Part shown: positions 1 to 64,000 of the stretch, in pieces
Position numbering within the stretch: position 1 is the stretch's first letter
Layout: each line of letters begins with the position of its first letter
Source of the DNA: Amyloporia xantha
Lineage: Eukaryota; Basidiomycota; Agaricomycetes; Polyporales; Adustoporiaceae
NCBI GenBank assembly: GCA_036971615.1
Contig: JAYKKR010000008.1
Coordinates: 1,364,001 to 1,428,000, forward strand
DNA: 64,000 nucleotides
Reading direction: 5' to 3'
Translations under genes and position numbers: made by a program
Notes under the pieces: generated by a model
Told to the model about the DNA's origin: nothing
Database searches by the model: none
Seen by the model: only the letters and a program-made list of their open reading frames with translations

Positions 1-921
1 GGGTGTGTAGGAGCTTTGCGCAGCAGCGACGCGGCGCGTGCTTTATCGTGCAGAGGCAGCGGGAGAGCCGTCGGCGGATTCGGCCTCGACGGATGGTGTT
101 GAGGCACCGTAGCTTGGGTGTGCAGAGACCAGCGGGGCGCATAGCACGCTGTTGCTGTCGCTCTGTGGTTAGTGTGAGTATCTGACGACACGGCAGATGT
201 ATGTATGTTGTATGTACCCAACGAGAGCGACGGACTGGGCACGCTTGTACTGAAGAGGGAGTGCCCACGTCTCGCATGAGACGGAGCGCAGCAGAGCGTG
301 GGGACGTCTCGCACACTCTGGTCGACGCACTGCAGCTGCGTTTGACGGAGAGCGAGGAGCTGGATGGCGACGCTGCACTGCGCCGGACGTCGTGATTCGA
401 CGACAGACAGCAGTGAGCGTGCTGCTGCAATCGCTTGCAGCTAACGCGGGGAGCAGCGTGGTACTATCGAAAGCAAGAACTCACCGTGAGTCAAGCGCCC
501 ACTGGCATGCGGAAGGGAGGGAGTGAATGCAGGACTGCACCGGACGTTGTGATTGAAGCGTGCACAGTTCTGAGGAAGAGACGTGAAGAACGCACGGGAA
601 GCGCGTTTGGAGCAGCGCTGAGCGCTGAGAGCTGAGGCAGGCTGGAGAGGAGAGGTCATGGGACGGCCATGGGACAGAATGGCAGCCATGGCCAGCGAGA
701 GGCGAGAGACGCGATCGAGTCGGCAAAGTCCGATGTGACAGGTTGAACGGCTGCTGTCTCAAGGTGCCGCCAATTGCAACTCGTCGACGAACGTGCGAGG
801 ATCCTACGCATATGGCACTGGCAGCCCGCCCCAGTATGTGTCTGCTCGTCTGACCTGCACCCTAAGGCCCAGTCAGCTACACCGTCGCACCCCGCGTGGT
901 GTGTGCCTCCTCCCGACCGAC
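1..921. other. intergenic region upstream of PPN1
   Basis: No convincing gene. The open frames are short, overlap on both strands and have no recognisable motif. The first 620 bases are rich in GA on the + strand and contain a degenerate repeated phrase: ccggacgtcgtgatt near 384 recurs as ccggacgttgtgatt near 541. The last 200 bases presumably hold the PPN1 promoter and 5' UTR. Confidence 0.5.
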
Positions 922-3666
922 ATGTTCGAGCTGCAACTGTTACTCCTGCTGTTCCTCTCCTGTGCCCCGGATGCGCTGGCCGCGCCGTCGCAAGCACCCC
1001 TCGGTGTCTCTGTCGCCCGTACGTTCGCCCCTAGCCGTCTTCTGACCCATGCCTGACGACGCCCGGGACCTCAGGCCCACCCCGCAAGATCCAGGGCCGG
1101 TTTCTCCACATCACGGACATGCATCCGGACCCGTACTTCAAGCCCGACACGTCGGAGAAGTCGGCCTGCCATAGGAAGAAACCGAAGAAGGCACAACCGC
1201 GCGCGGGGATGTATGGGCTGCCCTTCAGGTTCGGATTCTGTTAATGTACGGGCATGAGGCTATCACCGCTCGGTATATGACCTAGTGCTATTGGCTGAAC
1301 GCAGCCACCCAGTCGTTTCGTCATGGGCTTGGGGTCGCCGCTCAATGGCACCGGCTTCTATGGGAGCGGTGGTTCCCGGATGCGCGCACAGTTAATTACC
1401 GGCGAGGCTAAGACGTTGATGTAGTGAATGCGACTCGCCTCTCTCTTTAACGAATTTCACGCTCGATTACCTGGAGAAGGAGTGGAGCGCGGACATTGAC
1501 TTTGTCATCTGTAAGTGGTCGGTTTTACTAGTGATCGCTCGTAGAGACGGAAACATGTTCGTGCAGGGACGGGGGACAGCGCAAGGTGCTTTCGGTCTGC
1601 TAGACTGATCGACTGTACATGCTTATGGCTGCTTAGGCATGACAATGACCGAAAGAACCCTCGTACGACGAGTGAGATATACATGCTCAATCGGGCCATG
1701 GCCCGCAGGATGGAGGAAGTGTTTCTGAGCAAAGGGATCCCTGTGATCCCGAGTATCGGTGAGTAAGCACCCTGCAGTCCAGAACATTGCGTCTGATATA
1801 ATCCGTCGCGCGCTGCCTCAGGTAACAACGACGTTTGGCGTATGTGATATACATCTCTTTTGAACCGCATCATGGTGGGCTGATTACTGATCTCCCTGCG
1901 AATTACCGTGCCATCTGTATCAGCACACGTAAGTTCATCCACATCTATTGCTCGTGTGTGGGAGCTCATGCACAGCGGTCAGAACATTATGCTACCAGGT
2001 ATGGACGCGGCGATGTTCGTTATGCGGCGCGCTGACCCAACGAGGCACTCTAGGCCCCAACAGCGTGACGGCCGAGTTCTCATCGTGCGTTTTGCTATCG
2101 GCTTCTTTGCGAGATTCTCGACGGGCTGAGGCGTCGATTTTTTGGTGTAGCATATGGCGGTCTTTCGTCCCCTTCGAGTCGTACCAAGTCTTCCAGCGCG
2201 GCGGCTACTACTCGGTCGAGGTCATTCCGAATTCTGTCGCGGCCGTTAGCCTCAATACGATGTACTTTTATGATTCGAACAAAGGTAGGCCCATCTGCAG
2301 ATTCTAGGGCCTGTGCCCATCGGATGATAATGACGGCTCTTCTTTGGTTGCCATCGCGACCAGCTGTGGGAGGATGCGAGCCCAAGGATCCCGAGGACCC
2401 CGGGAACTTGCAACTCGATTGGCTCGAGGTTCAGCTGGACAGCTTCCGACGCCGGGGCATGCAGGTCGGCGTCTCGGAGTAGCTCTCCCACGCATGCCGA
2501 GTCTTGCTGACTTTAGTGTGCAATTCAAGGTATGGATAAGTGGACATGTCCCGCCTTCCTCGGACAACTTCTTCCCTGACTGCGTGAGTTTTCCCTGGAG
2601 AGAATTCTTACCCCCGTGTTGATGCCTGCTTCAGTATGTCCGATACACGGAACTGTCTCTGCGATATCAGGACACTATTTTGGGACACTTGTATGGGGTG
2701 AGCGGCTCGTTTCGGATGACAGGCCGAGACACTGATGCGTGCGCGGGACTATATTATATAGCATATGAATGCGGATCACGTAGGTCGTCTGACCAGCGCT
2801 CTGATAGTTTCTCACCGCTTTCGTGTAGTTCTTCTTCCTTGAGGCGGAGGATCTACAAGGGCAACCCAAGAGCAAGAAGACATTGTCATTAGATGACGCG
2901 GATGCGCCGCACGATGAATCGCATAAGGGGTTGTACAAGACATTGCTGAGAGACTTTGAAGACCTGCCCAAGACGTCTCAGAACATAAGCTATGATGACT
3001 ACGGAGTTGTGAATGTTTCGCCTTCCGTGGTTCCGAATCCATACCTGCCTTCATTCCGAATTTTTGCTTACAACGCCACCGGCTCCCCTTACATTCCGCC
3101 TAGCCTGACGGAGGTACGCAAAGCTGCACAGGCGGGGAATGCGAGCGGTGCTGCACATTGCCTCAATAATGTATCAAGTGATTCGAATCGCGATTCATGG
3201 AGATGCAAACTATCGAAACCGTGGTACTCAAATCCTGATTCACCCTCGCGCACGAACAGACTTTGGACACCGCTTGGGTATGCACAGGTATGTCATTTTA
3301 TCACGAGAGCTGTCGAGCAAAGCGTGATGCGGATGCTATGCACAGTACTATCTCCCGAAGCTGGAGTCTGCGGACAAGAAGCATCCACCAAAGGTCAAGC
3401 TCGAGTACTTGACGTTCCCCGTGTCGCTGCTGCATCCTCCCCAGGCGGAAGACGAGGCGAGGTTCTGGTACCCGATTCCGCTACGCCATCTTCCGAAATC
3501 ACTGCGAAACGCCACGGTCACAGCATCGAAGTTTGCCCCTTACGGATTGGCAGATCTGACCATCGCGTCGTGGACTGATTTGGCACAGCGTCTGGCGGTG
3601 GGTGCGGAGAAAAAGCTGCGGAAGCGGTTTAGGAAGTACATGTACATGGGTACGGACGAGGGGTGA
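922..3666 (+). CDS. PPN1: endopolyphosphatase (vacuolar, PPN1 family)
   Basis: Cleaves long polyphosphate chains internally; in yeast it is a vacuolar type II membrane protein of the calcineurin-like phosphoesterase family. The start at 922 gives a hydrophobic N-terminus (MFELQLLLLLFLSC) fitting a signal anchor. The next exon carries the first metal motif HITDMHPDPYF, followed by KSACHRKK. Spliced pieces then give ECDSPLSLTNFTLDYLEKEW, DFVIWTGDSARHDNDR (GD motif), IPVIPSIGNNDVWPHNIM (GNND motif) and ISGHVPP (GH motif). The last exon ends in KFAPYGLADLTIASW plus a basic tail. Introns are numerous. Inferred exons at 1567-1585, 1822-1839, 1924-1928 and 1983-1998 are only 19, 18, 5 and 16 nt long (see findings). 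No frameshift or missing metal ligand was seen. The family call is firm; some boundaries are not. Confidence 0.92.
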
Positions 3667-4163
3667 TGTGGCTCGTTGGCTGTGTATGTTACGGCGGGAT
3701 ATGTGTGTATTATATGAACGTTTGTGTGGCCATCTGCGGACATCAACGGAGGCGGGCCGGGGGAGAGAATAGACGCTGGCAGGGATTGAGAGAGATTTGA
3801 GAGAGGGCGTGCATTGTTGTCAGCAAGTTGCCTTGACCACCGACGTCTCTCTGCATCTCCCGTTCCTCGCAGATCCGAATCCTCTTGCTTGCTTTCGTAT
3901 TTCTTTATTGCCAGCATCTGTATCTCCGGGGGACTGGACGCACGTCTTCTCCGTGCCACTTCCGCCGGTGCAGGGCGGCGCCCCCATCTAATAATCATCA
4001 ACCCTCTTCTCCTCCTCCTCTTCTGCTGGCCGCTGCTGCCACATCTCTCTGATTACGCCCCCGCCTCTCCTTCGTACTAACCGGCTGGACCGACTTCGCT
4101 TTTACATCTTGCTCCACCCTTTTACTGTCTTTACCACCAACTACGTTTAGCACTCCTTATCTT
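3667..4163. other. PPN1-RFX intergenic region
   Basis: About 500 bases between two + strand genes. The last 250 bases before the RFX start are strongly C/T-rich on the + strand, as is common in fungal core promoters and 5' UTRs. No gene is seen. Confidence 0.6.
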
Positions 4164-7163
4164 ATGGCCGCGGCAAATCTCCAGTTGATGGCCACAAACG
4201 TTCCCTTCGAATTCATACCCTCTAGTCACCCCCACTCGCGATCCAACTCGGTCTCCTCCACGTCCTCTGCCAACTCACCCGGCTCCCGTCCTCAGTCTTC
4301 CCAGGGTGCCATTTTGCGCGCGTCGGCTCTGATGCCGCCATCCTCCGAAGACCTCTACCGTGCTTCCTTCCATACCACCAACTCCTTTGCGGGCGATCAC
4401 ACTCGAACCACATCCGACGCATCCCACTCCTCTGCCTACTCTCTCGGCTCAGAACTCCTCACCCCTGCTGACTCCCCACCCAACCACAATCTCTCCAATC
4501 CCTCGCTCAAGGCCCATCTGCGACCTACCCACATCCGGGCCCGCGTCGCCGCCTCTCCCTATCCGCGCGATTGCGAGAGCGTACACTCCTCGTCTAGCGA
4601 GACTGAAGACATCTCCTTGTACCTCAGCGGTTCTGAGTACCATCCCATGTTCGGAGGACAGCAGATGTTGGGCCATAACAGCTCAGAATCGATGCACCCC
4701 GCGGGCGCGTTTGGGCGCATGGCCATTAACCAGGACCATGCCCTAGAGAAGCTGGCAGCCAACGTCCGCGCTGCCACGACCACGAGTGCATCGGACAGGG
4801 CAAAACAAATTTTTGTTCAGGCATGGTGCGTGTGTCAGCTGTTGATGCGGTGCAGGCACTGACAGTGATTCTAGGTTGACCGCGAACTACTCGCCTTACC
4901 CGGATGGGAATGTTCCTCGTCAGGGCCTCTACTTCTCGTATCGCCGAGTCTGCGACCAGTACGGTATCCCGCACATCAACACCGCCACGCTAGGTAAGGC
5001 CATCAGGCTCTGTTTCCCTACAATCAAGACCAGACGCCTCGGCGTTCGGGGGAACAGCAAATACCATTGTGCGTATGCATTCGATCACGGTTCCGTCGTC
5101 AGTCCATGATTGACGCCAATGTGACAGATTGCGGCATACGTCCCGCGACGTCGGCAGAAGCCGAGTTTCTGCAGGATTACATCCGTAAATCGAACAACAC
5201 CGCCGCGCAGCAGTCGGTCAATGCTGCCCGTATGGCGAGCGAGCAGGCGGAGGCCTCGAACAGAGGCGGCTCGGACGACGAAGATGACGAAGATTCGGAA
5301 GGTGGCGGCGCAAGCTCCGGGAATGTATCAAAGCGGAACTCGCTGAATTTGAGCAACGGTGTGAAGAACCCGACTCTTTTCGCCGATGAGAAGACTCCCA
5401 CAGCCAGCAGTCTACTTGCGCTAGCACAAGTGTCTCAGCGGCCTTCCGCTAGTTCGTTTCCTGTGCAAGCTCCAATTCGGCGACATGCGGGACAGGTCGA
5501 ACCAACTCTCACCGTGCCATCGCACTCTGCGCCTGCAGACGTCGGCGGCCCCATCACGCTCATGTCTCCGTCGGCACCAGTCTCGGTCAGGCAATTGCCG
5601 CAATTCCCATCTATTGAGGAAGCCGTCGGAGGTTCTTCAACGTCTCCCCATAGCATTGCGGCCCGTGAAGTGTGGCGGTGGTTCCAGGATCACCTCGACT
5701 CTTTGCTAGAGAGCATAAGGTCCTTCCGCTTTGACCAGTTCGAACTGCATTTGCGGACGTTCTGGTCGAATCTCAATGGGAGCCATCGCGAGGTCGTGCA
5801 CGCACCTGCCGTTGCCGGTCTTATGAACAAGGCAGACGCCGTTGTCTATGATGTGTGTTTTCAGTTCATCAATGCTGTAATGTTGCTTACTATTTTGGCG
5901 CAGGAAATACTCGAGATTCTCCGCTCCCAGATGCTCTCTTCCATCCCCCAAGCGTCTCTTGCGGGCCTGCGCCAACTTGCGGACAAGATGGAGAAAATCC
6001 TCCTTGTGGCCCTCGAAGGGTATGGCAACACTTTTGTTGAGCCGAAGGTCGAATTGGGCGCTCGGTTTGGACACCTTGTCTGTAAGTCGCTGAGAGCATT
6101 TTCGACCCTGAGCGGTTCTCATGGCCCGTTTTTATTGCAGTGCGCTTCCTTGATATATATCAGGTCACGCAAGCTCTTAGCACTGTCCTGACCAACCCGA
6201 AGCAGCTCACTGATATGCGTCGGTCCTGGCAAAAAATCGACTTTGAGTCTGTTCGTAACCAGTCGGCGTTGGTTTGCAACTGCCGGCACGAGGATCTCGT
6301 CCAGCTGCTAGAGGTCGAATTTGTTAATCTGCTGGACGGACTACCCAAAAGCCAGGATCCAGTTCGGGATGTTATGGCTTGGGCGGACAAGTGTTGTGAA
6401 AGGTTGATGGGTGCGCGCGGCAGTGATGATCGTACTACGATGAGTTCGAGGAGTGTCTTGATTCGGTGGGGTTATGTGACTAGCCAAGTTATGAGAGATC
6501 TGGTAACCATCTCTTCCGTTGAAGTATGCCAACAATATCTAACGGATGTTGTTATCCGTGCACAGACGATCCGGAGTGACCCCGCATTTGGTGCCTTCCA
6601 GATTCTGAAGCTGTTCTTAGAGTGCGTCTTCGCAGATCCCTCTGTGTTTCAAGTGCCACTAACTGAGCGGTTGTTATAGCGACTGGATCGCTTTGAACGT
6701 TCTTAGGAGCGTTGCTCTGTCGACGAACTCTGTGGCGGCCTCCGTTGAGCCTGTGATGCAGCAGCAGTTTTATACCCTCTCGCCAATGGCTGGACAGGAA
6801 AGTTTCGGCCACCAGCTGGACGTTCCTCATTCCGTCATGGCCCATACCCCGACGACGTCCAGCATGCTCGCCGCGCTACAGCATGATACCTTCGCCGGCG
6901 CACTCGATCCGACTGCGAGTGCCTTCGGCGCGGATGCATTTGGTTCTCTATCATACATGGATACGTCCAGTGCTCACGACGACTCGATGCCCGGGCACTC
7001 GTCGATGTCGTTCCCTGACTACGTTTCGGGTTCATCTGCTTTTGATGCAGCAGCCTTTGGCTCACATGAAATTAGCCTCAGCAGCGCGTCGGGAACGCCC
7101 CCTTCGACCGGTAGCGAACCGGATAACTCACCGGAACCTGTGAAGACAGAGAACTCACTTTAA
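4164..7163 (+). CDS. RFX-family winged-helix transcription factor
   Basis: Nuclear DNA-binding regulator; fungal RFX proteins bind X-box sequences and often repress DNA-damage-inducible or morphogenesis genes. A Ser/Pro-rich N-terminus of about 200 residues precedes the RFX DNA-binding domain. Splicing out 4826-4874 joins QIFVQAW to LTANYSPYPDG. Splicing out 5069-5127 joins RGNSKYH to YCGIRP, restoring the family signature TRRLGVRGNSKYHYCGIR. After an acidic linker (DDEDDEDSEGGG) comes the conserved RFX middle and dimerisation region (VWRWFQDHLDSLLESI, RSWQKIDFESVRNQSAL, ILKLFLDDWIALNVLRSVA). The C-terminus is Ser/Ala-rich. Further introns lie at about 5850-5904, 6080-6140 and 6633-6679. Length and order fit fungal RFX1; targets cannot be read from the sequence. 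Confidence 0.93.
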
Positions 7164-7509
7164 TCCCTGGTCCTTAGTTTCCCTCCCTCAATCGTAGTGA
7201 TATTCTGGACGCTATCTTATCCCGTCGCAATTAATAGTATATACTTCGGTGTCTTGCTCTCCTCTGACTGCACTAATTATTATTGAATCGTTGGTTTCCC
7301 CTGATGTATTGACCTTGTTTCCTCAACTGACGCTGTCCTCAGATATCACCTGTCGTACTCGTACTATGTATCCCATCATTTGTGCATCGTTCGGGTTGCG
7401 CGTGCAGGTGTAATGTGCACCTCGCTCCAGTGAAAAATGCGAAAAGTGGGACTGTAGATTGTGCATGATTATACAACCACAAAATGTATATGCTAGTCCG
7501 CAAGAGCTG
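7164..7509. other. convergent 3' intergenic region (RFX / BFR1)
   Basis: Short AT-richer spacer between two genes that end facing each other. It presumably holds both 3' UTRs; no open frame of note. Confidence 0.6.
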
Positions 7510-9364
7510 TTACTCTTCTCCTGACCCGTTCACATCACCATTTGTTTCCTGCACGCTCTCCAGCTTCTCGACTACCCCGTCGCTGGGCACAGCAATGGAA
7601 GGCAGATCAACGACCGTTGGTGTCGGTGCTGGTTCCGACGGCAGCTCTCCACCGCCGTTGGGTGGTGACAGCTCATCTGCGGGAGGCACGTCGACCTTGT
7701 GTTCAGCTTTTCCAGTGAGCTGCCGGATGCGTGCCTCCACCTTCTCCTTGTTTTCAGCGGTTGCTCGGGCTTGGTTGGCTTCGAACCAAGCCTTCTTCGC
7801 TTTTAGATCTTCGATAACGCGTGGCACGTCAGCGGACGACGTGGGAGGCGATATCGAGAGGGAAAGAAGAGCCGAGAGAGTGGGCAGCGGGACGTGCAGG
7901 GCCTGACTCCCTGACGCGTCGGTGCCATTAGACTCTGCCGGAGCGCTCGCCTTGACTCCCCCTTTCTTCCCCTTTGGTCCCTTCCGAGGCGTGGCAACGA
8001 AGTACGCATCGTCGCTCTCCCCCTTCTTCTTGCGGACGACCATGCCGGGGTCGACCTCCACCTTGCGGATCTCGAGCTTCGGCACGCCCTCCAGGTCGGT
8101 CTTCTCTGAAGGCGCCGACGCGGTCGACAACGCAGGCGTAGCGGTCCTGCCGGAGAAGTAGTCCACAAGCGTCTGGCAGTCCTCGATCTGCGCCTGGAAG
8201 GCAGGCACGTCCGCCTCCTCCCGCAACCGCTCGGCGAGCTCACGCTTCTTCGTCTCCTCCTCGGCTGCACGCTGCGCTCGTTGCCTCTCCGCTCGCCGTG
8301 CCCGCTCCTCGTTCACCTTGTTCCAGTACGAGTCGTTCGCGTCGCGGAACCGCTGTGCCGACTCGCGCTTCTGGTTGTACAGGACGTCCAGCTGCGTCTG
8401 CAGCGCAGACCGCTCGTCGAGCAGCTTGCTGCGGTTCGCAAACGCCTCGTCGCTCTCCTTCTTCAGCTCGTCTAGCTCGGCCTTGATAGTGTCGTAGCGT
8501 TCCGAGGCCGCCTTCGCTTCCGGGTCGTCAAGCTGTTTCCGGAGCTCGTCGGCTGCCGCGCGGTCTTTCTCAATCTTGTCCTGCTCCTCCTGGAAGCCCT
8601 CGACGATGCGGCGGCTCCGTTTCAGCTGGCTGATCTCGGCCAGAGCACGCTTCTCGTCACCAAGCTTCAGGTTCCCAGACTCAACTTGCTTCTCGAGCTG
8701 TCTGAAGTTAAAGGTAAGTATGCGACTGGTCAAACAGTCGGCACACTCACTTTATACGGTCATCCACGTCTCCCACTGTCTTGAAGGGTGCCTTCGCTTT
8801 CGCAGCATTGAGGTCTTTGATCTGCAGTAGGGCCTCGATGAGTAAAGCCAGGGGGGAATATGTTGAGCACATACTCTTTTCTGTACACCATCTTGGATGG
8901 TCTTGAGCTGGTCAAATATCTTCCCGCGTGTGGCCTTGCTCGTCGACTGCTGTCCACGAACACTGTCAAGTTCTGCTCGGAGAGTTGCCCGCCTGTCATT
9001 GCCAGGGCCGGACTTGGACGTTAGACTGATCTTGTCCTTCACTGCAGACTGTATGACGCGGTGAGAGTGTGCGGTCAGACATGCGACCTCGGTCGACGAG
9101 TGTACACGAGCTACGTACGACTTTGACCTGGAGGGCATCAATTTGCGCCTTGATCTGCTCCTGCTCGCGGTCGTACACGGCCTTTTCGGGCTTTCCTGAG
9201 TAGACAGCGAACTCGAAGTGCTCTGGCACCACCTCCACGGTGGTGGGAGTAACGGGGCTGGCACTGCCGTTTGGAACGGCACTGCCATTCGCAGCGGACG
9301 CGGCAGACTTGAGCTTCTTGCCAGCACCGTTGGCGGTCGCGGTCTTGGATTTCGCAGCAGGCAT
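7510..9364 (-). CDS. BFR1: BFR1-like polysome/mRNP-associated coiled-coil protein
   Basis: In yeast, Bfr1 associates with polysomes and mRNP complexes near the ER and affects secretion and nuclear segregation. The start at 9364 gives MPAAKSKTATANGAGKK, a low-complexity head. It is followed by the conserved opening PEHFEFAVYSGKPEKAVYDREQEQIK. Three short introns between about 8710 and 9120 join it to KDKISLTSKSGPGNDRR, KIFDQLKTIQDGVQKR and LLQIKDLNAAKAKAPFKT. The large last exon is a nearly continuous charged coiled coil (QLEKQVESGNLKLGDEKRAL to REEADVPAFQAQIEDCQ), then a Pro/Ser-rich segment and a C-terminal coil. The conserved N-terminal motifs make this a firm family call; its precise role in this fungus is inferred. 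Confidence 0.88.
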
Positions 9365-9669
9365 TGCAAGTGAGTGTGAGAGGCTACTGAGCCGTTATAT
9401 GAGTGCAGAAGGGAAGAATGGCCTGCTGTGGCAGAAGCGTTTTATGAGGAATCCTTATGGTCGTCGTGAGAAACTGGTCCTTGATCGCCCTTCGGTCTCT
9501 CCACGCCCCTCGTGACGTGGCTGCAGAGCGCGTCTCCTCGATCGTATCAAGGGGTCCGTAGCAACTCAATACTCGCTCCAGAATGTTTATGCGCAGAGCA
9601 CGCGATGTATACACAGCAAACGTAGAGATAGACACGAAACCGAGAGCAGGAAGTAATACACGAGCTCTG
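9365..9669. other. BFR1-NHP2 spacer
   Basis: About 305 bases between two tandem minus-strand genes, holding the BFR1 promoter and the NHP2 3' UTR. No gene is seen. Confidence 0.6.
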
Positions 9670-10448
9670 TCAGAACACCACTTTCTGGTCGAGCTTTTCC
9701 ACTTCTCGACAGCACTCCTCGTATAGTTCCCGGTAGTCGTCCTCCTTGTCATCCTTCTCCTCGCCTTCTTTCCGCTTGGCCTTCTTTTTGGTATCCGGAC
9801 ATACCATGACACAACTTGTTGGTCGTTTCGTCGCACTGGCATGGCCGAGCTCTTCCTTCGAAGTAACGAAGACGTACGGTACTCCTGCGTCTTCGCTCAG
9901 GACGGGTAGGTGAGAGATGATGTCTATCGGCGTGATGTCGGCCGCAAGAACGAGTAATCTGCGAGTGCACAAATGAGCAAGATGGGAGTCGTATGATAGA
10001 CTCGATAGCGTACCCCTTCTCTCCTTTTCTTATACCTTTCACGACCTCCTTTACACCTCGCTTCACCTGCCGTTGTTTCGATGCTAGACAGTAGATACAA
10101 TGCTATCAATTGTACATTCAAATGAGAAGTGGCGGAAGTTGCGCACCCTTTTTGATCGTCTTGTGCAGTTTCTTCAACAGCTTTTTCTGTGCGAGTGGAT
10201 GTGCTATCGGCGACAGATCCTCGAGAGGTATTATAATCTCTTCTCTCTCCTTTCTGACCTTCTTCTCCACCTGGATGCAAAAGATGGATAAGTATGTCGC
10301 AGCGGTGTATCGTATGACTGACCTTGGCCACTTCGGCGTCCTCCATTTCAACGTCCTCTGCGACCTCGATAGTCTCGGTGACCGTCTCAGTCACCTCCTT
10401 CGTTTCCTTCTTCTTCTTGTCCTTCTTCTCTGATTTGTCTTTGGCCAT
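9670..10448 (-). CDS. NHP2: H/ACA ribonucleoprotein subunit NHP2
   Basis: L7Ae/eL8-family RNA-binding protein of H/ACA snoRNPs, needed in the nucleolus for rRNA pseudouridylation. The start at 10448 (MAKDKSEKKDKKKKE) gives the Lys/Glu-rich head typical of the family. Spliced exons give the conserved LSPIAHPLAQKKLLKKLHKTIKK, then QVKRGVKEVVKGIRKGEKG. The last exon is the L7Ae core: LLVLAADITPIDIISHLPVL, GVPYVFVTSKEELG, TKRPTSCVMV. The C-terminus (TKKKAKRKEGEEKDDKED...) is charged. Three introns lie near 10270-10320, 10080-10140 and 9965-10015. An upstream in-frame ATG at 10559 exists but the added residues look non-coding. Length is normal for the family. Confidence 0.92.
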
Positions 10449-11864
10449 GATACTCAATCCTTCGGCTGAGTGCGACGGCCTAGGGCGTGGAATCCGTAAA
10501 GGGCTTTGGGTCTGCAGCTGCTTTTCGCAAACAATTTCGCAGGCGCAGTGTATCATCACGTGCCATTGATCGGGCTCTACGAGCGCTTCAGTGAATGCTA
10601 AGTTCAGCTGAGAGCTCCGAGTCAGTACTCAGTACTAGTGCTATAGTAGACCATTCTTGCTGCACAGCCTGCAAACTTTTGCGTGTATAGGCTCATAGAA
10701 TTCTGCCGCGACTACGCGTCGATATCGAACTTCTTGTATTGTGCTCCTACTCATTGGCATGAACTTGACCCTGGTTGCTCGGCATCGACCGTTTAAGCTG
10801 TATTGACATAACGTCTTCAGTCCTCCGAAATTAGCGCATCACTCTGCATTTCACGTCGGGCGTTGCCAGGTCCGTTTATGAACTTTGGATGGTCTCTGAG
10901 CATGTGCAATCCTCCTGACAGATGAGCATCTGACGCAGCTTTCTGACGCGCGACCTCGAGGTCATTTCGTCGTACATCAGCGACATTCTTTGAAGGCTGC
11001 CAAAGTGTCGGTGTTCTTCACTTCTCCCTTCACACACTGATCATATGGGTGACATCGATCGAGTCGATAACAGCACCGCAGTAGGTGTTCTCGGAGAGGG
11101 GCAGTAGGACGGTCGTTATTGGTCGGCTTCGCCACGGGGAGGTCGGTTCAGTGACATTGTGCGCATGGACGAGCGGAGTCAATAGGAGGTACGCGAATCC
11201 TCTGTCATGTACCTGAATGGTATTATTAAGTCTCAGAAGGTGAGCTCATATTGCTTATTGTACAAGCAATTCCGGCCGCGAGGGACGTCAGCAAATTCAG
11301 GGCACAGAGGATGATAATTAACTCGACAATTTGGGTGGTATTCTTATCGACCGGATCATCATCTGGCAATGGGAACAGTGTAAAAATGATAGGCGTTGCT
11401 TACACGATCGGATGTACGAAGGCCGAAAGGGATCAATACTCACAATGCTGTACTCTGACAGGCTTCGACTGTCAACTTGAAGTTTTGAGGACTCGCGGAA
11501 GTCGAATACTTGCGACGAAGTATGCCGTGAACTGCTGCTTCTGTATGCCTGTTTTGCACCGGAATTGGCATGGCTGCCTTCTGCATCATGTACCTGAACA
11601 GGTTAGGCCAACTAGCTCCACCGTGGGGAGTGGCGGACTGTCAGACAAGGTGCGACTCTGGAGGTCCTTTTACTGACTGATAATAGACAAGATTCAGGTG
11701 CACACCGGATTGACTGCTCATCGATCACCGATCACATACGATGCCTGTTTATTGGACGCTGTAACCACAACCCTGACAAGGCAATCATAGAAGCGTACTG
11801 CGCTGAACACGTGTATATGGAACCGCGTCGTGAATATGTTCATTCAGGGTATGCCAACATATTG
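10449..11864. other. 1.4 kb intergenic stretch with a possible unrecognised small gene
   Basis: No recognisable gene. On the minus strand, 11721 down to 11226 can be read as a small spliced frame that starts MSSQSGVHLNLVYYQSVKG and includes a hydrophobic segment (IVELIIILCALNLLTSLA). A third open block near 11050-11220 reads YLLLTPLVHAHNVTE. The donor gtctga is unusual and the pieces cannot be joined with confidence, so this may be a decayed membrane-protein gene or chance. No transposon ends or tRNA were seen. Confidence 0.35.
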
Positions 11865-13307
11865 CTATGTATGCTCTTCCCCGTCCTCGTTGCCGCAGGG
11901 CGGCTCGCCCAGGCCTCTCAGGAAATTCAACCAGACCCATGACATTCCACCACTCTCCATATCGTACCAGTAGTTGATGGCAATTGTAACCTCCGACTGC
12001 CGGACGTAATGCCACCACCCAGCAGGCAAATAGAGCGTCTCGCCAGCTTGGACGGTGATGTTGATGGGGTGAGCTTCTGGCGGCAGGTTTCCAGGCACTG
12101 TTGGGTCAAGCACCGATGACCATCGGACAACGGGAGCTGTAGGGGGAGACGGAACCAACTCCAGCTGTGATGTGAGGTTGGAGCGAGCATATGCTGCGTG
12201 AGGGTACGTGCGTTCTGTGCAATGTCAGCACAGTTGGAAAGCGTGCGGGATGTTGCTAAGAAACGGACCTTTTAGGCACCACCCTTCAGTCGGCGGTAAC
12301 AGAGTGAAATGCTTCGCCCCGCGAATGACAGTGTAGATATTCTCGTACGGGTCTGGAACGACGTCAGCTCCAAGCTACTGAAATCCGGCAATCTGCCTAA
12401 CCGCTGTGAATACTGGTAACGCTGGCGCTGTCACCTATCCAGAGGTTTACTGCCTCTGGCGACCTATCTGCACCTCAGATACGTCGGATAGGATCCCAGC
12501 TATCATGAGGCTCCGCATGGCTCACCAAGTGCCCCACTGCACCAAGAGATCTCCGACGGTATATCATCACGCAGAGGGTCGAATTCTGAGATATCCGGTT
12601 CACCGGAGAGATCGAAATAGCGAGCGGTGAACATGTTTCCGTTCTGTGATTGAAGGTAGTGCACTTCGCTGTCTGCCGCGGCTGAATCGTGTTTGCGCGG
12701 GCCTGGGAAGTGAGCATAGACCGTCTCGGAATGTGTCCCTGGCGGTAGCAAGTTCAATCGCACCTAACCTGCGGAAAGTTTGCCCAAGAAGGTGCGCATA
12801 GTCATCATCTCTGTGTGAGGCTCGGCGAAGTAGAGTCGGCCATCAGGGCCACTGGTTAGGGCATCTGCTCGTCTAAAATTAGGAGTGTAGTAGTGTAAGA
12901 TTCAAGAAGGGAGAGTGAAATTTTCCGCAAGCAGTGTCGTACCCAGTAGGAGTGACCGCAATAGAAATGCTTCGATCCCCCATACGGTCAATCAAATACT
13001 CATCTGTCCAACAGGACACCGGCATCTCGCTATCTTATGTATCATGATCATTGTTTGAGTCTGATGGCGGGTGCAAGTGTGTTTGTACTCACTCCTCATG
13101 AGAACCGGTCTGCCAATATGGACGAGTCGCGAGAACTCGAGAGGGGTGGGAGGAGTGTCCAGAACCTGATAGTGGAGGCCATTCAGATCTATCCAAAAAT
13201 CAATTTGTTGCCGTGGCGCCTGTGTATTAAGCAGCCATACCATGGTACTCATTTGCTAACCACTTCAAAGTGTCTTTCTGGCCTTGAGCGACGGTGGGGG
13301 CTGCCAT
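11865..13307 (-). CDS. JmjC-domain oxygenase, JMJD7-like
   Basis: Predicted Fe(II)/2-oxoglutarate-dependent dioxygenase; mammalian JMJD7 is a lysyl hydroxylase/JmjC protein of similar layout. The start at 13307 gives [23 protein letters not shown] 54-nt intron (about 13185-13238) then joins to [19 protein letters not shown] and IGRPVLMR. Later exons give [57 protein letters not shown] and [19 protein letters not shown]. The last exon has [19 protein letters not shown] and AINYWYDME. The iron ligands are visible as the HSD triad of VTSIHSDPYENIY and the later His of PAGWWHYV. Some middle exons are approximate. The gene is divergent from ELG1 across about 217 bp. Confidence 0.87.
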
Positions 13308-13524
13308 AGGGTAGTCTGTGAGTCAAAGCAACACGGTCACCGTAGCGAAGATCGTGCTAGGCCACAGATCCAGATCTCGGCAGAGTGAGCGTGATCGGTT
13401 CCCACGACGCGTCGATTCACGCGAGCGCGTTTGCGTGTTCAACCGCGTCCACTCACTGCTGTGCTTCCGCCTCTCGGCCTGCTAATCATCATAAGTCTGG
13501 CTCATTCTAGGCATATCTAGTTTC
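13308..13524. promoter_or_regulatory. shared divergent promoter of JMJD7-like gene and ELG1
   Basis: A 217-bp spacer between two divergent starts. It contains an MCB element (acgcgt, 13407-13412) within gacgcgtcgattcacgcg and a second CGCG-rich block just after it. MCB sites are read by the G1/S factor MBF in yeasts, which would suit a replication gene such as ELG1. Function here is inferred. Confidence 0.5.
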
Positions 13525-16500
13525 ATGACAGAGCTAAAGAGGCGCACAGGCTCTCGGAAGGCCGCAAAGGCGAAAGGAGTGGTCAGCCTTCCCACCTCGC
13601 ACCGCCTTACCAGTCTCACGTGTCGCGTAACTCTTCAGTCAGGTCAACGCTCTCTCCTCGATCTATTTCCCCCCAAAGCACCCTCAATCAAGCTTGTCTC
13701 GTCTGCTGCAAACGCCGAGACGCAGGAGACGAATAGAGATGCTGAAACTTCGAGTGACGTTGAATTGATCGACCCGCCGGAAGTTTCGTCAAGTCCCTTT
13801 TCTACAGATGTAGACAGCGTGACAAGTGATGGTACATTGGAAGCGTCTCAGGGTAGTCAAGGTGAGCAATTTGTTGCGCTTAAGGTTCATACACATAAAT
13901 ATCTTATAGGATCCTCACAAACGTCCACTCGTCAGCACGATTCGAAGTCAAGTAAAACAAGACTATTTAAACGCTCCTCGCAACTCAATTCTGCAATTCC
14001 TAGTATCTGGCTTACAGATGAGAAATTAGCGGTCGAGGGAATCAGTCGCGATTTGCCAATTATCATCGATTCGAGTCCATCTAAACCCTCAAAGGCCACC
14101 CGTGCGCTTCCAAAACGTGTATACCCAATATTCGCACCTCGAAACAATGCTGCTCCACCTGCGGCAGTTTTACCGAAACGAACCAGCCGCAAGATTGTCG
14201 CCGTCCCCTATCCGGACCGCGATGCACAACACGTTCGCGGGCCTCAGTCTCAATTCTCTGCGCCAGCGCTACCACCGGATTGTCTTCCGACGAACGCACA
14301 CCGGAAGCCATTCGTGAGCCCTGTCTCGCCTCCGACTAGCTTTCTGTCATGTGCATACGGCCCAGATTTGTCTCATGTCAAACCACCTTTACCAAACTCC
14401 GACATTTCCTCTTCTGCCACGCTGTCGGAGATTTCATCTCCACCGACCGCTTCCTTGTTGCCAACCGAAGCCGAGTCTATTCCTTCAGATTCCATCCAGA
14501 TTCCTACCTCATGTGATCCGTCGACGAGCCAACGATACCTTGAAGATATACCAGCAAGCCATCGGACGCACCCAGCAATCAGCCGTCTCCTAGCAAAACT
14601 TCAGTCTCAGCCTCAGGATCATCTAGACTCAACACCTCCGTCACAAGAGCTATGGACGGATAAGTACCATCCCCGTCGAGCGGACGAAACTCTCGGGAAC
14701 GAAGATCACGCGTTATACCTTCGCGCGTGGCTTCTTGCGCTCAAATTACATATTGAGACAGCCCCTTCAGAAGGCGCATTGCATAATCTCGAAGATAGGA
14801 AACGTGGAGTCAAAACGAACCCTAAACCGAAGGAATTCCGAGGCACGAAAAGACCACAAATTCTGCGTCAGGTTGACAAGCGGAAGAAACGACGGAGACT
14901 GGACTCAGAGGAACCCGAAGATTTTTGGATCACGGATGACGAGTCCGACGATCATCCCGCAGAGTATGAAAGTGAGGACGAAATTGCTTTTTGTCAGCGC
15001 ACCCTCTCGCGGCTGCAACGTGCTCCTGAAGAAGCCAGGGGCGATGCCTCCTGTGATCCTACTGAATCATCTAACGATGCCGAAGCAGATGCCGTCCCTG
15101 GCTTCTCATATTCTACCCCTCAATTCGGCAATCAGATTCACAACACGATTCTTCTAAACGGACCGTCGGGCTGCGGAAAAACTGCTGCTGTGTATGCATG
15201 TGCAGAGGAGCTTGGGTGGGACGTCTTTGAGGTATACCCGGGAATCGGCGAGCGGAGTGGCGCAGCCCTGAACAAACTTATAGGGGAAGTGGGCAAGAAT
15301 CATCTCGTGAAGCAGACTCAACGTCAGCAGAAGGCCCAGGCCCTATTTTTTGGCGAAGGCAGGGCCACAGATTCTTCCGCGAGAGCAAATGGCAGTCGAG
15401 AACAGCATCGCGGCAGCCAGAGGCGTCTAAAGCGCGTTGATTCAGAAGAGCTCAGCGTAGGGGACAACATGGAGGATCTCGCGCCTCCGGACAACAACGC
15501 AGAATTCAGCACACAGACCGCGCCCGTTTCTCAATCAATTGTGCTTATTGAAGAGGTAGACGTTTTGTATGAGAGCGACGCGAATTTCTGGCCGTCATTG
15601 ATAAACATCATAAAGGACTGCAAGCGACCTGTAGTCATGACATGTAACGGTGAGCATACTACGACGTCAATAACTTTGCCACGCAAAATTGACATCGTTC
15701 TAGACATTTCTCTAGTCCCTATCAAAGATCTTCCATTGCAGGTAACACTCACATTTACACCTTGTGCAGTACCATTGGCTACGTCCTATCTCCAATGTCT
15801 GTCTGCTGTTGAACTGCGTCCACTCGAACGATCCGTTCTTTCTCGGTTATATGAAAATCCGGACGAGGCATCGCCCGAAAGTGGGCTGAGCATAGCAGCC
15901 CCTCTCATAGCTCGCGTCCCTGATCTCAGGCGTGCTATTCATCAGCTTCAATCCGGCGTTTTGCCAAACCAATCAACTGGCCTTCAGCTTGGTGATATTT
16001 CCCAAGGCGAAACCACGGGTGGAATAATGGATGACTGGTTATGGTCGCGTCCGAACTCACATGCTACCGGTATCTCTCAAACAATGCAGAGAGAAGACCT
16101 GAAAACGCTTCAGCGCATGGTCCACTATCAGGAAAATTTATCCTTCGTGGATTGCTATCTGCGCCGACGATGGGTGGACGTACTCACGGTCTGTCTGTCT
16201 TACGCTACTGCTCGAGGCCTACGGGTTCCTGACTGTTGTGTTCTCAGGAATCTATGACGGCTGACTCTGTAGCCGACCAGCAGCTGGGCTATACGGTCCT
16301 CCCTTGTGACCCGCCAACCTCCGAGTCAGCCGTGCCAGTCAATCAACCCTTTTACCACCAAGATGAATTGATTGCTCGAGAAGCGCTATGCGATTGCCTC
16401 AACCGCTCGGGATGCATGTGTTCCGTACACATGGATCTCCAGGGCTGTGCCAGCGCAGCTCGGGAGTATGCGGCGCAGATGGTTGCCAGCCTTGGGGAAC

Positions 16501-16742
16501 TGCAAGTGCCCGCCGACGTGCTGATCAGCCGTTCCTCGATATTCCTTGATTATGATCCGTGGGTGAGGTACATGGTGGGCCTTGATGACGCAAACGAGGC
16601 GGCCTTTTTGGAGTCACAAGTGATGAAAGAAGGGACACGGAAAACTAGGAACAGTCAAAAATCCATCCAAGCTGTCCGCTACGTATCTATCAGCGATGCT
16701 TACCGACGGACGCTCACGCATTCGGCGCTGCGCATTCCATAA
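13525..16742 (+). CDS. ELG1: ELG1/ATAD5-type clamp unloader (RFC-like AAA+ ATPase)
   Basis: Large subunit of the alternative RFC complex that unloads PCNA from DNA after replication. A long low-complexity N-terminus contains QRSLLDLF, a good match to the PCNA-interacting (PIP) box, at about residue 21 after splicing. After LWTDKYHPRRADETLGN comes a charged linker and then Walker A in LLNGPSGCGKTAAVYACAEE, followed by WDVFEVYPGIGERSGAALN and GKNHLV. The Walker B region is QSIVLIEEVDVLY, with PVVMTCN after it. The intron around 15652-15705 joins CN to DISLVPIKDL. A last intron (about 16190-16250) replaces the frame ending at 16257 and leads to ESMTADSVADQQLGY and a stop at 16740-16742. Two earlier introns (13579-13638, 13862-13909) are multiples of three without stops. 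The ATPase signature distinguishes it from RFC1 and CTF18 well. Confidence 0.9.
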
Positions 16743-17628
16743 CGCAGGACAGTTTCTCCACATGTCTATGTAATGTATCGAATAGTCACACAATGGGTCC
16801 AACACGCTTTAGTTGCGCGTTCGTGCTGAGTCAAACAGGTGCGCAGCAGGTCTGTGACGGGCTTAGGCCAATGACCTTTTCCCCTGAGTCTGCAGCCGAG
16901 TCACCGCCTTTTGACGATGAATCATCACCACTGTCTTTCCAGTCTCGCGTTGATCGAGCTTGATTCTCGGCCGCTGTTAAGACAAGTGGGATTGTGCGGA
17001 TATCGAACGATCCAGCGCTGGGGATTGCTATCCTCAGGCGCGTCCCTGAGACAACTAGTCTGATGATCGGGCTTCTTGGACAAAATTGATTGCTGGTCGA
17101 GCGAAGAAGAGGCTAACATCGAATGGAAGTTGGGCATGGTTTGCCGTAAAGACGTCGGACGAGGTAGCGTACATGTGTGCTGCAGGGCAGTCTGGAGGAG
17201 AATACAATAGCACCGTCTGCAAACGGAAGAGTGAACGGAATGGAGCGCGGGGATGTATGATCGATAGTAGCGTGCAGACGCCACGACCAGCTGATAGATT
17301 GGGATTGCGGTGCTTGTAAGTGGGAGTCTAGAATGAGGGAGGAGTTATCCTGGAAGGACTGCCAGGCTGTCTCATTCGAGTCTCATTGACAAGCCAGCAG
17401 GAGCATGTCTCGAACAATGCCGACACGCCGGAGACTCAGACTGTTGGTTGCAAACACGGCGCTGTATCATACAATCTACCCAAAACGAGCCGCCCATACC
17501 AGCCCACGTGGAAGGTGTGGCAGCCACGCGTCGATGTTCTCTTCCACAACCACCTGTCCCGCCGACTCTGCGTAAAAGCAGCAACCGCATCCCCTCTCCT
17601 TCCGCCTCACCCCTCCCCTTCCCGAGCT
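16743..17628. other. intergenic region with CACGTG site upstream of the bHLH gene
   Basis: About 890 bases. A 119-residue minus-strand frame at 16925-17284 has no motif and I regard it as chance. A CACGTG E-box lies at 17505-17510, 119 bases upstream of the chosen ATG, in the presumed promoter or 5' UTR of the bHLH gene. Confidence 0.5.
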
Positions 17629-19794
17629 ATGGACCCCACCACGACCACCATCTCTCGCTCTCCTCCCCGCGACCCCACCACCACCACCGGCCCTGGTCCC
17701 GGCATCTCCCCCCAAGCCACAACCTCCCAACCCATCTCGGGCTCCCGACATTCGCCCGTCACTCCTCTCGCTCCACTAGAATATCTCCAGAACCAGCGAA
17801 GAGGATCCATCACGGATCCATCTCTGCACGTTGGACCAACAGCTCACCCACATCTATCCAACTCCGCAGGCCTCAGCAGCATGCCATCCTCCTTCCGACA
17901 TCTCAATTCCCCACCCGTCCCTGCTTTCTCAGCTCCGTCGACGTCTCACGAACCACTGCCACGAGGACCGCAGCCCCGCCCGGTTTCTCCGTTCAGATTC
18001 GGCGACGCATCCTTTCAGCCTGGCGGCAGTAACAAGGGCCAACCAAGAAGAACGCTGCGATCGTCGTCCGCTGACGGAGGTAAAAGACCCGCGTTGACTG
18101 ATGGGATGCGAGACCCTAAGCGGGGCCCTGAAAGAAGTATGTCTGGCAGCCGAGAAGACGGTGTCATTGGAGGTAATACTAGCGCTACGATCCACGTGCA
18201 GAGCAGACGACTCAGCGAGTTTGTGTGCGTTTCGCAGAGTCGAGTAGGGCCAAGGGAAGTGACAGGATGGACGTTGATTCACGAGGTCATGAGCAAGAGC
18301 CACGCGAGCCGGGTGGGTCACGTCATCCGTTGATTCGCGAGTCTGGTCAGGGAGGATACAGTGCACGGCGTCACTCTATAGCGACTGGTGCTGACACTCT
18401 TACTGCTGCTACGATTCGTGTGAGAGACTCACCTTTGATTGCCTCAAGGTACGAAGCGGAAAATATCGTCCGACAAGGGCATGCACAGCCCTGGGAACGA
18501 AGACATCGATCCGCTGCTCGCTGGGCCTGGAGTGTCGAGTGGAATAAACGTGGAGACGGAAGGGCCCGCACCGAAGCGGCGAGGCTCGGCGTTTGACACA
18601 CAGAAAATTGCTCAGTTGAGCCTGTATGACCGTCGAAATTCAGTAGATGTAGGACGAGGAGGAGGAGGAGGATGGTGGGGAGAGAGACGGGACTCTACAG
18701 CGTCGACGACCTTGACGAGCACGCCGCTGTCTGGCTACTCCACGCCCTCGTCGGCAATTCCCGGCGACTCGCCACATGGCCGACCTCCTGGAGGCATCGC
18801 TACTTTCGCGTGGCCTGCCAACCCTCAACATCCCGATCAGGCTGCCTCCCCTATGCAGAACGAGGCCAATGTTAATATGCACGCTCCTCCTCATCCCTAC
18901 GATCCTCTAGCTATCATGCCTCCCGTCTCCTTCGCCCCAGATCGCAGGATGTCCGCCCCCAACATCTCTCCAGAAAATTTGCCTCCTCCTCCGTCCTCAG
19001 GCCCGACCCGCGTTCTCAGGTCACGCTCGCGTCCCCCCTCGCGTGTACGCGCCATAGATCAATCCAATATGGCAGGCCCATCATCCGCCGCATCCCCCTC
19101 CAACCCCCAGAGCGACGATGCATCCCAGCACCACGGCAAAGAGCCCGGATCCACGCCCTATTCGCGCTCCCCCGAGCTCCGCGTATCCCACAAACTGGCC
19201 GAGAGAAAGCGGCGGAAGGAGATGAAGGATCTCTTCGACGAGCTGCGCGACCAGCTCCCCGCGGACAGGGGCATGAAGGCGAGCAAGTGGGAGATCCTCA
19301 GCAAAGGTACTGTCTCCGTCATTCTGCTTCCTTGTCCGAACGCGGCCGCTTAACCCCGCACGCTTCTCTGCTCTTCATTCGCTGCAGCGATCGATTTCAT
19401 TGTGACTTTGAAGCAAAGTCACCAGGACATGAGCCGCGAGATAGAGATGCTTCGCCACGAGCTCGATGGCGCGCGACACGGGATGCCTCCACCGCCTTTT
19501 CCCGGAGGTCCTCCACAGCCAGTCGTTTACGGCCACGGTCCACCGCTCGGTGTCCCGCCGTACCCCCACCCTGGGCAGCCTCAGCCGCACCAAGGGCCAC
19601 CGCCTCACCAAGCACCTCCCTCCCACCAGCACCAGCCCCCACCGTCTCATCAGTCGCATCCACAACCTCCAAATTCACGACCAGGATCGTCACAAAACAT
19701 GTACCCACCAGGCCCTTCTCCGATGGGGCAGCCGCCGAATGCAAACAGCAACGGCCCTGGTGCGCAGGCCCCCCGGACGGACACACCGTCATAG
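17629..19794 (+). CDS. basic helix-loop-helix transcription factor (class B, H-E-R)
   Basis: Nuclear regulator. The chosen start at 17629 ([15 protein letters not shown]) opens a long Pro/Ser/Thr-rich region split by at least two introns between about 18170 and 18450. The long exon from about 18450 continues [11 protein letters not shown] to [20 protein letters not shown]. The basic region [10 protein letters not shown] has His, Glu and Arg at bHLH positions 5, 9 and 13, the combination that selects CACGTG. Helix 1 is [13 protein letters not shown] and helix 2 is [18 protein letters not shown]; splicing out 19307-19387 is needed to join SK to AIDFI. A short heptad-like tail ([12 protein letters not shown]) follows, then a His/Pro/Gln-rich C-terminus ending at 19794. 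No orthologue name can be assigned. Confidence 0.88.
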
Positions 19795-20484
19795 GCGGGG
19801 CAGGGTCGGAAACCGGGGTGTATCGATAATGTTGAGCTTTTTGTCACGATCTTGGCATGTCTGGGTGTCGGAAGGTACTGTTTTCTCGTCTGTCCTGCGC
19901 TCCTGAACTCCAATTGAGACAACCCCAGTTTTTAGCTTGCGAAGAGCGTTTAAGCCGATATTCGCGTAGGGATCCAATGCAGCGGGTTGCGTCTTGGAGA
20001 CGATTGACTATTACGACTCATAAGTCTGGACTAGTGACGCAGTAATTATAATTCGGGTGTTTGGACGCTCGGTATACTTTTTTAGAGTCCTTGCAAGTCT
20101 TGCTATCTTGTCTCTCCCATGTTATCCCGAGTATTTTTGCCACGCACTGCATACACGAGCATGAAATATCGCACATCGAAAGTGAATCTCTTGCGCTTCG
20201 AGATCTGCAATTGATTGAATTGTTATTATTGTGTGAGACGGGCGTCTGTTTCCGGGCTTGGGCCGTTGGAGCGACTCCGATCTGGACAAAGGCATTGTTG
20301 TAGTCATGCTCGCCCAGCGCGGCTCCGCCGCCACAACATGCTCTGACCTGGACGGCCACCATCTCATTCTCGATTCCCCCCTGCTCTGTGTATACGACGC
20401 TTACAGGCTATTCTAACACGACTAGAATCCATTTAACACCCCCACGGCAGTCAGACAAACCGCCGTATTCCAGCAGATCACACA
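19795..20484. other. bHLH-TFIIF intergenic region
   Basis: About 690 bases of 3' UTR and promoter sequence. No open frame with a recognisable motif on either strand. Confidence 0.6.
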
Positions 20485-22869
20485 ATGGCGCCCAAACCGA
20501 CTGGAGCGGCTCTGCTCTTCCACCCCAAGAAAAAGCCCGCCGCAGCGGCCGCACAGAAGAAAGATAAAGACGGCGAGGACTCGCGCTCTCCATCGCCAGG
20601 AAAGCCCCGAGTCGCAGCCCGCCCGCGCCCACCGAAGCCCGCCCAGCCCGACGACGACGCTGTGCCACCGCCAGCGGAGGGCCCCTACTCCGAGTTCCGC
20701 CTGATGTCCTCTGCGCTGAACGGCTGGAAGTACGACGTTATGAAGTTCGACTCGCGCAAGCCCGTGGACATCACGACGTGGCCCGAGCCGGTGAAGCTGA
20801 ACAGGAAGGAGCCGCGGCGTGAGGAGGAGGGCGCGGTCGCGGCGGCGCCCCAGGCGGTGGGCCCGATGCTGGGGCCCGATGGCAAGCCGGTGATTGGGGT
20901 CGATGGGAAGATTGTGATGGTGGATGCGGAGGGGCGGCCGATACGCCCCGGGGAGACGTATGCGAATGGGGCGGGGGGCGGTGATAAGGGGAAAGACAAG
21001 GAGAAGGCGGCTGCGGCTGCGAAGAAGCGGTTTCAGAAGAAGACGAAGCAGGTGTTCTTGGTGCCGGAGGCGACGAGGCAGCTGAGAAGGGAGGAGCGCT
21101 TTCCGTGGGTGATGGAGGACGGGACGCAGAAGGAGGTGTGGGTGGGGAAGATGGAGGAGGTGGCCAAGTCGGAGACGCATGGGATGTTCATGCCGGCTGC
21201 GAACGACGTGTTCAAGTTCGTCCCTGCACATCGGTGGTACAAGTTCCAGAAGAAACCGAGCTACCGGGTGCCTACTCTGGAGGAGGCCGAGTCTCTGGTA
21301 TGCTTCTCCGTCACTTATACATCCACATGCAGATTACTCCTGTTTCCGCCACCTTTCCTCCATGCTAGCTAAATGCTACTATGGACACATGTTGATGCCA
21401 CTGTCTGTCCTCAGATGACAAAGATTCAGAAGAACAAGGACCCAGAACGTTGGCTCCTCCGCAAACGAAACGGTCAGGGTCCGTCGGAAGCGACCTCTGC
21501 CATGTTCAAGTCGGAGCGTGCAGGCAGTAATGGCCCTATCACCGCCAGCACGAGTCTCGGACCTGGCGGTCGGCGGCTTAAGACGGTCGACAGCGGGATG
21601 GGTGGCTTGTTCGGGGATGACGACGATGAGGATGGAGTGGACCGGAAACGCAAAATGGAGCGGGAATTGGGCGCGGAGGGCGGTTTTGATGAGATCGATT
21701 TCGAGGAGACGTTCCAGGATGACGAGGAGAAGATGGAGCCGGATGATCGGGATGACGAGGAAGCGAAAGAGCTAGAGGTGCGTGGTCTAATGACGATTTA
21801 TTCCCGATCTCTGATCGTGATTGTCTGTACCATTCTAGGAGCGGCTTAAGAGGGAATACAAGTCCGCGAACAAGACAAGAGAAGGATATATAGACGAGTC
21901 GGATGAGGAAGAGGACCCCACTCTCACGCGGGCGGGCAAGACTTTACAGAAGACGCTGCAGAAGTTGGAGAAGGATGGCGGGTATGATGATAGCGACGAT
22001 GACGAGAACCCATACGCTAGCGAGGTAAGAAGATTTGATCTATTCTTGCCGTATGAAAGTCTTATATCATACAGGTCGAAGAAGAGGAAGAGGAGCCCGT
22101 CCCAGTGCAGACAGGCCCTGCGATTATTCCTCCAGAGCCCAAACCCTCGCGTACACCCTCCCAGCCCCCATCCACACCCGCTCCCAATACTAACGGTACA
22201 AAGACGCCCACAGCGAGCCAGCCACCTCTACAAATTAAGACCGAATCGCAGACGACCGCTCTGTCACGCCCGACATCTCCCCTCCCTGCCAGCCACGGCG
22301 GGCACTCTGTTGTGGCGAAGCGCGCGACGAGCCCCAAGGGTCCGAAGATGAGGCCCAGTGGCCCGAGTCGTGCGACCAGCCCCCTTGCAGCCGGCCGCGC
22401 CATCTCGCCCACCGCAAGTCGCGCGACAAGTCCCGTTGCAGGCATAGGTGCGACTAGCCGTGCGGGAAGTCCTGTGTCTCCTACCAGCCCGATGAGTCCA
22501 TCCAGTCCGAACCTCAACGGCACCAGTCCTGGTGCACCGGTGCCTGCGAAGCCTCCAAACAAGCGCAAGGCGACCGACGACGCGTCCGCGGCTGCGAAGC
22601 CGAAGAAGCGGCGGGCGCAGGGCCCGCCAGGCGGTGTGGAGCTGGAGGACCGCATGGTGATCGAGTGGCTGCGAGACACGCCGGGGGCAACGACGCGAGA
22701 CTGCATACACCACTTTACGCCGTACTTGACGGACGAGGCCAAGAAGACGCGGTTTACGGCGCTTGTGAAGGAGGTGGCACAGCTGAGCAAGGGCGTGCTG
22801 GTTCTGCGGCCTGCGTATCGCGGGGAGGGGGCTGCTGCGCAGGTTGCGCTGGTGCTCGGGTCGGCGTGA
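20485..22869 (+). CDS. TFG1: TFIIF large subunit (RAP74/TFG1)
   Basis: General RNA polymerase II factor that binds polymerase and helps start-site selection and elongation. After a basic Ala/Pro-rich head, the conserved N-terminal domain begins at EFRLMSSALNGWKYDVMKFDS and continues through KKTKQVFLVPEATRQLRREE, FPWVMEDGTQKEVWVGKMEE and THGMFMPAANDVFKFVPAHRWYKF. An intron at about 21298-21414 joins EEAESL to MTKIQKNKDPERWLL. A strongly acidic middle follows (GDDDDEDG, EETFQDDEEKMEPDD, DESDEEEDP), with introns near 21780 and 22030. A Ser/Thr/Pro-rich linker has repeated RATSP units. The C-terminal winged helix is visible as MVIEWLRDTPGATTRDCIHHF to AYRGEGAAAQVALVL. Complete and typical. Confidence 0.93.
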
Positions 22870-23649
22870 GGGCGCGATGGCGTTGCTCGGTGCTTGGATC
22901 GGTGTGCGGTGTGCGTGCGAGTGTACAACTGGGACGAGGGCAAGGATCTGGACGTTTTATTTGGTGATGTATACGTCGCGTTTTATAACACGCTAATCCA
23001 TTTGCTGGCTGTGTCGGATTGGAAGGCTGCGAAGGTCGCTCCTGCGCTCACATTCAGCGGGTCTGCCGTGGTGGTCCACAAGGTTAACTGATATACTTTG
23101 TCACAACTCATCATACATCGTGAACCATCAGATCGGCAACACGTAAGCTCAGAAAGTTGTCATGCATGAGTATGCGATTTCAGTCTTGGATCGACAGAAT
23201 TATGTGGCCACCTTTGTATTTGCGGTCTCGGTGAGTAAATTTTCCCCGTGTTTAGCTTCGTGATGTGTCCGTTCATCAATTCCGTCTCCCGATGCCAATC
23301 GACCCGATCGAGGACTTCGCGGCAGAATGGACGTGTGCGATTGCCTCCGGCTTCCATCGGGGCGCACGGCTTGACCGGCATGATGCGCCAAATGTCCACA
23401 AATGGCAGGTAGTTGCCTATAAAGGGTAAGAAAGAAACAACCTGTCCGAAGAAACGTGACGGCGGCGTATACGAACAGCTCGGCATGCCGGCCTGTGCCA
23501 GCGGCGTTGTTTGACAGAACATTGTGTTTATTTTTGGCAGCAAGGCTTGTCGACAACATATAAATTCGAATCACAATTCGAACATGTCCTCAATCTCTCC
23601 CAACCACATTCTTTACCATTCCCTCCATTCGTTTGTCTTGCAGCTCAAG
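22870..23649. other. TFIIF-chitin deacetylase intergenic region
   Basis: About 780 bases. Overlapping minus-strand frames at 23160-23574 have no motif. A TATA box lies at 23559-23565. No other feature is seen. Confidence 0.55.
23559..23565 (+). promoter_or_regulatory. TATA box of chitin deacetylase gene
   Basis: tataaat, 85 bases before the ATG at 23650. It lies downstream of another in-frame ATG (23524), which argues that 23524 is not transcribed and that 23650 is the real start. Confidence 0.55.
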
Positions 23650-25303
23650 ATGTCTACCCTCCGTTCATTTCTCCTCTTGGTTGTGTTCTATTTATTCACG
23701 TCCTCAGCACGTTCACTTCCGCAGGCTGGAAGAGGCGAGGACCTGCTTCATCACCCACCACTCGGGAAGCGTCTGCCTGACACTTGGTATCACCACGAAG
23801 ACCATCCTGCCCACAAGCTCTTTAGGCGTCAAGAGTCGAACGACGGTGTTCAGTATGCCCAAGTTGGCTCGCCGAGTACGTCTTGCTTCAACCGAATTCT
23901 CGGCCTCATATCTCATCGTTGCTTAGCATGGTCCGCTCCTTATCCAACTCACTCGCCCGACCCATCCAACTTGCCACAAGCGTGGGTTGATGCTCTTGAT
24001 TCCGCGGTGTCTGCTGGAAAAATTCCAGGCATACCGCAGTCAACCATGAGTGCGTCCGGGAACCCAACCTACCCCGATGGCCTCGATCCAACCGGGGACG
24101 ACGTCTGCTCGGGCACATACAAGTGTCGGATCGACGGAGATGTGTGGGATGCTCCAGATGGTGTCGTTGGCGCGTGCTTTGATGACGGTCCTCTGCCCGT
24201 ACGTCCAGAAATTTTCAATATCACAATGGCGAACAAGTCTAAGGGGAGTCACTAATCTCAGCCATCGACAAAACTATACGAATTCTTACAAGACCAAGGA
24301 GTGCACGCGACACACTTTATGATTGGCCTCAACATCATCAACAATCCGGACGAATTTACCACGGCATTCGAGACCAACCAAGGTACGAGAAGCTCTGCTA
24401 GAAGATCTCTGTGAAACTTTCCTTCTTCATGCATACGATTTACGTCTATATAGATGACATCGCTGTGCATACCTGGACACATCCTTACATGACCACGCTG
24501 AGTAACTTGCAGCTCGTCGGAGAGTTCGGCTGGTCAATGCAGCTGATCCACAACTCTACCGGTGGACGCCTCCCGCGTTTCTGGCGTCCCCCATATGGTG
24601 ACTCTGACACTCGCGTGCGCGCAATCGCGCTCGAGGTGTTTGGACTGACGACGGTCATGTGGAACCATGAGTGCGCGCGTCTCATTCAATACTGCTTCTG
24701 AATGCAGCTGACACTCTTATTCCCTACAGTACGGAAGACTGGTCCCTCACTACGGGCGGCACGAACATGTCGACCGTGCATGCCTCCCTCGAGCAGTGGT
24801 ACTCCGGGCCGCAGAGCCCGGGGCTCATCATCCTTGAGCACGAGCTGAGCAACCTGAGCGTGCAGGCGTACATCGACGCGTTCCCGCTCATCGCGCAGAG
24901 CGGGTGGAACGTGGTTAGTCTTGCACAGATGGAGGGTGCGGGCGCGTATCAGAATGTCGAGGGCGGGGACGAGAGCGGAGACGTCGGCGAGGTGATGGAG
25001 ACGGAGAGCGTGCTGGTGGATGATGGGAGCGATAGTGAGGCGGACTCGACCGTGGGCGGGACTGGCTTGAATACGCTTGCAGCGACGGCGAACTTCACAT
25101 CGGAGGCCGGGGCTACGCTTCGGACAACGACGGGTGCGTCTGGTACAAAGACCAGTAGTGCTAGTACACACAGCGCGACGGCAAGTGGCCGTGTCACGTC
25201 AACTTCGCAGAAGAGCGGGACTTTGCCGAGATATCGTCTCGAGCTCCTACCGTGGCTTATAGCGTTCGCAGCGGGTCTCCTCACCGCATTCGCCTTCTTG
25301 TGA
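23650..25303 (+). CDS. GPI-anchored chitin deacetylase (carbohydrate esterase 4)
   Basis: Converts cell-wall chitin to chitosan. The start at 23650 gives a clean signal peptide ([22 protein letters not shown]). The polysaccharide-deacetylase domain shows all expected motifs. These are ACFDDGPLP (catalytic Asp and metal Asp), HTWTHPY (metal His-x3-His), RPPYGDSD (catalytic Arg), a Trp-containing region (TTVMWNH / EDWSLT) and LIILEHEL, where the catalytic His is expected. Introns of about 50-70 nt lie after PLP, after ETNQ and after MWNH. A Ser/Thr-rich stalk of roughly 100 residues ([19 protein letters not shown]) leads to a hydrophobic C-terminus [19 protein letters not shown], the usual GPI-attachment signal. 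No chitin-binding module is seen. Confidence 0.93.
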
Positions 25304-25638
25304 GAAGCGGTGTCAGGTATCAAGCCTCTATTTTTCATGCTACTGTCTGTGTTGAATAGTCTTGAACCTCTATCTTTATTCGATTTACTTGCCTGTCCGA
25401 GGCTGTTGACGATGCCACATTGATCATGCTATGTTGTATGCACAGACTATCCTACATGTACGCCGCACAGTAATACGTATTACTCCACACTTGCACCTGT
25501 ATTCCATATATCACATTCGTCTATGATGCACAACGAATGCCATTCTTCTGGATAGTGGACAAGACAAGCTCGATTGCTAGTGAAAATACAGTAAAACAAC
25601 ATTCACCGAACCTCTCTTCTTGTGCTAGTACTCACAGC
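25304..25638. other. convergent 3' intergenic region
   Basis: About 335 AT-rich bases between the ends of the deacetylase and the M28 peptidase genes; no gene is seen. Confidence 0.6.
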
Positions 25639-28600
25639 TTAGACATGGATCTCCTCAGCCAGCCTGTCAATCAGCCCCTTGAGCCTCTCTGCCTCGTACT
25701 TCGCAAGTGTCGCATTGGCCTCAAACGTGATTGCCTCAGTGAGTGCCGGCAATGTCGTCGCGCCGTATCCTACAGACCAGCGATGAGCTTGTCGCCTGCC
25801 AAAGCTATTGTTGCAGACTTACCTAGCCACTTCCCTGGGGCAACACCGAGGTGGCGGTACCACTCACGGTCCTTGATACCGTCTGGATGGATGAACCCGC
25901 GTTCGAACCCACTCAGCTTCTTGTTCACCGCCTGGACACGCTTGACGGCCTGTAGGAACTTCTCGCGGAGCTTGTCATCGATGCCGAAGGGGCGACGACC
26001 GTGAGGTTGGGCTTCGACATGGCAGGTGCCGTCGCGCTTGTGCTGGCGAGCACGACGTCCCTGCTGCTGCTGTTTACTCGCCCAAAGGCCGACACGACCC
26101 TTACCTCCACGCACGTCCGTCTTGGTTCCACGCGCAGGCGACAACGCATGAGCATGCTCGTTGTGGCGCCCGCCTATGCGCTCGAGCTCATCGGGCTTCT
26201 TGTGCTCGCACGGCTTGCCAAAGACTTTCTTGATATTGCACCACGCCTTCCTCAAGTGCTTCCTGATGATCCTGTGCCGTGCAAGTCGTCCGGCGAGACG
26301 CTTCAGCTCGTACTCGGCCTTAACCTTCTCCTCATCGAGCGATTCGCTAGCAGCGCGCAAGGAGCCGATTGACTCCCTGAGATCGGAGAAGTCGACGTCA
26401 AGCGAGCTTGCTGAGGCAATCTGTTCAACACTAAAGAGGAAGTGGTGTGAGCAGAGTATGCGTCCTTATCTTCGTGACTGTGAGATCAATAAACGTACAG
26501 GTCAAGGTATGCATCGAGTTGCACGGTGTAATGAGTTGTGTTGAACGGAAGGATGATGGAGTCTACGAGCCGCAAGGTTTGGAGACCCAAGAACTTGGAA
26601 ACAGCGACCTAAACAAAGTGTCACTGCCGTATACACGCACCGGATGTAATCAGGCGTACATGTCTCAAAAATCCTGGATCAGCATACAGCTCCTGCCACC
26701 GCTCTGAGTCAAATACAGAATGATAGTGGTAAACCGGGTCTGAAAGAGTTGAGGTGAAGCCATGGTTCGTGCTTGCAATCTAATCAGAATAAACCAAGTC
26801 ATCAGAGTCATTCCTGGACTTTACTCCCATGCTACAAGGAAAACATACACCGATACGCTGCAGGAACACGGTGTAGTCACTTCCAGAGCCAAGCACGCCC
26901 ACCCCCAACTCATCCGCGGATGCTTGAAGTTGTGCTTGCTCCTCCTCGTACGCTGCCAAGGCTTCCTGGTCGATATGTTCATGCGTACCGTACAATGGGC
27001 CTTGGTCCTTTGTCGCGTCCCAGAGAGTCAAACCAGGCTTGGTCGGGTGCGCGATGTCTTCGGCAGCCGAGCGCATAAAATGAGCAAGCGATGGTGAGGC
27101 GGAGCTGTAGAAGCGCGAGCCGCCAACAGAGGCGTCTGAGAGTGAGAAGTACTGTCAGACAGGATCAAAAGGCAGATGAGAGAGGCGCGACAAACCCAAG
27201 TTGAGGTATGCTACGACGTGCTGCTCGATCCAATCGGAGAAGTCCTCGCCCCATTCGGTGCTGCCTATCAATCCATACTGCGGATGGGAAATAATGAGAT
27301 AAAGGATATACCGGGAGTAGAGGCTCGTGCGTACCTCCTCGGCATCCCAGCTAGCGATGAGGATCGTTCTGAGCGGCTTCCATCCATCCTTGAGTAGAGC
27401 TCCCAACCCACGGATGACCTCGTGAATAGAGGCTGTTCCGGAAGAAGGGTCGCTACCACCCATTACCTAAGAGCAAACAGCTCAGAATGGCATCGCGCAC
27501 GATTTGATATGTATAGTTACCCAAGCTACGAGAGAATATCAGCGCATATATCGAAGTCAGCGTCAGAAGACGCACCATCTCTGTGGTTCCCAAGAACGAC
27601 CACCTCGTCCTTGATGTGTCCGGGAATGACACCCATGGTGTTCCAGATCGGAATGACCCTGTCATCCACTTTGTGGACCATCAGTACAAGTTCCTCTCAT
27701 CCTGAGCGCTCTCTAGGATGCACTCACCGTGGTTAACAAGAGAGATTGTGCGGTCGTTCCCGCCCTCCTTGATCTCCTCTAGGAGCACCTTCGCATTGGC
27801 CCACGAGATCGGTAAACTAGGGATGCTCGGGATGTTTGTACCGTCTGTACGGGTGCTATTTTCGTAAGAAGGGTAGCCAGGAGTGGTCGGGTCGCTGCAG
27901 GGCGCATACAGCCAACGATTGTGAGCAGGAGCACGAGCATGTGAGAGATGGCTCACCCAGGGTAGATGGAGAGGAATTGTGTGCTACCACGCTGAACAGA
28001 CGTTGGGTTGCGTGCAGGACCAATAGGGTAGCTGTCGGGAAGTTAGTGGACATCCGTGAAGGGGGAAGGAACGAATAGATCGTTGCAATGAAAAGACAGA
28101 AAAAGACAGCACCAGTACTGTTCGTTTTGTCAGGGACAGGAAGAGAAGACGTACGGTTCGTAACCATTCTCCACGGTGACGGTTCCGTCGTCGCGAGGGT
28201 CAGAATAGATGAGACAAGCAACAGCACCGAGTTCCTGTGCGCCCTTGACCTACGACGACGTTTCAGAACTTGGGAGACGAGAGCTTGTTCATACAAGAAA
28301 CGCACCTTAAGGCCACGGAAGACTCCTCCATAGCGAGTGATCACGATTTTCCCCTTGAGATCGACACCTGCAGCACATGAGCCAACCGAAGAAGCTGTAT
28401 CTTCGATGTTACCTACCCATCTCCACAAGCGCATCATAGTCCTGTTTCCTGCCATAGTGCGCATACACCAACTTGCCCTTCGCCTCCCCGCCGCGGCTCA
28501 GCCCATGGAAGGTCGGCACCGCGTCCTTGTACTTCCCAGCTTCCGGATCCGTCTCGTCGGCCTGCTCTTCCAGCTCCGCGCCCCACACCGCCTCGCCATC

Positions 28601-29253
28601 CTCATCGAGTATCTCCAGACTGCGGTCGAGCGGCGTGTTCATCACGGGGTAGTAGACGTCGATCCATGCTGTAGGGCCGGCGAGGGCGGACGAGGAGGCC
28701 GAGATAGTGGCATTGCGCGACTCGGGGGTGCCGGCGGAGAACACGGGCAGTGGCGAGGGCACAGCGATGCCGAGTTCGGTCTGGAGGAGCTCGAGGAAGT
28801 CCGTAGCTGTCCTGTAGTCGCCGGGGGTACCCGCCATGTGGGGTGAAGTTGCGTACTGGCGCGAGGCGGCGATGGCGCTTGCGGGGTTAGGCACAGTCCT
28901 GGTATTTGGTCAGTTAAGAATGGTTCGAGGAAAGGTTCGAGCACAGCGACTTACATGAAGATGTCCTCTGCTAGCTTACCGAAGGGTACCTTCTTGTGCT
29001 TGAGACCCTTCGCGGGACGCTCGCCGAACGCTTGCGCGATCCATACGCCTTGTTGTTCATCAATTTCCTTCTTGAGGGCACAGAACCAGCACCCGAGATA
29101 GTAGACGATGGTGCAGAAGGTTAGACTTCCCAACAGTAGTCTTCGGATAGGGAGCGTGCGGCGGCCCCGAGCTGACGGAGCTGCCACCGCTGGGGCGGGA
29201 ATGGCATCTGGCTGCTTTTTAAAGTAGCCCGCTGGGAGCTTTTCGCTCTCCAT
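25639..29253 (-). CDS. membrane M28 metallopeptidase (glutamate carboxypeptidase II type)
   Basis: Type II membrane zinc aminopeptidase/carboxypeptidase related to human PSMA and yeast Vps70/Tre proteins. The N-terminus ([11 protein letters not shown]) is followed by one membrane segment ([19 protein letters not shown]). A PA domain follows ([69 protein letters not shown]). The catalytic part shows zinc ligands and general base in [41 protein letters not shown] and [11 protein letters not shown]. The C-terminal dimerisation domain ends [14 protein letters not shown] to RLAEEIHV, with a stop at 25639. About a dozen introns were placed by homology. A basic, Gln-rich insertion (about 26000-26150) interrupts the dimerisation domain between [11 protein letters not shown] and [16 protein letters not shown]. 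Substrate is unknown. Confidence 0.9.
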
Positions 29254-29898
29254 GGTGTTACGTCGTGGTCAGAGTGAGAAGAGGCTCATGCAAACGTTAA
29301 CTGCGGAACTGTGAGTTGTCGCGATCGGCGTCCACGCGATAGTGTGCCCTGAATACGAAGGTAGATCCTATAGGCTATCTGCAGTGATAAGTCGAAACCT
29401 ATAAGTTGCGAGCTTGATGCAGGCAGTGATGAAGAGTTGTGCTTGGGAGTGTATTATCCAGGAATAATTTGGACCAGGAGCAGACTCAGAGACGGTGGGA
29501 CTTATGAGTATGAGGACCCTGGGTCGGAAATGATATCATCCGCACATGATCTCAGCCGCAGCAAACGCGTCGCGTCAATCGAGACGCGTCGGTGGCACCA
29601 GTTTGCTAGTCCAGCCTCGCACCTTTTCGGTCTAAGTACGTATCCCCACCCTCTCGCTGCTCTAAGAGATGCGCTCAAACAGTGCACTCCTGTTGTCGCT
29701 ATGGGGCTCTCATCCACCATTGTCATTTGGTGGGCGTCTCCCCATATCTCCATGGAACGAACAGCCTCAGCCTAAACCATATCATCAAATCCATAGCAGA
29801 CAGAACACGGCTATGCTACATTATAGTACACACATATTCTTTCCAGTCGTCACAAACACGTTACATTGTCAATCATCCATTTAACCCGCACCACTGCC
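29254..29898. other. M28 peptidase promoter / GLC3 3' region
   Basis: About 645 bases between tandem minus-strand genes. Two MCB-type acgcgt sites, 29565-29570 and 29584-29589, flank cgcgtcaatcgag in a near-palindromic block some 310-340 bases upstream of the peptidase start. No gene is seen. Confidence 0.45.
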
Positions 29899-32328
29899 TT
29901 AATCCTTCCCGAGAACAATGCAAGTGCGGCTTGGGATGTATACCTGCTTGGATTATCATGAACCGATCTCCCCTAGAATCGACCTGAAATGTCGGACTGA
30001 CCTGTATCCAGTTCTTCCTTCCGTTCCACTCCATCGGCGTCGTGAAGTACTGCCCGCCCGCAGTCACGTTCTCGAACCCGCCAAACTGCTTCTCGTCGCT
30101 GCTCAGCACGACGCGGTATTCGCCCGGAATCTCCACCCCGACGCGGTAGTCTGTGAACGAGTTCGTCGGGTGGGAGTTGAATATGAACAGCAGCCCCGCG
30201 CGCTCGTACACGACCACCTTGTCCACCTCGTGCTTCAGAGAGACATACGCAGGTTCCGCGGCGAGCCATCCGTACTTCTCCTCTGCGTGATTCATCGCCT
30301 TGTCGAACTCATTCATGTACTTGTATCGGAGGAGCGGGTCATCTACTACGTTCCACTGCCGCCGAGCATAATGGAAGGAGTTGCCGTTGCCTTCACGCGG
30401 GAAGTCAAGCCACTACGAACGTGAACAATAAGTATCATTATCGCGAACTTATATGCAGACCGGCCATACCTCTGGGTGTCCAAATTCATTTCCTTCAAAG
30501 TTGAGGTAGCCTTCGCCTCCCAGTGAGTGCACTAGGAGACTGTGAAGGATAAATGTGAGCACGCGCAATTACTCCTAGCGCCTCACTCACCGAATCATCT
30601 TATGCAACGCGATCCCCCTCGCAATGACAGGCGTATACTCGGACAAATCTGACATATTCGTGTACATCTCTTTGTCCATCAGCCAGAACGCGAGTGTCTT
30701 GTCCCCCACCAATGCCTGGTCATGGCTCTCCGCGTACGCGATGCTCTTCTCGCGGTATCGTCGATTTGTCAACGTGTGTACGATGTTGCTCATATCCCAT
30801 TCGTCGTCGCGCTTGTGCTTCAGCAGCTTAATCCACATGTCCGGAATCGCCATAGACAGACGGTAGTCAAACCCGACCCCACCACGCGAGACGGGCACGC
30901 AGAGAAGCGGCATGCCGGACACGTCCTCGGCGATAGTAATGCAGGAGGGATTGAGTGCGTGCATTGCATCATTTGCCTTTGGGCATTATCAGCGGTAGCA
31001 AGGAATAATGGAACGTTGTTCACGCACAATCATCAGGTATACGATCGCCTCAAGGTCCGCCGCCTCCCCGAAGTACTCGTGGTACCCGCCCGAAAAGCCG
31101 GTCCCGATTCCATGATGCACATACATCATGCTTGTCACCCCGTCGAACCGGAAGCCGTCGAAGTGATATTCATCCATCCAGAAGCGCAGGTTGCTGAGGA
31201 GGAAACGCAGCACCTCGTAGCTGCCGTAGTTAAAGAGACGGCTGTCCCAGAGCTCGTGCCGCCCCTTAGCGCCCTCGTGGAAATACTGGTGGTCCGTCCC
31301 GTCGAATTGATTCAGTCCGTCGAGCACGTTCTTGCTTGCGTGTGAGTGCACAATGTCGAGGAGGACGGTGAGGCCCATGCTGTGCGCGGTGTCGACGAGT
31401 TCTTTGAGGTCTTCAGGTGTGCCGTAGCGCGAACTAGCGGCGAAGAAACTTGTCACTTGGTATCCGAATGCTGGTGGATACACTTAGACAACTTTGCACG
31501 CAAAGGACATGCTGTTGAACGTACAAGCGTAGTATGCATGCTCCATGACCGCCATAAGCTGGATGGTGTTGTAGCCCAAATCCCTGATCCTCGGCAGCAT
31601 ATGTGCTGTGAACTCCTTGTATGTGCCGACACGGTACTCCGACGTGGAAATACCTACATGGCCCTCGTATATGCGCACACTCCTCGGCTGGGGCGGGCTG
31701 GGGTGCTTAAATTGGTAACGCTGCGCCGCTGGCGGGTTCCAGAACCGTGCGTCATATACAGGCGAAACAGACAGATCTTGAGTGACGCGCTTGATCCACG
31801 CAGGGAGGCGTTCGATGCGCTCTCCGGAGGGTGTCACCATCGATATCTAAAGCGGCATAGTGAGAAGTGTCACTGTGTACAGAGGTGAGGACACACTTTG
31901 ATTTTAGAGTCGTGCGGGATCGCGCAGACACCGGGCTCCTTCGGAGGTATGGTGATCTCCCAAACACCAAAGGTGTCTCTGACCATGGGATGAGATGACC
32001 TATTCCAATCGTCTACTCCCATCGTCACCCATCAGTACCACATCCGGAACCAAACGACAGACGGCGCGTACGCACTGAAGTCGCCGATCAAGACCGCCTC
32101 TTTTGCATTCGGCGCCCATTCCCTGTAGACCACCTCGCCATTGTCGCGGACGTGAAGTCCAAACTTGAGATACCCTTTGGTGAATTGGTCGTAGCCGCCC
32201 TCGTTCTGCTCGATTGTGTCCTTCCACTTCCTGAACGCGTCGTGGCGGTGAATGATCGCGGGCACATTCTGCTCGAGCCACGGATCGACGTCGAGCACGG
32301 TCTTCGCGTCGATGGGGGCAGTAGGCAT
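29899..32328 (-). CDS. GLC3: 1,4-alpha-glucan (glycogen) branching enzyme
   Basis: Creates alpha-1,6 branches during glycogen synthesis in the cytosol; GH13 family. The start at 32328 gives [20 protein letters not shown], then the CBM48-like region ([20 protein letters not shown]). The catalytic barrel has [18 protein letters not shown] (region I), [14 protein letters not shown] (region II, nucleophile Asp), [11 protein letters not shown] (region III, acid Glu) and [14 protein letters not shown] (region IV). The C-terminal domain contains [20 protein letters not shown] and ends [17 protein letters not shown] after an intron of about 60 nt, with a stop at 29899-29901. At least six introns interrupt it. 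All catalytic motifs are intact, and the expected length of about 690 residues is normal. Confidence 0.94.
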
Positions 32329-32610
32329 GTTGGGGTGCTGTGGGTATAGAGCGGCGGGAGAGGTGTGCGGATGGATTGGGGGAATGAGCCCCAGTCTCCA
32401 GGCTCAGCTTCCCGTCCAGACGCGTCCTGACATCACCCCACGTGATGCGGGGCAGCAGGCCACGTGGTCGAGACGCGGGCGGGGGAGGAACCTCGGCGAC
32501 ATCGCGCTCAGGCACAACGGACAGTGACCAGCGCAAGGAAGGGTCTTGCCTGTCAGCTGCGCAATGTGAGCACTCATGTAACTCTTGCGTCGACCACATC
32601 ATTTCCAGCT
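32329..32610. promoter_or_regulatory. shared divergent promoter of GLC3 and membrane spermidine-synthase-like gene
   Basis: A 282-bp spacer with two CACGTG palindromes (32439-32444 and 32461-32466) exactly 22 bp apart and one acgcgt (about 32419-32424). Two CACGTG boxes on roughly the same helix face suggest paired binding by bHLH factors. Regulation is inferred. Confidence 0.45.
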
Positions 32611-35177
32611 ATGCCTCCAGCAGCGCAAGCAAAGAACGTGGTACTCTCCAACGTCATTTCGAAGGCAATTTCAGTCTTCGTTCTGCTCGGTCTCTCGCTC
32701 GCAGTCTTCGCCTATCGACGATCTCTCATACCCTTGTATGGTTCTGCGCCGACGGACCACCATTTTAGCAAGACCGTGTGGGTGGCATGCATCATAGGAA
32801 GCTTCGCACCAACTGTGTCCGTCTCCTATGCCACCCTTGCAGCGGGAGTGCTGCTATGCCTTATGCCAAACTCGGCGTATTGGGCGGCAGTATATACGGG
32901 AAGGATGGGTAACGTCGTATGGGGACCGGTGGCGACGCACCTGCTTGTGATTACCCCTGTCATTGCGCTAAGCGTTGCGATTGTAAAGGCCTTGCAAGTG
33001 AGTTCATCTTTTCGTTGCCGCCTTTTCCGGGATGCATGAGCCAAGCTCTCTATTGTGGTCCAGACACGACCCATTGCTAGGGAGCTTCTATGAGAGTCTA
33101 CATAGTTGCTATTCTCAGCCACGCCGAGTGACTTGCCGTCGCCAATGTATCTCACTCTGCCGAACTTAAACTATCGCAATTGGATGTGCATGCTACATAT
33201 GTCTTCCCCCCTACCCATACTTACCTTTGATTCGCGTTGTGCATACGTTACCTTGCTGTCATATGTTGGAGATACCTTTGGCTTAACCGGAGTCACGGTC
33301 CCCCCTAGGTCTCATGTCACTGCAGACCACCATGCTGATCTCCCTCGCAGCAAACCCCTGATCAGCAAGATAATGCGGCACCCCAGCAAATGATCACCCT
33401 TCCTGTTGCTCAGACTTCCATAATGGCTCTGCAGGATCTTTGGCCAGTCATCCCCTACCTCAAGGACATCCCAGAGAACCAAATCGTAAGAGGCCCGTTC
33501 ATATATGCCTTTTCAGATCCAGTGACTAATCTGATGTAGCTTCTACAAGCTGGCAGCCTAGCTCTCGTCATTTGGGCTGTTTCTCCCTTAATGTCGTCGC
33601 CTCCACCTACAGCTGTTCAACCACCGGCTTCACAGGAAGATTCCAAATCACCAATCTCCCCAAGTCCGAAAAAGAAATCATCGCATAAAAGGAAAGCCTT
33701 CAAACATCAAGCCACCTACGTCACAGCCGACACCCCAACAAGTCCAATCAGCGCCTGTAGCCCAACACGCCCCGTCGAAATCAGCCCGCCCGAACTTTGC
33801 GCGCCTCATCATCCTCCCCCTCCTGCCTTTCCTGACATCCACCGTCCTTCAGCCTCCCACCCTTCTCAAGCCCCTCACACAGCCCTATCTCCACCCCGCA
33901 TATCCCCTCCGCATCCTCTCTTCCGTCCGCTCGCCCATCTCCGGCGTCGTCCTCGTGGGCGAGGTGCTCCCGCCGTACGCGGACAAGCCCGCTCTCGGGA
34001 ACGTGCACTCGGTGCGCTACCTCCGCGCGGGGCACTCCCTCCTGGGCGGGGCGTGGATTGGCGAGTTGGCCACTCTGGGGCGTGACGGTACAGGCCCAGC
34101 GGGGTGGGACGAGGCAGGCGAGCCGGTGGGCGATTCAGTGTATCATGCGTTCATGCTGCAGGAGGTAGCTAGGCTGGCGGAGAAGCCTGGAGGTGGGGAG
34201 CGCGAGAACGCCTTGGTGATGTGCGCATTGTGCTTGGCTATCTGCTCGTACGACATGCTGATGACGATGATTTGAATAGTGGCCTAGGTACGGGGGTGGC
34301 TGCCTCTGCGCTCATGCGGAGCAATGTCTCCACCACCATAGTGGAGATCGACCCCGCCGTGTACGACGCTGCGAAGCGGTTTTTCGCGCTTCCAGAGCCG
34401 GCGCCCGGAAAGATGATCATCAAGGATGCGAAAGGGTGGCTGAGGGGACGTGTGCGAGGGCTTGAGAGTGAGGTTGCGACGGAGGACGCCCTGGAAGCAG
34501 AAAGTTCAGGCCAGGACCAAGAGTTGTACGATATCATCCTACATGACGTCTTCACGGGTGGTGGCCTGCCTGCGCATGTTTTCACACAACAGTTCTGGAA
34601 TGATACCAAAGTGCTAATGCAGCCTGATGGTGTACTCGCGGTGGTGCGTCTCACGCATGATTATGTAGATTGAATAGCTGACTAATTTGGCGACTTCCAA
34701 CGGCCAGAATTTCGCAGGGCTGCTCACCTCAGAATCCTCCAAAGCCATTGTGCTTACTCTGCAGTCCGTATTTGGATACTGTCGTGCGTTCTGCGATGAG
34801 CTTGACCCTGGGGAGAAAGCGCGGGACGAATACCATAATTGGGTGAGCCGCTTGGTATCTAGAATCACTTGTGTGTGCCCTAACATTCGTGTTACCAGGT
34901 ATTCCTTTGCACGCCATCAACTACACCGCTCAAATTCAGAGCACCAAATGGAAAGGATTTCTTCGGCTCAGTGCAACGCTCGCAGATCTTCAGTACACTG
35001 TCCCGACGTGAAATCGACTTGGCGTTTGTTGCGGGAAGTGTTCCTGAGAAACAAAGAGGCCAGTACATCTTGACAGATGCCCAGAACCCCCTTGCCAAGT
35101 GGCAAGAAAAGGAGGCACTAAGTCACTGGAATATCATGAGACAGGTGTTCCCAGACGTCATCTGGGAGACGTATTAA
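32611..35177 (+). CDS. multi-pass membrane protein fused to spermidine-synthase-like SAM-binding domain
   Basis: Function unknown; similar fusions in fungi are annotated only as spermine/spermidine synthase-like. The start at 32611 (MPPAAQAKNVVLSNVI) leads into hydrophobic segments (SVFVLLGLSLAVFAY, KTVWVACIIGSFAPTVSVSY, HLLVITPVIALSVAIVKAL), a further exon MALQDLWPVIPYLKDIPENQ/ILLQAGSLALVIW, and FARLIILPLLPFLTS. The soluble part reads RYLRAGHSLLGGAWIG, SVYHAFMLQE, then the nucleotide-binding motif GLGTGVAASAL with acidic TTIVEIDPAVYDAA, YDIILHDVFTGG and DGVLAV/NFAGLL. It ends QVFPDVIWETY. The frames between 32998 and 33390 and around 33600-33720 cannot be joined cleanly by eye, so unresolved introns or very small exons are likely. 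Whether it makes polyamines is untested; the active-site set of true spermidine synthase is not obvious. Confidence 0.7.
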
Positions 35178-35581
35178 GAGTTGCTTGCTGTTCCTGTTAT
35201 GTAGTAGATAATCATTGGATCATGTATGTATCTGTGCCTGAACGGAAGTACACGTCCTTTGTTTATGCTACGGTACTTCCAATCATTCTCTAGATCTACC
35301 GGCACCCGGGTAACGCGACGCGACTCAGTCGACGCGTCGGTCACGTCTACGCCACGATCACGTGGTGATGGTCACGGTTCTGTGGTTTGAAAATGTGGCT
35401 CCTGTATCTTGTCAGCAAAGCGCACGGTGACAACCCCTTGCGCAGGTACTGTCGCCTGCTTGTTTCTACTTGCTCTTGTCAATCACCCCGCCCTCCATTG
35501 TTGACTCCGCCAAACAGACCACTATAAAAGCGGCTCAAGCTGACCCATTTCCTGATTTTGCACCTGTTTAATTACTCCATC
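35178..35581. promoter_or_regulatory. RCC1 upstream region with MCB-like and CACGTG sites
   Basis: About 400 bases. acgcgacgcgact is followed by acgcgt at 35332-35337, a CACGTG at 35359-35364 inside atcacgtggtgat, and a TATA box further down. The arrangement suggests cell-cycle control of RCC1; inferred only. Confidence 0.45.
35523..35530 (+). promoter_or_regulatory. TATA box of RCC1
   Basis: tataaaag, 59 bases before the ATG at 35582, a normal spacing for a fungal promoter with a short leader. Confidence 0.5.
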
Positions 35582-37365
35582 ATGGTGCCGAGAAGATCAA
35601 CTCGCGCATCATCTGCAAAGCCTGCGCCTCTCCCTACTGCAAAGCCTGCGGCTAAAGCAACAGCAAAGCCCGCCGCAAAGGCCACAGCGAAACCAACCAC
35701 TAAAACAGCGACGAAGCCCGCTGTCCGTGGCAAGACTGCTACCGGTAAACGTCCCGCTTCCCCCGAAAACAGCCCACCACCCCCTGCGAAACGCTCTCGG
35801 GCTACGCCAAAAGTCATCGCTAATGGCATCAATCATGCAGAAGATAAAGTCGAGCCTGCTCCTCGCGGCCGGAAGGCGTCTGTCCCACCACCGCGCAAGG
35901 TTGTACAGCAGACGAAACCGTACTTCAATCCTCTTCCTACTCCTCCCGAGCACCTCCGTCCCGCACCACAATTATTCGTGTGGGGTACTGGAAACTTCGG
36001 CCAGTTTGGTATGGGGGCAGACTACCTTGGTGAATTCGACAAGCCGAAGAAGAGCGGGTGGATAGAGGAAAAGATACAAGAGGGCACCTTCGGTGGCCCA
36101 GACGCGGGTCTCGAAGCGGTAGCGGCTGGTGGGCTGCACTCACTCTTTGTGGACGAGAAAGGCACAGTCAGTCGGATTCCCTCTTTGATACTGGATGATA
36201 TTAATCCTTGGGGCAGATCTGGTCATGTGGTGTGAACGACGATGCTGCTCTCGGCCGTGTTACAACCAACATACCAAATCCTGAGAAAGAGGGCGAGTTC
36301 CTGGATGTTGATGAGCTCACTGCAGAGCCCCATCCTCTGCAATCTCTTGTGGATAAGAACTTCCGCGCAGTGCGTATAGCTGCTGGCGATACTATCTCAG
36401 CGGCTATAAGCTCCGAAGGCGATTTACGCGTCTGGGGCTCGTTCCGGGTAGGTTGACCTGTCGCAAAGCACGTCATCTGGTTTCTAAACTTCCATTAGGG
36501 CGTCGAGGGTGTCCTCGGATTCTCAAGCGGGCATAGGCATCAATTCTTGCCTGCATCCATCTTAGAACTGAAGTCGAGACCTGGCGACGTAGAAAAGTTC
36601 TCCGCAGTCGTTGCCGGGAATAACCATCTCCTCGTACTGACAACCCATGGGAACGTCTACACGTGGGGTGCAGGTGAACAAGGCCAACTCGGTCGCAAAG
36701 TCATCGAGCGGCGGAAGATCCATGGGACAGTTCCAGAGAAAATCGTCCTTGGCTCACGGTCTCACAAGGCCACCATCGTTGGTGCGGGGAGTTATTCATC
36801 TTTCGCCGTCGATGAGAGTGGAGTCGTCTGGGCTTGGGGACTCAACAACATGGGCCAGACCGGAACAGGCTTCACGAGCGCCTCTGCTGACGGCGAGGTG
36901 CAACTGCCGAAGAAGGTCATTGGATTGAGCAAAAAGGAACTCGGGGACGCGACAGTCGTGCAAATTGCTGGTGGCGAACACCATACGTTATTCCTCACGT
37001 CAGCGGGGAAGGTGTACGCATGCGGTCGTTCAGAGGGTGGCCAGCTCGGCCTCGCAGAAGATGACGAGGCATTCAAAGACCGTGAATTCCCGGATATGCT
37101 TGCTGAGCCGGCGCCCATCACGTTCCCGGACGTGGACGACCCGGTCGTTCACATCTCCGCGGGTATTCATAACAATGTCGCAGTGACACGGGGCGGAGCG
37201 TTGTATGCATGGGGTACTGGCCCGCAGGGTGAGCTGGGGATTGGCGATGAGTCCGAGACACGGACTCCGAGGGTCGTCGTACGGAAAGAGGGCGGTTCGT
37301 GGACAGCGATTGCCGCGTCCTGTGGTGGACAACATACGCTCGCGTTACTGAAGAAGAAGGCATGA
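35582..37365 (+). CDS. RCC1/Pim1 guanine-nucleotide exchange factor for Ran
   Basis: Chromatin-bound exchange factor that loads Ran with GTP, setting the gradient for nuclear transport and spindle assembly. The N-terminus is an unusual Lys/Ala/Pro/Thr-rich tail with repeats of KPAAKATA, followed by a nuclear-localisation-like PPPPAKRSRATPK. The seven-bladed propeller begins LFVWGTGNFGQFGMG and carries RCC1 repeats at IWSCGVNDDAALGR, LRVWGSFR, VYTWGAGEQGQLGR, VWAWGLNNMGQTG, VYACGRSEGGQLGL and LYAWGTGPQGELGIGDES, ending CGGQHTLALLKKKA. Introns at about 36166-36210 and 36449-36498 connect the first three exons. Repeat count and length agree with yeast Srm1/Pim1. RanBP1, the partner acting on the same GTPase, lies 15 kb away. 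Confidence 0.94.
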
Positions 37366-38023
37366 ATGTCATTATTCAACTATCTAACGACCTGTTAGAG
37401 TAATATCTGCTTTGTGCTGTGTATTGTTTCCTGCTATATTGTAATGAATCTGAGCATTGGTAGAAGCATATCTTGAGTTGTATATATCACATCGCATCCG
37501 AGAGTCTTATAAATGGATACGGCGCTGCCAATGGGTACCGGTACTGAGTACTGAGTACTGAGGGCTGAATGTGACTCTTGACTCCCTTGATGCACGCGTT
37601 TTCCAAACTGCATATCATTCATCTCGTGGTTTCTGTCAATGCATCTCCGAAGGGATATGTGTTGAGTGCACTGCTAGGCTGCGCCGCGCCGGCTTCGGTC
37701 TTGTAGGCACTCGGCTGGATCGCGTCGATCATTCCTCCTTTCCCTTACGTTCCCTACAGACTGTTACACTCGGGCAAGTACACACGACAGAAACGATCTC
37801 TATTCCTCAGTGAAGGGCAAGCGTTTGCAGGACATTCCAAAGTGGAATTAGGGCTTCGGCTTGAGCGCCGTTACTGTCTAGTGTCTGTCTTGCGGTCTCT
37901 TCCCGCCCGTGACCACAGATGCGTTATTAGAGCCGCCACACTATAAATGCTCGTCGAATTACAAACCCTCCCACAGTGAGTCTGCCCCAGCTACCATTAC
38001 TCTCCCCGTCTTCTGCAATTCCG
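37366..38023. other. RCC1-iminopeptidase A intergenic region
   Basis: About 660 bases. From about 37573 onward the sequence is the upstream part of the left arm of the inverted duplication and matches 46243 downward on the other strand. No separate gene is seen. Confidence 0.6.
37942..37948 (+). promoter_or_regulatory. TATA box of iminopeptidase A
   Basis: tataaat, 34 bases before an ATG at 37976 and 82 before the ATG at 38024. It is kept in the other copy at 45893-45899. The spacing favours 38024 as the start. Confidence 0.5.
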
Positions 38024-39044
38024 ATGTCTGTCGCTGTTACAGAGGGATACGCTCCGTACTCCGTCCCCACCGCAGACAAACCTTGCCAGACTTTCTACAA
38101 GGTCTACGGCGATGTGGCCTCAGGCACCACTCCCTTGATCGTCCTTCATGGCGGCCCTGGCTGTTCACATTTGTACATCAGCTCGATCAAAGATCTCGCC
38201 TACAACTGTTCGATCCCAGTCGTATTCTATGACCAGGTCGGCGGCGGTCGATCGACACGGTTGCCGGAGAAGGCTGGGGATACCGACTTCTGGACCGTCC
38301 AATTTTTTGTTGATGAATTCCATAATCTCTTGAAATATCTGCACATCACGGAGTATGACGTGCTGGGACACTCGTGGGGTGCAATGTTAGGCATGGAGAT
38401 CGGTGTGAGGCAGCCGGCGGGGTTGAGGAGGCTGGTCCTTTCATCAGGTCCGGCGTCCATGGTGCTTTGGGCAGAAGTGACAGGAAAGCTGCTCGAAACA
38501 CTCCCGAAAGATGTGCAGGTCAGACTGTCCGTAAATTTCGCTGCCTCTCCAGTTAAGTGTTCGTTTCAGGCAACGATCCGCGAGAATGAGCAAGCGGGGA
38601 CGTTCGATTCAGCAGAATACCAAGAGGCTATGCAGGTCTTCAACAAGCAATACCTTTGTAGGCTTGATCCTCTACCGCAGGAAGTCGCGGATGACTTCGC
38701 CGAGCTCGACAAAGACACCACCGTGTATCGCACGATGTGCGTTCTCATCAGTTCTTCTGTCTCTATCGTCACTCATACTTGCGAGTTATAGGCAGGGCCC
38801 CTCGGAATTCACCATCACCGGTAGTCTCAAGACCTGGAGTGTGGTCTCAGAGTTGCACAAGATCAATGTCTCTGTGCTTGCCCTGAACGGAGGCTATGAT
38901 GAAGCGCAGGATCCTGTGATCGCACCTATCTTCAAGCACGTATCGAAGGTCAAATGGTATACGTTCTCGCAGAGTGCGCACCTAGCACTTTGGGAGGAAA
39001 GGGAGAGGTTTATGCAGATCGTCGGGGATTTCTTGACACAGTGA
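38024..39044 (+). CDS. proline iminopeptidase (alpha/beta hydrolase, S33), copy A
   Basis: Releases N-terminal proline or other residues from short peptides. The start at 38024 (MSVAVTEGYAPYSVPT) is conserved in both copies; an in-frame ATG 48 bases upstream sits where transcription probably begins. Motifs are IVLHGGPGCSHLY (oxyanion hole), VVFYDQVGGGRSTR, YDVLGHSWGAMLGME (nucleophile Ser), ALNGGYDEAQDP (acid Asp) and FSQSAHLALWEE (catalytic His). Two introns: one after LPKDVQ (about 38519-38569) and one splitting the Met codon before QGPSEFTITG (about 38736-38791). The gene is intact, with no signal peptide, so it is probably cytosolic. It is a near-duplicate of the gene at 44791-45817, differing at about 18 of the first 165 residues. 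Confidence 0.92.
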
Positions 39045-39078
39045 GATTGGCTTATGGACTTGTGCGGTCCGGCCCTAT

Positions 39079-39788
39079 ATCGTGTTGGAGCACGCGACCG
39101 TGGCGAGCTCGCAAGCTCAGCCGCGATAGTACCTGACCAGGAACGGATAGGGGGGGGGTATATAAAGCCTTGATTTTCGTGTATGTACCTCACGCGATTG
39201 CCCTTCGGGCATCGCCTACGCCCGGGACACTCGCGCTCGCAGTTACCGATTTTTGTTTGTTCTCACATATCGGTCTTGTTGCATTAACATGTTCTGCTTT
39301 GGTGGACAAATAATGAATTTTCAAACTCTTTCCGCTGCCAGAGCTGCCGTTGGAGCCTAGAAATGGACTTCGCCCACAATTCATCGTTGCGGGTGACAGG
39401 ACGCGACGCGATCGGTCACGAAGTGACAAATCGCCCGCCTTGCACTTATGTGAAAAGGTAACTTCAGATCCCAAGTGGTCGACATCTTAGATGTTGAGAC
39501 GGGTTGCCATGCAATGGAATTCACTGGCACTACAAAATTTTCTACCAGGGGCTACGACATCATGTCGATATGAGTAACAGAACGCAATCAGTCACGCGTG
39601 ACACAAATAGATCTCAACCCGGTATCTCAAGTTCAGCTTCAACTTCAAGCGCTCAAGCCTTGTCCTACGCGTATACGTCTTCACTACCCTCAGCAACCGC
39701 TTCACAGCTTGACCCCCGACGTCTTTGCAGGATACCTCTGACTGGTGCCCCTTCAAAGTTTCTAATTGATATCCTCTATTTGCAACCC
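39079..39788. other. intergenic region before the BTB gene
   Basis: About 700 bases starting at the end of the duplicated arm. A run of G (from about 39151) abuts tatataaa at 39159-39166, a possible + strand TATA box. The block cgattgcccttcgggcatcgcctacgcc-type sequence near 39195-39225 is GC-rich with short inverted repeats but could not be identified. In-frame ATGs at 39504 and 39570 are alternative starts for the BTB gene. Confidence 0.4.
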
Positions 39789-40988
39789 ATGGCCAACCCA
39801 AATTCATCACCATCCAGGCCGAGTCCCCGAAAGAGACGTCGGACGGATGCCCACGACATCGTCCATCTAGTTGATCAAGCAAGAAGTAAAGTGCAAAGAG
39901 ACGAAGAAGTATGGTATGGTGACGGGAACATTGTTCTTGTCGCCCAGGAGAGCGTGGCATTCCGCGTTCATCGTGGCGTTCTCGCTGAGAACTCAGACGT
40001 GTTCCGTGACATGTTCGCCATTCCGCAACCGCGCCGGGGCTTGGAACTGCTTGATGGCTGCCCTCTCGTGCACTTGACTGATCCAGCCGACGAAATTCGA
40101 CAGTTGCTACGAGTGCTATACCGCGGCAGAAGGTAGATTATGAACGTTTGCAAGATGTCGTAAGGCTGACGAACTCGTGTTTGTGGTTTTTGATGTTGCA
40201 GATATTGGAGGTACGATCAAAGAATACCATTCTCAACGGTCGCTAGTCTGGTGCGGCTCAGCCATAAATACCAAATTGAAGATCTTCGCGATGACGCCCT
40301 GGCGCGGATGAAGACCTGTTTTAGTGAAGATCTGGCCACATTCCAGAAAACCTGCTCTTCGGGTGGCAGCTCTGTCATGAGCTTCATCTTACAGGATGCG
40401 ATCGAGGCGGTCAATATCGCCAACCTCATTCAAGATGACTCTATGCTACTCTTGGCCCTGTATACTTGCTGCCAATTGGACACATCGACCCTCCTTGGAG
40501 GTACCTGCCGAGCTGATGGAACAAAACATCGGTTGAATCCGAAAGATATGGAGACATGCTTCAATGCGCAAAAACTCCTCCTCTGTGATAGCATATCCTT
40601 GCTTGACCGGGTTTGGAAACCACAGGCCAGTTCACGCTGCGTGAAACCTGACCAATGTGTGAAAAAAATTGTACACATCTTGAAATTTTTCAGCAGGGAT
40701 AGCTACAAAAATGCCGCAATTTGTGAAACCACCAGGTCGCGCAAGCTGTTCATCAGCGATATTCTCGGTGTCGGAGTCATATGCGCCGATTGCGCACAGC
40801 TTCTCATGGACAGAGATCTTGAGGAATGCCAGCGCGCCTGGCATAGGCTACCATCACACATGCGTGTGTCGATCCCAGGTTGGGGCCAGTCTGTGCATCC
40901 CGCAGGTGAGATTGAAGTATACTGCATTGGTTCATGCGTTGAACATATCGTGGGTTTTCAGACAGATGACACACTCCTCGACACATGA
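39789..40988 (+). CDS. BTB/POZ domain protein of the Agaricomycete type
   Basis: Member of a family expanded in mushroom-forming fungi; role unknown, possibly a ubiquitin-ligase adaptor or scaffold. The start at 39789 (MANPNSSPSRPSPRKRRRTD) gives the basic head often seen in this family. The BTB domain follows: EVWYGDGNIVLVAQESVAFRVHRGVLAENSDVFRDMF, PLVHLTDPADEIRQLLRVLY. One intron of about 66 nt joins YRGRR to YWRYDQRIPFSTVASLVRLSHKYQIEDLRDDALARM. The C-terminal half has several Cys residues (CVKPDQCVKKIVH, VICADCAQLL) and no known domain. It sits between the two iminopeptidase copies. Confidence 0.85.
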
Positions 40989-41745
40989 CTGAGGCATGCT
41001 TTATGAGTCGTAGTTGGATACACCCTGCTGTCGTTCACTGACAGTTCATTTTGTATTTTTCTCGCTTTCCTCGTTTTCTGCTGTCCTCATGCTATCGTTA
41101 GAATGTAAAAATAGAATTTGCTACTGTGATGTTTGTATATGTAATATCTTGATACTTACACAATTGATCTTTGGGCAACGGGCGTATCTTGTCAGTAGGC
41201 ATTGGTCCGATCGACCGCTAGTAGGACGCAACGTTGTATGTGGATATCTTGGGCCTGCAACGGAGGTTGAAGCTACAGTGGAGCCCAGTATTCGCTATGT
41301 GACGACTCTGAGCGGTCCATGATCATTATTATTATATTCAGCTATATCTCTCCTGCTTCGAGTTTTGTAACTTCGCATGTCCTCTACGGCTTGGGAAATC
41401 ATTCCCCGTTCCACCTATTCTCAGCCTTGAACCATCGTGACGACCCTCTGTTCTGCCTTTCGCATATATACCATCTAATAACCCAAGACGATCGGTGCTC
41501 AATGCAATCAATTGCACAGAACTTGCCGGGGCCTATGATGGACTTAATGATCACTGCGTGAGCCTGTGAGATATATTGATACACCATGCTATCAAGATTG
41601 ACTTTGAAATGGAGGTCCCGAGAACGAGCAGAAAGTCGTGACGACACGAGATGATAGCTTTATTGACCATATTGTCGGCCCCAAGAAGCAACTAGGTACC
41701 ACCTTTGTCAAAAAGAGCTGAACGAGCTACGTATTCCACGTAATT
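40989..41745. other. BTB-aspartic protease convergent region
   Basis: About 760 AT-rich bases between convergent genes. Short frames only; no recognisable gene. Confidence 0.55.
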
Positions 41746-43497
41746 CTAATTGGAAGTCGCGTCCGTGTATGAGGTCGTGGCGAATCCCACACGAGAGTTG
41801 CCGGTATCGAAGACAGAGTAGTAGCGTTCGAGGAAAGCGTACCCGTTGATGAAGTCGAGTCCTTCACCACTGGGATCACCGGTAGAGCCCACGACAAGAT
41901 AAATATCATTGGCATTCCCGCCAATTGCGCTATTGAGCGACCTCTGGTTCAGGACCATGGTTATGAGCATTCGCGAAGAATGAACCATCACAGCCAATGA
42001 AACTTACAGGCCAGATCTGAGCGTTGGCCGTAAGCTCATATGATTCCTGAAAACCACGGGATGATGAGATAGGTTAAAGTTGGAGGACGAGAACGGAGAT
42101 GCAGACGCACATCGCCGATGTTGAAGTAGAGGCTGTCAAGTTTAGCGTAATTCGAGCTGGAGATGCGGAGCAGACCGGTATCTTCATCCTCGACAGCTCC
42201 GACGGCCTTCTGGTATTTGCTATACGCATCTACATAATGATTAGTTCGTACGGAAGTGTGTCGCACAGTGAGCCATATCTACTAACCAGAAGGGAAGAGG
42301 ACGAGGGTGGTACCAGTGTCGACGATACCAGCGGTGTTGGACATGATCGTGGTATCCTTCCCGTATGTGACGGACTGGTCTATTCCCCAATACTCGTTGG
42401 CAGGCGAGGTACTCGTAACAGGGCTGAGAAAAGAGGATCAATATAAACTCGCGGATAGCATTTTTGCACCGTTGGGACACTTACACGTAGCTGATAGAGC
42501 CAGTGTACTTGGAGCTGTCAGTCCCGCCAAAGGTAAGCTCACCGTTCGCGTCGCTTTCGGAGGTGGTCGGTTCGAAGGAGATGGCAACCAGGTTCTCAGA
42601 AATAACATTCTGCGAGTAGAGGTTGTCCGTAACTGATTGAACAGTGAGCGGGATTTTTCACAGAGATACATGGACTCATCACCTGTGGGAACTTCATTCA
42701 CGTTGCTAACAGTGCCTTCGGTGAGATCTGTAGGCCCTATCCTGTGTCAGGCTAATTAGCATGACCACCAGACCTAGTACTGCTAGGTCTGTTACCCGAT
42801 GATACCGTCGACACCCGAAAATCCTTGAGCTTGGGAAGCAACACCGATTGACTGTTGGTTGATAGTCAGGCTATCTCCAAGTGCGACCGTGTCGGTATAT
42901 TCAGTGCCGCTGAAAGAGCCCGAGCCATATGAGACAGACTGTCGAAGTTAAATTTAAATACTTCGACACTTATCACGTTGAAAAGCCAACTCTTACCACG
43001 CTATCGCCCGTGTCGGTAGACGAAGAAGTCTTAACATAAGCTTTATCGGCACCTACCCATGTATTGGAAGACCCAGTATCGACGAGGAGTGTGTCTTATA
43101 ACACAAATCATAAGGGTAAAGAACGGATGGTATAACGCAGAGTCCAGATAGCAACTGACAATAAGTTGGAGGTGAGCCAATGCCAACCTGAGAATACCCA
43201 GTAGAGATATCAGATATAAGAAGTATCGCATTGTTCAAGGATACGTACGCTGACGACATAGTCTTCAGCTTGATTGGTGGCAGAGACATCCCCGGCACGT
43301 CCGAGAAGCTTGTTTCGCGAATGGCTCTTAAGGGCCTTGGCACGGGCGCGGTCTCGGGCTAAGACGTCCGCCATACGGATAGTATTTGTTCTCTTTGTCA
43401 GAGGCAGTGATATCATGCCATCGCGAGCGACTATTGGGTTCGCTGCGACATTGAGAGAAAAAGCAAGGGTTACAAGGAGAGGAAGCTGGAGTATCAT
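41746..43497 (-). CDS. secreted pepsin-like aspartic protease (polyporopepsin type, A1)
   Basis: Extracellular acid protease. The start at 43497 gives a signal peptide (MILQLPLLVTLAFSLNVAA) and a propeptide rich in basic residues (RARAKALKSHSRNKLLGR), then the mature start DVSATNQAEDYVV. A 28-nt exon at 43160-43187 encodes VGIGSPPTY. The first catalytic motif is LLVDTGSSNTWVGADK, the flap region is VSYGSGSFSGTEYTDTV, and the second catalytic motif is AGIVDTGTTLVLFP. The C-terminus is GEGLDFINGYAFLERYYS to RVGFATTSYTDATSN, extremely close to polyporopepsin of Irpex. There are many short introns. Both Asp residues are present, so it should be active. It lies inside the inverted duplication. Confidence 0.93.
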
Positions 43498-44756
43498 GAC
43501 GGCAGTGCGATGGCAGGGAGATCTGCCGGCTCTGGAATATCGAGCTTCTGACTTATATACAGAACAGGGCGCACCCGAATAGCAGAGACCAGTATGCCAC
43601 GCACATCGTGGGGAAAGACTGCATAATTGCACACGTGGAAGATGCAGTCAATTTGACCAAATTCCGGTCGTAGATGATCATCGGTTTCCTACTCGTAGAG
43701 GGCCGAACAAGATGGTCGCTGGTTCGGTGCACTGTATCAAGTCACTTGACGTGCTTCCATAGCACCCAAAGAGGAGAGAGCGATGTCTCGACGCCTGCAT
43801 TGGTGAATGATAGTATTCATTAGATCCTGAGGTTTATGCTTCATGTGACGAATGGCAGTTAGGAGCTGGCATTGCTCATTCACGTCAGATCTGTGAAGGG
43901 GCAATTAGAGGACCCACCAGTAGGTAAGCGAAGGATTGCTGAAGTTGGTAAGTATCGGGCCTACTAGTGGCTTGGGCGCCCCTGTCAAACATCGCCCCGC
44001 GCGCGAAGAACAGACCAAGGCAATTTATCCGAGTTCCATCAGGCTCACTCTGCACCTGCATATGAGCTGTCAGCTTACTTGTTCGGATAGATGATCATGT
44101 TGCAGACCTGTTCAAGAATTGACCGGTGCCCGTTTGGTTGATACAACTGCAGATACGCCGCCATGACGGCCGAGGTGCCACATTAAATAAATGATGCACG
44201 AATAGAAGACGTATCCTGATTCGGTCTGCCCAAATCGTGCTCGACCTCGTCAAGCATAGATCTAGTATAAAAAGGTGACTCCAACATTAATGTTTGATTT
44301 GAAACCGGTAAGATATGACAGTGATTGTACGGCAGAACACATACCTTCGCAAATTCGGTTCGAAAAGAATGAATCGTGGCAATGTCAATTAGTTTGATGA
44401 TCTTCTATTCGTATCTGATACAGACTGCTCCAGAGACAGCCCGAACATCTGCACTATAAAGATGCCTCCTGGAAATACACTCCGAGTAATCCAATCCCGC
44501 TTTCAGTGTGGACAGTGACTTGGGCCGAATATGCTCATGCCATACATATGCCGACCAGCAGTGGACCAACATGGTGGACTAACGTGACCGTGAACTTGCC
44601 AGCACCAGGCGGTATACGCCGAATCATCAAACCGTCCAGTCTCCATGCCAGGCCTGTCTTGCCCGGGCCGGCGTTCGAGAGCTCCATACTTTAGAGGCGT
44701 CTGCATCACATCGTACATGGCTCTGTGCATAACAACATGATACAGATGAACCTCCA
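43498..44756. other. 1.26 kb intergenic region inside the peptidase island
   Basis: Contains the protease promoter (TATA at 43552-43559, minus strand). A + strand tataaaaa at about 44266 and a small open frame at about 44420-44694 (VWTVTWAEYAHAIHM region) are noted but not supported as a gene. No transposon ends were seen. Confidence 0.45.
43552..43559 (-). promoter_or_regulatory. TATA box of aspartic protease gene
   Basis: tatataag on the minus strand, 55 bases upstream of the ATG at 43497; supports that start codon. Confidence 0.6.
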
Positions 44757-44790
44757 ATAGGCCCGTCCCGCACAAGTTCGTGAACCAATC

Positions 44791-45817
44791 TCACTGCGTC
44801 AAGAAATCTCCGACGATCTGCATAAACTTCTCCCTTTCTTCCCAAAATGCTAGGTGCGCACTCTGTGAGAACGTGTACCATTTTACCTTCGATACCTGCT
44901 TGAAAATAGGCGCGATCGCAGGATCCTGCGCTTCATCATAGCCTCCGTTCAGGGCAAGCACAGAGACGTTGATCTTGTGCAACTCTGAGACCACACTCCA
45001 GGTCTTGAGACTGCCGGTGATGGTAAATTCCGAGGGCCCCTGCCTATAAATCGCGAGTATGAGTGACGGTCGAGACAGAAGACCTGATGAGAGCGCACAT
45101 CGTGCGATACACAGTGGTATCTTTGTCGAACTCGGCGAAGTCATCCGCCACTTCCTGCGGCGGAGGATCGAGTCTACAAACGTATTGCTTGTTGAAAATT
45201 TGCATGGCCTCTTGGTACTCTGCTGAATCGAACGTGCCGGCTTGCTCATTCTTGCGGATGGTGGCCTAGATGCAAAAGGAACACTTAACCGGAGAGGCAG
45301 CAGACGTCACAGACAGCCTGACCTGCAAATCTTTCGGGAGTGTTTCGAGCAGCTTTCCTGTCACTTCCTCCCAAAGCACCATGGACGCCGGACCAGATGC
45401 AAGAATCAACCTCCTCAACCCCGCCGGCTGCCTCACACCGATCTCCATGCCCAACACTGAACCCCATGAGTGTCCAAGCACATCATATTCCTTGATGTTC
45501 AGGTATTTCAGAAGGTTATGAAATTCATCGATAAAAAACCGAATTGTCCAGAAGTCGGCATCCCCAGCCTTCTCCGGCAACCGTGTCGATCGACCCCCGC
45601 CGACCTGGTCGTAGAACACGACTGGGATCCCGTAGTTGTAGGCGAGATCTTTGACCGAGCTGATGTACAAGTGTGAACAGCCGGGACCGCCATGAAGGAC
45701 GATCAAGGGAGTCGTGCCTGAGGCCACATTGCCGTAGACCTTGTAGAAAGTCTTGCAAGGTTTGCCTGCGGTGGGGACGGAGTACGGAGCGTATCCCTCG
45801 GTAACAGCGACAGACAT
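44791..45817 (-). CDS. proline iminopeptidase, copy B
   Basis: Same enzyme as copy A in opposite orientation. The start at 45817 aligns with 38024. All active-site motifs are retained: VLHGGPGCSHLY, YDQVGGGRSTR, YDVLGHSWGSVLGME, NGGYDEAQDPAIAP and SQSAHLAFWEE. Both introns are in the same places. Substitutions are mostly conservative (for example Ile/Val and Asp/Gly in the first half), giving roughly 89% identity over the first 165 residues, so both copies appear to be under selection. Copy B's TATA box lies at 45893-45899. Confidence 0.92.
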
Positions 45818-45892
45818 CGGGGTCGCAGAAGACGAGGAGCGCAATGGTAGCCGGGGCAGACTCAATGTGGGAGGGTTTATTATTCGACGAGC

Positions 45893-45899
45893 ATTTATA
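45893..45899 (-). promoter_or_regulatory. TATA box of iminopeptidase B
   Basis: tataaat on the minus strand, about 80 bases upstream of the ATG at 45817, matching copy A. Confidence 0.5.
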
Positions 45900-46243
45900 G
45901 TGTAGCGGCTCTAACGCATCTGCGATCACGGACGGGAAGAGGCCACAAGGCAGACACTACAGTAACAGCGCTCAAGCCGAAGCTCTGGTTTCACTTTGAA
46001 ATGATTTGCAACCGCTTGGGGATCAGAAACCGTTTCTGTCGGTGTACTTGCCCGAATGTAGGATCAGTTGATAGTCTGCAGGGAACACAGAAAAGGAGGA
46101 ATGATCGACGCGATCCCGCCGACTCAGACTACGCTTAACAATGCCAAGCAATGCACTCAACACATATCTCTTCGGTAATGCAGACACCACGAGATGGATG
46201 ATACGCAGTTTGATAAACGCGTGCACCAAGGGAGTCAGGAGTC

Positions 46244-46360
46244 GGTGACTTAGCCGAAGAAGCTATACTGTTACAGGACTCTTGTGCAAGGAGTTAGGGC
46301 CTGTTCGGCCAGGATCCACTTATGAACTTGCACACCTTGTCTTCATCAAACTGCTTCCTT
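46244..46360. other. spacer between duplicated arm and dihydroorotase
   Basis: Short unique sequence marking the outer edge of the duplication; no gene. Confidence 0.5.
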
Positions 46361-47579
46361 TCACCTCTGCACACTCAAGATCTCCCAGCTCAGCTCTTTG
46401 CCTGCCCAGAAAGGCACAACACTCTGCTCTCCCTCGACCCATTGCTGTTCCACGATGTTGGATTGTACCCTCCTGAGCACGACCTTGTCTTCTCCTGAGA
46501 CGGGTACACCGTAAAAGGCACGACCATGTGTGCTCACGAAGCCTTCGAGTCGGTCGAGTGCGCCGAACGATTCCAGTAGATGCGCGACAAGAGGAAGGAG
46601 GATCGGCGAGGTATACACGCCTGCAGCGCAGGCGTGCTGAGGAGTTGCGTAAGACTTGGTCTGTGGCGGATGTGGTGCGGAGTCAGATCCTAGGAAGAAG
46701 CGCGGGTGCCCTGCAGATTGAGATATGTTGGCATGAGACGGTCATCGGTCGATCGCCGACCTTACGTACCTTCTTTAATGACGTCTCGAAGCGCCTGTCT
46801 ATCATCGGGGAATTTCGCAACTGGCTTGCAAAAGTTCCATGCCTGTCCCGCCCAGTCGTCTACGGTCAGCGCCAGATGATGTGCAGTTATCGTGCAAGCG
46901 ACGGTATCACCCAAGCTCTTCACACATTCAACCGCCGCGCGAGTGGTCGCGTGTTCAAGTACGATGCGAAGGCGAGGAAAGCGCGCATGCAGCTTGCGGA
47001 GGTGTGGTAAGAATGCAGGTTCGGCATTGATAACGCAAGTGTTGGTAGCGGAATCTGACGGGACTTCGCCGTGGAGGTTGAGGACCATGTCTTCCTGCTC
47101 CATCGCCTCAAAGACGGGATAGTATGCTTCATATGACTCGATTCCACCGTCGGAATTAGTTGTGACGCCGCGAGGGTAAGATTTTACGCCTGTCGAGTTG
47201 TGAACATTGGTGTCACCGAGAGATGCTTACGGCGATGACTGACCCACTATGCCGGATCGCTTCGCCTTACGAATTTCGGCGGGAGTCAGTTCAGGAGAGA
47301 GGTATAAGGTCATCAGATATTCCACAGCTGGGTCAATAGCCTGGAGCTGGCTTTTGTAGAGAAGTGCCTCTTCGGTGTTCGTGATTGGTGGCTTGAGATT
47401 GGGCTAGGACTGAACTGTGAAGGAGAAACTTGGACAGGGCTACTAGGGAGCCTTACCATGACGTACGCCAGCCTGAACCCGCCTTTCCGAACATGTTTTG
47501 TTACAAGTGCAGCAAAGTCTCCCTGTCGAAGGTGGACGTGGAAGTCAGCAGGCGAGGCAACCGCGATGGTGTCGGACAT
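46361..47579 (-). CDS. URA4: dihydroorotase (pyrimidine biosynthesis)
   Basis: Third step of de novo UMP synthesis: cyclises carbamoyl-aspartate to dihydroorotate in the cytosol. The start at 47579 gives MSDTIAVASPADFHVHLRQGDF, with the zinc-binding His-x-His. An intron of about 60 nt after RLAYVM joins to PNLKPPITNTEEALLYKSQL. Then come RSGIVGVKSYPRGVTTNSDGG (the Lys that is carboxylated), VLNLHGEVP, IVLEHATTRAAV and CTITAHHLALTVDDW. After another intron, HPRFFLGSDSAPHPPQTK contains the catalytic Asp. It ends FWAGKELSWEILSVQR. This is the single-domain URA4/PyrC type. It is divergent from the kinesin gene. Confidence 0.93.
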
Positions 47580-47757
47580 GATGGCAATATGTGAAGAGTC
47601 GCGATCACGTGGGCCGACGCGCGTTAGGCTTTGGTTACTGCTGTTGACGACCTGTTCAACTTGCCAGTCTTCACTCCCTCCGCCACAAGCTCGACCATTC
47701 TCCAGGCGCGCACAGCGTCAGAAGAGCAGCAGAACATACAGAAGACACTCTCTAGTC
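47580..47757. promoter_or_regulatory. shared divergent promoter of dihydroorotase and kinesin-8 genes
   Basis: 178-bp spacer containing CACGTG at 47606-47611 followed by gacgcgcgtt. The site could be read by a bHLH factor; inferred. Confidence 0.4.
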
Positions 47758-50700
47758 ATGGTTGCTGCCGGATCCATAGCCGTCGCAGGTGGGTCCTCTC
47801 TTTGTTTGGTCAGTGGCTATCTGTTCACCCTCACTACTCAGTCCGCGTCCGGCCGCCAACAACTTGGGAGGCGGCTCGCCTCCCGCAAACCACCTACGAC
47901 ACCTGTATCCGCACCGATGGTGCACTTTCAACACCGGCCAAGACAGCAACTAACTCTGCTCCGCTCCGCGATGTCATCCAAATAGTCGACGACCGCGTCC
48001 TCACTTTCGATCCCGATGAGAAGGATCCATCGAGGTCGTTCGTCGAGCGTGGCTTTCTGCCTCCGGGCACAAAGCGTTACAAAGACAGGCGCTTTATATT
48101 TGACAGGGTCTTCGACCACCAGGCACGGCAGCAGGATGTGTATGGGGGTACAGCCAAACCTCTCTTGACTTATTTGTTGGAGGGATTCAATGCGACCATA
48201 TTTGCCTATGGTGTGAGCTCATCAGAAAAAAATTCTGTTACGTTTATTCATCCTTCTTTTGATTACACAGGCCACTGGTTGCGGCAAAACACACACTATC
48301 AGCGGCACAGATACAGACCCCGGTATCATCTACCTCACTATGGCCGACCTCTTTCAGCAGATAGATGATCGGAAGGAGGATAACATTATTGATGTGACGG
48401 TCACCTTTCTGGAGATATACAACGAAGAAATCCGTGACCTTCTTTCCGAACCTGGCGTCCCAACACCCCGCGGTGGCCTTCAAATCCGCGAGGATAAGAC
48501 AGTAAAGGTCGTCGGGCTCACTGAACTGCGGCCGACCAGCGCGGACGAGGTCAAACAGATTGTTCTGTTGGGCAACTCCCGTCGGACACAGTCTCCGACA
48601 CACGCCAACGAGACGTCTTCGCGGTCGCACGCAGTGTTACAAGTGCACGTCACTCAAGCACCGCGGACGGCAAACATTACAGAACAGCGTCTTATGGGGA
48701 CGCTGTCGATTATTGACCTGGCGGGCAGTGAGCGTGCTGCCGCGACAACTAACATGGGTCAACGCATGGTAGAGGGTGCGAATATCAACAAATCACTCCT
48801 AGCCCTTGGCAATTGCATCAATGCCCTTTGTGAAAGCGGCGGTGCAGTTCGTCATATACCATATCGGAACAGCAAGTTGACTCGTCTCTTGAAGTTCTCG
48901 CTCGGCGGGAATTGCAAGACTGTCATGATTGTTTGCATCGCGCCGACCTCTCTCCACTTCGACGATACCCAGAACACCCTCGTCTATGCAGAGCGCGCGA
49001 CCCGGATCAAGACGAAGGTAGTCACGCGTAACGTGGTCAATGTTGATCGACATGTCGGGCAATATGTCGAGGCGATCAACCGTCTCAACCTCGAGGTCGC
49101 TGAGCTTAAGCAGAAGCTTTCCGGCAAGCGGGATTTGGAGGCCGACAAGGAGAGGCGGAAGAGGCAAGAAGCATCTGTGGAGGTCGAAAAGGCTAAGAAC
49201 GACATGCAACAGAAAGCCGATCAAATGCAGCCTTCAATCGTGGATGGCGCCAGTTGTGCAGGCCAGATTGCGATCGCCGAGGCTAAATTGAAGGTCATTC
49301 GTGCTCGCCTTGTGCAACTGGACACACAGGCTTCCTCTTCGTCCTCGTTATCACCTGATCTTGAGGCAGAGCGTCAGCTTCTGAAGGCTCTTGCTGTACC
49401 GGAGGAGGATGTCATCAAGTCCCAGTCAGCACTGAATGTGCGCGTGCAGCGATCGAATAACTCCGCCGCTATGTTTGATGCGACCCTGCGCGCTGTGAGC
49501 GAGCGGAGGTCAGACAAACTGGACGAGTATGCTGTGGACAACGTCAAGCTCGACGCGCGATGGCGCAGAGCAGAGATGGAACGCGCCAAAGCAGAGGCTG
49601 GCCAAGATGTCCTACGGAATGCCGTGACGAACCAGGCAGAGCTTGTCGTCAGTTTGGTGGGCATGGTGAGTCGCTGCACCGTCATGCTAGGCGAAGCCAG
49701 CCGGATTCTTGGCACCGCTGTCGCAGAGGGACGCGATGGTATGGAAGCAACTGTCAAGGCGCTTTCTTCGTCTCTCAAGCAGATCGCAGAGGGCAATGAT
49801 GAGGCTTTCAAGCAGTTGCTCGGTCACTCAATCGCGGCGTATGCTATGGGTCCCAGTCCGCAAGGGTCGTCCTCTATCAATAACTTCAAAGGATATCCTT
49901 CTACGCTTGGAGTGGGCCGTACAGCCTCAGGGCCTGTGGTCCCACAGCATGGGAAGGCAAAAGTGTCGAGGCGTTCATCATCTTACGGCTCATCTGCTCC
50001 GAGCTCTCCTCTGCGCAAGGCGCACAAGAGTCCGCGGAAATCACTTCGTTCGAGCATGGCATCGGCGGCAGTGCCATATCGTCGCGTCTCTGACAAAGAG
50101 AAGGGCAAGAAGAAAGGAGTGCAGTGGCGAGATGAGGCAGGCCAGGGCGAAATAGACGATGGCGGCGCAGGCTCATTCGCGCCAGTGATTACTGTGACCA
50201 GTCCGGACCTCAGTGGCACGTCATTGTCGGCAACCGGATACGAGTCAGGCTCCGCAACCAAGCGCACTACGGGATCCGTCGGTGGTTCAGAGAGTGAATG
50301 GGAAGACGAGAAGACAGAGGAGAGTCTTCACATGAGCTTCTCGCATCCTAGCTCATTCGACATGTTTGGAACCTCCTCAGCTGCAAATGCTGTGCGCAAG
50401 CGACCTCGGGCGAGCCGATTAGACCCTACTTTCCTCAAATCGAAGTCGAGGAGTTCAACCCTCGGCAGTCTAGCTGAGGATGATGAAGATCGTGCTGCGA
50501 GTCAAGCCACACCCACAAAGCGAGTTTTATCGGATCGCAACATGAATCGAGCGTCGTCGCCAGAAGGATCCACAAGCAGCTCAAGTACCATAGGCGTTCT
50601 ACACATCCCGAAGGGACGCGAGCGACAGCACGGCAGTCCTGCGAAGCGAGTGCCCATGACGCCCAAAATTGTAGGCATGAGCAAGAGTGCTAGACGGCGG

Positions 50701-51018
50701 TCCAACATTGGTCCCGTGCGTAGCGACCGGCCACGGCGGCGGTCGAGCATGATCCCGCAGCTGTCGCCAGTGGATCGCGAAGGCAACGACTCTGGGGATA
50801 ACTCGCAAATCTTGAATAAGAGCATGGGGGGTGGCGCGCGAAGAGTTGCAATGGGCAGCGGCGAGCGATCGCCTGCGAAGCGGCCGAAGCGGATGTCTTT
50901 GCTCGCAGTCTCGACGGCCAGATTGACAGCGTCTGCGCGCCTCAAACTACCGGATACGAGCGCGAACACCAGTGCTGACATCAGCTTCAAGGCAGGAGGA
51001 AAACCTACGTGGAAATAA
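47758..51018 (+). CDS. KIP3: kinesin-8 motor protein (KIP3/Klp5-6 type)
   Basis: Plus-end-directed, microtubule-depolymerising mitotic motor. Exon 1 encodes only MVAAGSIAVA. An intron of about 52 nt splits the next codon and joins it to VRVRPPTTWEAARLP. The motor continues YKDRRFIFDRVFDHQARQQDVY, FNATIFAYG. An intron (about 48216-48270) then falls inside the phosphate-binding loop, joining YG to ATGCGKTHTISGT. Further motifs are FLEIYNEEIRDLL, NETSSRSHAVLQV (switch I), IIDLAGSERAAAT (switch II), GANINKSLLALGNCINAL and HIPYRNSKLTRLLKFSLGGN. A coiled coil (EAINRLNLEVAELKQKL onward) and a Ser/Arg/Lys-rich tail with repeated SPxR-type sites follow. Motor features place it in kinesin-8. Expected length is about 1,050 residues. 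Confidence 0.92.
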
Positions 51019-51447
51019 GGGCGACGCTTACTTTTCAGTATCGCACTATCGAGGAGGCCGGACTTCCATTTCGTTCTGTATTCGTTTCGTAATGATATCA
51101 GGCAATGACCCCTCATGACGTTCCGTTCCTATATATTGCTATGTCTTCTATGTTGTTGTCGTATCACTTGTGCACTCCTAAGTTCGATATACCCTGTTGC
51201 AGTATTGTGAACTATTTTACCGTAACTCCCCCATATACAATATGTGCGCTTGGATTGGCTTAGAAGTTGTAATTCTGAATGAATTTGCTTGTTGTCTGTC
51301 GAATGGTACCATCTATTGGAACGGTTCATCAACACGCAAAGCTGGATCATAGTATACTTTTTGGCGGGTCTTTGGCCCCAGTAGGCTGTGTCCACAAATA
51401 CTTCAAGTCATTCTGTATAGTCCATGGTCGAAATATATTACCCAAGA
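51019..51447. other. kinesin-EMP24 convergent region
   Basis: About 430 AT-rich bases holding two 3' UTRs; no gene is seen. Confidence 0.55.
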
Positions 51448-52320
51448 TCAGAAAGCACGCTTGACTTCGAAGAACGACTGCAAATTCGGTTAATGAAAAG
51501 AACACCTTCATCAACAAAAAGTAACACAAACCTTTAGATAATACACCTGCCATGCCACAACCGCGAACAGCACTACTGCTTGGAAGATAGACCACCATTT
51601 TACGCGAGCATTCGTGGACTCGGCGGTGTCTCGATGTCTTCGCTCGCGGATGGTAATGTATTCCTGCTCGTCCTTGACAGCCGTGAGACCATTGGCTAGT
51701 GATCGAATCTCGCGCTCAATGGGAGCCACGGTGTCTACGTTTGCTCAGTCAAGACAGTGCGGTACATAGATCACTAACGTACCATCGTCATCAACATAAA
51801 TGACACCGTGGACGTTGAAACTATGGACACCACAGCTCTTAGTTACAGATTCTCAATGGCGTCACAGAATCGTACATACCTGACGAGCTTGTCGACGACA
51901 GTGCTCATCAGATTTGAGAAGCAATATTGGTAGCGACCATCTTTCTTTGCTGTTATTGAGACCGTCCCTGTGCTCTGTCTTTCGTGGTTTGCAAGTGCAC
52001 TGTGGTCGGGATCTTGTAACTGCGAGCAATTACAGTTACTACTTGCATACGCGACACCCATAATAATACTGACCCAAAAGTCGATGTCTAAGTGACCTCC
52101 CCCGCCAACCTGGTATGTCACTGTCATCTGGAATACGTGAGTTCCACGACCACCGCAAGCCTACAGTGTGCTCACTTTGTCGTTAACGTGGAGGTCTTCA
52201 AAGAAGCAATCCTTCTTGTCAGCTGGCACCTCAATCATATGCGCCCCTACGAGAGCAGGGACAAGTGCGAGCACTGACAGACATAGCAAGAAGATATTCA
52301 GGGTATACGGTCGCGGCATA
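51448..52320 (-). CDS. EMP24: p24 cargo receptor, EMP24/TMED2 type
   Basis: Type I membrane protein cycling between ER and Golgi in COPII/COPI vesicles, selecting GPI-anchored and other cargo. The start at 52320 gives a signal peptide (MPRPYTLNIFLLCLSVLALVPALVGAH). The GOLD domain follows across short exons: MIEVPADKKDCFFEDLHVND, MTVTYQVGGGGHLDIDFW, LQDPDHSALANHERQSTGTV, KKDGRYQYCFSNLMSTVVDKLV, FNVHGVIYVDDDDTV. Then come the coiled segment (SLANGLTAVKDEQEYITIRERRH), a membrane span (WWSIFQAVVLFAVVAWQVYYLK) and, after an intron of about 55 nt, the tail SFFEVKRAF. The FF motif for COPII export is present; a classical C-terminal KKXX is not. Confidence 0.92.
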
Positions 52321-52529
52321 GCGGTCAGGTAGCTGAACACAGCAAACACAGCGGTCGGTCGTGGCGGACCAGCGGGACCCGGGAACTCAATGATAGGAGT
52401 TGACGGGGTCCTGATCAGCCTTTGCAGATTGAAGGCATACACGCGACCGAGCTTCTCTGTACTTTCATCTTTCTTCATTCCCCGTTTTTCTATCCTTCGA
52501 GGCTCATATCCCCTTCGTCTTAACAAACC

Positions 52530-53435
52530 ATGGCCGATGCCCCTGATGCCCTTGCTCCCCGGGTAGGTGACTTCGTTTTGTCTCGGAGACGCGTCGCATC
52601 GATCGATGCAGGCGATCTCGCTACTTATTCTTCTCTGCGGGACGCCCACTAACACTGGTCGTCAATGTACAGGACGAGGAGCATGACCCCCATTTTGAGC
52701 CCGTCATTAAGCTCACAGAGCAGGTGGAGACCAAGACAAACGAGGAGGACGAGGAGGTGCTCTTCAAAATGTGTGTACCACTATTTCCGTCGTATTTACG
52801 CCGCTTATGACATGCGACAAATGACATCGGTCAGGCGTGCCAAACTCTTCCGATTTGCGACGGAAACCTCAGAGTGGAAGGAGCGTGGTACTGGCGATGT
52901 CCGTCTGCTCGCCCACAAGGAGACGAAGAAAGTGCGGCTGGTGATGAGACGCGATAAGACCCTCAAAGTCTGCGCTAACCATGCAAGTGAGTCGCCTTGC
53001 GTCGTCTCCCGCAGCATGTTCGCACTCAACCCGTGGTATCGAAGTCTCGTCGGATATGAAGCTGCAACCCAACATTGGGTCGGACAGAAGTTGGGTCTAC
53101 AAGGTAGCTGCAGACTACTCTGAGACGCCACCCACTTCGGAGACGCTCGCCATCCGTTTTGCGAATGCTGAGAGTAAATATTGTCACTTCTCGTCTGTTT
53201 ATTTTGTGGTTAATCTTGTCCCTCAGATGCTGGCCAATTCAAGGAAGCGTTCGAGAACGCGCAGAAAACGAACGCTACTCTCACCTCTTCGGCTCCTGGT
53301 GACGCCCCCGCCGCAACTTCTGAAGAAGCTGAGGAGGACTCAAAGGAGTCTGCAGCTGAAGAGACGAAGGAGGAGACCGAGGAGACAGAAGAGAAGAAGG
53401 AAGAGGCTGCTGAGGAAGAGAAGAAAGAAGAGTGA
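52530..53435 (+). CDS. YRB1: Ran-binding protein 1 (YRB1/RanBP1)
   Basis: Cytoplasmic co-activator of Ran GTP hydrolysis, releasing Ran-GTP from transport receptors. The start at 52530 ([11 protein letters not shown]) is followed by an intron of about 108 nt, then [33 protein letters not shown]. The Ran-binding PH-like domain runs [50 protein letters not shown]. An intron starting at about 52986 joins it to [20 protein letters not shown] and [25 protein letters not shown]. The C-terminus is acidic ([16 protein letters not shown]), as usual. Complete. Confidence 0.94.
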
Positions 53436-53686
53436 TTTTCATGACCAATACTATATCCTTCGCGCACTCTCGAAATTGTTTCTGCACCATGGTCCGGCGA
53501 TATACATCTGACACCTCAATGAATAGGCATTAATGTTCATGTGTTCCAACCCTACTAGAGCGATGGTCTTTTCTTCTGACGCATAATGCAACGCATTCGT
53601 GTGCCCTTGCAATTCACCAAGCTAACTTGCTATACAACAATAAATCGTACACTGTAGCCAACTACACACGAGATATAGGGCGTAAT
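53436..53686. other. RanBP1-MCX1 convergent spacer
   Basis: Short AT-rich spacer holding two 3' UTRs; nothing else is seen. Confidence 0.5.
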
Positions 53687-56080
53687 TCAAGGCTGATGAT
53701 CTGGATATCTTTCTTCCTCTGCTGTCCATGCAGCCCAGAACGCAGACGCATCACCTTTGGTCCAATACTGTGGCGTTTGTTCCCCTCGAGCGACGGCCTC
53801 AGTGATGAGTACGTAGCGAATCATCTGACGGTCAGTTAGAAATGGTCGATGGTTTCAAGTATAAGCAACACGCACAGATCCACTGTCCGAAAGGAGAGTG
53901 GTGTTAGCTCGTATAAGTGAAAAGCGGGCGTGATCGACTTACGGCGCTTCATACATTGGTTCCAGTAGGAGAGATTCCTGATTCATATGTAGCATGAGCG
54001 CTTATGTCGCGATGACTTCAATAGCGTGGCCTACCATAATGCCTCTTAGTCCTCTTGCACCCCCTCCTCTCTCTGCAGCCTTGCGGCAGATCTCATCCAA
54101 GGCGGCACTTGTGAACCTGATCTCAATGCCAGAGTACCCGAAGAGGGCAGTGTACTGTGATATCAGGGATCCCCTGACCTCTGTGAGTACTCTCCGGAGA
54201 TCTGACGGGGTGAGTGGCGCCAATGTGGTCAAGGATGGCATACGCGAGATAAATTCAGGAATGAAACTAAATCATGATGATCAGAACTCTGGAGACTACG
54301 GGGTCTTCGCAACCTACCCGTATCTGACTAGATCTGCAATAAAATGTATTGTAACGAATGTAGCCAGACGAGTGGATGGGAACAACGCACCATCAGTTTC
54401 GATGTGATCCAGAAGGTTCGGAACTCCTCTCTTGTTAGGCGTAAAGAAGGGTAAAGGATTGCCTTGCTCCGCCTCTGAGGCTGAGGATAAGTTGGCAGTA
54501 AAACCTATTGACTAAATCGAGCGCGTTAGTAGGATTTCTCGTATTCCGTGCTCCACACATACACCTCTGGCGATGCGTCGTTTTATGATGGTATCCAGAC
54601 CGACAAAAGCGCCGCTGAGAATGAAGAGTACGTTGGAGGTATCGATAGAATATGAGTCAGGTCTAGCTTTTAAAAGGGGAGGGTCACTGATCGATAATAC
54701 TACTGTTATATCATGGAAATAAAACTCACCACTACCCATATTCGGGTTTCGTGGGCCAGCTCTTGTGCGACCCTCACCGCCAATAGGTGGCGCAACAGCA
54801 GGAGAACCTTTTGTTTGAACGGTGACGGTCGTTCCTTCCATTATGCGGAGCAGTGCTTGTTGTACACCTTCGCCACCGACGTCCCTGGTTCCTTCTATGC
54901 CGCCGCTACCAGCTTTCCTAGCAATCTTGTCAATCTCATCGATGTATACTATGCCCGTACTTGTGATAATGCCGTTAGTAGTTCCCAATTGATAGTGGGA
55001 ACGTTGTCTTACCTGGCACGATGTGGGTCCCCATTGGCAGCCTGCAGCTGGATATGCGCGGGGTCAATATGCAACCGTAGAAGACAAACCCTCACTCACC
55101 AGCCGTTGGATGCACATGTCGACGTCGTCTCCTACGTCTTTGATGAAATCAGCTCACATGGTTCAAGGTTACCTGACAAAACTACTGACAGCCTGCCTAC
55201 AATAATCAGTCCATGTCAATCAGATGCCCAACACGTATTGGAACATACTTGTGTGAAAGATGTGGCGTCGCTGACTGAGAATGGGACATCCAGCACTTTG
55301 GCCAGTGTCTTCGCCAGAAGGGTCTTACCTGCACAGATCGTCGGTGACCCAGTAGACAAGCTGTACATCTGATTTCTTACCAGACCCTGTGGGCCCTCTG
55401 AACAGAGATGAACGTAGCCATTCGTGTTGAGACAAACATAATTAACGCTCCAATTTTCCAGACGCTTACATGACTAGAACATTACTCTTCTCGAATAATG
55501 GCATAGGATGACGTGGTTGCAGCGATATCGGGCGAGCGGTGACCCGGTGTGGATGAGGATATATCTGAGCCGGTGAAACTCCTGGCAGCGAAAAGAGGAT
55601 ATGTCCTCTACTCAGCTCTCAGACATTCTTTGCACTTACCCTCGACGTTTGGAGGATCCAGCCAATCCGTAGTCTCGCCGTGCTCTTCCATGGTCGATAA
55701 GTTGGCATGTACCCGGTTATAGTGGTTGAATACACTTTCGTGGGTCTCAATAATGGTTCAAGGCCCAATCTTTACGTGTTGCACGTACGCAACAGACAAT
55801 ACTTTCTTTGCATTCTCTTGTCCAATCACAAACTCATCCAGATACTGTACAAGCTGCGCGCCACACATCAGCACCTGATAATTCATGATAAAATAGATTT
55901 TAGTACCTGTCTTGGTGTCGCCAGTCCTGGTGGTCTCGAGTAGAATGGCCCTCTGGTCGCATCATCCTGAGGAGTGTAGTCATAGCGTGGTTGCGTCCGA
56001 AGATTACGAGTCACGAAACGCAAGTGGTGAGAGCACAGTTTGAAGGTGGATATCACGGGCGTAAGTGCGGAGAGCTGCAT
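53687..56080 (-). CDS. MCX1: mitochondrial ClpX-type AAA+ unfoldase (MCX1)
   Basis: Matrix protein unfoldase; yeast Mcx1 acts without a ClpP partner and helps activate the first heme-synthesis enzyme. The start at 56080 ([34 protein letters not shown]) resembles a mitochondrial presequence, and the bacterial zinc domain is absent. Spliced order: [118 protein letters not shown] (Walker B), [86 protein letters not shown]. It ends [16 protein letters not shown], stop at 53687-53689. Exons of 17 nt (55381-55397), 7 nt (55190-55196) and 7 nt (53876-53882) are required. All ATPase and pore-loop motifs are intact. Confidence 0.9.
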
Positions 56081-56318
56081 TATAATACAAGCTAGAATAC
56101 ACGAATGTGAACGTTGTTTCAACGGCGAAGATGACTCGCCTTCGCCGCCGAGAGCCTGAGAGGTCTCGAGACGTCGGAGACGATGAGTGACACTAGGATA
56201 GACGCCCATATCGTGTGGCGATGTGCGTCTATTGCCCAGGGCACTTTGCACTGCACCACCACCTCCGTCGGTCTCGAGTGTAAGTGGACACCCCTGCCCA
56301 TATCTACGTCGTAGTGAC
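56081..56318. promoter_or_regulatory. shared divergent promoter of MCX1 and cactin
   Basis: 238-bp spacer between divergent starts; no recognised consensus element was seen. Frames crossing it on both strands appear to be extensions of the flanking genes without conservation. Confidence 0.4.
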
Positions 56319-58797
56319 ATGGCGAGACGCGATTCACGCTCAGTATCTCCACCCCCGAAGGATAGGCACCGCGATAGGTCGAGGGAGTGGGATGGAGACT
56401 TACGCGACAAGAAACATTCAAGGCACGGCCCCGATGATAACATGGACAGACATAGGTCACGTAGGACTAGGAGTCGCAGCCAGGGTAGAGATAGTGATGA
56501 AGGCCGCTCCAGGAGAAGGAGAGACAGAAGCGAGAGTGAGGAGAGAGACAAAAAGAAGTGAGTGCATTTTTGTTACTGTGCGTTCTCCTGACACTGATCT
56601 TATGTTAGACGCAAGCGTGACAAGTCAAGCGACAGGAAAGCACGCAAAGCCGAGAAGCGAAGGACTAGGGAAGAAGAAGAAGCTCGGCAGGTAGCAGAGC
56701 TGAGTGTGTACAGTGCTACAGATAACCCCTTCCACGACGTCAACCTTGGTCAGCAATTCCGCTGGCACAAGAAGAACGAGAAGGAGCGGAAACAGGGCCT
56801 GTCTCTTGAAGAAGCTCAAAGGAGGGATGCTGTTCGACGGCAGGAGGCGAAGGAGGAGTTGGAGAGGTTGAATAGGCGTCGTGCGGAGCGGGAAGCTGAG
56901 CAGAGGTTGAGGGAGGAAGAGGAAGTGAGGATGGCGAGGCTAGCAGAGTCCGCGCAGATGGCTGACTGGCTATCCAAAGACGAAGGCTTTCAGCTTGAAC
57001 AAGAGCGCATGCGAGCTGCCATTCGTATCAAAGAGAAGAGAGCGAAAGCCATCGACTTCCTGGCTCTCAATCTACGTTATGTCAATCCCCCGGACGAGGA
57101 AGCTGAACAGGTGGATGATGATGGCCTAGAGATAGACTTGGATGAACCATATAATATACTCGACGTAAGTGTTGTTTCTCTCCAAGCGAACCTATATATT
57201 CATGATTCTCTTCAGAGTCTCTCGCCAGAACAGGTTGAAGAATTGCACGATGATATCGAGAGATACCTCGGGTTGGAGCAGTCAGAAGTCAACATCGAGT
57301 TCTGGACGGTATGTGCTAAGCGTTTGTGCTGGTCCCTTCTCTTATCCCACTTCGACAGAACATGATGGTGATATGTAAGGATCAACTGGACCGTATAAAA
57401 GCCAACAAGCGTTTAGGCTTGGAAGCAGCAGCAGCTGTTGAGGCTGATATTACTGCACTCCTTCGGGGAAAGTCCTACGAACACCTCGTTGCTCTGCAAA
57501 AGCAGGTTCAGGCGAAGTTAACTAGCGGCGAACCCATTGACACAGACTATTGGGAAGGTCTGCTCAAGAAGCTATTGGTGTGGAAGGCCAAGGTCAGTCA
57601 GCACTTCCAACGGCGAACTTGTGCATACTTACACTGTGACAGGCCAAATTGAAGGCGCTTCATGAAGTAGTAGTGCGCAACCGACTCGAGCAGCTTCGCA
57701 AGCGGCAACGAGACGAAGCTCTCCAGGCTCAAGAAGAGTTGCTCGCCGGTGTTGCCAGGTCAGCCATACGTGGTGACAGTCGCAATGTGGTACCTGCCAT
57801 CGATGACGCTCAGCAAGAGGAGGTTGCCGCTGAAGATGTTGAGTCCTACGACAGGTCGATGAGTCCGGAGCTGTTGGATATTAGGCGGCTGCCGTATGAG
57901 GAACGACAGATCGATATTGTAACTGCGAAAGAGGACCTACGTGCTCTCGTCAGTGTGTTCGCGCTATGTCTCCTGTGTTGCACACTGACCCTTGTTTACA
58001 GATGGAACAGCGACGTTCCGTGGCCGCATCCCGCTTCGTGCCAAAGACCTACCAGGCTCCCGTGGAGGTGCATGATGAAGAAGCTCCGAGCAATGCCGAC
58101 CTTGCTTCCGAAGCGCTGTACCGCGCGGAAGCCGAGCGAGAACTTGATGAGGAAGAGGAACTTTTCAATATTGAGGAGAACATTGTCAACCCGACCACAT
58201 ACAACTGGGAAGACAAATACCGTCCCCGCAAGCCTCGTTACTTCAATCGTGTGCATACTGGCTACGAATGGAACAAGTACAATCAAACGCACTACGAGTA
58301 TGTCTCGTCTCACTCCACATGTAAAGTCCTTCAAGACTAATTGCCTTTCAGCACGGATAATCCTCCTCCCAAAGTTGTCCAAGGATACAAGGTTGGTGAC
58401 AAATGGTGTTCTTGTTTTTAGCAGATTCTGACAAAATACACTACAGTTCAACATATTTTATCCGGACCTCATTGACAAGTCCAAGGCACCTACTTATAAG
58501 ATAGTCAAGGAGCCTGGCAATGATGAAACGGTGCTGTTACATTTCACTGCAGGACCTCCCTACGAGGATATTGCCTTCAGAATAGTCAATCGGGAATGGG
58601 AATTCTCTCACAAACGGTAAGGACTTCTCGCTTGCTCATGGAAAACGTGTCTGATCTTTTCTTCCAGTGGCTTCCGCAGTAGTTTCGACCGTGGCTGTTT
58701 GTCTCTGTGGTTCAACTTCCGTCGGAATGTGAGTGCATTATGACATATTCATATATCCACTTAACCTAACTATTCGACGCAGTTCTACAGGAAGTAA
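56319..58797 (+). CDS. cactin (spliceosome-associated protein)
   Basis: Nuclear protein bound to the late spliceosome, called Cay1 in fission yeast. The start at 56319 (MARRDSRSVSPPPKDRHRDR) opens an Arg/Ser-rich region. An intron of about 52 nt joins DKK to RKRDKSSDRKARKAEKRR. Conserved parts: NPFHDVNLGQQFRWHKKNEKERKQG, RLAESAQMADWLSKDEGFQLEQER, AKAIDFLALNLRYV, LDEPYNILD, LEQSEVNIEFWT, MVICKDQLDRIKANKRLG and DTDYWEGLLKKLLVWKAK. The C-terminal cactin domain is YNWEDKYRPRKPRYFNRVHTGYEWNKYNQTHYD, NPPPKVVQGYKFNIFYPDLIDK, PPYEDIAFRIVNREWEFS, GFRSSFDRGCLSLWFNFRRNFYRK. At least eight short introns. Complete. Confidence 0.94.
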
Positions 58798-59422
58798 TAA
58801 TAGGGTCCAATTTTCATGCCATTAACACGATGGCACGCTCCTTGCTATCGACCATACGCTGTACTCTCGTGTATTTCAACACCTTTTTGACTAGGAAATT
58901 GCAATCCACCGCAGGCATCTCACATATTTGCTGAATAGGCCTGGAAAGAATGAGCGTGATTAGTTTGCTCGCCTTCAACATAAGAAGGGTCATTGCTAAT
59001 ACGTAAGCTTTCCTTCTGCGCATAAGATGAGCTCGAGGGCCAAAGTCCGGCTATGACCACGCTCCCAACAAAGGCCCAGGATTTATGTGGGACCACACCG
59101 CTTCGACGACAAGAATATCAGTACGTCAGTACAACTCTACCTTGACGGCGGGTAGAGGTAGGCCCAGTTGCATGGACTCTAGTAAGCAAGTACTAAGTGG
59201 AATAAAAAATCGCTTTTACTGCAAGGCTATCACGGACACCGCGACGGAGTGATCGGGGTCGCTGCGGTGACTCGATCGCGTTCACCGATTGAAATCTATG
59301 GTCGAGGCTGCACATCTGCTATACTCTATTGTGCACAGCACGTTCCAGCGTTCTTGCTTTTCCCGGATACTGCCTGAGCTTTGTGCATACCTCTGGAATT
59401 ATTCATCTACATCTAAACGGCA
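58798..59422. other. cactin-FRS1 intergenic region
   Basis: About 625 bases with no gene. The part near 59230-59300 is GC-richer (cggacaccgcgacggagtg), probably promoter sequence of FRS1. Confidence 0.55.
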
Positions 59423-61816
59423 ATGCCGACTGTTGCTGTAGACAAGGAGGAGCTATGGCGGAGGCTTGGGAGAGCATACTGTGAATACCACCTGCCTTCA
59501 TACCTTTCCCTACTTGACGTTGCATACAGCATCAGAAGACTTTGATAGGCTCATGTTTGAGTTTGGTCTTGAACTTGATGAAGATGTGAGTAATGCCGTC
59601 ATTGTATGAATTTCATAAGATAATAATTGAGGAATCAAGACTACCGAGGAAGTAGAAGCGGTGCGGAAGAAGGGTCTGCCTGCGGAGCGTCCAGTGAGTA
59701 GATTGAATGTTGTGTATATGCATTATCTCACGTTCGACATTCTTTCACGAATTTAGCAACTGAAAATAGAGATTCCTGCAAACAGGCGAGCAGACTTGAC
59801 GTTATAATGTTTGTGTCTTTGACGACAGAGAGTTCAGATATGACCTCCTATGCATTGAGGGAATCTCTCGTGCGCTTCGTATATTCCTAGGCTTGGATAA
59901 ACCACCACAATACAAGCTTGTCTTGCCCGAGGGCGGCGAAGCAGATCTCATAAATGTTACTGTAGCTCCTGAGGTATGTTTCCAGTGTGTTCTCCACCAT
60001 TTAGACGAGTATAACCCATACATATGAAAGACAAAACAAATTCGACCGTATTTTGCCTGTGCAGTCTTGCGCAATGTTTCCTTCACGCAATTATCATACG
60101 ATTCCTTCATCGACTTGCAGGATAAACTGCACCAGAATCTATGTAGACGTCGTCAATTCGTTGCTATTGGTACCCACGATTTGGACACTCTGAAAGCACC
60201 CTTCAGATATGAAGCTCGACCGCCAAAAAACATCAAGTTTGCACCTCTGAACAAAGACAAAGCGTACACTGCGGAGGAACTCATGACTCTATACGAGGTT
60301 CGCACATCCATTGCCTCCTCTGCGATCAGTATGATGAGTTGTGTCTGTAGTCGGAAAAGCACCTTGCACGGTATCTGCACATCATTCGGGACTCGCCAGT
60401 ATATCCCATCATCTACGATACTAATGATACAGTGCTCTCCATGCCGCCAATCATCAACTCTCAGCACAGCAAAATTACGCTCAACACTCGGAATATCTTC
60501 ATCGACATTACTGCGACAGACGAGACCAAGCTCGGCATTGTCGCCAACATCATCACCACGATGTTCTCCGAATATTGTGCGGAGCCATTCACGTACGTAC
60601 CGTTGTGGCTAGACCGGCTAACCTGGCCCCAAGTCTGACGGGGTCGCGTTACAGCATTGAGCCATGTAAGGTGATCTATCCCGATGGCACGACACGCCTC
60701 ACGCCCGACCTGTCCTATCGGCCGACCACAGCACACGCATCCTACGTCAACTCATGCACCGGCCTCTCACTGAACGCGAAGGAAGTCGCCGACCTTCTCG
60801 AGCGCATGACTCTGCACCCGTCACTGTCATCCGAGAATCCGGACGAGGTGCTCGTGCAGATCCCTCCGACGCGGCCGGACATCTTGCACGAGTGCGACCT
60901 CATGGAGGACGCCGCGATTGCGTATGGGTTTAACAACCTGCCGGATACATTCCCCACGACGAGCACCGTCGCGCAGCCGCTCGCCATCAGCAAGCTGAGC
61001 GATATCGTGCGGATCGAGTGGGCGCTCGCCGGCTGGGTGGAGGTTCTTCCGCTGATTCTGGTGAGCCCTCCATGACGTCTGTTCTCCTTTGTAGGTTGTA
61101 ACCGTGTGCCGTGTAGTGCTCGCACGAAGAAAACTTCGAGTGGCTCAACCGCAAGGACGACGGCACGCAGGCCGTGCGCATCGCGAACCCCAAGACGCTC
61201 GAGTTCCAGGTCGTGCGCACGTCGCTCCTGCAGGGCCTCCTCAAGACGATCCGCGAGAACCGCTCGCACCCGCTGCCGATCAAGGTCTTCGAGACGTCCG
61301 ACGTGGTGTTCAAGGACAAGACGCGCGAGCGGCAGGCGCGCAACGTGCGCCACGCCGCGGCGGTGTGGTGCAACAGGACGGCCGGGTTCGAGGTGATTCA
61401 CGGGCTGCTGGACCGCGTCATGCAGATGCTCGAGGTGCCCCGGATCTCGAGCACGGACTACAAGGCGGAGACGGGATATTACATCAAGGAGAGGCAAGGT
61501 GGGTGGATCTCAAATTGATAGGCGGTCGTTGTAGGTCCCTCTGACCTGTCATCTTGCAGATCCTACGTTCTTCGCTGGTCGTGCGGCGACGATCTACTAC
61601 CGCGCACCTCCGACGCAGAAAGGGACCCTGACGAGTGTGAAGCGCGAGATCAAGGCAGCACTGGGTACGCCCGGGGACCAGGAGATCGGTGTCCTAGGTA
61701 TCCTCCATCCGACCGTGCTGGAGAACTTCGAAATCACGTACCCGTGCTCGGCGGTAGAGTTCACGCTCGAGCCGTTCAAGAAAGAGATGCAGGCGGTGTG
61801 GACGAATGCGGATTGA
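59423..61816 (+). CDS. FRS1: cytosolic phenylalanyl-tRNA synthetase beta subunit
   Basis: Beta chain of the alpha2-beta2 enzyme that charges tRNA-Phe; it provides editing and RNA-binding modules. The start at 59423 ([19 protein letters not shown]) is followed by an intron of about 50 nt, then [19 protein letters not shown]. Next are [66 protein letters not shown], and [40 protein letters not shown]. The B5 domain ([48 protein letters not shown]) follows, and the catalytic-like domain runs [17 protein letters not shown] to [17 protein letters not shown]. It ends at 61816. Typical eukaryotic length and order; at least seven introns. Confidence 0.94.
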
Positions 61817-62185
61817 GGGTAGCAAATGGAAGTTTCCAAGTGTACAGTACTACCAGCTGTCAGTACATGTACCCGCAGACCAAGAATGTACCGACTCATA
61901 ACAAGAATTGTATTCATACGGTGCTCACGACAGCTTCACCGACATGCGTCCGCAATGATTAGCTGATCATATATTTATGCACGCAACAAGGACAGTACAC
62001 ACAGAATAACGAACGGAAAGGCCAAAACCCTCAGCAGACGGACCAGCAACAGCACAGTCACGACGCCGTCAGTATAGTACACGCATCGTCCGAGACCGAT
62101 GATCAGAGCAACGAGCGAACTCATGGCAATACACAGGTATATCTTCTCCACCTCTACCTTCACCCTATCCACTCCCTCCCACGCA
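61817..62185. other. FRS1-BSD2 convergent region
   Basis: About 370 bases between convergent genes; no gene is seen. Confidence 0.55.
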
Positions 62186-63826
62186 CTAGATGAGCCCCGC
62201 AGTGCGCAGGTCCTGGTGCAGCCTCGCCTGCACCGCCATCGCCTGCGCCATCCTTGCGTTCCGCTCTGGATCATTCGGGTCCAAGGGGAGGATGTATTCG
62301 CCTCTAGGCGACCGCGGCTCGTCGTCCTCAATGGGCCCCCCGAGCATCCTCATCGCGTCCATCGCGTCCTGCCGGCGCTGCTCTTCGTTGCGATCGAGCC
62401 CGAGCCCAGTGCGGATGAGCGAGCCATCCGCGAGACCTTGCAAGCCGAAGACACGCTCGAGCGAGTGGATGATCGCGCCGTTGGCGGGACCAGAGGGGCG
62501 GGGAGCGGGCGCGTCGCGTTGTGAGTTGAGGATCCCACGCTCCCAGCGCTTGACACGCCAGAAGCCGAGCAAGGAAGTGAGGAGGATGAACCAACCTAGG
62601 AACCCAATGTCAGGAGACGAAAAAAAAATAGGCCAATGCGATCAACATGCAGACGTACCGATGGTCATGAGCAGGAAGGATATCCACTCCGACGTGGCAT
62701 CCCCAATGATGAAGGGTCCGCTCTCGTCGTTCTCAGTGGGCGTCGGGAGCGTCCCATTCAGATTCCTGTAATACTCCTCCGCTTCCGCTGGCGTCGCGAA
62801 GTACGGCTTCCCCCACCCATTCTGCCCCGCAGGCGTCGTCTCCCCCTGGAACTCGTTCCCCTCATTCCTCCGCATCGCAAACCCATACTGGATCAGCGTG
62901 ATCCCCAACCCCGCACGCGAGCCCAGCTTCGCAGCGTGCGTCGTGTGCAGGAGGTACGTGAGCAGGAAGCCGACGAACTGGAAGGAGATGCTGACGAGCA
63001 TGTTCCAGAGGAAGGAGAACAGCGAGCCGGTCGGGAGCGCATCGATGATGATGTCGCCCGGAGCGGTGGCCGCAGAGGGCGCGTGCACGGTCGTTTCCCA
63101 ATAGGGCGGGACGGCGTCCGCTTGGGCAGCGGCGTAGGAGGGCGGGGCGTCCTTTTGCGAGTCCTCGGGGACAAGATACGTCTCGTCGCCTAGGTACAAC
63201 ACCGATCAGTCTTAGTATATGGTTCACGGGATGCAGAGCGGGAATATCATACCCTCCTGTATGCGCACCGGCGGCGCCGGCTTCGCGACTACATTGAAGA
63301 ACACCCCGTCATTCGACGTCCCGCCGCCCACCGGGCCGTGCGGGACGCTCTCGCACAGCCCTAGCCGCTGCACGTAGTGGGTAGGCAGCACCGCCGCCGC
63401 CGTGCGCCTGAACCAGCCGCCCTGTCTCCTCTGCGCATCAGCGTCGGTCGGGGCGAACGCGGGGACGAGGCCGTTGGAGTTGCCGAATTCGTTCGGGAGC
63501 GCGCGGTCGGTGGGGCTGGGCGGCGAGCCGGGGGGCGGGCGGGCGTAGTCGAAGTCCGTGTTCTCGAAGTCGTACGTCCCAGGATTGCGAGGGAGGGCGG
63601 GCGGTGTAGCGGTGTGGTGCGGCGAGGATGGCGAGGGCGAGGAGATGGGATCTTCGTGTGCGAGCGGGTGGTAGCCGTTTCGGATGGTACGGAGGCGAGG
63701 GAGCGTAGGTCCCTGATGATGGTCGAGCTCGTCCTCGTCTTCAGAGTCGTCAAAGGCGGCCTCTAGCTCGTGGTCGGCGTGTGGGTCGTTGTGGGGGTTG
63801 GGCAGCGGCGCATAGTGGGCAGGCAT
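62186..63826 (-). CDS. BSD2: BSD2/NDFIP-type adaptor of Rsp5/NEDD4 ubiquitin ligases
   Basis: Golgi/endosome membrane adaptor that recruits Rsp5 to metal transporters and other cargo. The start at 63826 (MPAHYAPLPNPHND) leads to the acidic HELEAAFDDSEDEDE, a long Pro/Ser-rich cytosolic region, then a conserved block (LPNEFGNSNG, SNDGVFFNVVAKP). An intron of about 62 nt joins RIQEG to DETYLVPED. A PPSY (PPxY) ligase-binding motif in DAPPSYAAAQ is visible, and VPPYW nearby is a weaker match. Three membrane segments follow: FSFLWNMLVSISFQFVGFLL, AGLGITLIQYGFAM and WISFLLMTIGWFILLTSLLG; the last is split by an intron. The C-terminal tail has EYILPLDPNDPERNARMAQA. The family call rests on the PPxY plus three-segment layout. 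Confidence 0.85.
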
Positions 63827-64000
63827 AGACTGTTCTGCGCACGGATTTATGTAAGGACTCTATGTCCAGATAGTGAGCAGGGAAAGAGAATGTTATGTAA
63901 AGCTTGCAGTGGTGTCGGTGGGCGTTGGATACACACGACTCCGCGATAGCAGCCTGCCTAAGCGCTGTCCTTTCTGGCCAATCACCTCTGCCCTCTGATT
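63827..64000. other. upstream region of BSD2
   Basis: Window end; probably promoter and 5' UTR of the minus-strand BSD2 gene. No other feature. Confidence 0.4.

Follow-up and report, generated by a model that had tools for sequence, protein, structure and literature searches.

Exons of one to a few nucleotides are already known from plants and fungi. In Arabidopsis, APC11 contains a single-nucleotide exon, for which the authors regard intron definition with sequential intron removal as the more plausible model (PMC4674806, in the text available), and in Fusarium a one-nucleotide exon with supporting RNA reads is described for CYP621A (PMC12940212, in the text available). Small plant microexons of 1-15 nt are described, in the accessible part of a survey, as conserved, located inside protein motifs and pervasively misannotated, and one rice transcript has adjacent microexons of 5 nt and 12 nt that were checked by RT-PCR (PMC8831610). 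Among basidiomycetes, the shortest exon in the P450 models of Phanerochaete chrysosporium is given as 6 bp (PMC1184071), and the models of Phlebia radiata include predicted exons down to 2 nt (PMC6540522). In Trichoderma, Xlr2 has a microexon switch, in which regulated inclusion alters the isoform (PMC11121469). In the available text of three further papers, the term “microexon” refers to an RNA-seq aligner option only (PMC3990503, PMC4014442, PMC8022950). A search by titles and abstract openings, with most subscription journals outside its scope, found no PPN1 microexon and no microexon conserved across the Agaricomycetes.

The case described here, a predicted 5-nt exon (CACAC) in a PPN1-type endopolyphosphatase gene of the polypore Amyloporia xantha, would add one more to these ultra-small exons. 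Like the APC11 exon, which is constitutive, it is most likely used constitutively; the APC11 exon differs in being 1 nt long, in a plant and tested with reporter constructs (PMC4674806, as far as available). The CYP621A exon is closer, as it is also a fungal ultra-small exon in a conserved motif that gene models usually miss, and was also deduced from a gap that was too long (139 nt versus 143 nt here) and flanked by phases that do not match. That exon, however, is 1 nt long, RNA-supported and part of an ascomycete P450, whereas the PPN1 exon is 5 nt long, belongs to an Agaricomycetes polyphosphatase and is predicted from sequence (PMC12940212, in the text available). The rice pair resembles PPN1 in that a 5-nt exon adjoins another tiny exon, but the plant microexons come from an RNA-seq based survey of plants (PMC8831610, accessible part). 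P. chrysosporium and P. radiata share with A. xantha the basidiomycete pattern of many short introns and very small exons; these works are family or genome surveys, and their available text does not treat PPN1 (PMC1184071, PMC6540522). Xlr2 is likewise a fungal microexon, but it is regulated, whereas the PPN1 exon carries no sign of regulation (PMC11121469, in the text available). An earlier, sequence-only reading of this DNA had placed 5 nt near the limit of what a spliceosome can handle. This does not hold, because 1-nt exons are published for Arabidopsis APC11 and Fusarium CYP621A (available text of PMC4674806 and PMC12940212).

The window analyzed is a stretch of 64,000 nucleotides, positions 1364001-1428000 of contig C59 in a genome of 46.8 Mb and 60 contigs; unless given with a contig, coordinates below are those of the window. 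The PPN1-type gene lies at 922-3666 on the + strand, as do all of its exons. We rebuilt it exon by exon from conserved motifs and GT-AG sites, which gave 16 exons and 565 codons plus stop: exons 1-5 at 922-1018, 1075-1228, 1425-1510, 1567-1585 and 1637-1758; exons 6-10 at 1822-1839, 1924-1928, 1983-1998, 2054-2084 and 2151-2284; and exons 11-16 at 2364-2464, 2530-2583, 2635-2697, 2762-2779, 2829-3287 and 3346-3666. The model is stop-free throughout and all 15 introns are GT-AG, with lengths of 49-196 nt. Several exons are very small (19, 18, 5, 16, 31, and 18 nt). The intron at 1229-1424 is unusually long at 196 nt (the remaining 14 are 49-84 nt), has a non-consensus donor (gttcgg) and contains no CTNAY motif. 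A hidden exon within it was considered and dropped, because 17 relatives examined align across YGLPFS-ECDSPL with no residues missing.

The gene product is likely a polyphosphate-cleaving enzyme, a PPN1-type endopolyphosphatase, judging by its relatives. Among the matches listed, the first-ranked homologue is P0001 from Laetiporus sulphureus (Polyporales), with 74% identity over 98% of the query; it is listed as an endopolyphosphatase, a name that comes from annotation and not from an assay. The best listed homologues are Agaricomycete proteins, many of them annotated as endopolyphosphatase. The protein contains the calcineurin-like phosphoesterase domain PF00149 (25.3 bits, cut-off 21.5), and the NCBIfam search assigned no family to it or to P0001. 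PPN1 belongs with the acid-sphingomyelinase-like group; the solved structures that match the protein by sequence are acid-sphingomyelinase-like phosphodiesterases and a sphingomyelin phosphodiesterase, including SMPDL3A (chain 5ebe_B, E 1.1e-28). The next gene downstream (4846-6191) encodes RFX DNA-binding and RFX BCD domains. Among the matches listed, two relatives, P0084 (Favolaschia) and P0114 (Mycena kentingensis), have a PPN1 model with an RFX name, which suggests a conserved neighborhood and fused gene models or names.

Homologues were compared as a set of 140 distinct proteins, the best 120 each of 2549, 2060, and 1777 matches. These proteins are mutually related and their annotation pipelines are possibly shared, so the counts below are not independent. 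Fourteen of the 140 come from short unannotated lgn/jgi contigs (longest contig 1.8-7 kb). We take these to be transcripts because their frame is uninterrupted through what are 16 exons here, and refer to them as transcript-like; the best listed match of this kind, P0004, is 70% identical to the PPN1 protein. The names of the other 126 listed homologues are from public annotation. All 14 listed transcript-like homologues read GNND.[WY]PHN, and thus Pro-His follows the metal-site motif in each. Among the 126 annotated homologues listed, WPHN is present in 74 and absent in 52, and the models that read WPHN carry no information on exon boundaries. At the aligned place the solved relative SMPDL3A has W-P (GNHDYWPQ). 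The sequence-only reading had asked whether Pro-His is invariant in Agaricomycete relatives, and the transcript-like sequences answer this in its favor, supporting its preference for a 5-nt microexon.

In the A. xantha gene, the Pro codon of this dipeptide would be interrupted. Exon 6 (1822-1839, 18 nt) encodes GNNDVW and the first base of a Pro codon, ends in phase 1 with GAC GTT TGG C at 1839, and is followed by the donor gtatgt from 1840. Exon 8 (1983-1998, 16 nt) opens with AAC ATT ATG at 1983, directly after ggtcag, and encodes NIMLP and the first base of a Gly codon; exon 9 (2054-2084, 31 nt) starts in phase 1 and encodes GPNSVTAEFSS. The phases of exons 6 and 8 are incompatible (1 versus 0) and the gap between them is 143 nt. 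Pro-His cannot be contiguous with either exon, as the bases following TGG are CGTATG and those preceding AAC are GCGGTCAG, neither of which encodes it. Within the gap, a cag acceptor (1921-1923), CACAC (1924-1928) and gtaagt (1929-1934) follow one another, and the arrangement cag-CACAC-gtaagt gives the missing five bases, so that GNNDVW-PH-NIMLPG is read in frame. CACAC thus has the sequence features of a spliceosomal coding microexon (at most 15 nt), as it is flanked by AG and GT, restores the frame and encodes conserved residues. As exon 7 it is predicted to supply the last two bases of the Pro codon and the whole His codon, in the loop just past the GNND metal-site motif. The upstream intron (1840-1923, 84 nt) runs from gtatgt to tatcag, with CTGAT branch-like motifs at 1880 and 1887. 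The downstream intron (1929-1982, 54 nt) runs from gtaagt to ggtcag and has CTCAT at 1965, with the A 14 nt from the 3′ splice site. Skipping CACAC alone leads to a frameshift and a stop at codon 214, and skipping the 16-nt exon 8 alone leads to a stop at codon 172. The sequence-only reading had given the end of exon 6, its donor, the restart at NIM and the CACAC segment with its two splice sites; every one of these coordinates proved right, and the in-frame W-P-H-N-I-M is borne out by the complete stop-free model.

We scored the splice sites with a matrix trained on PPN1's 13 other introns only. Of the gene's 166 GTs, the donor at 1929 scores highest by this matrix. Among 152 AGs, the acceptor at 1923 comes an unremarkable 64th, and the acceptor at 1982 has a low score (-1.9). 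Between the start of exon 6 and exon 9, allowing 1-3 introns with a minimum length of 40 nt, we enumerated 30 open in-frame splice routes, with retention of the 54-nt downstream intron among them; just one of the 30 produces WPHN. CACAC, which the earlier reading gave as the only source of Pro-His, is therefore unique where WPHN is required and not otherwise, given the 30 open paths. By splice score alone, the top route reaches 34.8 versus 30.5 for the WPHN route (three introns); CACAC is still an exon in the higher-scoring route, but the conserved V-W is lost (GNNDHTGQNIM). The frame can also be restored by routes that omit CACAC, for example through a donor at 1844 and an acceptor at 1975 (W-R-I-G-Q-N-I-M). 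This route is open and has a splice score of 19.1, but it loses the Pro-His found in 14/14 transcript-like homologues, and W-R-I-G is absent among the 29 W-R models of the listed annotated homologues; we find a solution of this type barely credible.

The pattern is rare by chance. When the 143-nt gap was shuffled 20,000 times with dinucleotide composition kept, AG-CNCAY-GT appeared in 193 of the 20,000 sequences and the strong form, YAG-CNCAY-GTRNGT, in 4. In the 46.8-Mb genome, the 14-base core CAGCACACGTAAGT has 4 matches, all within the four tandem copies of the PPN1 5′ half, and the reversed control pattern of CAGCACACGTAAGT has 0 matches.

These copies form a tandem array at C59:1336259-1366353 with a period of about 9.5 kb, in which the PPN1 5′ half is repeated upstream of the intact gene; the last, partial unit is window 752-2353. 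Over 900-2353, copies 2 and 3 match the window copy exactly, and copy 1 is about 99% identical, with 13 differing sites (9 exonic and 4 intronic); three of the four intronic differences are in the upstream intron of the microexon and none is in the microexon or the downstream intron. We rejected the copies as evidence of selection, as copies 2 and 3 are identical and the likeness of copies 1-3 to the PPN1 gene stops at 2353, so that little is shown about selection. The array could be a recent amplification or an assembly artefact. Directly past the truncation point, at C59:1337861-1337892 and at the same place in the next copies, about 33 bases match the last part of PPN1 exon 10 (window 2251-2283) at 91% identity, a remnant that looks like a possible rearrangement scar. 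No second PPN1 locus was found in the genome, with all 24 matches in the C59 array and the gene.

The 54-nt segment downstream of CACAC could instead be no intron, or be mostly retained. Exon 7 would then be 75 nt long (1924-1998) and encode WPH-VSSSTSIARVWELMHSGQ-NIMLPG. The segment is a multiple of 3 and has no in-frame stop, so retaining it would insert 18 residues, and three annotated relatives (P0036, P0118, P0130) have PH-V models that resemble such a read-through. However, all 14 transcript-like and 74 of the 126 annotated homologues listed have no insertion at this place, and the segment opens with the best-scoring donor of the gene and closes in cag, with CTCAT 14 nt upstream. We thus consider retention very unlikely.

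The failures among the annotated models are concentrated at this exon. Across 122 alignment columns that are invariant in the first 13 transcript-like sequences (the fourteenth, P0140, is outside the alignment), the 126 annotated models depart most often at Pro and His, which are kept in 64 and 63% of them; the next-lowest column is at 75%. We also counted models with a gap or insertion at most 2 residues from each exon junction among the 126 listed annotated homologues. Of the 126 models, 26 and 37 are broken at the junctions on either side of exon 7 and 17 at the junction of exons 8 and 9, while the 11 other internal junctions, from exons 2 and 3 onward, are broken in 1-9 of 126. The junctions of exon 14 (18 nt) and exon 4 (19 nt) fall within this low range. 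The junction of exons 1 and 2, in the variable N-terminus, is broken in 92/126 models and in 10/13 transcript-like sequences. In the transcript-like set (n = 13), the junction of exons 2 and 3 is broken once and none is broken from exons 3 and 4 on.

The residues that replace Pro-His in the 52 failing models are informative. At least one of four overlapping signatures (R-P-N, R-[KE], [KQE]-N and PH-V) occurs in 35 of them, or in 33 without the two WPQN models; 5 show only Arg and then another residue, and 12 show no signature. Arg continues the sequence in 29 of the 52. Thirteen of the annotated models read [WYS]-R-P-N, as results when exon 6 is joined directly to exon 9 (C-GN gives Arg). Of the 16 other Arg failures, 10 continue with K or E; C-GTRAG is read as Arg-Lys or Arg-Glu, so K or E is expected where a donor directly follows TGG C. 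N-I-x is retained in 19 failures, and 13 of these have K, Q, or E ahead of the N, against a background of 14% (binomial p about 1e-7, for sequences that are not independent); the remaining six have D (three models), L (two) or H (one) there. As an acceptor NAG read as a codon gives K, Q, or E, these residues are expected where an intron ends directly before the Asn codon. Two of the 13 K/Q/E models read WPQN (P0047 and P0101), which could be real substitutions, since SMPDL3A has WPQ. In the three PH-V models, the sequence resembles read-through of a donor directly after His. In combination, 35/52 failures show the kind of error to be expected where a gene model overlooks an exon flanked by two introns in these phases. 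Such protein-level errors would indicate that other lineages have both introns in the same phases.

The R-P-N models bear on another possibility, that exons 7 and 8 are skipped jointly (1839 to 2054), giving GNNDVWRPNSV without PHNIMLPG as the predominant product or a regulated isoform. The two exons sum to 21 nt (5 + 16), so joint skipping keeps the frame; the product has 559 codons counting the stop, and this form is found in the 13 of 126 listed annotated homologues noted above. However, it is found in none of the 14 transcript-like homologues, even though its open frame is within the length range searched, and it deletes residues that are invariant in that set. In addition, P0126 of Thelephora ganbajun is annotated as WRPN, but the transcript-like P0124, 71% identical, reads WPHN, as does the transcript-like P0140, which is 78% identical to P0124. 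Joint skipping in this form is highly improbable in our view. The best overall explanation is that CACAC is, with little doubt, a genuine coding exon of 5 nt in the PPN1-type endopolyphosphatase gene, most likely constitutive.

Clear error signatures occur in eight orders of Agaricomycetes among the matches listed: Polyporales (Postia), Gloeophyllales (Gloeophyllum), Atheliales (Athelia), Russulales (Artomyces), Corticiales (Punctularia), Hymenochaetales (Phellopilus), Agaricales (Schizophyllum), and Thelephorales (Thelephora). Signals in Boletales (Suillus clintonianus, WPQN) and Gomphales (Ramaria, W-R-A-S) are ambiguous, and a second member of the Russulales, Lactarius, has WPQN. The flanking introns are thus probably present across much of the Agaricomycetes, with few species shown to carry both and exon sizes in the relatives deduced from protein errors. 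Scans of viral contigs and of bacterial and archaeal genome contigs turned up no genomic DNA of a relative. If both introns are shared, the 5-nt exon would be shared as well, and it is probably old, given the clear signatures in eight orders. By the names shown, the matches listed (the best 120 of 2549, 2060, and 1777) sampled no outgroup beyond the Agaricomycetes, and the age is therefore not bounded below this class. A further idea is that the 5-nt and 16-nt exons have been kept since the Agaricomycetes ancestor as a 21-nt in-frame cassette, whose joint skipping would be regulated and would make an inactive polyphosphatase. We regard this as unlikely; joint skipping is known so far only as the 13 R-P-N models among the 126 annotated homologues listed.

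With CACAC taken as an exon, the shortness of the adjoining introns and the arguments published for the Arabidopsis single-nucleotide exon suggest how it may be spliced (PMC4674806, in the text available). Each of the flanking introns (84 and 54 nt) would be recognized across the intron (intron definition), in which case exon 7 need not be recognized as a unit. Since 5 nt hardly offers room for two spliceosomes at the same time, intron removal would be sequential. The 54-nt downstream intron would probably be removed first, a guess made because its donor scores best in the gene.

This exon is of interest because it is probably old, lies next to the metal-site motif and is frequently misannotated. 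About four in ten of the listed annotated homologues (52/126) are wrong or unusual beside this motif, which matters to those who use the models. Misannotations of this kind may serve as a read-out of hidden splice sites, an approach that could be applied proteome-wide to find further conserved microexons. If the PPN1 exon is as ancient and widely shared as these errors imply, mushroom-forming fungi would have retained it over much of their diversification, and it would be a natural test of how a fungal spliceosome used to short introns deals with an exon too small for two complexes.
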